A DNA stretch of 43,871 nt, taken from positions 1 to 43,871 of the forward strand of contig CACXCN010000002.1 in the NCBI GenBank assembly GCA_902766095.1, written 5' to 3'. A program made the position numbers and the translations under genes. The notes below the pieces were generated by a model. The model was not told the DNA's origin, searched no databases, and was given only the letters and a program-made list of their open reading frames with translations. Origin of the DNA: an uncultured Selenomonas sp. (GTDB lineage: Bacteria; Bacillota; Negativicutes; Selenomonadales; Selenomonadaceae). Shown piece by piece: positions 1 to 43,871 of the stretch. Within the stretch, counting starts at the first letter, position 1. The number at the start of each line of letters is the position of its first letter.

Positions 1-111
1 CCCGCGGAAAGTACTTTCGTTCAAGCGTAGCGCGTTTAAGTACTTTCAAGGGACCTATTAAATGGGAAAAATTTTATTTTAGCCAAATCACAATAGCGGA
101 ATGGAGGAACC

Positions 112-165
112 ATGCCTGTCGCGGTGCTATACGCTTAGGCTTGGCAAAATATTGTTTCGTTACAG
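112..165 (+). repeat. Interspersed element, copy A (ATGC...TTTCGTTACAG)
   Basis: This segment starts ATGCCTGTCGCGGTG and ends TTTCGTTACAG. Two further intergenic segments in the window share the same ends (22625-22672, and 42094-42124 on the other strand), with a middle of variable length. The first 185 bases otherwise hold no gene I can support. A GGAGG precedes the ATG at 112, but the frame closes after 8 codons. Confidence 0.4.
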
Positions 166-175
166 CCCGTTCATA

Positions 176-213
176 GATAGAAAGACTGCCGCAGGCACTA
201 ACGCTTGCGGCAG
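176..213 (-). terminator. Terminator of the HPr-LDH gene
   Basis: Inverted repeat with an 11-bp stem (186-196 with 203-213, one G-T pair) and a 6-base loop. On the minus strand it is followed by a T-rich stretch (TCTTTCTATC). It lies about 37 bases past the stop codon of the LDH fusion gene, as expected for an intrinsic terminator. Confidence 0.7.
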
Positions 214-249
214 CCTCTCTATGTTATAGAAGCAGTATCTCTGCTATTA

Positions 250-1548
250 TTACTTCACTTCGGCAGCACCGAGCGGGCAGCCCTCGTTGAAGTTGCGGGC
301 GTTCTCCATGGTGACGGCAGCGATGGCCTGCAGGGCCTCGCGCGTGAAGAAGGCCTGATGGCTCGTGAGGATGAGCTGCGGGAACATGAGCAGACGGCCC
401 GTGATGTCCTCGGTCGGTACATCGGCGCTGTGGTCGGTGTAGACGTTAGCGTCCTCGCCCTCATAGACATCGAGTGCGACGGCATGGAACTTGCCCTTCT
501 TCATAGCGGCGATGAGCGCCTCAGTATCGATGAGTCCGCCGCGGGCAGCGTTGACGAGCATCGCATCATCTTTCATGAGCGAGATGGCTTTCTCGTCAAT
601 GAGATGGTAGGTGCCGCCCTCGCCCATGATGAGCGGAGCATGAATGGAGATGAGGTCAGCCTTGCGCAGGACTTCTTCCTTCGAGGCATAGGTCAGCAGG
701 CCATCTTCCTCGAGCTTCTTGTTCGGGAAAGCATCCCAGCCGATGACCGTCATGCCGTAGCCTTTGCAGATGCGGGCCATGCACTGGCCGATGCGGCCGG
801 TGCCGAGGATGCCGGCAACCTTGTTGTGGAGGTCGACGCCGAGCAGGCCGGTGAGGTCGAAATTGTTGTCCTTGACCTTGTTGTAGGCCTTGTGGAGACG
901 GCGGTTGGCTGCCTGGATGGTCGCCATGGCATGCTCAGCCACCGCGTATGGGGAGTAGGCCGGTACGCGCAGCACGGTGATGCCGTACTCAGCAGCGGCT
1001 TTCTTATCGACATTGTTGAAGCCGGCGCAGCGCAGGAGGATCAGGCGGACGCCGCCGTCATGCAGCTGCTCGATGACATCGCGCGGAGCCTCGTCGTTGA
1101 CGAAGATGCAGACCGCATCGTAGCCATTGGCGAGATGTGCAGTCTCCGAGGTCAGACGGCTGCTGAAGTACTTGATATCGACATTATAGGTGCCCTCGCC
1201 CTTGTCTTTGGCGAGCTCGCTGAAGTAAAGACGGTCATAATCCTTCGTGCCGAAGAAAGCTACCTTCAGAACCGGAACCTTCTTGTCCTTCGGACCCATG
1301 GCATCGAAAACTTCCTGGATTTTTTCGATAGCGGTATCTTCATCAGGTCCATCTACAGTGATGGTCAGTTTCGTGCCCTTCGTCGCATGGAGAGCCAGGA
1401 TTTCCAGCACGTTGTTGCCCTGAGCGGTCTCATTAGCCGTCTCCAGGGTGACAGACGATTTCAGATTCGTGCAGGCCTGAGCGATAAGCGCAGCCGGGCG
1501 AGCATGGATTCCGAGCGAGCATTTTACTTCTACCTGAATTTGTTTCAT
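250..1548 (-). CDS. HPr domain-D-lactate dehydrogenase fusion protein
   Basis: 432 residues. Residues 1-88 are an HPr phosphocarrier domain: GIHARPAA puts His at position 15 and Arg at 17, exactly as in free HPr. Residues 95-432 are a fermentative D-2-hydroxyacid (D-lactate) dehydrogenase: NAD-binding GTGRIG at 249-254, catalytic Arg336 (NAARGG), Asp360/Glu365 (DVYEGE) and His397 (TSHQAF). The 37-residue Asp-His spacing matches the family. The LDH half should reduce pyruvate to D-lactate with NADH in the cytosol. The HPr half could be phosphorylated at His15 by PTS Enzyme I. The regulatory Ser46 of Gram-positive HPr is Asn46 here, so HPr kinase should not act on it. Start chosen at 1548 because AGGAGG lies 8 bases upstream; the frame runs open 14 codons further without a ribosome site. 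A strong promoter (TTGATT-17-TATAAT) and a terminator flank it, so it is monocistronic. The fusion is seen directly; the regulatory role is inferred. Confidence 0.93.
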   Translation of the reverse strand: MKQIQVEVKCSLGIHARPAALIAQACTNLKSSVTLETANETAQGNNVLEILALHATKGTKLTITVDGPDEDTAIEKIQEVFDAMGPKDKKVPVLKVAFFGTKDYDRLYFSELAKDKGEGTYNVDIKYFSSRLTSETAHLANGYDAVCIFVNDEAPRDVIEQLHDGGVRLILLRCAGFNNVDKKAAAEYGITVLRVPAYSPYAVAEHAMATIQAANRRLHKAYNKVKDNNFDLTGLLGVDLHNKVAGILGTGRIGQCMARICKGYGMTVIGWDAFPNKKLEEDGLLTYASKEEVLRKADLISIHAPLIMGEGGTYHLIDEKAISLMKDDAMLVNAARGGLIDTEALIAAMKKGKFHAVALDVYEGEDANVYTDHSADVPTEDITGRLLMFPQLILTSHQAFFTREALQAIAAVTMENARNFNEGCPLGAAEVK

Positions 1549-1605
1549 TTTGCTTAATCCTCCTAAATAGCAGCGATCTGCCCTTTTCAAAATATCCCTA
1601 AAAGA

Positions 1606-1634
1606 ATTATAAGCCGAGTGCTAGAGTAAATCAA
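1606..1634 (-). promoter_or_regulatory. Sigma-70-type promoter of the HPr-LDH gene
   Basis: Minus-strand TTGATT (1634-1629), 17-base spacer, perfect TATAAT (1611-1606). The 5' leader to the start codon is about 50 bases. Confidence 0.7.
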
Positions 1635-1693
1635 TGCTATAATGGATATTTTTGGTGGTATTTTGATGATATTGGCGGGAATCAGAAGCATAT

Positions 1694-1722
1694 TTGACCG
1701 TAGCGGGCTGGCGTGGTAAAGT
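1694..1722 (+). promoter_or_regulatory. Candidate promoter of the NAGPA gene
   Basis: TTGACC (1694-1699), 17-base spacer, TAAAGT (1717-1722). It is about 80 bases upstream of the start at 1800. The -10 match is moderate. Confidence 0.4.
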
Positions 1723-1799
1723 AGAAGGCAGACGCGTTTGCAGAACGCTCTTTTTCTGGGACCTACAGGTAACTCTTTGTATTAAGGAAGTAAGCATCC

Positions 1800-3302
1800 A
1801 TGAAAGGCAGATTTTTCTCGAGATGGGCTGGTCGTGCAGCCGGATTGGCATTAGCCCTTTCTATAGGTTTTATGCCGGCTGCCTGGGCGGCCGAGGTGAA
1901 TGATGTACGCGTGCATAGCGGCGAGACGCATGACCGCGTCGTGCTGGATCTCTCGGAGCTCAGTCCCTATCGCCTGACTACGGCGTCTGATGGCCGCGTC
2001 GTGACACTCGACCTGACGGATAGTGCGGCTGCCAAGAATTTTAAGAAACTATCTATACATTCGCAGCGCATTGTCAGCGTGAAATACAGCGAGAGCAAAG
2101 GCCATTTCCTCGTCACATTCCAGCTGGCGGACGGATTCCGGGCCAAAGCCGGGCGGGCCGCTAAGCCGGCGCGCGTATTCGTGGATATCGTGCCGGTGCA
2201 GTCGGCGTCGTCGAAGAAGACGGACAGACCAGCTGCGACGCAGCCAGCGGCTAAAGCAGAGGCTGGGGCCGAGGGCCTATCGCAGCAGGATTTCGATGGC
2301 CTGTATACCGAGATCGCGGCGCCGGGCATCGCGAAGAAGACGTATGTATATTGGAACAATGCCGGCAAGGTGACGGCCTATTTCGTCGAGGCTGATGCCA
2401 GCAAATATACGATCATGCCCGAACTGGCCCGGGGCCAGGTGCCCGGACGGCAGAGCGTCTCCGGCATCTCTGACCGCACGCAGGCCGTAGCAGCCATAAA
2501 TGCGAATTATTTTGCACCTGATGGCGATATCATCGGTCTATTGAAGATCAACGGTCTCGTGTGTGGGACAACATACTACGACCGCTCGGCCGTGGGCATC
2601 ATGCCGGATGGCAGCCTTGTCTGGGGGCGTGGGACATATACGGGCAGTGTGACGCTTGGCAAGGTGACGCAGCCGGTCGGCGGCGTCGACTGCGAGCGCG
2701 GTGCGGATGAACTCGTCATCTACAATAAATGGTACGGCAAGACGACTGGCACGAATGAGTATGGTCGTGAATATGTCGTGCGCAATGGCCGGGTGACGGA
2801 CATACGGACGAATGACTCGCCGATTCCGACGGGCGATGGTGACTGCGTGATTTCCGTTCATGGTAAGGTAGCGGAAGCTTTTGCCGGAGTACAGGTCGGT
2901 GACAAGGCCAGCATCACGCAGGAGCTGGGGCATCCCTGGGATGAGGCGCGTGATATCATAGGCGCCGGCCCGCGCCTCGTCGAGAATGACAAGGTCAATG
3001 TGACAGTCGCTGAGGAACAGTTCCCCGGCGATATCCGCTATGGCCGGGCACCGCGCAGCGCCTTCGCAGTGCTCGATAATGGCAACTATCTGTTCGGCGT
3101 CGTCGATGGCCGTCAGTCGCACAGCGTCGGTCTGACGCTCACCGAGTGGGCCGAACTGCTGCGCAAGTTCGGAGCGCGCGATGCCATCAATTTCGATGGC
3201 GGCGGCTCGAGCGAGCTCGTGCTCGGGGGCAAGGTGCTGAACTCGCCGTCGGACGGACACGAGCGGCCGGTCGGTTCTGCCCTGGTATTGCTGCAGCGCT
3301 GA
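1800..3302 (+). CDS. Exported AMIN-domain / phosphodiester glycosidase (NAGPA) family protein
   Basis: 500 residues. An N-terminal signal peptide ends near residue 30 (AAWA|AEV). Residues 32-130 look like an AMIN domain (RVVLDLSEL, VVTLDL), a module that targets envelope enzymes to peptidoglycan. After an Ala/Lys-rich linker, residues 195-500 match the NAGPA/DUF2233 phosphodiester glycosidase family, with the hallmark NFDGGGSSELV near 464-474 and NSPSDGHERPV close to the end. Such proteins act outside the cytoplasm on sugar phosphodiesters; the substrate here is unknown. The ATG at 1800 follows a TAAGGAAG ribosome site. It precedes another exported protein and murA on the same strand, an envelope-themed group. 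The family call is firm; the exact reaction is not. Confidence 0.88.
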   Translation: MKGRFFSRWAGRAAGLALALSIGFMPAAWAAEVNDVRVHSGETHDRVVLDLSELSPYRLTTASDGRVVTLDLTDSAAAKNFKKLSIHSQRIVSVKYSESKGHFLVTFQLADGFRAKAGRAAKPARVFVDIVPVQSASSKKTDRPAATQPAAKAEAGAEGLSQQDFDGLYTEIAAPGIAKKTYVYWNNAGKVTAYFVEADASKYTIMPELARGQVPGRQSVSGISDRTQAVAAINANYFAPDGDIIGLLKINGLVCGTTYYDRSAVGIMPDGSLVWGRGTYTGSVTLGKVTQPVGGVDCERGADELVIYNKWYGKTTGTNEYGREYVVRNGRVTDIRTNDSPIPTGDGDCVISVHGKVAEAFAGVQVGDKASITQELGHPWDEARDIIGAGPRLVENDKVNVTVAEEQFPGDIRYGRAPRSAFAVLDNGNYLFGVVDGRQSHSVGLTLTEWAELLRKFGARDAINFDGGGSSELVLGGKVLNSPSDGHERPVGSALVLLQR

Positions 3303-3366
3303 AGACGACGCCGTTGGAGTTATATGCATACTTTTTGCCGGATGGCAGGTTTTTGCAGACTGTGTG

Positions 3367-3375
3367 TGGTATAAT
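3367..3375 (+). promoter_or_regulatory. Extended -10 promoter of the S55 gene
   Basis: TGGTATAAT, an extended -10 (TGnTATAAT), about 60 bases upstream of the TTG start at 3438. I see no good -35. A small hairpin (TCAGGC/GCCTGA, 3405-3421) lies between it and the ribosome site. Confidence 0.5.
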
Positions 3376-3437
3376 ACTAAACATGGAATATTTTGGTCAG
3401 CTTGTCAGGCATACAGCCTGATTATGAGGTGAATCCT

Positions 3438-5522
3438 TTGCGTAAATATTTGAAGAAAATCGTCGCTATAGGGATGGCGGTGTCTCTGCTCGGTTCGTAC
3501 GGGGGCACAGCAGCGGCGATGGAGCCGATCATGTCCTATAGCGAGGTCGAGCCGGGAGCTCAGGGGACTGCCCATACCGTGGTCGATGCCTCGGGTGAGA
3601 TCAAGCAGTTCGATGTCGAGATCATCGGCAATGTCGATAATGACAAGGGCTCAGACCGCATGATCATGGCCAAGGCCTCGGGGCCGGTCGTGCGTGCGGC
3701 TGGTGGCGTGCTGCAAGGCATGAGCGGCAGTCCGGTATACATCGATGGCAAGCTCATAGGAGCCCTGTCAGCCGGTATCAAGGATATGACGCCGTATACG
3801 TTCTTCATCACTCCGATCGAGGATATGCTGCCCCTGTGGCAGATGCCGGACCGCAAGAACAAGACGCGCATCCGCAGCTTTGACTATAAGAAATATCTGG
3901 CCGACCGCAAGAAAGCGGAGGAAGAGGCTAAGAAGAAAGCAGCGGCTGAGGCTCAGAAAACGGCCGATACGGCTGGTCAGGCGTCAGCCATCGATGCCGC
4001 TACGGCCAGCAAGATTGATGACGAGCTGGCTAAGATAAAGGCGAAATATAAGCAGGAAGATCAGAAAGACAAGGCAGAAAGCGCAGCGGAGTCAAAGGGG
4101 GATAAGGCCCAGTCCGACCAGACGTCTCCAGACAAGAAGACGGAAGCGAAGCCGGCTGAGAATGCTGGACCGGCAGAACCGGCGGCAGATGCGGCCAAGG
4201 CCAAGGCTGAGCCGAAGGCTAAGCTTTTCCTGTCGGGCTTCAACAGCGCGGGTCTCGCTTTCATGAAGAAGACGATGGATCCGAATGGCAAGTATGAGTT
4301 CCTGCCGATGGGCGGCGTCGCGAGCGGAGATGGCTCCGATACGGACTATGATGCCTCGCTGCTGCCGGGAGCTGCGGTCGGAGTAGCTGCCTGCTACGGG
4401 GATTTCTCAGTAGGAGCGACAGGGACGGTAACGGCCGTCGATGGCAAGCGCATCCTTGCGTTCGGTCATCCGTTCCTGCACCGCGGTAATGTGAACTATT
4501 TCATGACCGATGCGAAGATCATCGGCACAATCAGCGGCCAGAGTCTCGGTATGAAGGTCGCAACGATCGGCCATATCATCGGACGCATCTCGCAGGACCG
4601 TGAGACCGGCATCGCTGGCACGCTCGGTGATTTCCCGTCAGTCGTACCGATCAAAGTGCACATCAAGGATAATTCGCTCGGCCGGGATGAGAATTTCGGC
4701 GCGCGCATTGCCTATGACGAGGACTTCCTGTCCCAGCTGTCCGGCGGTATCGCCTATGCAGCGATGAGCCGCACGGCCGACGATCTCAGTGCCAGCACGG
4801 CGAACTTGCAGTTCACGATCCGCACGAATGCCGTAAAGGATGGCAAATTCGTGCGCAGCAATATGTTCTACAATACCGCTGATGTCGGTCAGATCGCTGT
4901 CAGCGAGCTGATGCAGGCCATGAATATCATATGCTCCAATACGGACAAGGAATCGGATATCATCGATGTGCAGGTGGATGTAACGCTCAATTCCGGACGT
5001 AAGACAGCTACGCTCCTGTCGGCCATACCAGATAAATCCAGCGTCAAACCGGGCGATACCGTCAATTTCAAGACGACGATCAAGCCGTATCGCGCCGATA
5101 AGCAGACGCTCATGATACCGTTCACAGTGCCGAAGAATCAGCCGGCCGGCAAACTGGCCCTCGATGTGCGTGGCGGCAGCCTCGTGCCGATCACGGCGAT
5201 GCAGCTGCTCCAGCAGACGGGAGTAGCCGTCGCAGCGGATGACACGAAGCAGCTGACGACGGAGGAGCAGCTCGACAAGCTCAAGAACTCCGGCCGCAGC
5301 AATGATATCGTCATAGCTCCGACGCCGGTCGTTCTGACCGAGCAGCAGCAGGCGAAACTGGCCCGCGAGGCTGCCAAGGCAGCGCGCAAGCAGGCGAAGC
5401 AGCCACGCAAGGTCAATCTCCTTGGCGTGAACAAAGAAAAGAAGTCGGGCGAGACGAAATTCGAGACGAAATACATCATAGATAATGTCATACACACGTC
5501 GCTGCAGATCGTAGAGAAATAA
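3438..5522 (+). CDS. SpoIVB-like peptidase S55 domain protein, exported
   Basis: 694 residues from a TTG start; GAGGTG lies 6 bases upstream, and the frame extends 15 codons further without a ribosome site. A signal peptide ends near residue 27 (GTAAA|ME). An S55-type serine motif GMSGSP with GKLIGA sits at 94-107, and a second block LAFGHPFLHRG carries His344. Between them (about 155-275) is a Lys/Ala/Glu/Pro-rich low-complexity insert, probably helical and flexible. In sporulation SpoIVB, as I recall, the catalytic His precedes the Ser motif; here the order is reversed, as in a broader bacterial S55 family. Another Lys/Ala-rich stretch lies near the C terminus (about 620-665). No other sporulation gene is in the window, so a sporulation role should not be assumed. 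It lies between an AMIN/NAGPA protein and murA, which suggests envelope work. Substrate unknown. Confidence 0.85.
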   Translation: MRKYLKKIVAIGMAVSLLGSYGGTAAAMEPIMSYSEVEPGAQGTAHTVVDASGEIKQFDVEIIGNVDNDKGSDRMIMAKASGPVVRAAGGVLQGMSGSPVYIDGKLIGALSAGIKDMTPYTFFITPIEDMLPLWQMPDRKNKTRIRSFDYKKYLADRKKAEEEAKKKAAAEAQKTADTAGQASAIDAATASKIDDELAKIKAKYKQEDQKDKAESAAESKGDKAQSDQTSPDKKTEAKPAENAGPAEPAADAAKAKAEPKAKLFLSGFNSAGLAFMKKTMDPNGKYEFLPMGGVASGDGSDTDYDASLLPGAAVGVAACYGDFSVGATGTVTAVDGKRILAFGHPFLHRGNVNYFMTDAKIIGTISGQSLGMKVATIGHIIGRISQDRETGIAGTLGDFPSVVPIKVHIKDNSLGRDENFGARIAYDEDFLSQLSGGIAYAAMSRTADDLSASTANLQFTIRTNAVKDGKFVRSNMFYNTADVGQIAVSELMQAMNIICSNTDKESDIIDVQVDVTLNSGRKTATLLSAIPDKSSVKPGDTVNFKTTIKPYRADKQTLMIPFTVPKNQPAGKLALDVRGGSLVPITAMQLLQQTGVAVAADDTKQLTTEEQLDKLKNSGRSNDIVIAPTPVVLTEQQQAKLAREAAKAARKQAKQPRKVNLLGVNKEKKSGETKFETKYIIDNVIHTSLQIVEK

Positions 5523-5529
5523 GGAAGGC

Positions 5530-5557
5530 TTGACTTCTTGGAATTTCATAGTAGACT
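5530..5557 (+). promoter_or_regulatory. Promoter of murA
   Basis: TTGACT (5530-5535), 16-base spacer, TAGACT (5552-5557), right after the S55 stop codon and about 65 bases before the murA start. Confidence 0.5.
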
Positions 5558-5621
5558 AGTGAATGATGTCCGTTAGAATACGGATGGTTTGCAGGTACCG
5601 TCAGGAGGAATACGAACCTAC

Positions 5622-6887
5622 ATGGAAAAGTTGATCATAAATGGTGGACGCCGCTTGGAGGGGCATGTGAAGATAAGCGGGGCCAAGAACGCCGTGCTGC
5701 CGATCATAGCGGCTACATTGCTCGGTCAGGATGCTCCGAGTCTGCTCGATGAGGTGCCCGCACTCGAGGATGTCCATACCATAACCGAGGTGCTCAAGAA
5801 ACTCGGCGTCCAGGCTGAGTTTGATGCTGTGCGCCATCAGATGAAGGTAGACAGCTCGGTCATAGGCAGCTGCGAGGCTCCGTATGACCTGGTGCGCAAG
5901 ATGCGTGCCTCGTTCCTGATCATGGGGCCGTTGCTCGCCCGTTGCGGACAGGCCAAGATATCGCTGCCGGGCGGCTGTGCCATCGGGACGCGTCCGATCG
6001 ATCTGCACTTGAAGGGCTTCGAGGCTCTCGGCGCCCAGATAAAGATCGGTCATGGCTTCATAGAAGCTACAGCGCCTGACGGGCTGGTAGGCACGAAGAT
6101 ATATCTCGATTTCCCGAGCGTCGGAGCGACCGAGAACATCATCATGGCGGCCTCGATGGCCAAAGGTCAGACGATACTTGAGAATCCGGCTCAGGAGCCG
6201 GAAATCGTCGATCTGGCGAACTACCTCAATGTCATGGGCGCCGATATCCGTGGAGCGGGCACGAACGTCATCAAGATCAACGGCGTGCCGAAGCTGCAGG
6301 GGCGTGGCTATACTATCATCCCGGATCGTATCGAGGCTGGCACCTACATGGTAGCCGCCGCCATGACGCGCGGTGATGTGTACATCGAGAATGCCATCAC
6401 GGAGCATCTGAAGCCGGTCATCGCCAAGCTCAAAGAGGCTGGCGTGAAGATCGAGGAAGACGTGGATGGCGTGCGCGTCACCTGCGACCGCCGCACGAAG
6501 GCTGTCGATATAAAGACCATGCCGTATCCGGGCTTCCCGACCGATATGCAGGCCCAGTTCATGGCGATGCTGGCCATATCCGAGGGAACGAGCCTCGTGA
6601 CGGAGACGGTGTTCGAAAACCGCTTCATGCATGTCGATGAGCTGAAGCGCATGGGCGCCAATATAAAGATCGATGGGCGGACATCAGTAGTCGAAGGGGT
6701 CGACTCGCTGATGGGCTGCCAGGTGAAGGCGACCGATCTCAGAGCTGGTGCCGCTATGGTACTGGCAGGCCTCGTCGCTGAGGGCGAGACACAGGTCGGC
6801 TATATCCATCATATCGACCGCGGCTATGACAATCTCGTCGCCAAGCTGGTGGGACTTGGCGCGGATATACGTCGTGTGAACCAGTAA
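5622..6887 (+). CDS. murA: UDP-N-acetylglucosamine 1-carboxyvinyltransferase
   Basis: 421 residues, the usual MurA length. It transfers enolpyruvate from PEP to UDP-GlcNAc, the first committed step of peptidoglycan synthesis, in the cytosol. Lys22 (GAKNA) and the PEP/fosfomycin-reactive Cys119 in [11 protein letters not shown] are present, so fosfomycin sensitivity at the target is expected. The characteristic repeated EPSP-synthase fold motifs ([33 protein letters not shown]) are intact. The start at ATG 5622 follows AGGAGG with a slightly long 13-base gap; the frame is open 11 codons upstream. It has its own promoter and a strong terminator after the stop. Confidence 0.97.
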
Positions 6888-6903
6888 ATTCAGCAGTTAT
6901 GGG

Positions 6904-6937
6904 AAATAGTGTTGGGCATATGCTCAGCACTATTTTT
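6904..6937 (+). terminator. Terminator of murA
   Basis: Near-perfect hairpin (AAATAGTG...CACTATTT, extended to about 14 bp with G-T pairs, 4-base loop) running into TTTTT. Confidence 0.85.
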
Positions 6938-7023
6938 GTCATACAGCCTTTGTGATAAAAATAACTATAGCTCTTACTTATCTATCATTTTTTGCATTTG
7001 TTTTTATATTTTGGGAGGAACCG

Positions 7024-8103
7024 ATGAATAACTACGATGAGCCGCTCGATCTGCGGCATATACGACTGAAGAACCGCATCATACGCTCAGCCGTACACTC
7101 GTTCCTGGCAGGGCAGGACGGGTATATGACGGAGGATGAATATCAGATGTACGAGACGCTGGCTCAGGGCGGCGTCGGCACCATCATCACGGGCCATTGC
7201 TGCGTCGATCCGCTCGGACGCGCCAATGAGGAACAGGTCAATATATATGGTGACCAGTACATCGACCAGTTCCGGCGGGCCGTAAAGATCGCGCATGAGC
7301 AGGATGTGCGCTTCATCCCGCAGATCAGTCATGCCGGCCCGCGCGCCATAGGCGTCGATGACTTGGCCGATGCCAGCGCACGGCCGCTGAAAAAGGGACG
7401 CCATGCCCGCGAGCTGACGGTCGACGAGATCCATCATATCGAGGAATGCTTCATCGACGCGGCTGTGCGGCTGCAGGCGGCTGGAGTCGATGGCGTGCAG
7501 CTGCATGCCGCGCATTCGTATCTATTGTCGCGCTTCATCGACCCGACGTTCAACCAGCGCACGGATGAGTATGGCGGCAGCGTCATGAATCGCTTCCGCA
7601 TGACCGAGGAAATCATCCGGGGGATCAAGGCGCGCTGCGGGGAGGATTTCCCGGTGCTCATAAAGATCAATATCGACACGAAGCATGAGGACCACGCAGG
7701 CTACCGGGCTGGCATGCGCGAGATCATGAAGCGCTGCCGGGAACTGGGCGTCGAGCTCGTCGAGCTCTCAGGCGTCGATTTCATCAATCAGCCGAAAAAG
7801 GCTACGCTCTACTATCTCGATGAAGCCGCTGCCCTGAAGGCCGATGTGCCGGGGCAGCCCATGAGTCTCGTCGGTGGCGTGCGCTCCAAGGCGGACATGC
7901 GCCAGGTCATAGAGGCAGGGCTCGACGCCGTGTCGCTGGGCCGTGCGCTCATAGCGGAGCCGGACTTCCTGCTGCGCGGCGAGGAGCCATCGATCTGCGT
8001 GTCCTGCAGCCGCTGCTTCGTCCTGCCGCATATGCATCCCGGCATGCGTTGCGTTTGGCAATGGAAGAAAGAGCGGGCGCGTATGCGGGCGGCCAAGGCC
8101 TGA
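7024..8103 (+). CDS. Old yellow enzyme family NADH:flavin oxidoreductase (single-domain)
   Basis: 359 residues, a TIM-barrel FMN oxidoreductase of the OYE family: LKNRIIRSA near the N terminus, GVQLHAAHSYLLSRF with DEYGGS in the middle, and a late GGVRS...LGRALIAEPD phosphate-binding block. It ends soon after the barrel, so it lacks the NADPH/FAD domains of 2,4-dienoyl-CoA reductase. Near the C terminus are Cys325, 328, 331 and 343 (CVSCSRC...C). This resembles the 4Fe-4S ligand set of dienoyl-CoA reductases (C-x2-C-x3-C-x11-C), but the second gap is x2 here. It probably reduces an activated C=C bond; substrate unknown. ATG 7024 follows GGGAGG; the frame is open upstream but without a ribosome site. 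Confidence 0.88.
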   Translation: MNNYDEPLDLRHIRLKNRIIRSAVHSFLAGQDGYMTEDEYQMYETLAQGGVGTIITGHCCVDPLGRANEEQVNIYGDQYIDQFRRAVKIAHEQDVRFIPQISHAGPRAIGVDDLADASARPLKKGRHARELTVDEIHHIEECFIDAAVRLQAAGVDGVQLHAAHSYLLSRFIDPTFNQRTDEYGGSVMNRFRMTEEIIRGIKARCGEDFPVLIKINIDTKHEDHAGYRAGMREIMKRCRELGVELVELSGVDFINQPKKATLYYLDEAAALKADVPGQPMSLVGGVRSKADMRQVIEAGLDAVSLGRALIAEPDFLLRGEEPSICVSCSRCFVLPHMHPGMRCVWQWKKERARMRAAKA

Positions 8104-8208
8104 GTACGTGTTGCTCCATTGTCAGTAGACGAAGCACAGGCAATTGCCAGCGGTGTGCGCGTACAATGGACACAGCGTCAACATGTAGCATTTTTCTTTG
8201 TAAACCCT

Positions 8209-8230
8209 AGGATATTTTTTCAAATATCCT
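8209..8230. promoter_or_regulatory. 22-bp palindrome abutting the cstA promoter (operator candidate)
   Basis: AGGATATTT-TTTC-AAATATCCT: two perfect 9-bp arms, ending one base before the -35 of the cstA promoter. The placement suits a regulator site. It could also end the upstream OYE transcript, but it is AT-rich and has no T tail. Confidence 0.5.
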
Positions 8231-8231
8231 G

Positions 8232-8260
8232 TTGACAGTGTATACACAAAGTGGTAATAT
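8232..8260 (+). promoter_or_regulatory. Strong promoter of cstA
   Basis: Perfect -35 TTGACA (8232-8237), 17-base spacer, TAATAT (8255-8260). The spacer contains GTGTATACAC (8238-8247), a perfect 10-bp palindrome that may be a second regulator site. Confidence 0.8.
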
Positions 8261-8266
8261 ACATTT

Positions 8267-8383
8267 CACAAGCACATAATGTCCCACTTGAGTGGAGCGA
8301 CAATGGTGTCGTAGTAATGTATATTATGTACAGATTACCAACCTGTCCGCGATACTTCAAACGCGGACAGGTTTCATTTTTTT
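8267..8383 (+). promoter_or_regulatory. Structured cstA leader RNA with terminator (riboswitch-like attenuator candidate)
   Basis: The leader can fold into a junction: P1 ACATAAT (8274-8280) with ATTATGT (8323-8329), closing two hairpins, P2 CCAC/GTGG (8284-8295) and P3 CGACA/TGTCG (8298-8311). It is followed by an intrinsic terminator (8340-8383) before the start codon. The P3 segment GCGACAATGGT can instead pair, with bulges, with ACCAACCTGTCCGC (8337-8350), which includes the terminator's 5' arm, giving a possible antiterminator. A competing hairpin GTAAT/ATTAC (8315-8338) also exists. I do not recognise it as a known riboswitch class. Confidence 0.5.
8340..8383 (+). terminator. Intrinsic terminator in the cstA leader
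   Basis: Perfect 12-bp GC-rich stem (8340-8351 with 8362-8373), 10-base loop, followed by CA and seven T. It lies between the promoter and the cstA start codon, 56 bases before the ATG, so transcripts must read through it. Confidence 0.85.
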
Positions 8384-8439
8384 CGCAGCCGGTATTCTGT
8401 ATTCATCAATCGGGCTGCTGATGGAAAGAGGTTTTCAAG

Positions 8440-10119
8440 ATGAATGGTTTGACTATCGTAGGACTTGCCATCGTCGTCTTGGGCACAGCCTATCTCGGCT
8501 ACGGTCGTTGGCTCGTGCGCAAATGGGGCATAGACCCCAAGGCCAAGACGCCGGCAGTCAAATACGAGGATGGTCAGGATTTCGCTCCTGCTTCTCGTTT
8601 CACCGTCTTTGCACATCAGTTCTCGTCCATTACGGGGGCGGGACCGGTGACCGGCCCGATTATTGCCGCGATGTTCGGCTGGGCGCCAGCGTTGCTCTGG
8701 CTGCTGATCGGCGGCGTGTTCTTCGGTGCTGTACAGGATTTCACCGCACTTTACGCCTCGGTGAAGAACGAGGGCAAATCGATGGGCATGCTCATCGAGC
8801 AGTACGTCGGCAAGATGGGCCGTCGCCTGTTCCTGTTGTTCTGCTGGCTGTTCACGCTGCTCGTCATGGCTGCCTTTGCTGATATCATTGCGAAGACGTT
8901 CAACGGCTTTGCACAGGATGGCTCGCTGAATGTACCGGGCGCTCAAGCCGCTTCGGTATCGATGCTCTACATCATCGTAGCTATGGGATTTGGCTGGTTC
9001 ATCCGCCGTTTCAATCCTTCAGGAATCGTGAAGTTCCTTGTAGCAGTTGTTCTCGTCGTCGCTATGTTCTACGTCGGCATGGCTTTCCCGCTTTATTTCG
9101 ACGTCACGACCTGGCGTTATGTGACATTCGCCTACTGCTTCATCGCTTCGGTGCTGCCTATGTGGCTGCTCATGGAGCCGCGTGATTACCTCAGCGTGTT
9201 CCTGCTTCTCGGCATGGTAGCCAGCGGCGTTATCGGTGTCATCATCGCTAATCCTTCTATCAATATGCCGGCATTCGTCGGCTTCGAGGTCAACGGCCAG
9301 TCGCTGTTCCCGATCCTGTTCATCACGATCGCCTGCGGCGCTGTATCCGGTTTCCACAGCCTCGTTTCCTCGGGCACGTCCTCGAAAGCTGTCAGCAATG
9401 AGCGCGATATGCTTCCGGTCGGCTATGGTGCCATGCTCGTTGAGTCGCTGCTCGGCGTCGTGGCTCTCGTCATCGCCTGCGCGGCGGCCTCGAACGGCGT
9501 ACTGCCGAAGGGCACGCCATTCCAGATTTTCGCTGGCGCGATCAGCGGATTCTTCCAGATGTTCGGCCTGCCGGCCGGTGTCTCGGCCTGCGTCATCACG
9601 ATGTGCGTTTCGGCTCTCGCCATGACGACGATTGACTCAGTGGCTCGTATCGGCCGCATGTCGTTCCAGGAACTGTTCTCTCCGAGTGAAGGGGATAAGC
9701 CGAATACCATCGAGACCATCGCTATGAACAAGTATTTCTCGACGGTCATAACGCTCGCACTCGCCTATGCGCTCTGCCTCGCCGGCTACATGAGCATATG
9801 GCCGCTGTTCGGCGCTGCCAACCAGTTGCTGGCCTCGCTCGTGCTCATAGCACTGGCGGTGTTCCTCAAGACGACGGGTCGCGAGGGCTGGATGCTCTAC
9901 ATACCGATGACGTTCATGTTCATCGTGACGATGAGTGCGCTGGTTCTTTCCGTCTATGGTATATTCACGAAGCTCTCCGCCGGCACGTTCGTGCTCGGTG
10001 TCGATGGCCTGCAGCTCGTGCTGGCCCTCGCTCTGATGACGCTGGCAGTGCTCGTCGTGAAGCATTGCGGTTCCGAGCTGTTCGGCAAGGATAGCAAGGC
10101 ACCAGAGATGGCTGATTGA
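8440..10119 (+). CDS. cstA: CstA-family carbon starvation transporter (pyruvate/peptide type)
   Basis: 559 residues, a polytopic membrane protein with many hydrophobic segments. Family motifs are clear: FAPASRFTVFAHQFSSITGAGP near residues 48-69, GGVFFGAVQDFTAL, and SGTSSKAVSNERD in the middle. CstA and its relative BtsT are known importers of peptides and pyruvate. The length matches the shorter Firmicute form rather than the ~700-residue E. coli CstA. The ATG at 8440 follows AAAGAGG. Expression is probably controlled by the palindromes at the promoter and by the leader terminator upstream. Substrate is inferred from the family only. It stands alone, closed by hairpins downstream. Confidence 0.93.
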   Translation: MNGLTIVGLAIVVLGTAYLGYGRWLVRKWGIDPKAKTPAVKYEDGQDFAPASRFTVFAHQFSSITGAGPVTGPIIAAMFGWAPALLWLLIGGVFFGAVQDFTALYASVKNEGKSMGMLIEQYVGKMGRRLFLLFCWLFTLLVMAAFADIIAKTFNGFAQDGSLNVPGAQAASVSMLYIIVAMGFGWFIRRFNPSGIVKFLVAVVLVVAMFYVGMAFPLYFDVTTWRYVTFAYCFIASVLPMWLLMEPRDYLSVFLLLGMVASGVIGVIIANPSINMPAFVGFEVNGQSLFPILFITIACGAVSGFHSLVSSGTSSKAVSNERDMLPVGYGAMLVESLLGVVALVIACAAASNGVLPKGTPFQIFAGAISGFFQMFGLPAGVSACVITMCVSALAMTTIDSVARIGRMSFQELFSPSEGDKPNTIETIAMNKYFSTVITLALAYALCLAGYMSIWPLFGAANQLLASLVLIALAVFLKTTGREGWMLYIPMTFMFIVTMSALVLSVYGIFTKLSAGTFVLGVDGLQLVLALALMTLAVLVVKHCGSELFGKDSKAPEMAD

Positions 10120-10167
10120 TAAGATAACCTCCCAAAACAGATAAATATCCCGCATAAAGTGAGACTT

Positions 10168-10196
10168 ATTCGGAGGGAGTTTTACTCCCTCCGAAT
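10168..10196 (+). terminator. Hairpin after cstA
   Basis: Perfect 12-bp stem (ATTCGGAGGGAG with its complement; 13 bp if T10180-A10184 pairs) and a tiny T-rich loop, about 50 bases past the cstA stop. There is no long T tail, so it may stabilise the 3' end rather than terminate. Confidence 0.5.
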
Positions 10197-10220
10197 CTAG
10201 TCGAACTTACCCAGGGCTTT

Positions 10221-10266
10221 AGGGGCGTTTATCTCCCGCCTGAAGAGGCGGGGGCTTAGCGCCCCT
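10221..10266. other. Nested double hairpin in the cstA-MFS gap
   Basis: An outer stem AGGGGCG/CGCCCCT (10221-10227 with 10260-10266) encloses an inner stem CCCGCCT/AGGCGGG (10235-10252). Both are perfect. It lies between two other hairpins in the same 276-base gap. Function unknown. Confidence 0.55.
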
Positions 10267-10282
10267 TAGCATCGGATAAAAG

Positions 10283-10323
10283 GCGGGGCCACGATCAGAA
10301 TCGACGTGGCCCCGCTTTTTTTT
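10283..10323 (+). terminator. Strong terminator between cstA and the MFS gene
   Basis: Perfect 11-bp GC-rich stem (GCGGGGCCACG with its complement) followed by eight T on the plus strand. On the minus strand it is preceded by AAAA/TTTT, so it may also end the convergent MFS transcript. Confidence 0.9.
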
Positions 10324-10395
10324 GGCATTTCGCGTTTGTCTGCAGGTATTGCCCGAAAATATCTACGGTGTCTTTACTTATCTTCGCTGTTTCAT

Positions 10396-11598
10396 TCAAT
10401 GATGTAGGTACTTCCGATACAAGGTCAGGCTCAGCAGCAGGAGCAGTCCGCCGGCGATGATGAATATATAGTGCATGCCGAGATAGGTGGCGATGATGCC
10501 GCCGAGCAGCGGCCCCAGGAAGGAGCCGGCCTGCTGGACGGAGAAAAGCAGGCCGAAAATGCGTCCTTTGTAGTCGGAGGGCGTGTTCGCTGCGAGGTTG
10601 GAGTTCAGGGCCGGGAAAATGCCGGCGAAGAACAGGCCTCCGGCAAACTGGAGGGCGGCGAACAGATACAGGTTGTGCGGCAGACTCTGCACGATCAGGC
10701 AGAGTCCGGCTCCTATGGCGCCCCAGCAGAGGGTGCGCATGAAGCCGCGGCGCTGGCCCAGCGTCCCCCAGAACGGAGCCGCTATAGCTCCGGCAAGACC
10801 GCCGAGCGAGAATACGATGCCGCAGACGAGTGGCAGGTTGTCTACCTGGCCGACGAGTGACGTGATGTACGTAGGCAGTACCGGCTGCAGGATGAGTATG
10901 ACCATGGAGACCAGCATGCCCGAGAGCAGCATGTCGCGCAGGATCGGCATGCGCCAGGGCGAGAACTTCGGGCGACCGGCATCGGGATCCTCACCGCGAG
11001 CCATGGCAGCTGCTTTACGCTCACGCTCCGGATCGGGCGGTTCCTTTATGATGAAGGTGAAGACGAGGAAGTTCAGCGTGAGCCCCGCTGCCCCGAGGAA
11101 GAACGACTCGCGCATACCGACGAGCGTCGCCAGCACGCCGCCGAGCAGCGGTCCCATGATGCCGCCGCAGATGTTGATGCTCTGCAGGATGCCGAGGCAG
11201 TAGCCGACTTTGGCCTGCGGGGCGTACAGCGTCATGATGGCAAGATCCATGGGCCAGAGCCCGGAGGCGAAGCCATGGAACAGGCGCACGGCGATGAGCT
11301 GCTCCGGCGTCTGGACGAGTCCGCAGAGGCCGTAGCTGATGGCCAGCATCGCGCTGCTGCGCATAGCCATGAGCCGGCGGCCGTGCTTGTCTGCGAGCTT
11401 GCCCCAGAGCGGCGCGACAAAGGCCGATACGACGAAGGCTGCTGAGAAGGCTGCACCCGACCATATATTGACTGCCTCAGCGCTGACGCCGAGCTCACTC
11501 GTGAGATACATGGGCAGGAACGGCACCAGCATGGTGTAGCTGGCACACATGAAAAAAACGTTGACGGACAGGACCGCCAACACCACTTTCCAATTCAA
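10396..11598 (-). CDS. MFS transporter, multidrug-efflux type
   Basis: About 400 residues with 12 probable membrane segments. The MFS motif A between helices 2 and 3 is present (GKLADKHGRR), and the second half begins after a charged loop rich in Glu/Arg (PPDPERERK). The overall pattern is that of drug:proton antiporters such as the MdtG/NorA/TetA group; the substrate cannot be read from sequence. The frame also has a GTG at 11607, but AGGAA sits right against it; the TTG at 11598 has correct spacing, so I use that. A promoter (TTTACA-18-TAAAAT) lies just upstream. It converges with cstA and shares its terminator region. Confidence 0.88.
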   Translation of the reverse strand: MNWKVVLAVLSVNVFFMCASYTMLVPFLPMYLTSELGVSAEAVNIWSGAAFSAAFVVSAFVAPLWGKLADKHGRRLMAMRSSAMLAISYGLCGLVQTPEQLIAVRLFHGFASGLWPMDLAIMTLYAPQAKVGYCLGILQSINICGGIMGPLLGGVLATLVGMRESFFLGAAGLTLNFLVFTFIIKEPPDPERERKAAAMARGEDPDAGRPKFSPWRMPILRDMLLSGMLVSMVILILQPVLPTYITSLVGQVDNLPLVCGIVFSLGGLAGAIAAPFWGTLGQRRGFMRTLCWGAIGAGLCLIVQSLPHNLYLFAALQFAGGLFFAGIFPALNSNLAANTPSDYKGRIFGLLFSVQQAGSFLGPLLGGIIATYLGMHYIFIIAGGLLLLLSLTLYRKYLHH

Positions 11599-11621
11599 AA
11601 CAATCACTTCCTAAGTATGCT

Positions 11622-11651
11622 ATTTTAGCATAAAACGTATGGCAGTGTAAA
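11622..11651 (-). promoter_or_regulatory. Promoter of the MFS gene
   Basis: Minus-strand TTTACA (11651-11646), 18-base spacer, TAAAAT (11627-11622), about 25 bases before the start codon. Confidence 0.5.
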
Positions 11652-11720
11652 TTTATTTCACTGGCTGCTGGACCGGTGCCGGAAGGGGCCGGGCATGCCG
11701 GAATGGTGTCCGGGGGGAAT

Positions 11721-11749
11721 TTGACAGCTATGTATTATGATGCTAAAAT
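11721..11749 (+). promoter_or_regulatory. Promoter of tRNA-Arg
   Basis: Perfect TTGACA (11721-11726), 17-base spacer, TAAAAT (11744-11749), 13 bases before the mature tRNA 5' end. Confidence 0.75.
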
Positions 11750-11761
11750 AAAAGAATAATT

Positions 11762-11838
11762 GTGTTTGTAGCTCAGTTGGATAGAGCATTCGCCTCCTAA
11801 GCGAAGGGTCGTGGGTTCGACTCCCACCAAGCACACCA
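11762..11838 (+). tRNA. tRNA-Arg (anticodon CCT)
   Basis: Complete cloverleaf: acceptor GTGTTTG pairs with CAAGCAC (one G-T), D arm GCTCAGTTGGATAGAGC, anticodon stem TTCGC/GCGAA with loop CTCCTAA, T arm with GGTTCGACTCC, discriminator A and encoded CCA. The anticodon CCT reads the rare Arg codon AGG. I see no integrase or att duplication beside it. Confidence 0.97.
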
Positions 11839-11842
11839 TAGC

Positions 11843-11878
11843 AAATAAGGGCTGTCGCATGAGCGGCAGCCTATTTTT
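11843..11878 (+). terminator. Terminator of tRNA-Arg
   Basis: Hairpin GGCTGTCGC/GCGGCAGCC with flanking AAATA/TATTT, ending in TTTTT, five bases after the CCA. Confidence 0.85.
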
Positions 11879-12032
11879 GAACCTATCAGGAGCACCCGCC
11901 GAAGGACGGCTTCGCGTCATTCATTGCTGTATGGCATGGTTGTCAGGTTTCCTTTCTTCAATTCAGTATCTCAAAAGCTCTTATCTTCCACTGACAACTA
12001 GTGGAAGAAAAACGGCAGTTGTGCGAAAAGTG

Positions 12033-12041
12033 TGCTATAAT
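12033..12041 (+). promoter_or_regulatory. Extended -10 promoter of the CDF gene
   Basis: TGCTATAAT (TGnTATAAT), about 45 bases before the start. An 8-bp inverted repeat CTTCCACT/AGTGGAAG (11985-12007) lies where a -35-proximal regulator could bind. Otherwise the 11879-12084 gap shows nothing. Confidence 0.5.
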
Positions 12042-12084
12042 GTACACTTAATCAAGCTAATTCACGCCAACGGGGGGTATCACC

Positions 12085-13251
12085 ATGACAGAAAATCCCA
12101 ATACGATACCAGTAAAACAGGAGATGGCCATGCGCGGGCAGATCATCGTGCGCACGAGCCTCGTCGGCATCGTCGTCAACCTCCTGCTCGCGGCCTTCAA
12201 GGCGGCCGTCGGACTGACGGCGAACTCCATCGCCGTGCTGCTCGATGCCGTCAACAACCTGTCCGACGCGCTGTCGTCCGTCATCACGGTCGTCGGTGCC
12301 AAGCTCGCGGGCCGCAAGCCGGACAAAGAGCATCCATTCGGCCATGGCCGCATCGAGTACCTCAGCGCCATGATCATAGCAGCCATCGTCTTCTACGCAG
12401 GTCTGACCTCGCTCTGGGAGTCGGGCAAGAAGATCATCGAGCCTGAGGCCGCCGACTACAGCATGCTGTCGCTCGTAATCATCGCCGTGGCCGTCGTCGT
12501 CAAGATCATGCTCGGCCGCTATTTCAAGCAGCAGGGCAAGGCCGCCGAATCCGGCGCGCTCGAAGCGTCGGGTGCCGACGCCCTGTTTGACGCCATCCTG
12601 TCGTTCTCCGTCCTCGTGTCAGCGCTCATCTACCTCGGCACGGGCGTCTCGCTCGAGGCCTATGTCGGCATCATCATCGCGGGCTTCATCATCAAGTCCG
12701 GCATCGACATGATGCGCGAGACACTCAACGACATCTTAGGTGAGCGGCCAGACCCCGCCCTCGTGCGCAAGATCAAGGGCATGCTCGCCAGCGAGCCCGA
12801 GATCCGCGGTGCCTACGACCTCATGATGAACAACTACGGCCCCGGCCGCAACTACGCATCCGTCCACATCGAGCTCCCCGACACCATGACCGTCGAAGAA
12901 GCCGACCGCCTGACCCGCCGCATCCACGACAAAGTCTTCGAGGCCACCGGCGTGCGCCTCATGGGCGTCAGCGTCTACTCCTACAACGCCAAAGACCCCG
13001 GGGCCATCCCCATCCGCAAGGCCGTCTACAAGATCGTCATGGCCCATCCCTACGCCCTGCAGGTCCACGGTTTCTACGTCGACCGCACGGAGAAAGAGAT
13101 GCGCTTTGACGTCGTTGTGCGCTTCGGCAACGACCTCCAGGCCATCCTCCAAGAACTCCACCAAGAAGTCCAGGCCGCCTATCCCGACTACCACATCCTC
13201 ATCGACCCCGACATGGACATCTCCGCCATCGGCCAAGGCCGCCACGCATGA
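12085..13251 (+). CDS. Cation diffusion facilitator (CDF) family efflux transporter
   Basis: 388 residues. The first ~210 residues hold about six membrane helices, with conserved metal-site regions DAVNNLSD and HPFGHGRIEYL and a second site ALFDAILS in helix 5. The rest is a cytoplasmic domain ending HILIDPDMD, longer than the minimal CDF tail and including a duplicated-looking segment (VYKIVMAHPYALQVHGFYVD). It should export divalent metals (Zn, Co, Fe or Mn; not decidable here) in exchange for protons. ATG 12085 follows GGGGGG. Its third codon positions look more C-rich than in neighbouring genes, notably from 12850 on. Confidence 0.93.
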   Translation: MTENPNTIPVKQEMAMRGQIIVRTSLVGIVVNLLLAAFKAAVGLTANSIAVLLDAVNNLSDALSSVITVVGAKLAGRKPDKEHPFGHGRIEYLSAMIIAAIVFYAGLTSLWESGKKIIEPEAADYSMLSLVIIAVAVVVKIMLGRYFKQQGKAAESGALEASGADALFDAILSFSVLVSALIYLGTGVSLEAYVGIIIAGFIIKSGIDMMRETLNDILGERPDPALVRKIKGMLASEPEIRGAYDLMMNNYGPGRNYASVHIELPDTMTVEEADRLTRRIHDKVFEATGVRLMGVSVYSYNAKDPGAIPIRKAVYKIVMAHPYALQVHGFYVDRTEKEMRFDVVVRFGNDLQAILQELHQEVQAAYPDYHILIDPDMDISAIGQGRHA

Positions 13252-13272
13252 TGAAATGATATCGGTAATAGC

Positions 13273-13301
13273 AAAAAGGAATGGCGCCGCCATTCCTTTT
13301 T
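13273..13301. terminator. Bidirectional terminator between CDF and CpXC genes
   Basis: Perfect 13-bp stem AAAAAGGAATGGC with its complement and a 3-base loop; T5 on both strands. It separates two convergent genes. Confidence 0.85.
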
Positions 13302-13348
13302 GGTCTGCCTGAAGACTGCCGTCCCCACGATGTCTGCTGAGTCCTTCT

Positions 13349-14026
13349 TCAAACCTGCCCCTGCGCCATCAGGAACTTCCTAGCCCACGCCTCATCGACC
13401 ACCGGTTCCGCCTTCCGGATGTTCCCAAGCTTCTTCGCGTACTCCGCATGGATCTGGTTGTAGATCTTGCGCGGGAAGTCCGCAAGCCCGAGCGTTTCCT
13501 TGCCGCGCACGAGCTGGACGCGGTGATGACCTTTCGAGTCCGTGTAGAAGTACGCGTGCTCGCCGCCCTGCGCCTTGCCTGCCGCTGCATACTGGTAGCA
13601 GACCATGAACTTGTAGATCTCGACGAGGCGGTCGTCGAGCCTCGCATCGAAGATGAAGAGCTTCTCGCGGAAGGCCAGGCGGTCATCGACCGCGCGCAGC
13701 ACGTAGGGCCGCGTCGTCTTCTCCATCTCCGCCGCCCAGTCCTTGAGCGCGACACCCTTGCCGCGCAGCATCTCGAGCGCCTTGGCGCCGTCCTCGAGCT
13801 TGCCGTAGTTGATCATGTAGTGGTCTTCCGGCTGATGGTAGAGGAACGGGTAGTCCACCGTCGTCTTTGCGCCGCAGGCCGGACAGGCAAACTGGAACAG
13901 CGAGCCGTCGCGCACCTTTTCTTTGAGAGCCGGGCTCTCCTTCGTGTTGATGCTCTTGTAGACCGTGAACTCGCCCTGCGCATGGCAGCTCGGGCAGGTG
14001 ACATGGACCGTCCTCGTGGTTGTCAT
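13349..14026 (-). CDS. CpXC domain protein
   Basis: 225 residues. The N terminus has two Cys pairs, CPSC (residue about 11) and CPACG (about 50), as in the CpXC (Pfam PF14353) zinc-ribbon-like family. The remainder is a mixed helical region with no motif I recognise. Members are uncharacterised; a metal-binding role is an inference from the cysteines. The start at ATG 14026 is set by AAAGGA upstream; the frame is open 18 codons further. Soluble, probably cytosolic. It stands alone, convergent with the CDF gene. Confidence 0.8.
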   Translation of the reverse strand: MTTTRTVHVTCPSCHAQGEFTVYKSINTKESPALKEKVRDGSLFQFACPACGAKTTVDYPFLYHQPEDHYMINYGKLEDGAKALEMLRGKGVALKDWAAEMEKTTRPYVLRAVDDRLAFREKLFIFDARLDDRLVEIYKFMVCYQYAAAGKAQGGEHAYFYTDSKGHHRVQLVRGKETLGLADFPRKIYNQIHAEYAKKLGNIRKAEPVVDEAWARKFLMAQGQV

Positions 14027-14068
14027 AGGTATCGTCCTTTCCGTTTGCTTCGATTTTCTCTGAAATTC

Positions 14069-14097
14069 ATGATACCACATCCATTGGTGAATAAAAA
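14069..14097 (-). promoter_or_regulatory. Candidate promoter of the CpXC gene
   Basis: Minus-strand TTTTTA, 17-base spacer, TATCAT preceded by TGG (extended -10), about 40 bases before the start codon. Confidence 0.4.
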
Positions 14098-14131
14098 GTC
14101 AGTAGGCAAGTGGAAAAAAAACTCGTATAAT

Positions 14132-14148
14132 ACTTTGGACACCAAAGT
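14132..14148. promoter_or_regulatory. 17-bp palindrome after a TATAAT box
   Basis: ACTTTGG-ACA-CCAAAGT, perfect 7-bp arms, immediately following TATAAT (14126-14131, plus strand). I see no gene for a plus-strand promoter to serve here, so its role is unclear. Confidence 0.35.
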
Positions 14149-14261
14149 GGCGAAAACTACTTCCTTGTGGATCTGCCGTCTCAGAGTGTGCCGCAGCTCT
14201 TGCGGGCTCTTGTTCTGGTAGGCACCCCTATGTGTTAGAATAGTTGTCAATGGACTGGAAA

Positions 14262-14822
14262 TCAATCCTTCAGCTTCAGCCCGTCGTGGAAGGCCTTGCC
14301 GACGACTGGGCCGATGAGGCGGTATGTCTTGGAGGCGATATCGAAGATGATCGGCTGGAGCTTGTCATAGTCGACTTCGCCATTGGTCAGGACGGACTCA
14401 TCCGCCTGCTCGGCGACAATCTTGCCGATGAGGATGCCTGTTTCATCATCGTAGCTTTTCATCTCGCACTCGAGGGTTACAGGGAATTCCTCGATAATCG
14501 GTGCATTGACGTGGGCACTCTTATGCGTATGGCAGCCGGATTTCTCAATCTTGTTGACTTTTTTGCCCGTTTCGATGCCGAAGTAATCCGCAATCTCGAC
14601 GGTATCCTTCGTTGCGAATGCTACGGTGAAGGCTTTCGTCTTCTTAACATTCTCAGTCGTCTTGTGCGGCGCGAGGAACAGCGTAATCTCGCCATAGTCG
14701 GACTGCGCGCCCCAGGCGGCATTCATGGCATTCGGCACACCGTTCTCATCATAGGTGCCGATGATGAAGACGCCCTCTGGCGCAATGCACGCTTTCTGTC
14801 CCGAAAATTCCTTGCTCATCAT
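14262..14822 (-). CDS. Flavin reductase family protein (FMN-binding)
   Basis: 186 residues, a flavin-reductase-like split-barrel protein. Typical features are an N-terminal strand FIIGTYDENGVPNAMNAAW and a conserved FTVAFATKD block, then a GKIV strand. It has two late His/Cys residues (KSGCHTHKS). Relatives bind FMN and pass electrons from NAD(P)H or act as electron carriers in anaerobes. AAAGGA lies before two consecutive ATG codons (14822 or 14819); I use the first. A promoter lies near 14951-14979, and a terminator-like hairpin lies between that promoter and the start codon, so expression may be attenuated. Confidence 0.85.
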   Translation of the reverse strand: MMSKEFSGQKACIAPEGVFIIGTYDENGVPNAMNAAWGAQSDYGEITLFLAPHKTTENVKKTKAFTVAFATKDTVEIADYFGIETGKKVNKIEKSGCHTHKSAHVNAPIIEEFPVTLECEMKSYDDETGILIGKIVAEQADESVLTNGEVDYDKLQPIIFDIASKTYRLIGPVVGKAFHDGLKLKD

Positions 14823-14872
14823 GGATCATCCTTTCTGTATTCCTGCCAGGGTATGGCCCGGTTAATTATGCA

Positions 14873-14913
14873 AAAACGCCATCTGCGGCAACCAAAACCG
14901 CGGAGGGCGTTTT
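14873..14913 (-). terminator. Terminator-like hairpin in the flavin reductase leader
   Basis: Stem AAAACGCC/GGCGTTTT with an inner TGCGG/CCGCG stem; on the minus strand it ends GGCGTTTTTG. It lies downstream of the promoter at 14951-14979 and 50 bases before the flavin reductase start. It could also end the upstream EamA transcript. Confidence 0.7.
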
Positions 14914-14950
14914 CTTGTTCGTAGTACGATGACTACTGATTTCTAGCTGT

Positions 14951-14979
14951 ATTATACCACTAGACATATGACCCGGCAA
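14951..14979 (-). promoter_or_regulatory. Promoter of the flavin reductase gene
   Basis: Minus-strand TTGCCG, 17-base spacer, TGGTATAAT (perfect and extended -10). It begins 9 bases after the EamA stop codon. Confidence 0.65.
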
Positions 14980-14987
14980 GCTCTCAG

Positions 14988-15848
14988 CTATTGCCGGTTG
15001 CCGATAGCGATGCCGCTGAAAATCAGGGCGATGCCGAACCACGCTGGTGGTGAAACCGTCTCGCCCAGCACGAAGCAGGCGGATAGCATGGCGATGATGA
15101 GTTCTGAGGACGTGAGGATGCCGGCCAGGCCGACACCGGTATGAGGAATGCCGATGGCGAACAGGAGCGGTGGCAATGTGACGCCGAGCAGACCGAGCGG
15201 CAAGCCGTAGGGCAATACGGCAAGAAAGGCCGTGGCACTCGTGAGGAATAGCGGCGGCAGGGCGGTGAAGACGATGAGTCCGCCGCCACAGGCCATGATT
15301 GTTGCTTTGAACACTGGCGGTACATCCGGGGCGACGGTGCCGCTCACGAGCAGCAGGATGGCATAGCTTAGGGCGGAAAGCAGGCCGAGCACAACGCCTC
15401 GAGCGTCGGCCGCAATCGGCTCTCCCGTCAGCACACCGCTGGCGAGGAGCGAGCCTGGCAATAGCAACAGCAAGGCGATGATTTTCTGTCGCGATGGCCA
15501 CTTGCGGCGCAGCAGCATCTCGAAAAGTAGCGCGATGATGATATATTGAAAAAGCAATACGACAGCGAGCGAAGCGGAGGTTGTCTCCAGGGCATGGTAG
15601 TAAAAAAGCGTCGTAGCGCCCGTAGGCAGGCCAGCAGCGAGCAGTATCAGCACCTGCCGAACCGTGAGGTGTCGGGGACGTGCGCGCCATGCCGGCAGGA
15701 GCAATAGCGCGATACCGAAGAAAAACTGTCCGCTCGACACACCGCTCCGGTCGATGCCTGCAGCATAGGCGAGCTTGACGATGGTCGAAAGGATGCCGTA
15801 GCAGGCTCCGCCGAGAAATACGAGCAGTGGGTAACGATATTTTGACAA
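14988..15848 (-). CDS. EamA/DMT-family transporter
   Basis: 286 residues from a TTG start; GGAGG lies upstream, while the same frame is open 58 codons further through a terminator hairpin and cannot all be coding. About ten hydrophobic helices form two EamA repeats (first half KYRYPLLVFLGG..., second half from about residue 145). Members export or import metabolites such as amino acids; the substrate is unknown. The C terminus has the usual ETVSPPAWFGIALIFSGI pattern of the second repeat. A promoter (TTGACA-18-TACTAT) and a leader terminator precede it. Confidence 0.85.
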   Translation of the reverse strand: MSKYRYPLLVFLGGACYGILSTIVKLAYAAGIDRSGVSSGQFFFGIALLLLPAWRARPRHLTVRQVLILLAAGLPTGATTLFYYHALETTSASLAVVLLFQYIIIALLFEMLLRRKWPSRQKIIALLLLLPGSLLASGVLTGEPIAADARGVVLGLLSALSYAILLLVSGTVAPDVPPVFKATIMACGGGLIVFTALPPLFLTSATAFLAVLPYGLPLGLLGVTLPPLLFAIGIPHTGVGLAGILTSSELIIAMLSACFVLGETVSPPAWFGIALIFSGIAIGNRQ

Positions 15849-15886
15849 AGAATTCGCCTCCGGACGGATGATTGCTTTCTGTACGC

Positions 15887-15924
15887 AAAAACGCCACACA
15901 ACACGAATATCGTGCTGTGTGGCG
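15887..15924 (-). terminator. Terminator in the EamA leader (attenuator candidate)
   Basis: CGCCACACA...TGTGTGGCG (9 bp) plus inner CACGA/TCGTG (5 bp) separated by one mismatch and closed by a 3-base loop. On the minus strand it ends in GGCGTTTTTG. It sits between promoter and ribosome site. Confidence 0.8.
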
Positions 15925-15992
15925 AAACGGTCCTCGAGAGGCGGACAGAAAAATCCACATCCAAATGATGGTTTTCTGAAAAATCTACTGCT

Positions 15993-16022
15993 ATAGTAAC
16001 AAGATATCCAGGCCTTTGTCAA
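15993..16022 (-). promoter_or_regulatory. Promoter of the EamA gene
   Basis: Minus-strand TTGACA (16022-16017), 18-base spacer, TACTAT (15998-15993). The leader to the start codon is about 140 bases and contains an imperfect hairpin (CAGAAAACCATC...GATGTGGATTTTTCTG) ahead of the terminator. Confidence 0.6.
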
Positions 16023-16047
16023 GCGCAGGTCGTGCTCTTGCAGTTTT

Positions 16048-17526
16048 TTAGAATATGCCGAGGAATTTCCAGTACGTTGCGGCGAAGACGAGGAGGAGTA
16101 CGTAGCCGATGATGGTCAGCGGCAGACCTACCTTTATGCAGTCTTTCGCTGAGAACGTATCAGTTGCAAAGGCCAGTATGCCCTGCGGGGAATTGACCGG
16201 CAGGATGAAGCCGAAGCTGACGACGAACTGAAGGACCATCGTGATGGCCACGATGTTGACGACCGAGCCGCCGAGCCCCTGCAGGACAGCTATCATGATC
16301 GGGATCATCGAGGAGGCCACTGCCGTGGCGCTGGCAAAGCCGATGTGGATGACGATCAGGAACAGGGCGAGTATCGCGAAGACGGAGAACAGGCTCATGC
16401 TCGTGAGTCCGAATGCGCTTGAGAGGTGGGTGGCCAGCCAGGCTGCGGCCTTGGTCGTGAGCAGGGCTGTGCCCATGCTGATGCCGACGCCGAACAGGAT
16501 CAGCGTGCCCCAGGAGACGCGGGACTGAGCTTCTTTCCAGGTCATGACGCCGATCTTCGGCATGAACAGCAGCGTGATGGCCAATATGGTCGAGGTCGTC
16601 GTGTCGAGCGGATGGAGCGTTTTCTCAGTTACCCAGAGGAACAGCAGGCCGACGGAGACGATGAGCAGGCGTTTTTCGGATGGCTTCATGGGGCCCAGCT
16701 CCTGCTGCTCTTTGCGGACGGACTCCTCGCCGCCTTCGATTTCCTTCATTTCAGGCGGCAGGATCTTGATGCAGAGGAAATACAGAACCACGGACATGAT
16801 GGCAGCATACGGAGCAGCGGTGATGAACCACTGAGCCCACGATATCGTGGCGCCGAGCTGCTTCTCGATGAAGCCGAGTGCGACCATGTTCTGTGCGGCC
16901 GCTGTCTTGATACCGATGTTCCAGATACTCGCGGCCTCGACGGTCGCTACCATGAGCAGGGCGGCGAGGCGGCTGCCGGGCTTCAGGTGGAAGGCCGCGA
17001 TGATACCGAGGATGATCGGCACGATGCAGCCCACGCGGGCGGTCGTGCTCGGGACGAAGAAGGCTAGTATGAATCCGACGAATATCATGCCGGCCAGGAC
17101 GCGGTTCGTCTTGGCACCGACTTTCGAGAGGATGAACAGGGCGATGCGCCGGTCAAGGCCGGTGTGCATCATGGCCGCAGCCAGGAACAGCGCCGCACCG
17201 ACGAGGATGGTGCCGCTCGAGCTCAGGCCGGTGAAGGCCATTTTGAGGGCGCCGCCGGTGCCCAGCATCTTGGTCGGTACTTGCGGATTCGGTGCGAATC
17301 CGAGGCACAGTATCATGAGTGAGGCGATGAGCGTTGCGCTGACCGGATAGGTGACAGCTTCAGTAATCCAGATGATGACGGCGAAAATAAGTATACCCAG
17401 CATCCGATGCCCTGCCGTTGTCAGATCCAGAGGTGTCGGAATCATGAAGATGATGATCAGTGCAGCGAATGCGATGAGGAGTCCATATTTTTTGGCAAAG
17501 GACTCTTTTTGCGGCTTGGTGTCCAT
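16048..17526 (-). CDS. DASS-family (SLC13) sodium-coupled anion transporter
   Basis: 492 residues, about 12 membrane segments. It matches the divalent anion:Na+ symporter family: ITEAVTYPVSATLIAS near residues 54-69, FVPSTTARVGCIVPI (the first SNT-like hairpin signature) and GFILPVNSPQGILAF in the second half. Relatives move succinate, malate, fumarate, citrate or tartrate. Here it could serve dicarboxylate uptake or exchange in fermentation; the substrate is inferred. ATG 17526 follows GGAGG. A single extended -10 promoter lies upstream. Confidence 0.92.
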   Translation of the reverse strand: MDTKPQKESFAKKYGLLIAFAALIIIFMIPTPLDLTTAGHRMLGILIFAVIIWITEAVTYPVSATLIASLMILCLGFAPNPQVPTKMLGTGGALKMAFTGLSSSGTILVGAALFLAAAMMHTGLDRRIALFILSKVGAKTNRVLAGMIFVGFILAFFVPSTTARVGCIVPIILGIIAAFHLKPGSRLAALLMVATVEAASIWNIGIKTAAAQNMVALGFIEKQLGATISWAQWFITAAPYAAIMSVVLYFLCIKILPPEMKEIEGGEESVRKEQQELGPMKPSEKRLLIVSVGLLFLWVTEKTLHPLDTTTSTILAITLLFMPKIGVMTWKEAQSRVSWGTLILFGVGISMGTALLTTKAAAWLATHLSSAFGLTSMSLFSVFAILALFLIVIHIGFASATAVASSMIPIMIAVLQGLGGSVVNIVAITMVLQFVVSFGFILPVNSPQGILAFATDTFSAKDCIKVGLPLTIIGYVLLLVFAATYWKFLGIF

Positions 17527-17564
17527 GGTTATACCTCCTTCGTAATATAAAATATGTTTCTTTT

Positions 17565-17573
17565 ATTATACCA
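17565..17573 (-). promoter_or_regulatory. Extended -10 promoter of the DASS gene
   Basis: Minus-strand TGGTATAAT, about 40 bases before the start codon. The -35 is poor. Confidence 0.5.
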
Positions 17574-17661
17574 CGTTTTTTAATTGTGAGAATATTGTGT
17601 AGCGTGTTTTGGAGGCGTACTAAAGTATGATTTTTGGATATCAGTATTTACAAGCCAGACC

Positions 17662-17703
17662 AAACAGCCTCCTGCCGGTCGTCATTCCGGCAGGAGGCTG
17701 TTT
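17662..17703. terminator. Hairpin after cobO
   Basis: Perfect 17-bp stem (AAACAGCCTCCTGCCGG with its complement) and an 8-base loop, 15 bases after the cobO stop. T tails are short (TTT) on both strands. Confidence 0.7.
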
Positions 17704-17718
17704 GAAATAATGTGGAGT

Positions 17719-18294
17719 TCAATCTTCGATGCCGCGGCGGGCGGCAACGCCGTGGGCGTAGTAGTGCTTTACTTCGTGCATATCGGTCACGAGGTCGGCG
17801 ATATCTATGAGCCAGTCAGGGGCTCCGCGGCCGGTCATGATGATCTCGAGGTCCGGATTGCCGATGGCAGGCGCCAGGCAGGGACGGACCTCTGACTCAG
17901 AGATGAGGCCGAAATGCAGCGCGACATTCAGCTCGTCAAGTATGACCAGCTCGTAGCGTCCGCTCGCGATGGCCGTATGGGCCTCTGCCAGCCCGCGAGC
18001 GATGAGAGCGACATAGTCCGCGGGCGGCTGTCCGGGCGGGAATACGACGATGTCGTCACCGAGCTCGCGCCGGCTGCGTTCGTCGAGCGTGCCCTCGGGC
18101 ACAATGAAGAACGGCTTGCCGCTCGTGTGGAGCTCGAGCCCCGGCAGGTGCATGAGCACCCCTTGTTCGCTGTAGGCGAGGCTCTTCATGAACTGCATGA
18201 TGTAGACGTGATGTCCGGCACCGAGGGCCCGCAGCGCCAGTCCGAGGGCGGCTGTCGTCTTGCCCTTGCCGGAGCCTGTGTATATTTCCAGCAT
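17719..18294 (-). CDS. cobO: Cob(I)yrinic acid a,c-diamide adenosyltransferase
   Basis: 191 residues, CobA/BtuR/CobO type. The P-loop YTGSGKGKTTAA is at residues 5-16, with ILDELN and TGRGAPDWL as further family motifs. It transfers the adenosyl group of ATP to cobalt in corrinoids, giving adenosylcobamides. It starts 4 bases after the paaK stop codon, so it is probably the last gene of that operon. No other corrin-ring genes are nearby, but a double CobT protein is encoded at 31225-33177, pointing to corrinoid finishing or salvage in this organism. Confidence 0.95.
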   Translation of the reverse strand: MLEIYTGSGKGKTTAALGLALRALGAGHHVYIMQFMKSLAYSEQGVLMHLPGLELHTSGKPFFIVPEGTLDERSRRELGDDIVVFPPGQPPADYVALIARGLAEAHTAIASGRYELVILDELNVALHFGLISESEVRPCLAPAIGNPDLEIIMTGRGAPDWLIDIADLVTDMHEVKHYYAHGVAARRGIED

Positions 18295-18298
18295 GATA

Positions 18299-19537
18299 TC
18301 AGTTGTCGTAGCGGGTATCGATGACGCGCTTCGTCTTCTTCGTGGAGCGGGGCAGAACGCCGATCTCGACGACCTTCACGAGCGGCGTGAAGCCGATGCG
18401 GCTCTTGACGCGCTCGGCGATGCGGTGAGCGAGGTCGAGGAAGTCTACGCTGCCGTTCGTCTCGACGTAGAGGCGCATGGTGTCCTTGCCATCAAGATGG
18501 GAGATATGGATCTGGTATTCGCTCGATACCTCGGGGAAGTCATGGAGAATCTCCTCAATCTGGCTCGGGAAGAGGTTGACGCCTTTTATCTTCACCATGT
18601 CATCCGTGCGGCCCTGTATCGTGTCGATGCGCGGGAAATGACTGCCGCAGGGGCAGTCGCCGGGGATGATGCGCGAGAGGTCATGCGTGCGGAAGCGGAT
18701 GAGCGGTGCGCCCTCTTTGCGCAGGGTCGTGATGACGATCTCGCCCCATTCGCCATCGGGCAGATTCTCGCCGGTGTGCGGGTCGATGATCTCGAGGTAG
18801 ATGAAGTCGTCCCAGTAGTGGATGCCGTCGTGCGCATCGCAGCTGATGCCGATGCCGGGGCCGTAGATCTCGGTCAGGCCGTAGATATCGTAGGCGTCGA
18901 TACCGAGTTTCTCCTCGATGGAGAGGCGCATCTTCTCACTCCAGCGCTCGGAGCCGATGACTCCTTTGCGCAGATGGATCTTGTCCTTTATGCCGCGGGC
19001 CTCGATGGCTTCGGCGAGCAGCAGGGCATAGGAGCTCGTGGCACAGATGACGGTGCTCTCGAGGTCCATCATCATCTGGAGCTGTTTCTCGGTGTTGCCC
19101 GGTCCCATCGGTACAGCCATGGCGCCGAGCTTCTCGCAGCCGGCCTGGAAGCCGATGCCGGCGGTCCATAGTCCGTAGCCCGGGGTTATTTGGACGCGGT
19201 CGCGGTTCGTGACGCCGGCCATCTCGTAGCAGCGGGCGAACAGGGTGGCCCAGTCAGCGACGTCTTTCGCCGTGTAGGGGATGATGACCGGTTTGCCGGT
19301 CGTGCCGGAGGAGGAGTGGATGCGGACGATTTTCTCCTCGGGAACGCTCATGAGGCCGAGCGGATAGGCATCGCGCAGGTCTTTTTTCTCAGAAAAGGGG
19401 AGCTTTGCAAAGTCGGCGGCTGAGCTCACGCCATCGATGCCCTGCTCGCGCAGGCGATGACCATAGAAGCTGTCGGCTTTGAGGAGCTGCTGGATGCGCT
19501 CATTGACGAGCGCGAGTTGGTCGTTGGATATCTGCAT
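18299..19537 (-). CDS. Phenylacetate-CoA ligase family (arylacetate-CoA ligase)
   Basis: 412 residues, an AMP-forming adenylate enzyme of the PaaK family. The ATP-binding loop SSSGTTGKP lies near residues 74-82, YGLTEIYGPGIGISC is the central motif, and GRTDDMVKIKGVNLFP leads into the small C-terminal domain. It activates phenylacetate or another arylacetate with CoA and ATP. Beside iorAB, a joint role is likely: IorAB turns arylpyruvates into arylacetyl-CoA and the ligase links this with free arylacetate, as in archaea and other anaerobes. Start ATG 19537 with AAAGGAA upstream. The next gene cobO follows after 4 bases. Confidence 0.92.
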   Translation of the reverse strand: MQISNDQLALVNERIQQLLKADSFYGHRLREQGIDGVSSAADFAKLPFSEKKDLRDAYPLGLMSVPEEKIVRIHSSSGTTGKPVIIPYTAKDVADWATLFARCYEMAGVTNRDRVQITPGYGLWTAGIGFQAGCEKLGAMAVPMGPGNTEKQLQMMMDLESTVICATSSYALLLAEAIEARGIKDKIHLRKGVIGSERWSEKMRLSIEEKLGIDAYDIYGLTEIYGPGIGISCDAHDGIHYWDDFIYLEIIDPHTGENLPDGEWGEIVITTLRKEGAPLIRFRTHDLSRIIPGDCPCGSHFPRIDTIQGRTDDMVKIKGVNLFPSQIEEILHDFPEVSSEYQIHISHLDGKDTMRLYVETNGSVDFLDLAHRIAERVKSRIGFTPLVKVVEIGVLPRSTKKTKRVIDTRYDN

Positions 19538-19605
19538 AAAGCTTCGTTCCTTTCATAATCAAGTGGCTGAAGTAATAAGGAAGCTTCCCCTAAGGGGCGT
19601 CATGC

Positions 19606-19660
19606 AAGCTTCCCCCTTTGGGGGAAGTGCCGAGCACAGCGAGGCGATAGGGGTGGCGAG
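19606..19660 (+). repeat. Intergenic repeat unit 1
   Basis: Begins AAGCTTCCCCCTTTGGGGGA (strong 8-bp hairpin CTTCCCCC/GGGGGAAG) and ends ATAGGGGTGGCGAG. It is preceded by a partial unit (AAGCTTCCCCTAAGGGG, 19581-19597). Inverted, diverged copies follow at 19759 and 19818. A repetitive extragenic element seen only in the iorB-paaK gap within this window. Confidence 0.65.
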
Positions 19661-19758
19661 GCGCGATGTAGCGTTCGGCAACACATTGATGGTTCGGCTG
19701 CCTGGATTATTTGTTGGTGGGCCGTTTATGCGATAGTACTCGAGTAAAAAGCTACTAG

Positions 19759-19811
19759 CTCGCCACCCCCACCACCGCTAGCGCGGTCCTCCTCCCCCAA
19801 GGGGGGATGCT
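19759..19811 (-). repeat. Intergenic repeat unit 2 (inverted)
   Basis: On the minus strand it reads ATCCCCCCTTGGGGGAGG...AGCGGTGG...GGGGGTGGCGAG, so it aligns with unit 1 at both ends with a diverged middle. Confidence 0.65.
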
Positions 19812-19817
19812 TTGCTC

Positions 19818-19871
19818 ATTGCCCCACCCCATCCACTGCTGACGCGGTCCCCCTTTTCCTAGGAGAAGGCT
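19818..19871 (-). repeat. Intergenic repeat unit 3 (inverted)
   Basis: On the minus strand it reads AGCCTTCTCCTAGGAAAAGG...GACCGCG...GGGGTGGGG, a more diverged relative of unit 2. The 344-base gap holds no gene. Confidence 0.5.
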
Positions 19872-19880
19872 GGGAGTATG

Positions 19881-20468
19881 TTATATACCCTTCTCACTGG
19901 CGTAGCGCAGGGCGCGCTCGTTCAGGGCGACGAATTGGGGCTTTACTTTGGCGCGGATGGCGGTCAGGAGGTCGTCGGCGGTCAGGAAATCGAGCGCGCC
20001 GCTCGCGAGAGCCGCACCGAGCATGATGACGTTGAGCGCTTTCGGATTGCCGATCTCGCTGGCTGCAGCCGCCCCGTCGAATACGTGGATATCGCTGACT
20101 TCGCGTTTCAGGTATTCGATCATCTCGCTTCCCGTGTAGTCCGTGCCGGATAATGCGGCGGTGACGGGCATAATCGGATGGCTGCTGACGACGAGCGTGC
20201 CATCCGGCTTCAGATAGGGCAGCATGCGCACGGCCTCAGCCGGCTCGAAGGCAAGCAGCAGGTCAGCAGTACCGCGGCGTATCATGGGGCTGTAAAGCTC
20301 GTCGCCTACGCGCAGATGGCTGAATACGGAGCCGCCTTTCTGGGCCATGCCGATGGTCTCAGCGCTCATTACTTCATAGCCTTTCGCGAGAGAGGCGGCG
20401 GCGATGAGTTTCGATGCGAGGACGGTGCCCTGGCCGCCGACGCCGGTCAGTATGATATTCTTCTGCAT
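19881..20468 (-). CDS. iorB: Indolepyruvate ferredoxin oxidoreductase, beta subunit
   Basis: 195 residues from ATG 20468 (a GTG one codon earlier is possible; AAAGGAGG serves both). It is the gamma-type domain of 2-oxoacid:ferredoxin oxidoreductases: ILTGVGGQGTVLASK at the N terminus, then ETIGMAQKGGSVFSHLR. With IorA it oxidises arylpyruvates (from Trp, Phe, Tyr) to arylacetyl-CoA and CO2, reducing ferredoxin. The ATG overlaps the iorA stop codon (TGATG), so the two are translationally coupled. Confidence 0.95.
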   Translation of the reverse strand: MQKNIILTGVGGQGTVLASKLIAAASLAKGYEVMSAETIGMAQKGGSVFSHLRVGDELYSPMIRRGTADLLLAFEPAEAVRMLPYLKPDGTLVVSSHPIMPVTAALSGTDYTGSEMIEYLKREVSDIHVFDGAAAASEIGNPKALNVIMLGAALASGALDFLTADDLLTAIRAKVKPQFVALNERALRYASEKGI

Positions 20469-22393
20469 CACTGGTCGCCTCCTTTGCTGTCAGCACTGTC
20501 CTGCCGTCCGGCTGCCGGCTGCCGGGGCGGCCAGCCTTTGGCCTTGAGGCGGACGCCCCGCGGGTCCAGCGTGACATCGATGGCATCAAAGGGGCAGATC
20601 TCGCTGCAGAGGCCGCAGCCGGTGCACTGGCTCGCGTCTATGGTGACCCGGCCCTGCTCGATGACGATGCCGGGGCAGCCGATTTCGCGGATGCATTTTT
20701 TGCACTGGCGGCATTGATCGGCATCGATGTGGGCGCGGCCGCGCGGTGTGACGAGAGCGATGCAGGGCGAGCGGAATATGATGGCCTTGACGCCGGGCTC
20801 GGCAGCGACGTCGCGCACGGTGGCGACAGCTTTTTCGAGGTCGAGCGGATCCACCGTGCGGATGGTCTTTATGCCGATGCCGGCGAGTGTCTTCTCGATG
20901 GAGACTTTCTCGACGACCTCGCCCATCATGGTATGGCCGGTGCCGGGATGCGGCTGGTGGCCGGTCATAGCGGTGGTGGAGTTGTCGAGCACGACGAGGA
21001 TGAAATCGGCCTGATTGTAGACGCCATTGATCGCGCCGGGGATGGCGGCAGCAAAGAATGTCGAATCGCCGACGAAGGCGAAGCATTTCGTGCCCGGATC
21101 GGCCGCTCTAATGCCCTGGGCGATGCCGAGGCCGGCGCCCATGCAGAGACAAGTGTCGACCATGTCGAGTGGCATGGCGTTGCCGAGCGTGTAGCAGCCG
21201 ATATCACCGGCAAACAGGCATTTCTGCCCCTTCATGGCGAGCTTGACCGCGTAGAACGAGGCCCGGTGCGGGCAGCCGGCACAGAGTACCGGAGGACGTA
21301 CGACCGCGAGCGGCGGCTGCGGCAGAGTGCGGGCCGGGGCGGCCTGCCAGTCCATGAATTTCACAACAGCGGCATAGACGGAGTCGCGCGTGTTTTCGCC
21401 GGCGGCGGTGATATCGCCCGTCAGCTTGCCGCGGATGCGGACCGGCAGGTGGTATTTGCCGCAGATATAGGTGAGCTCGCGCTCGATGACGGGGTCGAGT
21501 TCCTCGATACAAAGGATTTCGTCGAGGTCATGCATGAATTCGACGGCCAGCTCCTCCGGGAATGGGAACGGCATGGCGATTTTCAGCTGGCGCGGCAGCT
21601 CGCTGGCATGTTCGGAGCGGAATTCGTGCAGCGCTTCGGCCAGATAGGTCCAGGATACGCCCTGGGCGACGATGCCGCTGCGGATGACCGGCCGCGCTGC
21701 CGGGATGAGCCGGTTGCGCTCATATAGGGATGATACCTGTGTCAGCTCCGCATTGCGGTGCTCGATGGCGCCATGGGCGCGCAGCGACAGGCGCGGGAAT
21801 ATGACCCAGCGGCCCGGATCGCGGGCGAAGCCCTTCGGTTCATGCCGCGTGTATTCAGCAGGCGTCTTTATCGTTATCGAGGCATAGCCGTGGTCGACGC
21901 GCGTGGTCGGCCGGAACAGCACAGGTGTGTGATATTTCTCGGAGAACTCGAAGGCCTCCTGTATCATATCGTAGGCTTCCTGTACGCTCGACGGATCGAA
22001 GCAGGGCAGCTTCGCATAGCGGGCGAACGTGCGGGTATCCTGCTCGGTCTGCGATGATATCGGTCCGGGGTCATCGGCCACGAGGACGACCATGCCGCCC
22101 TCTACGCCGATGTAGGCCAGACTCATGAGCGGGTCGGTGGCGACGTTGAGGCCGACCTGCTTCATGGTGACGAGCGTGCGGGCACCGGCATAGGCAGCTC
22201 CGGCTGCCGTCTCCATGCCGGCCTTCTCGTTTGTCGACCATTCGACGTGGATGCGTCCGTCGTCATTATGGGCGGCTATGGTCTCGAGCACCTCGGTCGA
22301 GGGGGTGCCAGGGTAGCCGCTCACGAGATTCACTCCCGCTGCCAGTGCCCCGAGCCCGATGGCCTCGTTGCCCATCAGATAAGCTTTCTTCAT
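20468..22393 (-). CDS. iorA: Indolepyruvate ferredoxin oxidoreductase, alpha subunit
   Basis: 641 residues, normal IorA length. Order: pyrimidine-binding TPP domain (GNEAIGLGALAAGVNLVSGY at the N terminus, NEKAGMETAAGAAYAG), domain II, then the TPP pyrophosphate-binding region (GDIGCYTLGNA, GDSTFFAAAIPGA, LDNSTTAMTGHQPHPG). A C-terminal ferredoxin module carries two 4Fe-4S motifs, CRQCKKCIREIGCP and CTGCGLCSEICP. It passes electrons from arylpyruvate oxidation to ferredoxin. TAGGAGAG precedes the ATG. A TATAAT (22454-22459, minus) lies upstream without a clear -35. Confidence 0.97.
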   Translation of the reverse strand: MKKAYLMGNEAIGLGALAAGVNLVSGYPGTPSTEVLETIAAHNDDGRIHVEWSTNEKAGMETAAGAAYAGARTLVTMKQVGLNVATDPLMSLAYIGVEGGMVVLVADDPGPISSQTEQDTRTFARYAKLPCFDPSSVQEAYDMIQEAFEFSEKYHTPVLFRPTTRVDHGYASITIKTPAEYTRHEPKGFARDPGRWVIFPRLSLRAHGAIEHRNAELTQVSSLYERNRLIPAARPVIRSGIVAQGVSWTYLAEALHEFRSEHASELPRQLKIAMPFPFPEELAVEFMHDLDEILCIEELDPVIERELTYICGKYHLPVRIRGKLTGDITAAGENTRDSVYAAVVKFMDWQAAPARTLPQPPLAVVRPPVLCAGCPHRASFYAVKLAMKGQKCLFAGDIGCYTLGNAMPLDMVDTCLCMGAGLGIAQGIRAADPGTKCFAFVGDSTFFAAAIPGAINGVYNQADFILVVLDNSTTAMTGHQPHPGTGHTMMGEVVEKVSIEKTLAGIGIKTIRTVDPLDLEKAVATVRDVAAEPGVKAIIFRSPCIALVTPRGRAHIDADQCRQCKKCIREIGCPGIVIEQGRVTIDASQCTGCGLCSEICPFDAIDVTLDPRGVRLKAKGWPPRQPAAGRQDSADSKGGDQ

Positions 22394-22550
22394 AATAATA
22401 TGCTCTCTCCTAAAAAATTAGTCGTGTTTACATAAAAAGGCGATTTTCTATCTATTATACAACAAAACATAAAGCTATGGGAATATTTATAGAACAAAAG
22501 GCTAACTAGAAGCGATTTTTTCTGCAGAATAATATCTAAAATACCTGCTA

Positions 22551-22579
22551 TTGACAAGCTGGCGCAAACGCCATACAAT
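22551..22579 (+). promoter_or_regulatory. Promoter of the suf operon
   Basis: Perfect TTGACA (22551-22556), 17-base spacer, TACAAT (22574-22579). The spacer holds the inverted repeat TGGCG-CAAA-CGCCA (22560-22573), a possible operator. Confidence 0.75.
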
Positions 22580-22588
22580 GAAATCATC

Positions 22589-22613
22589 AATCCTGAGTAA
22601 AATGCTAAGGATT
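22589..22613. promoter_or_regulatory. 25-bp palindrome at the suf transcription start (operator candidate)
   Basis: AATCCT...AGGATT with further internal symmetry (AG...CT), about 10 bases past the -10. The position and rough shape recall Rrf2/IscR-type Fe-S regulator sites, but I cannot assign the regulator. Confidence 0.45.
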
Positions 22614-22624
22614 AGCTGGTATTC

Positions 22625-22672
22625 ATGCGGACCGCGGTGAGCAGCGGCCGTATCGTCATAGTTTCGTTACAG
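22625..22672 (+). repeat. Interspersed element, copy B
   Basis: Begins ATGCGGACCGCGGTG and ends TTTCGTTACAG, like copy A (112-165). It lies in the suf 5' leader, ending 3 bases before the sufC ribosome site region (AAAGGAGAG). Confidence 0.4.
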
Positions 22673-22690
22673 TAAAGGAGAGTTTATTCC

Positions 22691-23491
22691 ATGTCAGAGC
22701 AACTGCTTTCTATCAAGGGACTCCATGCCGGAGTAGAGGGCAAGGAGATACTCAAGGGCCTGAATCTCGAGGTCGGACTCGGTGAGGTCCATGTCATACT
22801 GGGGCCGAATGGCTCCGGCAAGTCGACGCTCATGAATGTCATCATGGGTCATCCGAAATACGAGGTCACGGCCGGCGAGATGACGTTCGGCGGCGAGGAC
22901 CTCGCAGCGCTGAAGACATTCGAGCGTGCCCGCAAAGGCCTGTTCCTGTCGTTCCAGACGCCGGAGGAGATCCCGGGCATCACGCTCGAGAATATGATCC
23001 GCACGTCGCGTCAGGCCATCACGGGCAAGAAGGAACGCATCATCGCTTTCCGCCGCGAGCTCCAGGGCGTGATGAAGTCGCTGAAGATGGATCCGAGCTA
23101 TGCTCAGCGCTATCTGAATGTTGGCTTCTCGGGCGGCGAGAAGAAGCGCGCCGAGATCCTGCAGCTCCTCATGCTGTCGCCGAAGCTCGCGCTGCTCGAT
23201 GAGACGGATTCAGGCCTCGATGTCGATGCTGTGCAGATCGTTTCCGAGGGCGTGGCGAAGTTCCACAATGACCAGAACTCCTGCCTCATCATCACGCATA
23301 ACACGCGCATCCTCGAGCATCTTTCGGTCGATCGCGTGCATGTGCTCATGAACGGCCAGATCGTCGAAGAGGGCGGACCGGAGCTCATCGATGATATCAA
23401 CAAGCGTGGCTTCACCCATCTGCTCGATGCGCAAGGCTGCCCGGTAGGTGGCAACTGCCCGAATGCTGAGACCTGCCCGAATAATAAGTGA
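22691..23491 (+). CDS. sufC: Fe-S assembly ATPase SufC, with Cys-Pro repeat tail
   Basis: 266 residues. ABC ATPase with Walker A GPNGSGKST (39-47), signature FSGGEKKRAE (146-155) and Walker B LALLDETDSGLD (166-177). It drives the SufBCD scaffold that assembles Fe-S clusters in the cytosol. The body ends as usual near residue 245, but a tail follows with Cys250, Cys256 and Cys262, each followed by Pro and spaced exactly six apart (CPVGGN CPNAET CP). This is not usual for SufC. AAAGGAGAG precedes the ATG. First gene of sufCBDSU. Confidence 0.97.
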   Translation: MSEQLLSIKGLHAGVEGKEILKGLNLEVGLGEVHVILGPNGSGKSTLMNVIMGHPKYEVTAGEMTFGGEDLAALKTFERARKGLFLSFQTPEEIPGITLENMIRTSRQAITGKKERIIAFRRELQGVMKSLKMDPSYAQRYLNVGFSGGEKKRAEILQLLMLSPKLALLDETDSGLDVDAVQIVSEGVAKFHNDQNSCLIITHNTRILEHLSVDRVHVLMNGQIVEEGGPELIDDINKRGFTHLLDAQGCPVGGNCPNAETCPNNK

Positions 23492-23501
23492 GGCGAGTGT
23501 C

Positions 23502-24911
23502 ATGGCAGAAAAGAAGAAGACCTATGTAGAGGATATAGAGCGCACGCTCTATGATATAAAGAACGAAGACCACTCCATCTACAAGACGAAGAGCGGTCTG
23601 ACCGAGGATATCATCCGCGACATATCGGCGCGCAAGCACGACCCGAAATGGATGCTCGATTTCCGCCTCAAGTCGCTTGAGATCTATAATTCGCTCGAGC
23701 TGCCGACCTGGGGGCCGGACCTCTCCGAGCTCAATATGGATGATATCGTGACGTATGTGCAGCCGGATGCGAAGATGGTCGGCAACTGGAACGAGGTGCC
23801 GGAGGATATCAAGGATACGTTCGACCGGCTCGGCATCCCGGAAGCGGAGAAGAAATCGCTGGCCGGTGTCGGCGCCCAGTACGATTCCGAGGTCGTCTAT
23901 CACTCGATGCAGGATGAGCTCGTGCAGCAGGGCGTCGTCTACACGGATATGGAGTCGGCGCTCACGCAGTACGAGGATATCGTCAAGGAATATTTCATGA
24001 CGCTCGTGCCGCCGAAAGACCACAAATTCGCTGCGCTGCATGGCGCCGTATGGTCGGGCGGATCGTTCGTCTATGTGCCGGAGGGGGTACATGTCGATGT
24101 ACCGCTGCAGTCGTATTTCCGTCTGAACGCGGCCGGAGCCGGCCAGTTCGAGCACACGCTCATCATCGTCGAGCCTGGAGCCAGCCTGCATTTCATCGAG
24201 GGGTGCTCGGCTCCGAAATACAACGTCACGAACCTGCATGCCGGCTGCGTCGAGCTCTTCGTCAAGGAGGGCGCGCGCCTGCGCTACTCGACGATCGAGA
24301 ACTGGTCGCGCAACATGATGAACCTCAATACGAAGCGCGCCCTCGTCGAGAAGGACGGCATCATCGAGTGGGTATCGGGCTCCTTCGGCTCGCACGTATC
24401 AATGCTTTATCCGTGCAGCGTCCTGCACGGCGAGAACGCCCGCTGCGAGTTCACGGGTGTGACATTTGCCTCGAAGGGCCAGAACCTCGATACGGGTGCC
24501 AGCGTCATCCATGCAGCTCCGCATACGAGTGCGAATATCAATACGCGCACGATATCGAAGGCGGGCGGCCGCGCCACCTATCGCAGCGCCGTGAAGGTCA
24601 CGAAGAATGCGGACCATGCGCGCTGCTCGGTCAACTGCGAATCGCTGATGCTCGATGACCTGTCGCGCAGTGATACGCTGCCGACGATGGATATCGAGGG
24701 CGATGAGGCAGATATCGGGCATGAGGCAAAGATTGGCCGCATCAGTGATGAGGCGGTATTCTATCTCACGAGCCGTGGCATCGATGAGGAGGAGGCCCGT
24801 GCGATGATCGTGCGCGGCTTCGTCGAGCCGATTGCCAAGGAACTGCCGCTCGAATACGCTGTCGAGATGAACAATCTCGTCAATATCGAGCTCGAAGGTA
24901 CGATGGGCTGA
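23502..24911 (+). CDS. sufB: Fe-S cluster scaffold protein SufB
   Basis: 469 residues, normal SufB length. Conserved blocks: GLTEDIIRDIS at the N terminus, AVWSGGSFVYVPEGV, a beta-helix core with ASLHFIEGCSAP, and GGRATYRSAVKV, then the C-terminal ESLMLDDLSRSDTLPTM and LTSRGIDEEEAR. It holds the nascent cluster with SufC and SufD. Start chosen at ATG 23502, 10 bases after the sufC stop; the frame is open 18 codons upstream inside sufC. The ribosome site is weak (GTGAGGCGA), as expected for a coupled gene. Confidence 0.97.
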   Translation: MAEKKKTYVEDIERTLYDIKNEDHSIYKTKSGLTEDIIRDISARKHDPKWMLDFRLKSLEIYNSLELPTWGPDLSELNMDDIVTYVQPDAKMVGNWNEVPEDIKDTFDRLGIPEAEKKSLAGVGAQYDSEVVYHSMQDELVQQGVVYTDMESALTQYEDIVKEYFMTLVPPKDHKFAALHGAVWSGGSFVYVPEGVHVDVPLQSYFRLNAAGAGQFEHTLIIVEPGASLHFIEGCSAPKYNVTNLHAGCVELFVKEGARLRYSTIENWSRNMMNLNTKRALVEKDGIIEWVSGSFGSHVSMLYPCSVLHGENARCEFTGVTFASKGQNLDTGASVIHAAPHTSANINTRTISKAGGRATYRSAVKVTKNADHARCSVNCESLMLDDLSRSDTLPTMDIEGDEADIGHEAKIGRISDEAVFYLTSRGIDEEEARAMIVRGFVEPIAKELPLEYAVEMNNLVNIELEGTMG

Positions 24912-24929
24912 GCAGGGGAGTGTGACAAA

Positions 24930-25844
24930 ATGGCTTTACAAGAAAAAGATGTAAATAATGGTACGCCAGCGGTCACGGCCGCTGCCTTGGCCGCTGAGGA
25001 ACAGCAGCGGGCGGTTTTCAGCCGGATACCGTCGCGTACCTGGCGCTGGCTCGGAGCGAATACGGCTTATATGCCCGAGGGGCTCACAGACGAGCCGGTG
25101 ACGCAGACCATCACGGTCGAGCCCGGACAGCGGGACGCTGTCGTACTGTCGGAGCGCGAGAGCGGTGCCTATACGGTACAGGCAGACGTGCAGGAGGGAG
25201 CCGTGTTGGATCTCGTGAAGGTCCAGCTCGTGCCTGACGATGCACCGTATACGAGCCGCATCTTTGTCCATCTGGGACGGGGCGCGAAACTGAACTATAC
25301 CGCCATCGAGGCTGGTGCCGTCCATACAGCGAGCAAGCTCGAGGTCGATATGGAGGGCGATGACAGCCAGAGCGATATCTGGTCACTGTATTTCGGCGAT
25401 GGCGAGTCAAAGATCGATCTCAACTACATCATCCGCCAGCGCGGACAGCGCACGGATGCCAACATGCAGGTGCGTGGAGCCCTGCTCGGCCATTCCGAGA
25501 AGACGTTCCGCGGTACGCTGGATTTCCAGCGCGGCTCGGCTGGTTCGGTCGGCCGGGAGAACGAGGAGGTCGTGCTGCTCTCGTCGGGCGTGCGCAACCG
25601 CAGCGTGCCGATCATGCTCTCGCACGAGGATGATGTGGACGGCCATCATGCCGTCTCCATCGGCAAGATGGATGAGAACAAGCTCTACTATCTCATGAGC
25701 CGCGGCCTCGACCTGGCAGCAGCCCAGCGCCTCGTCGTCGAAGCCTCATTCCAGCCCGTACTCGACCGCCTGCCGGCGAGCGAGTCGGCTCTCAGAGAAG
25801 AAATCGATGCGTACCTTTTAGGGAGGCTTTCTGAAAATGAGTGA
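24930..25844 (+). CDS. sufD: Fe-S assembly protein SufD
   Basis: 304 residues, clearly shorter than E. coli SufD (about 420). The N-terminal helical part is reduced to about 60 residues. The beta-helix core is present (GRGAKLNYTAIEAG, LNYIIRQRGQRTDANMQVRGALL), with the C-terminal SHEDDVDGHHAVSIGKMDENKLYYLMSRGL motif shared with SufB. It partners SufB in the SufBC2D scaffold. The 3' end overlaps sufS by 8 bases. Confidence 0.93.
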   Translation: MALQEKDVNNGTPAVTAAALAAEEQQRAVFSRIPSRTWRWLGANTAYMPEGLTDEPVTQTITVEPGQRDAVVLSERESGAYTVQADVQEGAVLDLVKVQLVPDDAPYTSRIFVHLGRGAKLNYTAIEAGAVHTASKLEVDMEGDDSQSDIWSLYFGDGESKIDLNYIIRQRGQRTDANMQVRGALLGHSEKTFRGTLDFQRGSAGSVGRENEEVVLLSSGVRNRSVPIMLSHEDDVDGHHAVSIGKMDENKLYYLMSRGLDLAAAQRLVVEASFQPVLDRLPASESALREEIDAYLLGRLSENE

Positions 25845-27072
25845 TGCACAGGAATTCCTGAAGGATTTTCCGCTCCTCCAGCATAAGATCAATGGCCAGA
25901 AAATCGCCTATCTCGACAACGGTGCCACCACGCAGAAGCCGGAGCAGATGATACAGACGCTCTGCGGCTACTATGGCGGCTGCAACGCGAACCCGCATCG
26001 CGGTGCCTATGCCCTGTCGATCAAGGCTACGGATATCTATGAGAATGCCCGTGCCCGCGTGCAGAAATTCATCAATGCCGCGCGCCCGGAGGAAATCATA
26101 TTCACGAAAAACGCGACGGAGGCGCTGAACCTCGTCGCCTACAGCTATGGCCTCACGAATATAAAGGCCGGCGACGAGATCGTCATCACGATCTCCGAGC
26201 ATCACAGCAACCTCGTGCCGTGGCAGTTCGTAGCCAAGACGAAGGGCGCTACGCTGAAGTACATCTATCTCGAGAAAGATGGCAACCTCTCGGAGCACGA
26301 CATCGAGACGAAGATCACGGACAAGACGAAGCTCGTCGCCGTGACGCAGGTCTCGAACGTGCTCGGGCTCGTCAACGACGTGCGCCGGGTCGTCGACAAG
26401 GCGCACAGCGTCGGGGCAGTGGCCGTCGTCGATGGCTCGCAGAGCGTCGCCCATATGAAAGTCGACGTGCAGGCCATTGATGCAGACTTCTTCGCTTTCT
26501 CGGGGCACAAGATGCTCTCGCCGATGGGCATCGGCGTGCTCTATGGCAAATACGACCTGCTCGATGCCATGCCGCCATTCCTGCGCGGCGGCGATATGAT
26601 CGAGTATGTCGAGGAGCAGAATACGACGTATGCCGAGCTGCCGGCGAAATTCGAAGCCGGCACGCAGAACGTCGGCGGCGCCGCCGGACTGACGGCTGCT
26701 ATCGATTACCTCGAGAAACTGACGTTCCCGCGCATCGAGGCCATCGAGAAAGACCTCGTCGACTATGCGCTGCCCCAGCTGCGCGAGCTGCCATTCATCG
26801 AGCTCTATGGCTGCGACAGCACGCGCGATAACAAGACCGGCATCATCACGTTCAACGTGAAGGATGTCCATCCTCATGACGTCTCGACCATACTCGATGC
26901 CGAGGGTGTGAACATCCGGGCCGGCCATCATTGCGCGCAGCCGCTCATGAAATGTCTCGGCCAGAACGCCACCTGCCGCGCGAGCTTCTATTTCTATAAT
27001 ACGCGCGAGGATGTCGACCGCTGGATCGCGGCGCTGAAGAAAGTAAGGGGGGTGCTGGGCTATGCCGACTGA
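25837..27072 (+). CDS. sufS: Cysteine desulfurase SufS
   Basis: 411 residues, class-V aminotransferase fold. PLP lysine is Lys225 in FSGHKMLSP; the persulfide cysteine is Cys366 in RAGHHCAQPL, on a short loop as in group II (SufS) enzymes. HH (SEHHSNL) stacks on PLP. It takes sulfur from cysteine and passes it to SufU. GGGAGG within sufD is its ribosome site; it overlaps sufD by 8 and sufU by 11 bases, so the operon is tightly coupled. Confidence 0.97.
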   Translation: MSDAQEFLKDFPLLQHKINGQKIAYLDNGATTQKPEQMIQTLCGYYGGCNANPHRGAYALSIKATDIYENARARVQKFINAARPEEIIFTKNATEALNLVAYSYGLTNIKAGDEIVITISEHHSNLVPWQFVAKTKGATLKYIYLEKDGNLSEHDIETKITDKTKLVAVTQVSNVLGLVNDVRRVVDKAHSVGAVAVVDGSQSVAHMKVDVQAIDADFFAFSGHKMLSPMGIGVLYGKYDLLDAMPPFLRGGDMIEYVEEQNTTYAELPAKFEAGTQNVGGAAGLTAAIDYLEKLTFPRIEAIEKDLVDYALPQLRELPFIELYGCDSTRDNKTGIITFNVKDVHPHDVSTILDAEGVNIRAGHHCAQPLMKCLGQNATCRASFYFYNTREDVDRWIAALKKVRGVLGYAD

Positions 27073-27505
27073 TCTCTCTGATGTCTATACGGAAATCGTG
27101 GGCGAGCACAGCCGCGAGCCCTTCAACAAATACCATCTCGACCATCCGACGGACTGCCTCAAGGGGCACAATCCGAGCTGCGGCGATGAGATCACGCTCG
27201 AGCTCGATGTCGAGGACGGCGTCGTGAAGGATGCTTCCTTTACCGGCGTCGGCTGCGCGATCTCGCAGGCCAGTACCGATATCATGATCGACCTCATCCG
27301 TGGCAAGACGGTCGAGGAGGCACGCCATCTGGCTCACCTCTTCATCGGTATGATCAAGCGTGAGATTACCGATGACAAAGAGCTCGAGGAGCTCGAAGAG
27401 GCGCTCGCACTGAAGAATATCTCGCATATGCCGGCCCGCGTGAAGTGCGCCGTGCTGGCCTGGCATACGCTCGATGATGCGCTGAAGGATAAGGAAAAAG
27501 CCTGA
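27062..27505 (+). CDS. sufU: Zinc-dependent sulfurtransferase SufU
   Basis: 147 residues. Zinc-site residues Cys40 (NPSCGD, with Asp42), Cys65 (GVGCAIS) and Cys129 (ARVKCAVL) match SufU, and the insert relative to IscU is present. It accepts the persulfide from SufS and delivers it to SufBCD; this is the Gram-positive arrangement rather than SufE. Gene order C-B-D-S-U differs from Bacillus (C-D-S-U-B). The stop is 12 bases before a cluster of DnaA-box-like sites. Confidence 0.97.
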   Translation: MPTDLSDVYTEIVGEHSREPFNKYHLDHPTDCLKGHNPSCGDEITLELDVEDGVVKDASFTGVGCAISQASTDIMIDLIRGKTVEEARHLAHLFIGMIKREITDDKELEELEEALALKNISHMPARVKCAVLAWHTLDDALKDKEKA

Positions 27506-27516
27506 GTAAGGCCAGG

Positions 27517-27612
27517 TTATCCACAATATCCGGTGTATATCTGCATACAAGCTGTGGATATGTGCCGGACGTTGTGGATTTTTTGTAGATATGGGGGAAA
27601 AGCTGTGGATAA
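27517..27612. promoter_or_regulatory. Cluster of four DnaA-box-like sites
   Basis: A perfect box TTATCCACA at 27517-27525 (plus). On the minus strand are ATATCCACA (27561-27553), AAATCCACA (27581-27573) and a perfect TTATCCACA (27612-27604). The three minus-strand sites are 20 and 31 bases apart, close to two and three helical turns. The last one contains the GTG start codon of the Crp-family gene. No dnaA, dnaN or rpmH is present, so this is not evidently oriC. Confidence 0.65.
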
Positions 27613-28321
27613 ACATAATCGCCAGGAAGCCCTTGTCCGTCTGCTGCAGCAGTGTACGCTGGGGAAAGGGCTGTCAGATGCGGAAGCAGGACAGCTGTTG
27701 GCCAGCAGCCAGGTGCAGCTGCGTCAGTATGATGTCGGGGAAACCGTATTCTATGAGGGCGATGAGCCTCGTTCGCTCTACATACTGATCAGCGGCCGGG
27801 TCGAAATACTGAAGGACACCTATTCCGGCCGGCGCATATTCCTCTCCGAGATCGATGAGGCGGGAGACATGTTCGGCGAGATCTACCTTGTCCTGCGCAA
27901 GCCCTATGACATGTACGTCAGGGCGGCGGCACCGTCCCAGCTGCTCGAGATATCCAGCAGCTTCATCAACATGGCGGAGGGGAATCCCTCCGGTGCCATC
28001 AGCCATATGCAGCTCATCATCTGGCAGAACCTGCTGCGTGTATTCGCCCGCAAGGCCTATTTCATGCACAGCAAGCTGAAAGTGCTGGCATCGGGCAGTC
28101 TGCGGGAGAAAATCGTGCGGCTGCTGTTCCAGCATCTGCTGCCCGACGGCAGCGGCCGCACGAACCTGCGCCTGTCGCGCGAACAGCTGGCCGCCGAGCT
28201 GGCTGTGACGCGTCCATCGCTCTCGCGCGAGCTCGGAGCGATGCAGCGCGAGGGACTCATAGAGCTCTCCGGTCGCGATATAAGCATCAGCGACATGGAG
28301 CGGTTCGAGGAGTACCTTTGA
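27605..28321 (+). CDS. Crp/Fnr-family transcriptional regulator
   Basis: 238 residues from GTG 27605, with GGGGGA upstream (the frame is open 24 codons further through the DnaA-box region). Residues 25-120 form a cyclic-nucleotide-binding-like beta barrel (YDVGETVFYEGDEPRSLYILISG), 120-165 a long dimer helix, and 165-238 a winged helix-turn-helix (REQLAAELAVTRPSLSRELG). It lacks the N-terminal Cys cluster of Fnr, so it is not an Fe-S oxygen sensor of that kind; the effector is unknown. The start codon lies within a DnaA-box-like sequence, which suggests DnaA could control it. A 9-bp hairpin follows at 28438. Confidence 0.9.
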   Translation: MDKHNRQEALVRLLQQCTLGKGLSDAEAGQLLASSQVQLRQYDVGETVFYEGDEPRSLYILISGRVEILKDTYSGRRIFLSEIDEAGDMFGEIYLVLRKPYDMYVRAAAPSQLLEISSSFINMAEGNPSGAISHMQLIIWQNLLRVFARKAYFMHSKLKVLASGSLREKIVRLLFQHLLPDGSGRTNLRLSREQLAAELAVTRPSLSRELGAMQREGLIELSGRDISISDMERFEEYL

Positions 28322-28437
28322 TACTAACCGGCAAATTCTTGTCTGCAATTTGTCTGCATTTTTTACCAGGATGTGCCGAAATGGACGGGAGCGGCTATGA
28401 CATCGCATCCTGGAAGCCGCGTCGTATATAGCACGAA

Positions 28438-28462
28438 AGGCACAGCTGGGATTGCTGTGCCT
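28438..28462 (+). terminator. Hairpin after the Crp-family gene
   Basis: AGGCACAGC/GCTGTGCCT, perfect 9-bp stem, 7-base loop; no T tail. The 28322-28792 gap holds this hairpin, a weaker one at 28534-28558 (ACTGTCA/TGACAGT), and the elements listed next; I see no gene. Confidence 0.4.
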
Positions 28463-28653
28463 CTCATGTGGGAAATATGTTGTTGAGTAAAGAATGTGTT
28501 CCACACAGCCGGGTGGGATTGACCGGCTGGCGGACTGTCAAGAGTGAATACTGACAGTACAAGCGGAGTGGGATTTCTTCACTTGCAAGTATGATTATAG
28601 ATGTAAGAAATTACAATTTCGCAACTTGGAGATTATTTTTTGTATAAAATCAC

Positions 28654-28689
28654 AAATAGGCCGTTTCTCCTAGGGAGAACGGCCTATTT
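28654..28689. terminator. Bidirectional hairpin in the 28.3-28.8 kb gap
   Basis: AAATAGGCCGTT pairs perfectly with AACGGCCTATTT (12 bp), with CTCC/GGAG inside. A/T-flanked on both strands. Confidence 0.55.
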
Positions 28690-28693
28690 GCTG

Positions 28694-28728
28694 TAGAGAT
28701 TGAAATAGAGATTAAATAGAGATTGAGA
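28694..28728 (+). repeat. Short tandem repeat, 11-12-base period
   Basis: Three units of TAGAGATTGAAA / TAGAGATTAAA / TAGAGATTGAG in the gap. Probably a small slippage tract. Confidence 0.5.
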
Positions 28729-28757
28729 GAATAGGGATCAGGAATCAAATATTGTAA

Positions 28758-28775
28758 CCCCTCCGGGGAGAGGGG
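28758..28775 (-). terminator. Candidate terminator of the small secreted protein gene
   Basis: CCCCTC/GAGGGG stem with a 6-base loop, 18 bases past the stop codon on the minus strand, followed by TTACAATATTT. Confidence 0.4.
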
Positions 28776-28792
28776 ATACCGAAGTGATGGAA

Positions 28793-29035
28793 TCAGGTGT
28801 TTTTGGCGATGATCGCGCCAACGACAGCGCCTACGATGTAAGCGGTGTTTACATCACCCTGCGATTTCGTTTTCGGATGATAGTTGTGATGCTTGTGCGC
28901 CAGCTCGGTCATTTCCGGCCGGTCCGGATGACGAGCGCTGGCCTCGGCTGCTGTGGCCGTCAGGCCGCCAATACCAAGGCTCATCATACCTACGAGGGCA
29001 ACAGCGGTTATTTTGATTTTTTTCATGTCCAGCAT
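28793..29035 (-). CDS. Small exported protein with His-rich segment and glycine-zipper-like end
   Basis: 80 residues. A signal peptide covers about residues 1-30 (KKIKITAVALVGMMSL..., probable cut after TATA or AEA). The mature part has a charged stretch with HKHHNYH near 47-53, then a hydrophobic glycine-containing end (YIVGAVVGAIIAKN). I do not recognise a family. ATG 29035 follows AAAGGAG at good spacing, and a promoter TTGCCA-16-TATAAT lies upstream, so it looks like a real gene. The upstream leader carries a second AGGAGCTG, duplicating the ribosome site. Possible roles (metal binding, envelope peptide) are guesses. Confidence 0.7.
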   Translation of the reverse strand: MLDMKKIKITAVALVGMMSLGIGGLTATAAEASARHPDRPEMTELAHKHHNYHPKTKSQGDVNTAYIVGAVVGAIIAKNT

Positions 29036-29097
29036 GATAATCAGCTCCTTTGCAGGTCTGGCGCCTATCGGACCAGCTCCTCTTGACTACAGTTGAT

Positions 29098-29125
29098 ATT
29101 ATAGCCGGAGTCATTTAGATGGCAA
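29098..29125 (-). promoter_or_regulatory. Promoter of the small secreted protein gene
   Basis: Minus-strand TTGCCA (29125-29120), 16-base spacer, perfect TATAAT (29103-29098). Confidence 0.65.
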
Positions 29126-29200
29126 TATAACCGCTGTTAAAAGTTGACATTGCAAAACTTTTTTATTGCTTAGACTGCTTTACGGGTTGATTAGGCGCGC

Positions 29201-31036
29201 TCACTGCTCCTCGCCGCCGTTTGGGTCATCGGTCAGCGTCTGCTGTCCGAGCATGGTCGTGAGGTTGCTGCGGTTGTAGGCATAGGCCGGGCTGCTGAAA
29301 TCCTGAGTTGCGAAGTAATGGTTCGAGGGTGCGTTCAGGATGCCGCATATGGTGTCATAGAGCATGTCGTTCGTGAAATAGCGGTTGCGATGTGATTCGA
29401 GCACGGAGGCGCGGCCGGGCAGGACGCTCCTGTAGGACGGGGAGAGATAGACGAACATCGGGATGCGGACCATGTCGTAGCTGAATACATCCGGATTATG
29501 CGATATCTGCAGATTCTCTCCATGGTCAGACATGTAGAACATGGCCTGCAGGTTCAGATTCTTCTGGGCGTATTCGAAAACCTGCGAGAGTATGTAGTCG
29601 GTGTAGAGTATGCTGTTGGCATACGATTCGGTGCTCGAGACCGTGGACTCGCCCTCCGGGGTGGTGAATACGTTGAACTCGCTCGGATAGCGGTTGTTGT
29701 AGTAGATATGGCTGCCCATGATGTGCAGGACGACGAAATTATCCTTATTGGGATCCAGCGCTGTCAGGTAGCTGAGCAGCGTGCCGTCGTATTTGTCGGA
29801 GAAGTTGTAGGAGTCATCGGTCCACTCCGCATGATCAGCCGTCTTGGCTACGAGCGTGATGGCGCTGTCGAACTGTCCGTAGCGGCCCTGGTTGCTGAAC
29901 CACCAGGTCTCATAGCCGGCTTTATGGGCCACGTCGATGATGGAGGTCGAGTCGTAGAATTCCTTGCCATTGTACTGGCTCTGCTCGGTCAGGGCGCGCT
30001 GCAGGACTGGCACCGTCTGGGACCAGCTGGAGTAGGCATTCTGGAAGGAGATGAAGCCGCTGTCCGGCTGGCTGAGCTTCTCATCGAGCCAGGGAGTATC
30101 CTCATAGGGGAACGACGGGGTGTAGGCATGCATGTAGTCGCGCGAGGCCGATTCGCCGATGACGAGGATCACGGTTCCCGGGGCCTTGGCCGGCAGCGTT
30201 TCGTATCTGTCGATGGCCAGATCATCCAGACGCTCATCATGGCCGACGCCGTACTCCTGGGTCTGCTCGACGTACGTTGTGACGTCGTTCCACTGCTCGG
30301 CCATGGACGTCAGCGGCAGATAGTAGTACAGGGCATAGATGCTGCCGATGACCAGGGCGGCGAGCACGCCCATGCGTCCAGCAGTAGGTCCGTCGTCGGT
30401 TACGGTACGGGCGATGGCCAGATGGCAGCGATAGGCGGCATAGAGCAGCACGGCGATGACAGCCAGGATGATGCAGGCCGGCAGTACGCCGACGTTCGAC
30501 TGAATGAAATCAAGGCTTTCCTTGTAATTCGTGAGGTATACGGCCATGAGCGAGGCCGGGGTCAGGCAGTGCCAGACGAGGAAATAGTAGGCATACTCGA
30601 GAAATGGCACGAACAGGGCCACGAAATTCAGCAGCGAGGCCAATACGGCGAACACGCGGATATGACCGATATGATAGCAGGCGCTCTCGAGTGATGTTAT
30701 CAGTATGAGGGCAGCCGTGCCGACGATGAAGTCGAAACAGATGAGAGACTGATACCATACACTGTTGTACGTCCAGGCGTAGAGCAGCGGGAAGGCACTG
30801 GCCCAACCGATGCCCGAGAGGAGATTCGGGATCATGGCGCGCGATAAGAGCGGGACGCGGGTCGCATATTGCAGGGCTATGAGTGCGCCGATTACCGGCA
30901 GCAGTATGGGCATGAAGTACTCAGCGCCCATATCCTCACCAATATCGATATAGAAAGCGATGAGGCAGACAAAATAAATGCTGGCAGCTATGATCCAGCG
31001 TAGCAGGGAATCGGAATTTGTACGCGTATCAGGCAT
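29201..31036 (-). CDS. Phosphoethanolamine transferase (sulfatase-fold, EptA-like)
   Basis: 611 residues. The N-terminal third has about five to six membrane helices; the rest is an extracytoplasmic alkaline-phosphatase/sulfatase-fold domain. Motifs: VILVIGESASRDYMHAY (metal-site start), SSWSQTVPVL (region of the Ser/Thr nucleophile) and MSDHGENL with following SHN (metal and zinc ligands). Such enzymes move phosphoethanolamine from phosphatidylethanolamine to lipid A, Kdo or periplasmic glucans, which supports an outer membrane and LPS in this organism. The modification can alter sensitivity to cationic peptides. The acceptor cannot be told from sequence. GGGAG precedes the ATG. Confidence 0.9.
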   Translation of the reverse strand: MPDTRTNSDSLLRWIIAASIYFVCLIAFYIDIGEDMGAEYFMPILLPVIGALIALQYATRVPLLSRAMIPNLLSGIGWASAFPLLYAWTYNSVWYQSLICFDFIVGTAALILITSLESACYHIGHIRVFAVLASLLNFVALFVPFLEYAYYFLVWHCLTPASLMAVYLTNYKESLDFIQSNVGVLPACIILAVIAVLLYAAYRCHLAIARTVTDDGPTAGRMGVLAALVIGSIYALYYYLPLTSMAEQWNDVTTYVEQTQEYGVGHDERLDDLAIDRYETLPAKAPGTVILVIGESASRDYMHAYTPSFPYEDTPWLDEKLSQPDSGFISFQNAYSSWSQTVPVLQRALTEQSQYNGKEFYDSTSIIDVAHKAGYETWWFSNQGRYGQFDSAITLVAKTADHAEWTDDSYNFSDKYDGTLLSYLTALDPNKDNFVVLHIMGSHIYYNNRYPSEFNVFTTPEGESTVSSTESYANSILYTDYILSQVFEYAQKNLNLQAMFYMSDHGENLQISHNPDVFSYDMVRIPMFVYLSPSYRSVLPGRASVLESHRNRYFTNDMLYDTICGILNAPSNHYFATQDFSSPAYAYNRSNLTTMLGQQTLTDDPNGGEEQ

Positions 31037-31145
31037 TGGAATGCTCCCTTTTCATAGAAAGAACGGTGGAGCTGTGTCGCAGCGTGCGCAAGCTCCAGTA
31101 GTATCATAAAATTTGAGAATGAATATTACCTATAGTATTCTAGCG

Positions 31146-31196
31146 AAAAAGCACCTTTCCGTCAATGTCAGCTCAGATAAGCTGCAGGAAAGGTGC
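31146..31196 (-). terminator. Terminator of the double CobT gene
   Basis: 10-bp perfect stem GCACCTTTCC/GGAAAGGTGC with an inner CAGCT/AGCTG hairpin; followed by TTTTT on the minus strand, 28 bases after the stop codon. Confidence 0.85.
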
Positions 31197-31224
31197 CGAA
31201 GCGCGTTTTTCGTGATTGCAGAGA

Positions 31225-33177
31225 TTATTGCTGCCCGTCTGCACCCGGACCATCGATGGCGATAGCCACATGGGCGCTGGCAAATGTCTTCATATCGTTC
31301 AGTATGGCCAGGCTGGCATCTACGATCTGTATCGCCAGGCAGGCCAGAGTGCCTCCAGGCAGGTCGGATTCGAGATCGAGCAGCGCCGGTTGCGGATGAA
31401 GTACGTAGTGGCGCAGCGTTGGGCAGATGGCCTCCGTATAGCGGGCGATGATGTCCGTGGCGGCATCGCCGACGATGACCAGGCTGCTGTTGTGGGCGGC
31501 GGCGATGATGGCGCCCATGATGGCGGCGATGGCCCCCTGATATTCATCCGGCGCATATTTCAGGAATTCATCTGCCGGGTAGCGCAGGCTGCCGTCATCA
31601 TCGAGCAGGCTCTCGCGCAGGCGCTGGGCCGCAGTGCCGAGCGGCATATCCGGATCGAGCTCGGTCATGGCGATGCCGAGCAGCGGGTATACGAAAGCCG
31701 CCTGCTCGCCATGTTCACGGCCGAAGTTGAAGTAAGACGTTATGGGCAGCCCCTCGCGCAGGTGGGCGATGGTGACGTCCAGATCGGACAACTCTCCCTC
31801 ATCGGTCACGCTGCCGGCATGGGCAGCGAAGGCCTCGGTCATAGCCCCGAGCATCGGATTCGGCAGCATGCCGGAGAAACAGAGCAAAGAGCGCCCCGAG
31901 CCATTCGGCGGACATTCATCACCAGTGGCGGCGGCTAATTCCGTGGCCAGCGTCTCGAGATAGCCGAGGCTGTATATCGGCTTGGCGAGATGGTTCAGAC
32001 GATCCTGGCAGGCTGCGAGGGCCTCACCATCGAGTTCCTGCATCGTATTCAGATAGAAGTCGAAGGTCTTGTCGGTGGCAGGTACCGCCTGACGCGACAT
32101 GTAGACGTGTTCGAACGGCTGCTCGACCGGAGACTGGGGCAGGTGGTCGAGCACCTCCCAGGCGGCCAAGATCGATTGCAGTATGCACAGGAGTACCGAG
32201 GAGCCGCAGGCCTCGCCGAGTCGCAGGTCGAGGTGCAGGCAGGGCGTGAGGCCGAGATGGCGCAGGGCATGCTGATGGGCAGGCTCGCTGCCGAGATGCG
32301 AAGCCATGACGTAGTCGATGCTGTGCGGAGACAGCCCCTGAGCGATGAGGGCGGCAGCGGCGGAGTTCGCGCCATCGATGATGGTGCAGCAGCCATGAGC
32401 TGCCGCACCGAGGATGATGCCGGCGATAGCGCCGAGCTCGAAGCCGCCGACCTTGGCCAGCACATCGAGAGCATCATCGGCGTCAGGCTGGTTGAGCTCC
32501 AGAGCCCGTTTGACGATACCCTGCTTCTGACGCAGACGTTCATCGGATATGTTCGTGCCACGGCCGGTCGCTTCCTCAGCGGTAAGACCGCAGAATGTAG
32601 CAGTGATACAGGCCATAGCCGTCGTGTTGGCGATGCCCATCTCGCCGGGGAGCAGGCAGTCATAGCCTTGCTCGATGGCACGTTCGGCCAGCGTGATGCC
32701 GGCCTCTATCGATTGCCGGGCCTGCTCGCGAGTCATGGCCGGTCCCTGAGCCATATTCTGCGTGCCCTGAGCGATGCGGAAATCCAGCAGGCCAGGGATG
32801 GAGGCTGCTTCCTCCGCAGGGACAGCGATGCCGAGGTCGGCGACGATGAGCTCGGAGTCACAGTATTTCGCCAAGGCATTCGCAGCGGCTCCCTGCGCGA
32901 TGAGGTAGTTGCGCGTCATGTCGAGTGTCGTATCCTGCGGATAGGCCGATACGCCCTCTGCTGCTACGCCGTGGTCGGCACAGCAGATGATCGTACACGG
33001 CGTAGGCAGGTCAGGATGGAGCTCGCCGGTCAGCCGTATGTAGCGGTAAAGGATATCGCTGAGCCGACCGAGGGCTTTTTCATCACCTTCCATGACCGCA
33101 GCCAGACGCTGGTGCATGTCATCAGCCGGAGCCGCAGCAGGGACGATGCTGTTTAATGTATTCTGCAGAATAGGCAC
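31225..33177 (-). CDS. Tandem CobT-domain phosphoribosyltransferase (ArsA-ArsB-like fusion)
   Basis: 650 residues, twice the CobT length. Residues 1-355 are a CobT domain: CADHGV, LLPGEMGIANTT with Glu179, and LRLGEACGSS with Glu322. These match Glu174 and Glu317 of Salmonella CobT with the same 143-residue spacing. Residues 375-650 are a second, degenerate CobT domain: LAKPIYSLGYLETLA matches the family's KPPGSLGRLE start, but the catalytic Glu motif reads DLESDLPGG. CobT makes the alpha-ribotide of the lower ligand of cobamides. Sporomusa and Veillonella use paired CobT homologues, ArsA and ArsB, to activate phenolic ligands; this looks like such a pair fused. GTG 33177 follows GAGAGGAG. 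It starts 37 bases after the unknown gene, in an apparent LysR-orf-cobT operon. Confidence 0.85.
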   Translation of the reverse strand: MPILQNTLNSIVPAAAPADDMHQRLAAVMEGDEKALGRLSDILYRYIRLTGELHPDLPTPCTIICCADHGVAAEGVSAYPQDTTLDMTRNYLIAQGAAANALAKYCDSELIVADLGIAVPAEEAASIPGLLDFRIAQGTQNMAQGPAMTREQARQSIEAGITLAERAIEQGYDCLLPGEMGIANTTAMACITATFCGLTAEEATGRGTNISDERLRQKQGIVKRALELNQPDADDALDVLAKVGGFELGAIAGIILGAAAHGCCTIIDGANSAAAALIAQGLSPHSIDYVMASHLGSEPAHQHALRHLGLTPCLHLDLRLGEACGSSVLLCILQSILAAWEVLDHLPQSPVEQPFEHVYMSRQAVPATDKTFDFYLNTMQELDGEALAACQDRLNHLAKPIYSLGYLETLATELAAATGDECPPNGSGRSLLCFSGMLPNPMLGAMTEAFAAHAGSVTDEGELSDLDVTIAHLREGLPITSYFNFGREHGEQAAFVYPLLGIAMTELDPDMPLGTAAQRLRESLLDDDGSLRYPADEFLKYAPDEYQGAIAAIMGAIIAAAHNSSLVIVGDAATDIIARYTEAICPTLRHYVLHPQPALLDLESDLPGGTLACLAIQIVDASLAILNDMKTFASAHVAIAIDGPGADGQQ

Positions 33178-33214
33178 GGCGTAACTCCTCTCAGTACACG
33201 ATGGAAATCAAATC

Positions 33215-34105
33215 TCAGCGGCGCGTCATCTTACCTACTTCATCACGCAGGTAGCATATGGTCAGCAGCTGCGTGCGGGCCTGCTGTTGCAGGTCGCTCG
33301 GGGAGGCTGACTTTAGCGACTGGGGTTCCGCAGGGGGCTGGTGCTTCATAGCGGAAAGCCCGATCTGCTGCTTTACTGCTTCCATCGCCGACTGCTGTAT
33401 GCCATGAACGATGCGGTTGCATTTGTGGACGAGTTGTAGCAAGGCTTCTTTCTCTGCAGGCGAGCAGGAGACATCACTATCGCTGAAATTATCGAACTGG
33501 TTGTATTCGTCATAGAGCTTATGATAGTATTCGTCCGTCAGACGCAGCAGGAGCCGGCTGGCGGAGGCAATCGAGGTCGTGCGCTTGATCTTCGTGATGA
33601 TGGCATCCTTCGGCAGATGAGCCAGATAATGAGGTGAATAGAGCACGGCATCGCTGGCAAAAGGAGCCATGGCGAATACATAGTGGCTTTTCTCCAACGC
33701 GTTCATGATGTCTGCCGTGGACATCTCGGAAAAGGCGATGCCGCGGAAACGCAGGCCGTGCAGCCCCATGTCATAGCACTCGCGCTGGAGCAGGTCGATA
33801 TAGGCGCGTAGACTCGTGAATATCGTTATAGTCTCGCCAATCGGTACATGTGATACGTCGAGGAAGAATTTCGTCGTTGGGCGCAAATCGAAAGGAATGA
33901 GCTGATGGCTCGGTATGATGTTGGCCAGACGCAGCTGCTTCATGCTGGAGCATACGTACAGGCAGCCGTCCTGAGGCGAGCTGATCTCATTGATCAGCAT
34001 CGTGTCTACGGGGAAATTAGCGCCGATGATGGAACGTATGATGCCACGGATCTCGCGGGCTATGGAGATATCGCTGCCAACGGCGATCAGCTTCGGATGA
34101 TACAT
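33215..34105 (-). CDS. Unrecognised protein between LysR and the double CobT
   Basis: 296 residues. I do not recognise the family. The first ~170 residues look alpha/beta (KLIAVGSDISIAREI, then strands such as LYVCSS, TKFFLDV, TITIFTS), with a predicted helical second half (about 180-245) and a Gln/Pro/Ser-rich linker near the C terminus. No signal peptide or membrane segment. Start at ATG 34105 because AGGTGG lies upstream; an ATG six codons earlier overlaps that site. It follows the LysR gene by 27 bases and precedes the CobT fusion by 37, so it is probably cotranscribed and may be a sensor or regulator, but no DNA-binding motif is visible. Confidence 0.75.
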   Translation of the reverse strand: MYHPKLIAVGSDISIAREIRGIIRSIIGANFPVDTMLINEISSPQDGCLYVCSSMKQLRLANIIPSHQLIPFDLRPTTKFFLDVSHVPIGETITIFTSLRAYIDLLQRECYDMGLHGLRFRGIAFSEMSTADIMNALEKSHYVFAMAPFASDAVLYSPHYLAHLPKDAIITKIKRTTSIASASRLLLRLTDEYYHKLYDEYNQFDNFSDSDVSCSPAEKEALLQLVHKCNRIVHGIQQSAMEAVKQQIGLSAMKHQPPAEPQSLKSASPSDLQQQARTQLLTICYLRDEVGKMTRR

Positions 34106-34132
34106 GTTATCCCACCTTTCCATGCAATCGGG

Positions 34133-34999
34133 TCATTGTTTTTGCGGGCCGACGGCCAGCTGTCGGAAGGCTTCGGCAATATCCGGCAGCTGGAGGTCCC
34201 GGCGCCAGGCCAGATACAGCTCGAGGTGAAGCTCTGGCTCCAGCTTGAGCGTGACGAGAGTGTCATCGCGCTCGCATAGCGAGCGTGGTAGTATGGATAT
34301 GCCGCAGCCAGCCGCGACAAGGCTGTGCAGGACGGCGACCTCGTCGGTCTCCATTATCGTGTGCAGCTGATGTCCAGCAGCGGCATAGGCAGATTCTATC
34401 TGGTTGTAGTAGTAGCTGCCGGCTGGCAGGGTCACGAGGTACTCGCTCGCGATATCGTCTATGGTCACCAGGTTGCGGCGATGCAGAGGATGATGACAGT
34501 TGCAGCAGACGACCAGCTCCTCGGATGACAGCGGCACAGCGTCGAGCGATGGCGTCGATATGGGTTGGCTGACGATGGCGAGATCGACGCGGTGCTCGGC
34601 CAGGTCATGCTCGAGTACGGCCGACATATCAGCCGTCATGTATATGTGTACGTCGGGATACTGCTGATGGAAATCAGCGATGAGCCTCGTACCGGCGCGC
34701 GAGGCCGTCAGCGCGTCGATGCCCAGTGACAGCGTGCCGGCACTGAAGCTTTTGAGAGCATTGATCCCTGCCACCGTACTGCGGATGCCGGCAAGCACCT
34801 TGGCGACGTGGCGGGCGAATATCTCGCCATCCGGCGTCAGCTTGTGCCGGCTGTCGAAAAGCGGAAAGCCCACTTCACGCTCCAGATCGCGCATGGATTT
34901 CGTGATGGTCGGTTTCGATATATAAAGAGACTCGGCGGCCCGGGTGAAGCTGCCGGCCTCACTTATGACGAGAAAGTATTCGAGTTGCTGTATTTCCAT
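34133..34999 (-). CDS. LysR-family transcriptional regulator
   Basis: 288 residues. The N-terminal winged helix-turn-helix is typical (MEIQQLEYFLVISEAGSFTR, LYISKPTITKSMRDLEREVG), followed by a periplasmic-binding-protein-like effector domain (LSLGIDAL..., DLAIVSQPI). Start at ATG 34999 following GGGAGGG; the frame is open 10 codons upstream. It leads an apparent operon with an unknown gene and the double CobT gene, or may regulate them. The effector is unknown. Confidence 0.92.
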   Translation of the reverse strand: MEIQQLEYFLVISEAGSFTRAAESLYISKPTITKSMRDLEREVGFPLFDSRHKLTPDGEIFARHVAKVLAGIRSTVAGINALKSFSAGTLSLGIDALTASRAGTRLIADFHQQYPDVHIYMTADMSAVLEHDLAEHRVDLAIVSQPISTPSLDAVPLSSEELVVCCNCHHPLHRRNLVTIDDIASEYLVTLPAGSYYYNQIESAYAAAGHQLHTIMETDEVAVLHSLVAAGCGISILPRSLCERDDTLVTLKLEPELHLELYLAWRRDLQLPDIAEAFRQLAVGPQKQ

Positions 35000-35062
35000 G
35001 CGAGATCCCTCCCTGCTGCGTACGGGCATTCATGCTCGATATAGTTTCCTTCACTTACGTTA

Positions 35063-35068
35063 ATTATA
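35063..35068 (-). promoter_or_regulatory. Candidate -10 of the LysR-orf-cobT operon
   Basis: Perfect TATAAT on the minus strand about 65 bases before the LysR start; the -35 is poor, suggesting an activated promoter. The 9-mer GCGCATTTT occurs twice just upstream (35069-35077, 35088-35096), 19 bases apart. Confidence 0.4.
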
Positions 35069-35094
35069 GCGCATTTTCGCGCCTCAGGCGCATT

Positions 35095-37359
35095 TTATTT
35101 GCCGGCAGTCGATACATCTTTAGGAACTTGTTTGAGCGAGAGGCCGATGCGGTTTCGTTTTTCGTCGACGCTGATGATCATGACGTTCACGATGTCGCCG
35201 ACCGAGAGGACGTCGAGCGGGTGCTTGACGCGCTTGTGGCTGAGCTCGGATATATGGATGAGACCGTCATCGTGCAGGCCGATATCGACGAAAGCGCCGA
35301 AATCCGTGATGTTGCGCACCGTGCCGCGCACGATGGAGCCGATCTTGAGGTCGGACAGCTTTACGATGGCCTGCCGCGTGAGCGGTGCCGGCAGATCCTC
35401 GCGCGGGTCGCGTCCCGGGCGGGTCAGGGCGGCAAGGATATCGCGCACGGTCGGCTCGCCGGCGTCCAGCTTCCGGGCGAGTTTCTTTATGGCGTCGTCG
35501 TCCATGAGTTTCACTTTGGAGCCGAGCCAGGCCAGACGATCTTTGTCGCGCAGGTTGGCGAGGGTGAAGCCGAGTTCGCTGAGGATGTCCTGGGCGAGCT
35601 GGTAGGATTCCGGGTGGACCGGCGTGTCGTCAAGCGGGTTGTCACCGCTGTGGATGCGCAGGAAGCCGGCGCACTGGGTATAGGCGGCCGGGCCGAGACG
35701 AGGAACCTTGAGCAGGGTACGGCGGCTGGCGAAGATACCGTTGTCATTGCGATAGGTGACGATGTTCCGGGCGGTCGTATTCGTTATACCGGCGATATGG
35801 CTCAGCAGGGCCGGGCTGGCGGTATTGAGGTCGACGCCGACGCTGTTGACAGCGGTCTCGATGGTGGCGTCGAGGGCTGCAGCCAGCTCTTTCTGATTGA
35901 CATCGTGCTGGTACTGGCCGACGCCGATGGCCTGGGGATCGATCTTTACGAGCTCGGCGAGCGGATCCTGCACGCGGCGGGCGATGGAGGCTGCACCGCG
36001 GATCGTCACGTCGTAGTCGGGCAGTTCCTCGCGGGCGAGTTTCGAGGCCGAGTAGACGGAGGCACCGGCCTCGTTCGTTATGATGTAGTGGACGTCGGCC
36101 AGGTGGTTGTCGGCAATGAGCTGAGCCGTGAATTGCTCGGTCTCATAGCTTGCCGTACCGTTGCCGATGGATATGAGGTCGACATGGTGTTTCTTTATGA
36201 GTTCTAGGACTTTCCGGGCACCGGCATCCCGGGCCCCTTGGCTTTGGGTTATCTGGATCTTGCCGCTGTCGAGTACGGCGCCAGTGGCGTCGACGACGGC
36301 CATCTTGCAGCCGTTGCGGTAGCCGGGGTCTAATCCGAGGACGACGTGGCCGGCCAGCGGGGCCTGGAGCAGGAGCTGCTTGAGGTTGGCGGCGAATACT
36401 TTTATGGCCTGAGCGTCAGCCTCCTCCGTCAGGCGATTGCGCAGCTCGCGCTCGAGGGCCGGCAGCAGCAGGCGCTTGTAGCCATCGGCGATGGCTGCTC
36501 TCAGGGTTTCATCCCAGATGGAGACGCGGCCTTTGCTGTGCTGCTGGCGTACCTGCCCGAGGATGCGGGCACAGTTGGCCTCGTCATCGGTCTGCAGGGT
36601 GACTTTGAGGCAGCCTTGCTTTTCGCCGCGGTTTATGGCGAGGATGCGGTGCGAGGGCAGGCGATGGACCGGCTCGCTGTAGTCCGCATACATTTCGTAT
36701 GTCTGTGCACCCTCGGCTGTCTCATCCAGTGTCGTAGCGAGGCTTGCCGTACGCCAGAGGTGGTCGCGCATATCCTCGCGTATGGCTGCAGTCTCCATGA
36801 TCTGCTCCGCCACGATGTCCTGAGCACCGGCCAGGGCGTCTTCCAGCGTGCGCACGATGTTCTTCTGAGCGTCGCCGCCGGCGGCCTCGGCCGCCTCGAT
36901 GTCTGCTGCCGGGGTTACGAAAGCGGCGGCGATGGTCAGGGGATTGCCCTGCTGGTCCTGCTGCTCACGTATTCTCTGTGCCAGCGGCTCGAGACCGCGC
37001 TCGCGGGCCATTTGGGCACGCGTGCGCTTCTTCTGCTTGTAGGGGAGGTAGATATCCTCGAGCTGCTGGAGCTGGGTGGCTTTTGCGATGGCCTGCTGCA
37101 GTTCGTCGGTCAGCTTGCCCTGGGATTCGATGGCGGCAGTTATCTCCGCCTGGCGCTTGACGAGGCCGCGCAGGTAGGACAGGCGCTCCTCGATGCTGCG
37201 AATCTGCTCATCGGTGAGCTCGCCGGTAGCTTCTTTGCGGTAGCGGGCGATGAAGGGGACGGTGTTGCCGCCGTCGAGCAGACTGGCGGTGGCTTCGACC
37301 TGGGCCGGGCGGATGTTCAGTTCTTTGGCGATGGTTTTGTTTATGTCTTGTTCCAGCAT
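35095..37359 (-). CDS. tex: Tex family transcription accessory protein (S1 RNA-binding)
   Basis: 754 residues, usual Tex length. Order: N-terminal helical Tex domain (VPFIARYRKEATGEL near 34-48), YqgF-like RNase H fold (VVLGLDPGYRNGCKMAVVD), helix-hairpin-helix motifs (LLSHIAGITNTTARNIV), and a C-terminal S1 domain (IVRGTVRNITDFGAFVDIG). It binds nucleic acid and is linked to transcription and RNA handling; exact function is unsettled in bacteria. GAGAGG precedes ATG 37359. It is followed by the LysR operon on the same strand with only 95 bases between. Confidence 0.96.
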   Translation of the reverse strand: MLEQDINKTIAKELNIRPAQVEATASLLDGGNTVPFIARYRKEATGELTDEQIRSIEERLSYLRGLVKRQAEITAAIESQGKLTDELQQAIAKATQLQQLEDIYLPYKQKKRTRAQMARERGLEPLAQRIREQQDQQGNPLTIAAAFVTPAADIEAAEAAGGDAQKNIVRTLEDALAGAQDIVAEQIMETAAIREDMRDHLWRTASLATTLDETAEGAQTYEMYADYSEPVHRLPSHRILAINRGEKQGCLKVTLQTDDEANCARILGQVRQQHSKGRVSIWDETLRAAIADGYKRLLLPALERELRNRLTEEADAQAIKVFAANLKQLLLQAPLAGHVVLGLDPGYRNGCKMAVVDATGAVLDSGKIQITQSQGARDAGARKVLELIKKHHVDLISIGNGTASYETEQFTAQLIADNHLADVHYIITNEAGASVYSASKLAREELPDYDVTIRGAASIARRVQDPLAELVKIDPQAIGVGQYQHDVNQKELAAALDATIETAVNSVGVDLNTASPALLSHIAGITNTTARNIVTYRNDNGIFASRRTLLKVPRLGPAAYTQCAGFLRIHSGDNPLDDTPVHPESYQLAQDILSELGFTLANLRDKDRLAWLGSKVKLMDDDAIKKLARKLDAGEPTVRDILAALTRPGRDPREDLPAPLTRQAIVKLSDLKIGSIVRGTVRNITDFGAFVDIGLHDDGLIHISELSHKRVKHPLDVLSVGDIVNVMIISVDEKRNRIGLSLKQVPKDVSTAGK

Positions 37360-37455
37360 GGATGAACCTCTCTATATAGTCAAAAATGTTATAACTCTAC
37401 CGCGGCAGGTATCTGTATCTCAGGCACTGTCAGTCTTTTGTTACAGTCCCCTTTA

Positions 37456-38214
37456 TCACATTCCGTATTTCGTCCAGAGTGTCGTGGCGATGGTGTACAG
37501 GGAGGTCGCGTACAGCAGCAGGAATATGAGGCGGGATATGATTTTCTTCGGGATGTAGCTGTAGCAGAGGTGGCCGATGATGATGCCGATGACGAGGCCG
37601 GGCAGCAGGTAGATGAATTCCCCGAAAGCCGGTGCCAGCGACAGGCCGCTGAAGTGGAAGGCGAGCAGGGAGGTGGAGTTGCAGAGGAAGAAATAGCAGA
37701 AGCAGGTGGCTCGTATTCTGTCGACGGGGATCTTTATATTGGCCAGGTAGATGAGGAACGGCGGGCCGCCCATGCCGGTGGTGATGGAGGTGAAGCCGGA
37801 GAAGAAGCCGGTGATGACCGTGTTGCGGTGGCATTCGCGGACGTGCCAGCGACCCATCTGGTTCAGCGCCAGGGCAATCATGACGGCGGCACTGATGAAT
37901 ATCTTCAGTGAATCGCTCGAGAAGAAGTTGAAGGTCCAGAGGCCCAGCGGCTGTCCGAGTACGACGCCGAGGACGAGCCAGCCGATGAGGCGCAGCTCGG
38001 CCTGTTTTATGTACATGAGGCCCTGCACGCAGTTGCCGCAGACGGCAATGAGCAGCATGCAGGGCACGACGAGCTTCGGGTCGTAGAACAGTAGCAGCAG
38101 CGGAGCACCGACGATGATGAGTCCGAATCCGGTGATGGATTGCAGGAATGCTGCCAGGATGATGGCGATGATGGGTGCGGTATGAGCCGCGAGGCCCGCT
38201 AGATATGTATCCAA
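37456..38214 (-). CDS. TauE/SafE family permease
   Basis: 252 residues, about eight membrane helices. The family signature FLQSITGFGLIIVGAPLLLL lies near residues 23-42 and a second copy-like motif GFFSGFTSITTGMGGPPFLIY near 135-155. Relatives export sulfite, sulfoacetate or related organosulfur anions; the substrate is not decidable. AAAGGAAA precedes the ATG. The promoter (TTGTAT-17-TATAAT) is flanked by an inverted repeat that may bind a regulator. Confidence 0.9.
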   Translation of the reverse strand: MDTYLAGLAAHTAPIIAIILAAFLQSITGFGLIIVGAPLLLLFYDPKLVVPCMLLIAVCGNCVQGLMYIKQAELRLIGWLVLGVVLGQPLGLWTFNFFSSDSLKIFISAAVMIALALNQMGRWHVRECHRNTVITGFFSGFTSITTGMGGPPFLIYLANIKIPVDRIRATCFCYFFLCNSTSLLAFHFSGLSLAPAFGEFIYLLPGLVIGIIIGHLCYSYIPKKIISRLIFLLLYATSLYTIATTLWTKYGM

Positions 38215-38275
38215 TTCGTTTTCCTTTCTTTCTGATCGCTATGATGAACAGCGTCATTAATAAGCTGCTCTAATG

Positions 38276-38311
38276 ATTACCAATTATACTATAGAGAGTC
38301 TGGTAATACAA
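38276..38311 (-). promoter_or_regulatory. Promoter of the TauE/SafE gene with flanking inverted repeat
   Basis: Minus-strand TTGTAT (38311-38306), 17-base spacer, perfect TATAAT (38288-38283). ATTACCA (38276-38282) and TGGTAAT (38301-38307) form an inverted repeat whose arms sit beside the -10 and on the -35, as expected for an operator. Confidence 0.6.
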
Positions 38312-38468
38312 ACGAGGCTGGTCTGCGAACGAGGACTGGGGGCTCGCGGAGTAGGATTTTGGCCAGCAGTGTAGAATAAAGGATTAGTTGATTATCTATT
38401 GCCGCATAGCTTCTCCAGCAGTGAAACGCTATGTATGGCGATATTCATGAAGAAAAGGAGTTGGCACC

Positions 38469-39578
38469 TTGCGCAGGCGGGTGGTTTTTTATCTGATATT
38501 AGGGATGACCGGACTAGTGGCGGCTTTGGGCGAATGGCGCCTCTACGGACATCTGGGCGGCTGGCTGGCCGGATGGGTCGGACTATGCTTCTGGCTGGCC
38601 CTGCCGCTGGCATTCGTAGCTCCGCATGTCTGTGAACGGCAGCTGCCGCTCTGGATTGTGCGTCTGCTGGGATTCGTTGGTGGCTACGGCTTCGCCTTTG
38701 TTTACTATGCCATATTGCTGCTGGTCCCGTTCGCCATGCTGTGGCTTGTCGCGCTGCTATCGGGATGGCCGGAGCATGTCTATGATGGCTATGCCAGGGT
38801 ATATGCCTGGGTGGCTCTGGCCATAGAGGCAGCGCTGCTCATAGGCGGCAGCATACAGGCCCGGCGGCCGCGCGTGCGCGAGGTAGAGGTGGTTACGCAG
38901 CGCCATATACCGAGACCGCTGCGTCTGGCCTTTTTGAGCGATCTTCATTTTGGCGCGGTACTGGGCAGCGGCTTTGCCAGGCGCCTCGTGCGGGATGTGC
39001 AGCGGCTGCAGGCCGACATCATACTGGTCGGCGGTGATGTCATCGATGGCAACTGGCATCTGGTGGACCGGATGCGCTCGCTGCGGCCGCTGGCGGGGCT
39101 GGACGCGCCGCTCGGCGTCTATGCCGTGCTCGGCAACCACGACAACTACAGCCAGCGCACGCGCGAGGAGCGCAAGGCTCTGCGGCAGCTCGGCATCCAT
39201 GTACTGGTCGATGATGTGGTGATGGTGGAAAGGGGGGTGACGCTCGTAGGCATGGGCGATGCCCTTTACTATCCGGCATCGTCCGTACCGCCGCGTGACG
39301 AGGGCGACGAGAGCTATGTGATCGTCATGGACCATGAGCCGGTGCGCATGCCTGTCGCGGCCGCGGCTGGTGCCGATCTCTATCTGGCCGGGCATACGCA
39401 TGCGGGGCAGTTCTGGCCTAACCGCTATTTCACGCGCCGCATGTTCGGTCTCGATTACGGGGAGAAATGGTATCGCCGGATGCTGGCCATAGTGACGAGT
39501 GGCTACGGGGCCTGGGGGCCGCAGCTGCGCTTGGGACCGCCGCCGGAAATCGTGCTCGTGACGGTTCGCCCGGCGTGA
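38469..39578 (+). CDS. Membrane-anchored metallophosphoesterase
   Basis: 369 residues from a TTG start, with AAAAGGAG 8 bases upstream. Four hydrophobic helices in the first ~130 residues are followed by a calcineurin-type phosphoesterase domain with all metal-site motifs: SDLH (157-160), GGD (188-190), GNHD (222-225), MDHEP and GHTHAGQF. Family members of this layout (YkuE/YaeI type) act at the membrane, some on UDP-diacylglucosamine-like lipids; the substrate here is unknown. It lies upstream of walJ on the same strand with 118 bases between. Confidence 0.9.
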   Translation: MRRRVVFYLILGMTGLVAALGEWRLYGHLGGWLAGWVGLCFWLALPLAFVAPHVCERQLPLWIVRLLGFVGGYGFAFVYYAILLLVPFAMLWLVALLSGWPEHVYDGYARVYAWVALAIEAALLIGGSIQARRPRVREVEVVTQRHIPRPLRLAFLSDLHFGAVLGSGFARRLVRDVQRLQADIILVGGDVIDGNWHLVDRMRSLRPLAGLDAPLGVYAVLGNHDNYSQRTREERKALRQLGIHVLVDDVVMVERGVTLVGMGDALYYPASSVPPRDEGDESYVIVMDHEPVRMPVAAAAGADLYLAGHTHAGQFWPNRYFTRRMFGLDYGEKWYRRMLAIVTSGYGAWGPQLRLGPPPEIVLVTVRPA

Positions 39579-39696
39579 CGCTGACCACCTTTTGTGCTAA
39601 AATAGACATGGCATGAAAAATTAACCGGCATCTAAGTGATATTGCAGGTCTTTTACAGATTGCTTGGTTACAATCACTTTCATAGGAGGCAGCATC

Positions 39697-40464
39697 GTGC
39701 GGGTAGTAGTATTAGCCAGTGGCAGCAAAGGAAATGCGACATATGTCGAGGAAGATGGTGTCAGGCTGCTGATCGATGCCGGCATCAGCGCTCTGCGGAT
39801 CAAGAAGGCGCTGGCCGCTCTCGATGTCGATGTGGCGAGCCTCGATGGCATATTCCTGACACATGAGCACAGCGACCATATCGGCGGCCTCGTGACATTG
39901 GAAAAACGTTATCATTTTCCGGTGTTTAGCCGGCGGGCGACACTGGCCAGCCTGTCCTGCATCGACAAACTGCCGGCGCAATGCCTTCACCCGCTGGAGG
40001 ATTATGGTAATACGGTCAGCTGGGGCAACGTGCTGGTGCAGGCGTTCAGCGTATCGCATGACGCGGCTGATCCGGTAGGATACAGTGTAGCCGGGAGCGA
40101 GCGCTGCACGATAGCGACCGACCTCGGTTTTGTCTCGCAAAGCGTGCAGGCGGCGCTCGAGGGAGCTGATGTGCTGGTCCTGGAGGCCAACCATGACCCG
40201 TCCACGTTGCGGCAGGGCCGCTATCCGTGGCCGCTGAAGCGGCGCATCCTCTCGAACCGCGGCCATCTGGCCAATGAGGATGCAGCCTGGGCGATTGCCC
40301 GGCTCCGGAAACAGCCGCGTGAGGTCCTGCTGGCTCATCTGTCCGAGGAGAACAATACGCCGGAGCTCGCCCGCGAAACCGTGGCGCGCATCACGGAGCG
40401 CCAGGGCCTCCATGTATTAGTACAAACAACGTCGCAGACGACACCCGTCGCCCTGCGCATGTAA
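39697..40464 (+). CDS. walJ: MBL-fold hydrolase WalJ/YycJ
   Basis: 255 residues from GTG 39697 following AGGAGG (frame open 11 codons upstream). The metallo-beta-lactamase metal motif THEHSDH is at residues 55-61, and the N-terminal VVLASGSKGNATYVE is typical of YycJ. Relatives are 5'-3' exonucleases linked to cell-wall and DNA-repair phenotypes. In Bacillus it sits in the walRK operon next to htrC; here walJ-htrA-rlmH are kept but the walRKHI genes are not in the window. Confidence 0.92.
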   Translation: MRVVVLASGSKGNATYVEEDGVRLLIDAGISALRIKKALAALDVDVASLDGIFLTHEHSDHIGGLVTLEKRYHFPVFSRRATLASLSCIDKLPAQCLHPLEDYGNTVSWGNVLVQAFSVSHDAADPVGYSVAGSERCTIATDLGFVSQSVQAALEGADVLVLEANHDPSTLRQGRYPWPLKRRILSNRGHLANEDAAWAIARLRKQPREVLLAHLSEENNTPELARETVARITERQGLHVLVQTTSQTTPVALRM

Positions 40465-40492
40465 TAGAAAGAAGAATTTGGAGGGATTTTTG

Positions 40493-41608
40493 ATGATTTC
40501 CTTTAAGCTCAAATCACACAAGAAGCAGTGCAGCCTGATGGCAGCGGCCTTGCTCGCGGCATCGGTCGTTACATTTACCGGCTGCTCATCGGGGACAGCG
40601 GCTGACTCCGCGAGCTCGAGCGCAGCAGCCCAGCAGCAGGCAGCCGAGGCCAATCTGTCCGATGCCCGCAATACTCCGGTCGTCCGGGCAGCGAAGAAAG
40701 TCGGCCCGACCGTCGTCGGTATCACGAACAAGGCGGTGGCCCGCGACTGGTTCGATAATCCGGTCCAGACGGAGGGCGTGGGCTCAGGCGTCATATTCCG
40801 CTCCGATGGCTATATCATCACGAACAACCATGTCATAAGCGGAGCGAAGGAGCTCATCGTCTCGCTGCCGGATGGACGCACGCTGAAGGCCAAGGTCATC
40901 GGTGCGGATGAGTTCACCGATCTCGCGGTCGTGAAGATTGACGCCAAGGATCTGCCTACGGCAACGCTTGGCGACTCCGATCAGGTCGTCGTCGGCGAGC
41001 CGGCCATAGCCATCGGCAATCCGATGGGCCTCGAGTTCCAGGGCAGTGTCACGAGCGGCGTCATCAGCGCTCTGAACCGCACGCTCAATATCAGTGATCG
41101 CAGCATGAAGCTGATCCAGACGGATGCCGCGATCAGCCCGGGCAACTCGGGCGGCGCACTCGTCAATGCGGATGGCGAGGTCATCGGCATCAACAGCGCG
41201 AAAGTAGCTGCGAGCGGGGTCGAAGGCATGGGCTTTGCCATACCGATCAATACGGTCAAGGAGGTCGTCAACCAGATCATGGACAAGGGCTATGTCGCTC
41301 GTCCGTATCTCGGCGTGACGGTATTCGATCCGCAGACGGCACCGCGCTATGGCTATCAGCTCAACATAAACAAGGGCGTCTACATATTCCAGCTCACGCT
41401 GGGCGGCCCGGCCAGCAAGGCAGGACTCGTACGTGGCGATATCATCCTGAAGATGGATGGTGAGGAAGTCAACAGCGTGACGGATCTGCGCGCCAAGATC
41501 GCGAACCACAAAGTCGGTGATACGGTCACGCTGACGGTCGACCACAACGACAGCACGCGCGAAGTCGCAGTGACGCTCGACGAGATGCCGCAGGATAACA
41601 ACAAGTGA
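40493..41608 (+). CDS. HtrA-type serine protease (S1C, PDZ), lipoprotein
   Basis: 371 residues. Lipoprotein-like signal with FTGC and Cys31. The trypsin-like domain carries the triad His113 (NNHVI), Asp143 (FTDLAVV) and Ser219 (SPGNSGGA). One PDZ domain follows from about residue 275 (PYLGVTVF...). It should degrade or refold damaged proteins outside the cytoplasmic membrane. Start ATG 40493 after GGAGGG, 28 bases past walJ. Its stop overlaps the rlmH start by four bases (GTGA). Confidence 0.95.
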   Translation: MISFKLKSHKKQCSLMAAALLAASVVTFTGCSSGTAADSASSSAAAQQQAAEANLSDARNTPVVRAAKKVGPTVVGITNKAVARDWFDNPVQTEGVGSGVIFRSDGYIITNNHVISGAKELIVSLPDGRTLKAKVIGADEFTDLAVVKIDAKDLPTATLGDSDQVVVGEPAIAIGNPMGLEFQGSVTSGVISALNRTLNISDRSMKLIQTDAAISPGNSGGALVNADGEVIGINSAKVAASGVEGMGFAIPINTVKEVVNQIMDKGYVARPYLGVTVFDPQTAPRYGYQLNINKGVYIFQLTLGGPASKAGLVRGDIILKMDGEEVNSVTDLRAKIANHKVGDTVTLTVDHNDSTREVAVTLDEMPQDNNK

Positions 41609-42084
41609 GGCTGACGGTAGTCTGTGCGGGCAAGCTCAAGGAACGCTGGCTGCGCGAGGGCGTGGCGGAGTATCTGAAACGCCTGACGCCGTATGCGAAA
41701 GTCGATATCAAAGAGATCCACGAGGAAAAGATGCCGGACGACCCGTCACCGGCGGAAAAGGAGCAGGTCCTCACGCGTGAGGGCGAGCGCCTGCTCCATC
41801 TCGTGCCGGCCGGCGACTACCTCGTCGTACTGGATGTCTATGGACAACAGCTGTCGAGCGAGGAAATCGCCGCCCGCATGGCTGACCTCGCCCTGCATGG
41901 GACGAGCAGCATCACGTTCCTGATCGGCGGAGCATTCGGGCTGTCGCGCGAGGTGCGGCAGCGGGCCGATGCCCTGCTCAGTCTCTCGCGCCTGACCATG
42001 ACGCACCAGATGACACGTCTGCTGCTCGTCGAGCAGATTTATCGTTCCTACAAGATTAACCGCGGCGAGAAATATCACTGGTAA
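41605..42084 (+). CDS. rlmH: 23S rRNA (pseudouridine1915-N3)-methyltransferase
   Basis: 159 residues, the normal RlmH length. SPOUT-class methyltransferase: the knot motif FLIGGAFGLS and the C-terminal MTHQMTRLLLVEQIYRSYKI and EKYHW end are diagnostic. It methylates pseudouridine 1915 in helix 69 of 23S rRNA using SAM. GTG start overlapping the htrA stop codon, with AGGAT upstream; the last gene of the walJ-htrA-rlmH group. Confidence 0.97.
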   Translation: MRLTVVCAGKLKERWLREGVAEYLKRLTPYAKVDIKEIHEEKMPDDPSPAEKEQVLTREGERLLHLVPAGDYLVVLDVYGQQLSSEEIAARMADLALHGTSSITFLIGGAFGLSREVRQRADALLSLSRLTMTHQMTRLLLVEQIYRSYKINRGEKYHW

Positions 42085-42093
42085 TACGAGGAG

Positions 42094-42124
42094 CTGTAAC
42101 GAAATACTTGCTGTGGTACTGCAT
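42094..42124 (-). repeat. Interspersed element, copy C
   Basis: On the minus strand it starts ATGCAGTACC and ends TTTCGTTACAG, the same ends as copies A and B but with a shorter middle. Its ATGC end is five bases from the truncated dacA remnant. Confidence 0.4.
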
Positions 42125-42129
42125 GCCCC

Positions 42130-42216
42130 AGCTTGGTAATGCACTCGAATGATGACGAAAGCCGCTTCCGCGAGGCGCGCGAGCTTCTGGATTACGGCTT
42201 TGCCCAGGAAAAGTGA
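42130..42216 (+). pseudogene. 3' remnant of a D-Ala-D-Ala carboxypeptidase gene
   Basis: In one frame this stretch reads SLVMHSNDDESRF then REARELLDYGFAQEK and a stop. That is the conserved end of the catalytic domain of PBP5-type (DacA) carboxypeptidases (LVAVV...SRF.DA..LLDYGF). Upstream of it the frame has no plausible DacA sequence and no start, so only about 28 codons remain. It lies between rlmH and a terminator hairpin. The rest of the gene was lost by deletion or rearrangement, perhaps at the repeat next to it. Confidence 0.65.
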
Positions 42217-42226
42217 ATATTGATTT

Positions 42227-42272
42227 TTACGAAAACAGAGAGCAGACAAATGTCCGCTCTCTGTTTTCGTAA
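42227..42272. terminator. Terminator after rlmH / dacA remnant
   Basis: Perfect 17-bp stem (TTACGAAAACAGAGAGC with its complement) plus inner GAC/GTC and a 4-base loop; T run only within the stem. Strong in either direction. Confidence 0.75.
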
Positions 42273-42445
42273 GGCTATTTCATTCTGGATTTCTTACGGA
42301 AGTTAAGGATGTAATTCGCTAACTGCTCCAGATTTTTCTGGTAAAAAATGAATAATAGCGTTATAATTCACTTAGTATTGTTTACACGCGATGATTGGTG
42401 AACGGGACAGGCCGTGTGCTGATGCCAGGGACAGAGAGGGCTGCG

Positions 42446-42802
42446 ATGAATAACAAGATACTGGGTAAGCAGGGCGAGGATGTGGCGGCGGAGTATCTGG
42501 CCAGGAAGGGCTATCGCATCATCGCCCGCAATTACCGCGTGCCGCGCGGGGAAATCGATATCGTGGCCCAGACGAGTGATACCATCGTTTTCGTCGAGGT
42601 GAAGACCCGCCGCAGCGAAAACTACGGACGTCCGGCAGCCGCGGTCGATTACCGCAAGCAGGCGAAGATCATCGGTGTGGCGCAGTGGTTCCTGCGACAG
42701 AGGCGACTCGAGGGCTGGCTCTGCCGTTTTGATGTCATAGAGGTATATGCCGGTCCGGAGAAGTGGCACGTGCGCCATCTGCCGGCGGCGTTCGAGATGT
42801 GA
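42446..42802 (+). CDS. YraN/UPF0102 family endonuclease-like protein
   Basis: 118 residues. The restriction-endonuclease-like core is present: GEIDIV with Glu36/Asp38 and FVEVKTR with Glu51 and Lys53 (the E-x-D...E-x-K pattern), preceded by GKQGEDVAAEYLARKGY. Function is not established; the family is often next to ribonuclease HII and comM genes, as here. ATG 42446 after GAGAGGG; the frame is open 17 codons upstream. The comM-like gene follows 13 bases later. Confidence 0.93.
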   Translation: MNNKILGKQGEDVAAEYLARKGYRIIARNYRVPRGEIDIVAQTSDTIVFVEVKTRRSENYGRPAAAVDYRKQAKIIGVAQWFLRQRRLEGWLCRFDVIEVYAGPEKWHVRHLPAAFEM

Positions 42803-42815
42803 GGGGGCTTGATTC

Positions 42816-43871
42816 GTGTTTGCAAAGGCACATGGAGCGGCGACGCTGGGTGTGGACGGGCTGATCATCGATGTGGAGGTCGACTCAGCCGCAGGCCTGC
42901 CAGCGTTCGAGATTGTTGGATTGCCGGATACCGCTGTGCGCGAGTCGCGGGAACGCGTGCGCACCGCTATCCGGAATTCGGGCATCGATCTGCGTCAGGA
43001 GCGGGTGACGATCAATCTGGCACCTGCCGATATCCGGAAGGACAGTCCGGGGCTGGACCTGCCGATCGCGCTGGGGCTGCTGGCCTCCTATGGCGTCGTG
43101 CCTCAGGCAGCGCTGGAGGGCTGCCTGTTCACGGCCGAGCTGTCGCTCGAGGGCGAGTGCCGCGGCGTGCGCGGTGTGCTGCCCATGGCCATGAAGGCGC
43201 GCGAGCTCGGCTATAAGGCCATATACGTGGCTCCGGAAAATGCCAATGAGGCGCTGCTGGTCGCCGGGCCGACGGTCTACGCCCCGGGCAATCTGCTCGA
43301 GCTCGTGCAGGCCCTGCGCGGCGAGCAGACGCTGCCACCAGCCCAGCCCCAGCGGGAGGAGGACGGACCTGCCGCAGCCGATTGGGCGGACGATTTCGCA
43401 GATGTACAGGGACAGTTCCAGGCGAAGCGGGCTCTCGAGATAGCGGCAGCCGGCGGCCATAATGTCCTGCTCGTCGGCGTGCCCGGCTCGGGCAAGACGA
43501 TGCTCGCACGGCGCATGAGCTCCATACTGCCGGAACTGACGCGCGAGGAGGCTCTCGAGGTCACGAAGATATACAGCATCGCCGGCCTCCTGCCGCATGG
43601 CAGCGGCCTCGTGCGCCGGCGCCCCTATCGCAGCCCGCATCATACGACCTCCATGGTGGCCATGATCGGGGGCGGATCGGTGCCGCGGCCAGGTGAGGTC
43701 ACGCTGGCACATCATGGCGTGCTGTTCCTCGATGAGCTGCCTGAGTTCAACAAGACAGCCCTCGAGGTGCTCCGGGAGCCCGTAGAGGATCGTCGCATCA
43801 CGATATCGCGGGTGAATGCCACGCTGACATTCCCTTCGAGCTTCATCCTCATCGCGGCGATGAACGCAGTA
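42816..43871 (+). CDS. comM: YifB/ComM-family Mg-chelatase-like AAA ATPase (partial, cut at window end)
   Basis: 352 codons are visible; the 3' end lies beyond the window. GTG 42816 follows GAGGGGG. The N-terminal ChlI-like fold domain ([20 protein letters not shown]) is intact. The AAA domain has Walker A GVPGSGKT at 221-228 and Walker [11 protein letters not shown] with Asp306/Glu307. The second motif [15 protein letters not shown] is typical. ComM-type helicases promote branch migration during natural transformation in some bacteria. The last visible residues read AAMNAV where AAMNPC is usual; this is at the very edge. Confidence 0.93.

What the first reader, a model, noticed from the sequence alone, without database searches (positions are those of the whole stretch)
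250..1548. HPr phosphocarrier domain fused to D-lactate dehydrogenase, with His15 kept and Ser46 lost
The frame joins a complete HPr domain (His15 in GIHARPAA, Arg17) to a complete D-LDH with all catalytic residues. Ser46, the HPr-kinase site used in Firmicute catabolite control, is Asn46. This is the reverse of Crh, which keeps Ser46 and loses His15. Inference: Enzyme I (or PEP) could phosphorylate the HPr half. LDH activity would then report PTS flux (high PEP:pyruvate versus active sugar uptake) without feeding back into CcpA control. I know of no description of such an enzyme.
Basis: partly seen in the sequence, partly recalled or inferred. Interest (0 to 1): 0.88.

Follow-up and report, generated by a model that had tools for sequence, protein, structure and literature searches.

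The report
HPr domain fused to D-lactate dehydrogenase
A sugar-uptake signalling domain (HPr) is joined in one protein to the enzyme that makes D-lactate; the fusion is real, old and shared by well over a hundred gut and rumen bacteria, and probably ties lactate production directly to how fast the cell is importing sugar, although this has not been tested.

Summary
The minus-strand ORF (stop 250-252, start 1548, 432 aa) carries a complete HPr domain (1-~85), a variable linker of about ten residues, and a complete LdhA-type D-lactate dehydrogenase (94-432). It is not an assembly error. The same fusion occurs in 9/189 genomes of the window's family, 13/397 Lachnospiraceae and about 70/295 of the order containing Sharpea, and in all 80 best hits of a scan of 84,980 species. 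All fused LDHs form one clade, and the linked HPrs one HPr lineage. Two Lachnospiraceae keep the two genes separate but adjacent. His15 and Arg17 are invariant (56/56 non-redundant). Residue 46 is Asn in 50/56 and Ser in one. Enzyme I is present in all 17 fusion genomes checked by handle.

Phosphorylation by Enzyme I is plausible, but any effect on LDH is untested. The Ser46/CcpA argument does not apply in the window's own genome: no HPr kinase was found there, so Asn46 came with a horizontally acquired gene. It may matter in Lachnospiraceae and Erysipelotrichales, where HPr kinase is present. Best reading: a PTS-coupled fermentative LDH, either regulated through His15 phosphorylation or docked on Enzyme I. 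No description was found in the open-access library.

The parts
250..1548 (-). HPr-LdhA fusion gene, 432 aa plus stop
   Evidence: ORF and translation; Pfam domains; orthologues of identical architecture
1303..1548 (-). HPr domain, residues 1-82 (His15 codon 1504-1506, Arg17, Asn46)
   Evidence: PF00381 at residues 3-82 and at 1303-1542; HPr-like secondary structure predicted at pLDDT about 90
1270..1302 (-). variable interdomain linker, residues 83-93
   Evidence: mean commonest-residue frequency over residues 83-94 is 0.44, against 0.65 in HPr and 0.85 in LDH; lower pLDDT at residues 81-90
253..1269 (-). fermentative D-LDH (LdhA-type), residues 94-432; R336, E363, H397, D272; clade-specific insertion M308-E310 (MGE of MGEGG)
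   Evidence: PF00389/PF02826; best solved relatives are F. nucleatum, E. coli and P. aeruginosa D-LDH; insertion present in 93/105 fused and 0/17 unfused
1606..1634 (-). sigma-70-like promoter TTGATT-17-TATAAT
   Evidence: 10 of 12 matches; sequence; consensus match only
1557..1564 (-). ribosome-binding site (AGGAGG)
   Evidence: read directly
184..215 (-). possible intrinsic hairpin downstream of the stop (ctgccgcaggc...gcttgcggcag), consistent with a single-gene transcript
   Evidence: read directly; not picked up by the terminator scan, so weak

Best explanation
The gene encodes a fermentative, NADH-dependent D-lactate dehydrogenase with its own PTS phospho-acceptor domain. Proposed mechanism: Enzyme I~P (charged from PEP) phosphorylates His15 of the attached HPr. 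PTS sugar uptake drains the phosphate through EIIA proteins. The phosphorylation state, or Enzyme I docking, shifts the allosteric LDH between more and less active states, so that pyruvate is reduced to D-lactate in step with sugar influx. By analogy with E. coli HPr and PykF, the unphosphorylated form (active uptake) is more likely the activating one. Shown here: the fusion, its single origin and spread, the invariant HPr active centre, the intact LDH active site, co-occurrence with Enzyme I, and a linked-but-separate gene pair in two Lachnospiraceae genomes. Inferred: phosphorylation, the effect on LDH, and its sign.
For: H15, A16, R17 and P18 are invariant in 56/56 while the HPr domain as a whole drifts (commonest residue 0.65 per column against 0.85 in LDH). 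His15 uses both codons. Literature-derived Enzyme I-contact columns are more conserved than the rest of the domain (0.78 v 0.62, permutation p 0.007), falling to p 0.10 when residues 15-18 are left out. Enzyme I in 17/17 fusion genomes by handle and 71/73 in the Sharpea order. LDH-linked HPrs form one lineage apart from free HPrs (99/92), including the adjacent, unfused HPr of G251/G568. Those pairs (HPr 86 aa, 102 bp before ldhA in G251) are evidence that the two functions belong together. LDH matches the allosteric tetrameric D-LDHs (PMC4230899). HPr is a known allosteric effector of glycolytic enzymes in E. coli (PMC10305011, PMC8167557). The D-LDH gene of Sharpea azabuensis, whose genome carries this fusion (L107), is highly expressed, 12-fold up in low-methane sheep (PMC5069950); the paper does not state that its gene is the fusion.
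Against: No biochemical data. The AlphaFold model is a monomer without usable inter-domain confidence, so it shows no HPr-LDH contact. The linker is variable, which fits a loose tether as well as a regulator. Enzyme I is nearly universal in these orders (279/295), so co-occurrence is weak evidence. No conserved operon, and no convincing enrichment of cre or Rex sites upstream. Some members have D, E or R at position 46, whose effect on Enzyme I docking is unknown.
Confidence: 0.5

Rival explanations
1. Docking or proximity: the HPr domain serves to bring LDH to Enzyme I, which releases pyruvate for each PEP used. LDH removes that pyruvate on the spot, pulling the PTS forward and recycling NADH. 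Phosphorylation of His15 is a by-product or sets the residence time.
For: Enzyme I-contact columns are conserved beyond the average, with invariant His15/Arg17; the flexible linker is more tether-like than allosteric; Enzyme I produces exactly the LDH substrate (established PTS chemistry).
Against: Docking alone would tolerate His15 changes, as in Crh-like proteins, yet His15 never varies; outside residues 15-18 the Enzyme I-face conservation is not significant (p 0.10); diffusion of pyruvate makes a kinetic gain doubtful.
Confidence: 0.2
2. The HPr domain is simply an extra phosphocarrier that passes phosphate to sugar EIIAs; the fusion to LDH only co-regulates expression or stability.
For: Complete HPr domain with an intact active centre; HPr domains in other multidomain PTS proteins act as carriers (general knowledge).
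Against: Every genome examined also has free HPr, next to Enzyme I in the window's genome; the linked HPr is a separate lineage with its own residues 46-51; the LDH partner is always the same and has clade-specific changes.
Confidence: 0.12
3. The HPr domain is a structural add-on (assembly, solubility, turnover) and His15 is conserved for fold reasons.
For: No direct evidence; not excluded by any test here.
Against: His15 and Arg17 are surface catalytic residues; His15 is lost in Crh-type HPrs of these same genomes (C81 in G000; L059, L069, L074), but never in 56 non-redundant fusions.
Confidence: 0.08
4. Assembly or frame artefact joining two genes.
For: Two Lachnospiraceae genomes have the two genes separate and adjacent.
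Against: Same junction in over 100 loci from isolates and MAGs, with a single-clade phylogeny.
Confidence: 0.01

Closest known systems
Fermentative D-LDH, LdhA type (E. coli 3wx0/5z1z, F. nucleatum 5z21, P. aeruginosa 5z20)
   Same: LDH half aligns over its full length at about 41-44% identity with catalytic Arg/Glu/His kept; these are allosteric tetramers (PMC4230899)
   Different: No HPr domain; lack the 3-residue MGE-type insertion seen in 93/105 fused LDHs; regulated by pyruvate, oxamate, FBP or metals rather than by the PTS
Canonical HPr (PtsH)
   Same: PF00381 family, His15/Arg17 active centre
   Different: Part of a 432 aa enzyme; Asn46 in place of Ser46; a separate lineage from free HPrs
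Crh and Crh-like HPrs
   Same: HPr paralogues specialised by loss of one of the two phosphorylation sites
   Different: Crh loses His15 and keeps Ser46; here the reverse. The window's genome also has a Crh-like 116 aa HPr (C81)
HPr acting in trans on glycolytic enzymes (PykF, PfkB, NagB, Adk) in E. coli
   Same: HPr as allosteric effector of central metabolism, dependent on its phosphorylation (PMC10305011, PMC8167557)
   Different: Here the effector is covalently attached and the enzyme is LDH; effect not shown
Multidomain PTS proteins (FruB, PtsP-type, HPr-sigma54 regulators)
   Same: HPr module fused to another domain
   Different: Partner is a metabolic enzyme, not a PTS component or transcription factor

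Membership tests
HPr family (PF00381/TIGR01003) | profile match over curated cut-off | tested here: met
   78.2 bits v 23 (Pfam); 75.5 v 47.9 (TIGR01003)
HPr family (PF00381/TIGR01003) | phosphorylatable His15 with Arg17 | tested here: met
   56/56 non-redundant fusions
HPr family (PF00381/TIGR01003) | regulatory Ser46 (Firmicute HPr/HprK/CcpA system) | tested here: not met
   Asn46; Ser in 1/56. Not essential for membership
HPr family (PF00381/TIGR01003) | phosphoryl transfer from Enzyme I | not testable with these tools
   Enzyme I gene present; needs a phosphorylation assay
LdhA-type fermentative D-LDH | 2-hydroxyacid dehydrogenase fold and profile | tested here: met
   PF00389/PF02826; Foldseek best hits are D-LDHs
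LdhA-type fermentative D-LDH | catalytic Arg/Glu/His triad and NADH-binding Asp | tested here: met
   R336, E363, H397, D272 invariant
LdhA-type fermentative D-LDH | pyruvate-reducing activity, tetramer, allostery | not testable with these tools
   needs enzyme assay
LdhA-type fermentative D-LDH | NCBIfam equivalog cut-off for a named D-LDH | tested here: not met
   best NCBIfam D-LDH scores 183-190 bits v cut-offs 540-579; those models describe other D-LDH subfamilies (VanH, PRK12480), so this is not a defining feature of LdhA
Crh | His15 lost, Ser46 kept | tested here: not met
   opposite pattern

The most novel reading that the evidence does not exclude
A covalent PTS-to-fermentation switch: the first enzyme of fermentative metabolism with its own His-phosphorylated PTS receiver, so that sugar-transport flux is read directly by the lactate-forming enzyme, without transcription, CcpA or a free effector.
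Probability: 0.4. Interest if true: 0.88.

Novelty: new variant of a known kind. Interest (0 to 1): 0.7.

Why it matters
D-lactate overflow on starch- or sugar-rich feed drives rumen acidosis and accompanies low methane yield. The bacteria implicated (Sharpea, Mitsuokella, Lachnospiraceae) carry this fusion. If the HPr domain controls the LDH, these gut bacteria set lactate output by a post-translational readout of sugar import. That makes the old question of how PTS flux sets fermentation end-products testable on one purified protein with one residue (His15). It would also be a compact PEP/pyruvate-responsive enzyme switch.

Tried and rejected
Assembly artefact: rejected. A Negativicutes-specific fusion: rejected, the family is mainly Lachnospiraceae/Erysipelotrichales. 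Co-occurrence of fusion with Enzyme I as a statistical argument: uninformative, because Enzyme I is present in 279/295. Conserved operon context: none found in the six diverse loci examined; the script stopped before the rest. Shared cre or Rex operator upstream: 1/56 and 3/56, not above shuffles in a convincing way. Enzyme I-face conservation beyond the His15 loop: suggestive only (p 0.10). Plasmid location: only unfused LdhA relatives, none covering 80% of the query. Literature: ten full-text searches found no description of an HPr-LDH protein. The 2HADH family review (PMC6303947) was searched for HPr, PTS and fused: its HPr hits are hydroxypyruvate reductases and there were none for PTS or fused. 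The HPr-kinase negative was checked three ways because B. subtilis, a known carrier, did not ring in the family controls; the protein query did find the kinase in four of the five non-family genomes searched, missing only G251.

Full report
What is there. The minus-strand ORF 1548-250 encodes 432 residues. Residues 3-82 match PTS-HPr (E 5e-22) and 111-423 match the two D-2-hydroxyacid dehydrogenase domains. The nearest solved relatives of the second half are the D-LDHs of Fusobacterium nucleatum, E. coli and Pseudomonas aeruginosa, aligned over residues 94-426. An AlphaFold2 model built from 56 orthologues has mean pLDDT 86.6 and pTM 0.80, with an HPr-like secondary-structure order in 1-82. 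Foldseek returns the same tetrameric D-LDHs for the second half. The gene has a sigma-70-like promoter, an AGGAGG ribosome site and its own start.

It is not an artefact. A scan of 84,980 species' contigs found 160 relatives; the best 80, all kept, are full HPr-LDH fusions from Mitsuokella, Selenomonas, Lachnospiraceae, Erysipelotrichaceae, Sharpea, Eggerthia, Faecalibacillus, Lactimicrobium and others. Whole-genome searches found it in 9/189 genomes of the window's family, 13/397 Lachnospiraceae (about 160 other Lachnospiraceae there have an unfused LdhA) and about 70/295 of the order of Sharpea (73 matches, three of them fragments).

One origin, then horizontal spread. In an LDH-domain tree of 75 sequences, fused and unfused forms lie on two sides of one branch (100/100). 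The window's protein pairs with a rumen Lachnospiraceae fusion (82% identical), while that of a second genus of the family (G032) falls elsewhere, next to a fusion from the Lachnospiraceae sample (G231). So the family received it at least twice. No unfused LdhA at E <= 1e-50 exists in the other 180 genomes of the family, so the enzyme came in already fused. The HPr half is likewise foreign: LDH-linked HPrs form one group (99/92) apart from the free HPrs of the same genomes.

A natural 'unfused' control. Two Lachnospiraceae genomes (G251, G568) have an 86 aa HPr (His15, Arg17, Gln46) just upstream, on the same strand, of an LdhA that is 61-62% identical to the window's LDH half (102 bp upstream in G251, about 80 bp in G568). 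That HPr groups with the fused HPrs, and that LdhA shares the fused-type KGEGTYN loop but not the insertion. The pairing of this HPr lineage with this LDH therefore exists with and without covalent fusion, which is good evidence of a functional link.

Constraint. Over 56 non-redundant fusions the invariant HPr residues are G13, H15, A16, R17, P18, A42, L53, G58 and G67; position 46 is N 50, D 3, E 1, R 1, S 1. In the redundant set H15 and R17 are 106/106 and N46 is 95/106, against Ser46 in 20/27 of the other HPrs found in these loci. His15 is encoded by CAT 38 and CAC 18 times, Asn46 by AAC 25 and AAT 25, so both are held by selection on the protein rather than by recency. Columns known from the E. 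coli Enzyme I-HPr complex (literature knowledge) are more conserved than the rest (p 0.007), but without residues 15-18 only weakly (p 0.10). The LDH half has fused-specific features: a MGE-type insertion (residues 308-310) after the HAPLI motif in 93/105 fused and 0/17 unfused, and Y201, D239 and W271 fixed where unfused forms have E, N and Y.

PTS partners. Enzyme I was found in all 17 fusion genomes tested by handle and free HPr in all of them. HPr kinase was found in 10/10 Lachnospiraceae/Erysipelotrichales fusion genomes but in none of seven genomes of the window's family, by two family models and a protein query. Because B. subtilis, which has the gene, did not ring in the family controls, this absence is well supported but not certain. 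It means that Asn46 cannot be explained by escape from HPr kinase in the window's organism.

How it probably works. LdhA-type enzymes are allosteric tetramers with lineage-specific effectors (PMC4230899). In E. coli, free HPr lowers the K-half of PykF for PEP and acts on PfkB, NagB and Adk depending on phosphorylation (PMC10305011, PMC8167557). Fusing HPr to LDH would make four such effectors permanent parts of the tetramer. High PEP and idle transport would give His15~P; rapid PTS uptake would give unphosphorylated HPr. The likeliest output is LDH activation in the unphosphorylated state, matching lactate overflow under sugar excess. Every step from phosphorylation onwards is inference. The main rival is docking on Enzyme I to remove its pyruvate.

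Ecology. The D-LDH gene of Sharpea azabuensis was highly expressed, 12-fold up, in low-methane sheep (PMC5069950); its genome carries this fusion (L107), though the paper does not state that its gene is the fusion. A Mitsuokella jalaludinii OTU was the strongest negative correlate of methane yield in wheat-fed cows and correlated with D-lactate (0.6; PMC9119556); the M. jalaludinii type genome has the fusion (L043). These are correlations only.

Novelty. No paper in the open-access library described the architecture. Subscription literature, and database architecture listings, could not be checked. It is a new variant made of two well-known parts: not a new fold or chemistry, but a regulatory coupling that appears undescribed and is broad enough to be real biology.

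Noticed in passing
L177:1328-3010 (G009, Mitsuokella-type genus g10); also L180 (G178), and HPr matches in open frames of 563-583 aa in G089, G201 and G208: HPr domain (His15, Arg17 kept) fused to PAS and a sigma-54 activator (560 aa in G009), about 0.3 kb upstream of ptsH-ptsI in G009. A possible PTS-phosphorylated transcription activator; not found in the window's own genome.
   Followed up: partly
G000:C81:313-507 (L003:289-639 minus): 116 aa Crh-like HPr in the window's genome: His15 position is Gly in the alignment, Ser46 kept, yet no HPr kinase was found in the genome. Together with canonical HPr and the fusion, this one genome holds all three H15/S46 patterns.
   Followed up: partly
L059:12180-12420, L069:12136-12376, L074:12158-12398: A second HPr-like gene with His15 to Ser and Ser46 kept lies about 5 kb downstream of the fusion in three related Lachnospiraceae.
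   Followed up: no
window 31225-33177 (-): 650 aa protein with two DBI_PRT (CobT) stretches: an apparent head-to-tail duplicated CobT fusion.
   Followed up: no
window 3393-5522 (+): SpoIVB-type peptidase S55 match in an ORF carrying a long Lys/Ala/Glu-rich stretch, next to a NAGPA phosphodiester glycosidase (1800-3302).
   Followed up: no
The genome search control set: B. subtilis, which has HPr kinase, did not ring for PF07475 or TIGR00679 in the control genomes; negatives from that tool need a second test.
   Followed up: yes

Follow-up and report, generated by a model that had tools for sequence, protein, structure and literature searches.

The closest described system to the locus analysed here is ArsAB of Sporomusa ovata (PDB 4hdk, 4hdm, 4hdn, 4hdr and 4hds), which is encoded by two genes. 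Veillonella parvula has an ArsA beside a degenerate ArsB, encoded by two unfused genes that overlap at an ATGA junction; this species is reported to produce p-cresolyl cobamide (PMC8123684, PMC9600662) and also has a cobT (PMC8123684). For phenolyl cobamides, which are reported to account for 20-34% of the cobamides in the bovine rumen and 16% of those in human faeces, no known producers other than S. ovata and V. parvula are named (PMC8123684). The CobT of Salmonella enterica (SeCobT) is a homodimer with two equal sites and a pocket formed from two chains, and its wild-type residues Ser80, Gln88 and Leu175 can be read from how its mutants are named in PDB titles. Finally, BluB/CobT2 of Propionibacterium freudenreichii (PMC4657239) is also a fused lower-ligand protein with a CobT domain, and joins DMB synthesis to CobT.

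We compared these systems with a gene of an uncultured Selenomonas sp., located in a stretch of 43,871 nucleotides (contig CACXCN010000002.1), which is called the window throughout. The gene starts with GTG, has GAGGAG ahead of the start and encodes one continuous chain (Table 1). A sequence-only reading had described the product as a double CobT protein, with a catalytic and a degenerate domain fused, and both the single 650-residue ORF and the Pfam DBI_PRT matches bear this out. The match to domain 1 covers nearly the whole domain (7.9e-102), and domain 2 is matched only by separate N-terminal and C-terminal pieces (7.0e-7 and 7.3e-5). DBI_PRT is the sole domain family found; the BluB flavin-destructase domain is absent, which distinguishes the protein from the P. 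freudenreichii fusion. Like S. ovata ArsAB, it consists of two homologous parts in the same order, with the ArsA-like catalytic residues and pocket triad and the C-terminal signature of ArsB; however, the S. ovata system is two genes and the Selenomonadaceae form is one chain. The predicted full-chain model has a pTM of 0.94 and its domain 1 matches ArsA chains at Z 50, in a fold comparison (VIA-align) that gives one row per entry, ArsB being without a separate row for domain 2. The same two-domain architecture recurs across the family without internal stops and at 41-61% identity, so the gene is neither an assembly artefact nor a product of chance. Its score against the NCBIfam cobT equivalog TIGR03160 is 367.5, above the cut-off of 319.3; thus, automatic annotation would name it an ordinary cobT.

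Table 1. Positions in the window of the fused gene, its segments and two further genes; conservation values are means over 59 fused proteins
Feature	Coordinates (strand)	Residues	Remarks
Fused arsAB (cobT-like) gene	31225..33177 (-)		650 codons; stop at 31225-31227
Domain 1, ArsA-like	32143..33177 (-)	1-345	Conserved catalytic core at about residues 57-325
Glu179 codon	32641..32643 (-)	179	SeCobT Glu174 position; E in 109/109 fused domain 1
Glu322 codon	32212..32214 (-)	322	SeCobT Glu317 position, active-site base; E in 109/109 fused domain 1
Linker	32044..32142 (-)	346-378	In Selenomonadaceae long forms, TDKTFDFYL is conserved
Domain 2, small-domain N part	31918..32043 (-)	379-420	LxKPxxSLGxLE; mean conservation 0.66
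Domain 2, degenerate core	31360..31917 (-)	421-606	Catalytic Glu positions lost; mean conservation 0.47
Domain 2, small-domain C part	31228..31359 (-)	607-650	NDMKTF...DGPGA, ArsB signature; mean conservation 0.69
tex	35095..37359 (-)		Two genes between tex and the fused gene
CobA/BtuR-type corrinoid adenosyltransferase	17719..18294 (-)		Same pathway, non-adjacent; below NCBIfam cut-offs

Regarding the catalytic residues, the two glutamates read from the sequence as retained in domain 1 are Glu179 of the GEMG motif and Glu322 of the RLGE motif, 143 residues apart. The KPIYSLGYLE stretch said to be kept by domain 2 begins at residue 399. GEMG and RLGE are missing from domain 2, also as claimed: the column of Glu174 contains alignment gaps and that of Glu317 contains Gly. 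Both glutamates are invariant in fused domain 1 (Table 1) and occur in almost none of the fused domain 2 sequences. S. ovata ArsB still has GEMG and LGEG, whereas the fused domain 2 is more degenerate, with both glutamates lost and strong remodelling. The fused protein shares its fold and the catalytic glutamates with S. enterica CobT, but two equivalent active sites of the homodimer type do not appear to be present, since domain 2 is without the catalytic residues. We judge the ArsB part to be non-catalytic from the loss of both Glu positions.

The resemblance to ArsA and ArsB that had been proposed is borne out by the best solved relatives and by phylogeny. Among solved structures, domain 1 is closest to S. 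ovata ArsA (PDB 4hdk_A, 5.9e-101), and domain 2 alone matches ArsB best (4hdk_B, 2.5e-14), chiefly via the C-terminal LNDMKTF...DGPGA stretch. The main tree contains 110 domains, with 48 rows of ArsA and domain 1 and 47 rows of ArsB and domain 2. In this tree, domain 1 falls in one clade with ArsA, domain 2 falls in another with ArsB, and a second, true CobT of the Negativicutes stands outside both (support 99). SH-aLRT is 92 for each of the two clades and 99 without the most divergent pair; a smaller tree supports them at 85 and 93. The sequence-only reading had named grouping of the domains with CobT as part of the result that would contradict it, and both domains stand apart from the Negativicutes CobT. 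One locus labelled CobT (L173, genome G063) sits inside the ArsB clade beside Veillonella ArsB, not with CobT. The label fused or split switches repeatedly on the tree, and for domain 1 at least three changes are forced by the starred branches; thus, fusion or fission probably occurred more than once.

To describe the spread of the single-chain form, we compared 60 sampled genomes of the same family, the source genome excluded. The protein has a match in 57 of them, of which 55 are single-chain and two are cut by contig ends (manual count from the match table), and a separate arsB occurs in none of these 57 Selenomonadaceae. A wider search of the family gives matches in 182 of 189 genomes, and every one of the 99 good-quality genomes is among them. 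Named relatives with a match are Selenomonas, Schwartzia, Anaerovibrio, Mitsuokella, Propionispira and Pectinatus, and no relatives were found on viral contigs. The single-chain form is family-wide in the Selenomonadaceae, whose members live in the gut and the rumen, and we present this as new. As one 650-residue ORF that is single-chain across the family, it is filed here as a variant of ArsAB and not as the canonical heterodimer from tandem genes. Tandem unfused arsA-arsB pairs are seen in S. ovata and Veillonella, in agreement with the earlier statement that Sporomusa and Veillonella use two CobT homologues. In locus L071 (G090, 702-2891), arsA and arsB lie in one frame with a single TAG between them, a near-fusion state. 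Six loci of other Negativicutes families (L039, L040, L046, L052, L070 and L158) combine an ArsA-like gene with a short ArsB-like gene of 270-320 aa, about 0.6-0.9 kb away and non-adjacent.

The partner chain in the CobT dimer contributes its small domain, which is made of N- and C-terminal helices. The base pocket of SeCobT is built by both dimer chains (PMC9561151). If domain 1 holds the sole active site, selection should keep the core of domain 1 and the small domain of domain 2 and relax the rest, and the conservation of 59 fused proteins, with segment borders set by hand from the alignments, matches this pattern. The mean value is 0.71 for the core of domain 1 and 0.45-0.46 for its small domain; in domain 2, the order is reversed, with 0.66-0.69 for the small domain and 0.47 for the core. 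For example, the same N part scores 0.66 in domain 2 versus 0.45 in domain 1. Moreover, the small domain contains 29 of the 38 top-conserved positions of domain 2 (p 3e-9) and all seven that are invariant in the 59 proteins (L397, K399, P400, E408, M629, F632 and V637). Split ArsA (core 0.74, small domain 0.50) and split ArsB (small domain 0.67-0.77, core 0.60) show the same trend, so the division of labour predates the fusion. Purifying selection acts on the domain 2 core in the long forms of the Selenomonas type (Ka/Ks 0.05-0.2, with Ks near saturation in some cases), which rules out that the core is merely decaying there. The core carries lineage motifs in Selenomonas, AFxFGR, DGSLRY..EFL and GAIIAAAHN.

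Natural deletion forms show the same partition. The Pectinatus ORFs (484-512 aa) have domain 2 cut down to the small domain, with the core gone. In three g18 genomes, the ORFs of 398-439 aa lack the N-terminal small domain of domain 1 besides the domain 2 core; the identity to G044 is 80% for G190 and 59% for G017, and in G017 just 17 codons separate the start from the upstream stop. Among the g12 genomes, G039 has both losses, its domain 2 being about 80 aa, and G057 and G011 are without the N-terminal part of domain 1 only. In each of these two genera there are proteins reduced to about 390 aa in the order core, then small domain. The predicted model of the g18 minimal form has a pLDDT of 92 and a pTM of 0.92, and its first approximately 280 residues match the ArsA and CobT cores at Z 38. 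Since the core is deleted in some lineages and constrained in Selenomonas, it is dispensable in some and kept in others. We lean slightly towards a history in which the heterodimer was first fused and the two partners then reciprocally lost their unused halves, so that the g18 and G039 proteins would be circularly permuted phenol phosphoribosyltransferases of about 390 aa with one complete site per chain. If so, this form resembles an ordinary CobT in length and differs from it in domain order and origin. The deletion forms lead to the prediction that the contribution of ArsB comes from its small domain, and together with the mirrored conservation they fit one composite active site.

Regarding the lower ligand, PDB titles record that SeCobT S80Y/Q88M/L175M was crystallised with p-cresol. 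The corresponding triad in the fused domain 1 (n=109) is Tyr80 in 105 sequences (Phe in 4) and Met88 and Met175 in all 109, like ArsA, and position 88 is Gln in 14 of 16 sequences of the second Negativicutes CobT. Thermus CobT also has the Tyr/Met/Met triad, so the triad cannot serve as a marker unique to phenol use; it is consistent with such use but not diagnostic. The source genome (99.8% complete) encodes a cobamide operon with CbiD, tetrapyrrole methylases, CbiG, CbiC, CobU, a CobQ-like amidotransferase, CbiB and CobS. The fused gene is its only PF02277 gene, so that there is no other CobT, and no BluB scores above the cut-off. A single ThiC-family protein is found, indicating that BzaA/B/F are absent. 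ThiH frees p-cresol from tyrosine, and the genome encodes a ThiH (504.8 bits); p-cresol is thus the most likely lower-ligand base. From the operon, the lack of another CobT and of BluB and Bza, the ThiH and the pocket triad, the expected product would be a p-cresolyl or phenolyl cobamide. The triad and the genome context lead us to infer that the fused protein attaches phenolic bases.

Taken as a whole, a single-chain ArsAB is the best explanation, and we consider it probable. The Rossmann core and its two catalytic glutamates would come from domain 1 (ArsA), and domain 2 (ArsB), its own catalysis lost, would pack its small domain on domain 1 and complete the base pocket, as the second chain does in dimeric SeCobT. 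CobS would then join the activated phenolic alpha-ribotide to the corrinoid. Within this explanation, we infer how the domains pack, that the base is phenolic, and that ThiH supplies it as p-cresol.

Other origins and roles of domain 2 were also weighed. Both domains are of the CobT type and the second is degenerate, as would be seen if domain 2 were an in-gene duplicate of domain 1 with no kinship to ArsB. However, forcing the two domains together on the smaller tree costs 434 log units (p-AU 1.4e-74, under the model used; p-AU 1e-4 for the Selenomonadaceae alone), the C-terminal signature is common to ArsB and domain 2, and related families have tandem arsA-arsB genes, which makes a duplication scarcely credible. 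It is also quite improbable that domain 2 is a mere dimer-like scaffold or stabiliser that makes no contribution to the active site, or that its remodelled core has taken on a novel function, for instance ligand sensing. The purifying selection on the Selenomonas core and its lineage motifs favour such a role, but the invariant and most of the top-conserved residues of domain 2 lie in the small domain, and some lineages have deleted the core while keeping the small domain.

A further alternative accepts fused ArsAB by descent and changes the base, so that adenine or salvaged benzimidazoles would be attached to give pseudocobalamin or benzimidazolyl cobamides. A PDB entry of S. ovata ArsAB has DMB bound, so promiscuity is possible; a review states that ArsAB is able to activate DMB (PMC8123684), and the cobT equivalog score points in the same direction. 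Against these points stand the lack of BluB and Bza in the genome, the ArsA-type pocket triad and the p-cresol-releasing ThiH, and we regard this alternative as unlikely. Under the preferred single-chain ArsAB with a phenolic base, the fused gene affects how producers are predicted. In a survey of 11,000 species, producers of phenolyl cobamides were predicted from two adjacent cobT genes, giving 27 species (PMC6461909). The fused gene cannot satisfy this criterion, so such a prediction would miss the Selenomonadaceae, among them S. ruminantium of the rumen. A fused or eroded ArsAB is not mentioned in the literature searched, a set without the primary ArsAB papers.

The gene neighbourhood differs among relatives: several Selenomonadaceae have tex directly upstream and abutting the fused gene, and two genes intervene in the window (Table 1). 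One ORF of 302 aa (33215-34123, minus strand), which has a LysR regulator on one side and the fused gene on the other, gives no Pfam or NCBIfam match. Directly downstream lies a gene for a CptA/EptA-like phosphoethanolamine transferase with a sulfatase fold (29201-31036, minus strand), which scores below the curated NCBIfam cut-offs. An Rfam scan of the window gave one tRNA as the sole element and no cobalamin riboswitch. Lastly, at 17719-22393 (minus strand), the CobA/BtuR-like adenosyltransferase is next to a PaaK-like CoA ligase and subunits of an indolepyruvate:ferredoxin oxidoreductase, a cluster with a possible link to aromatic amino acids.
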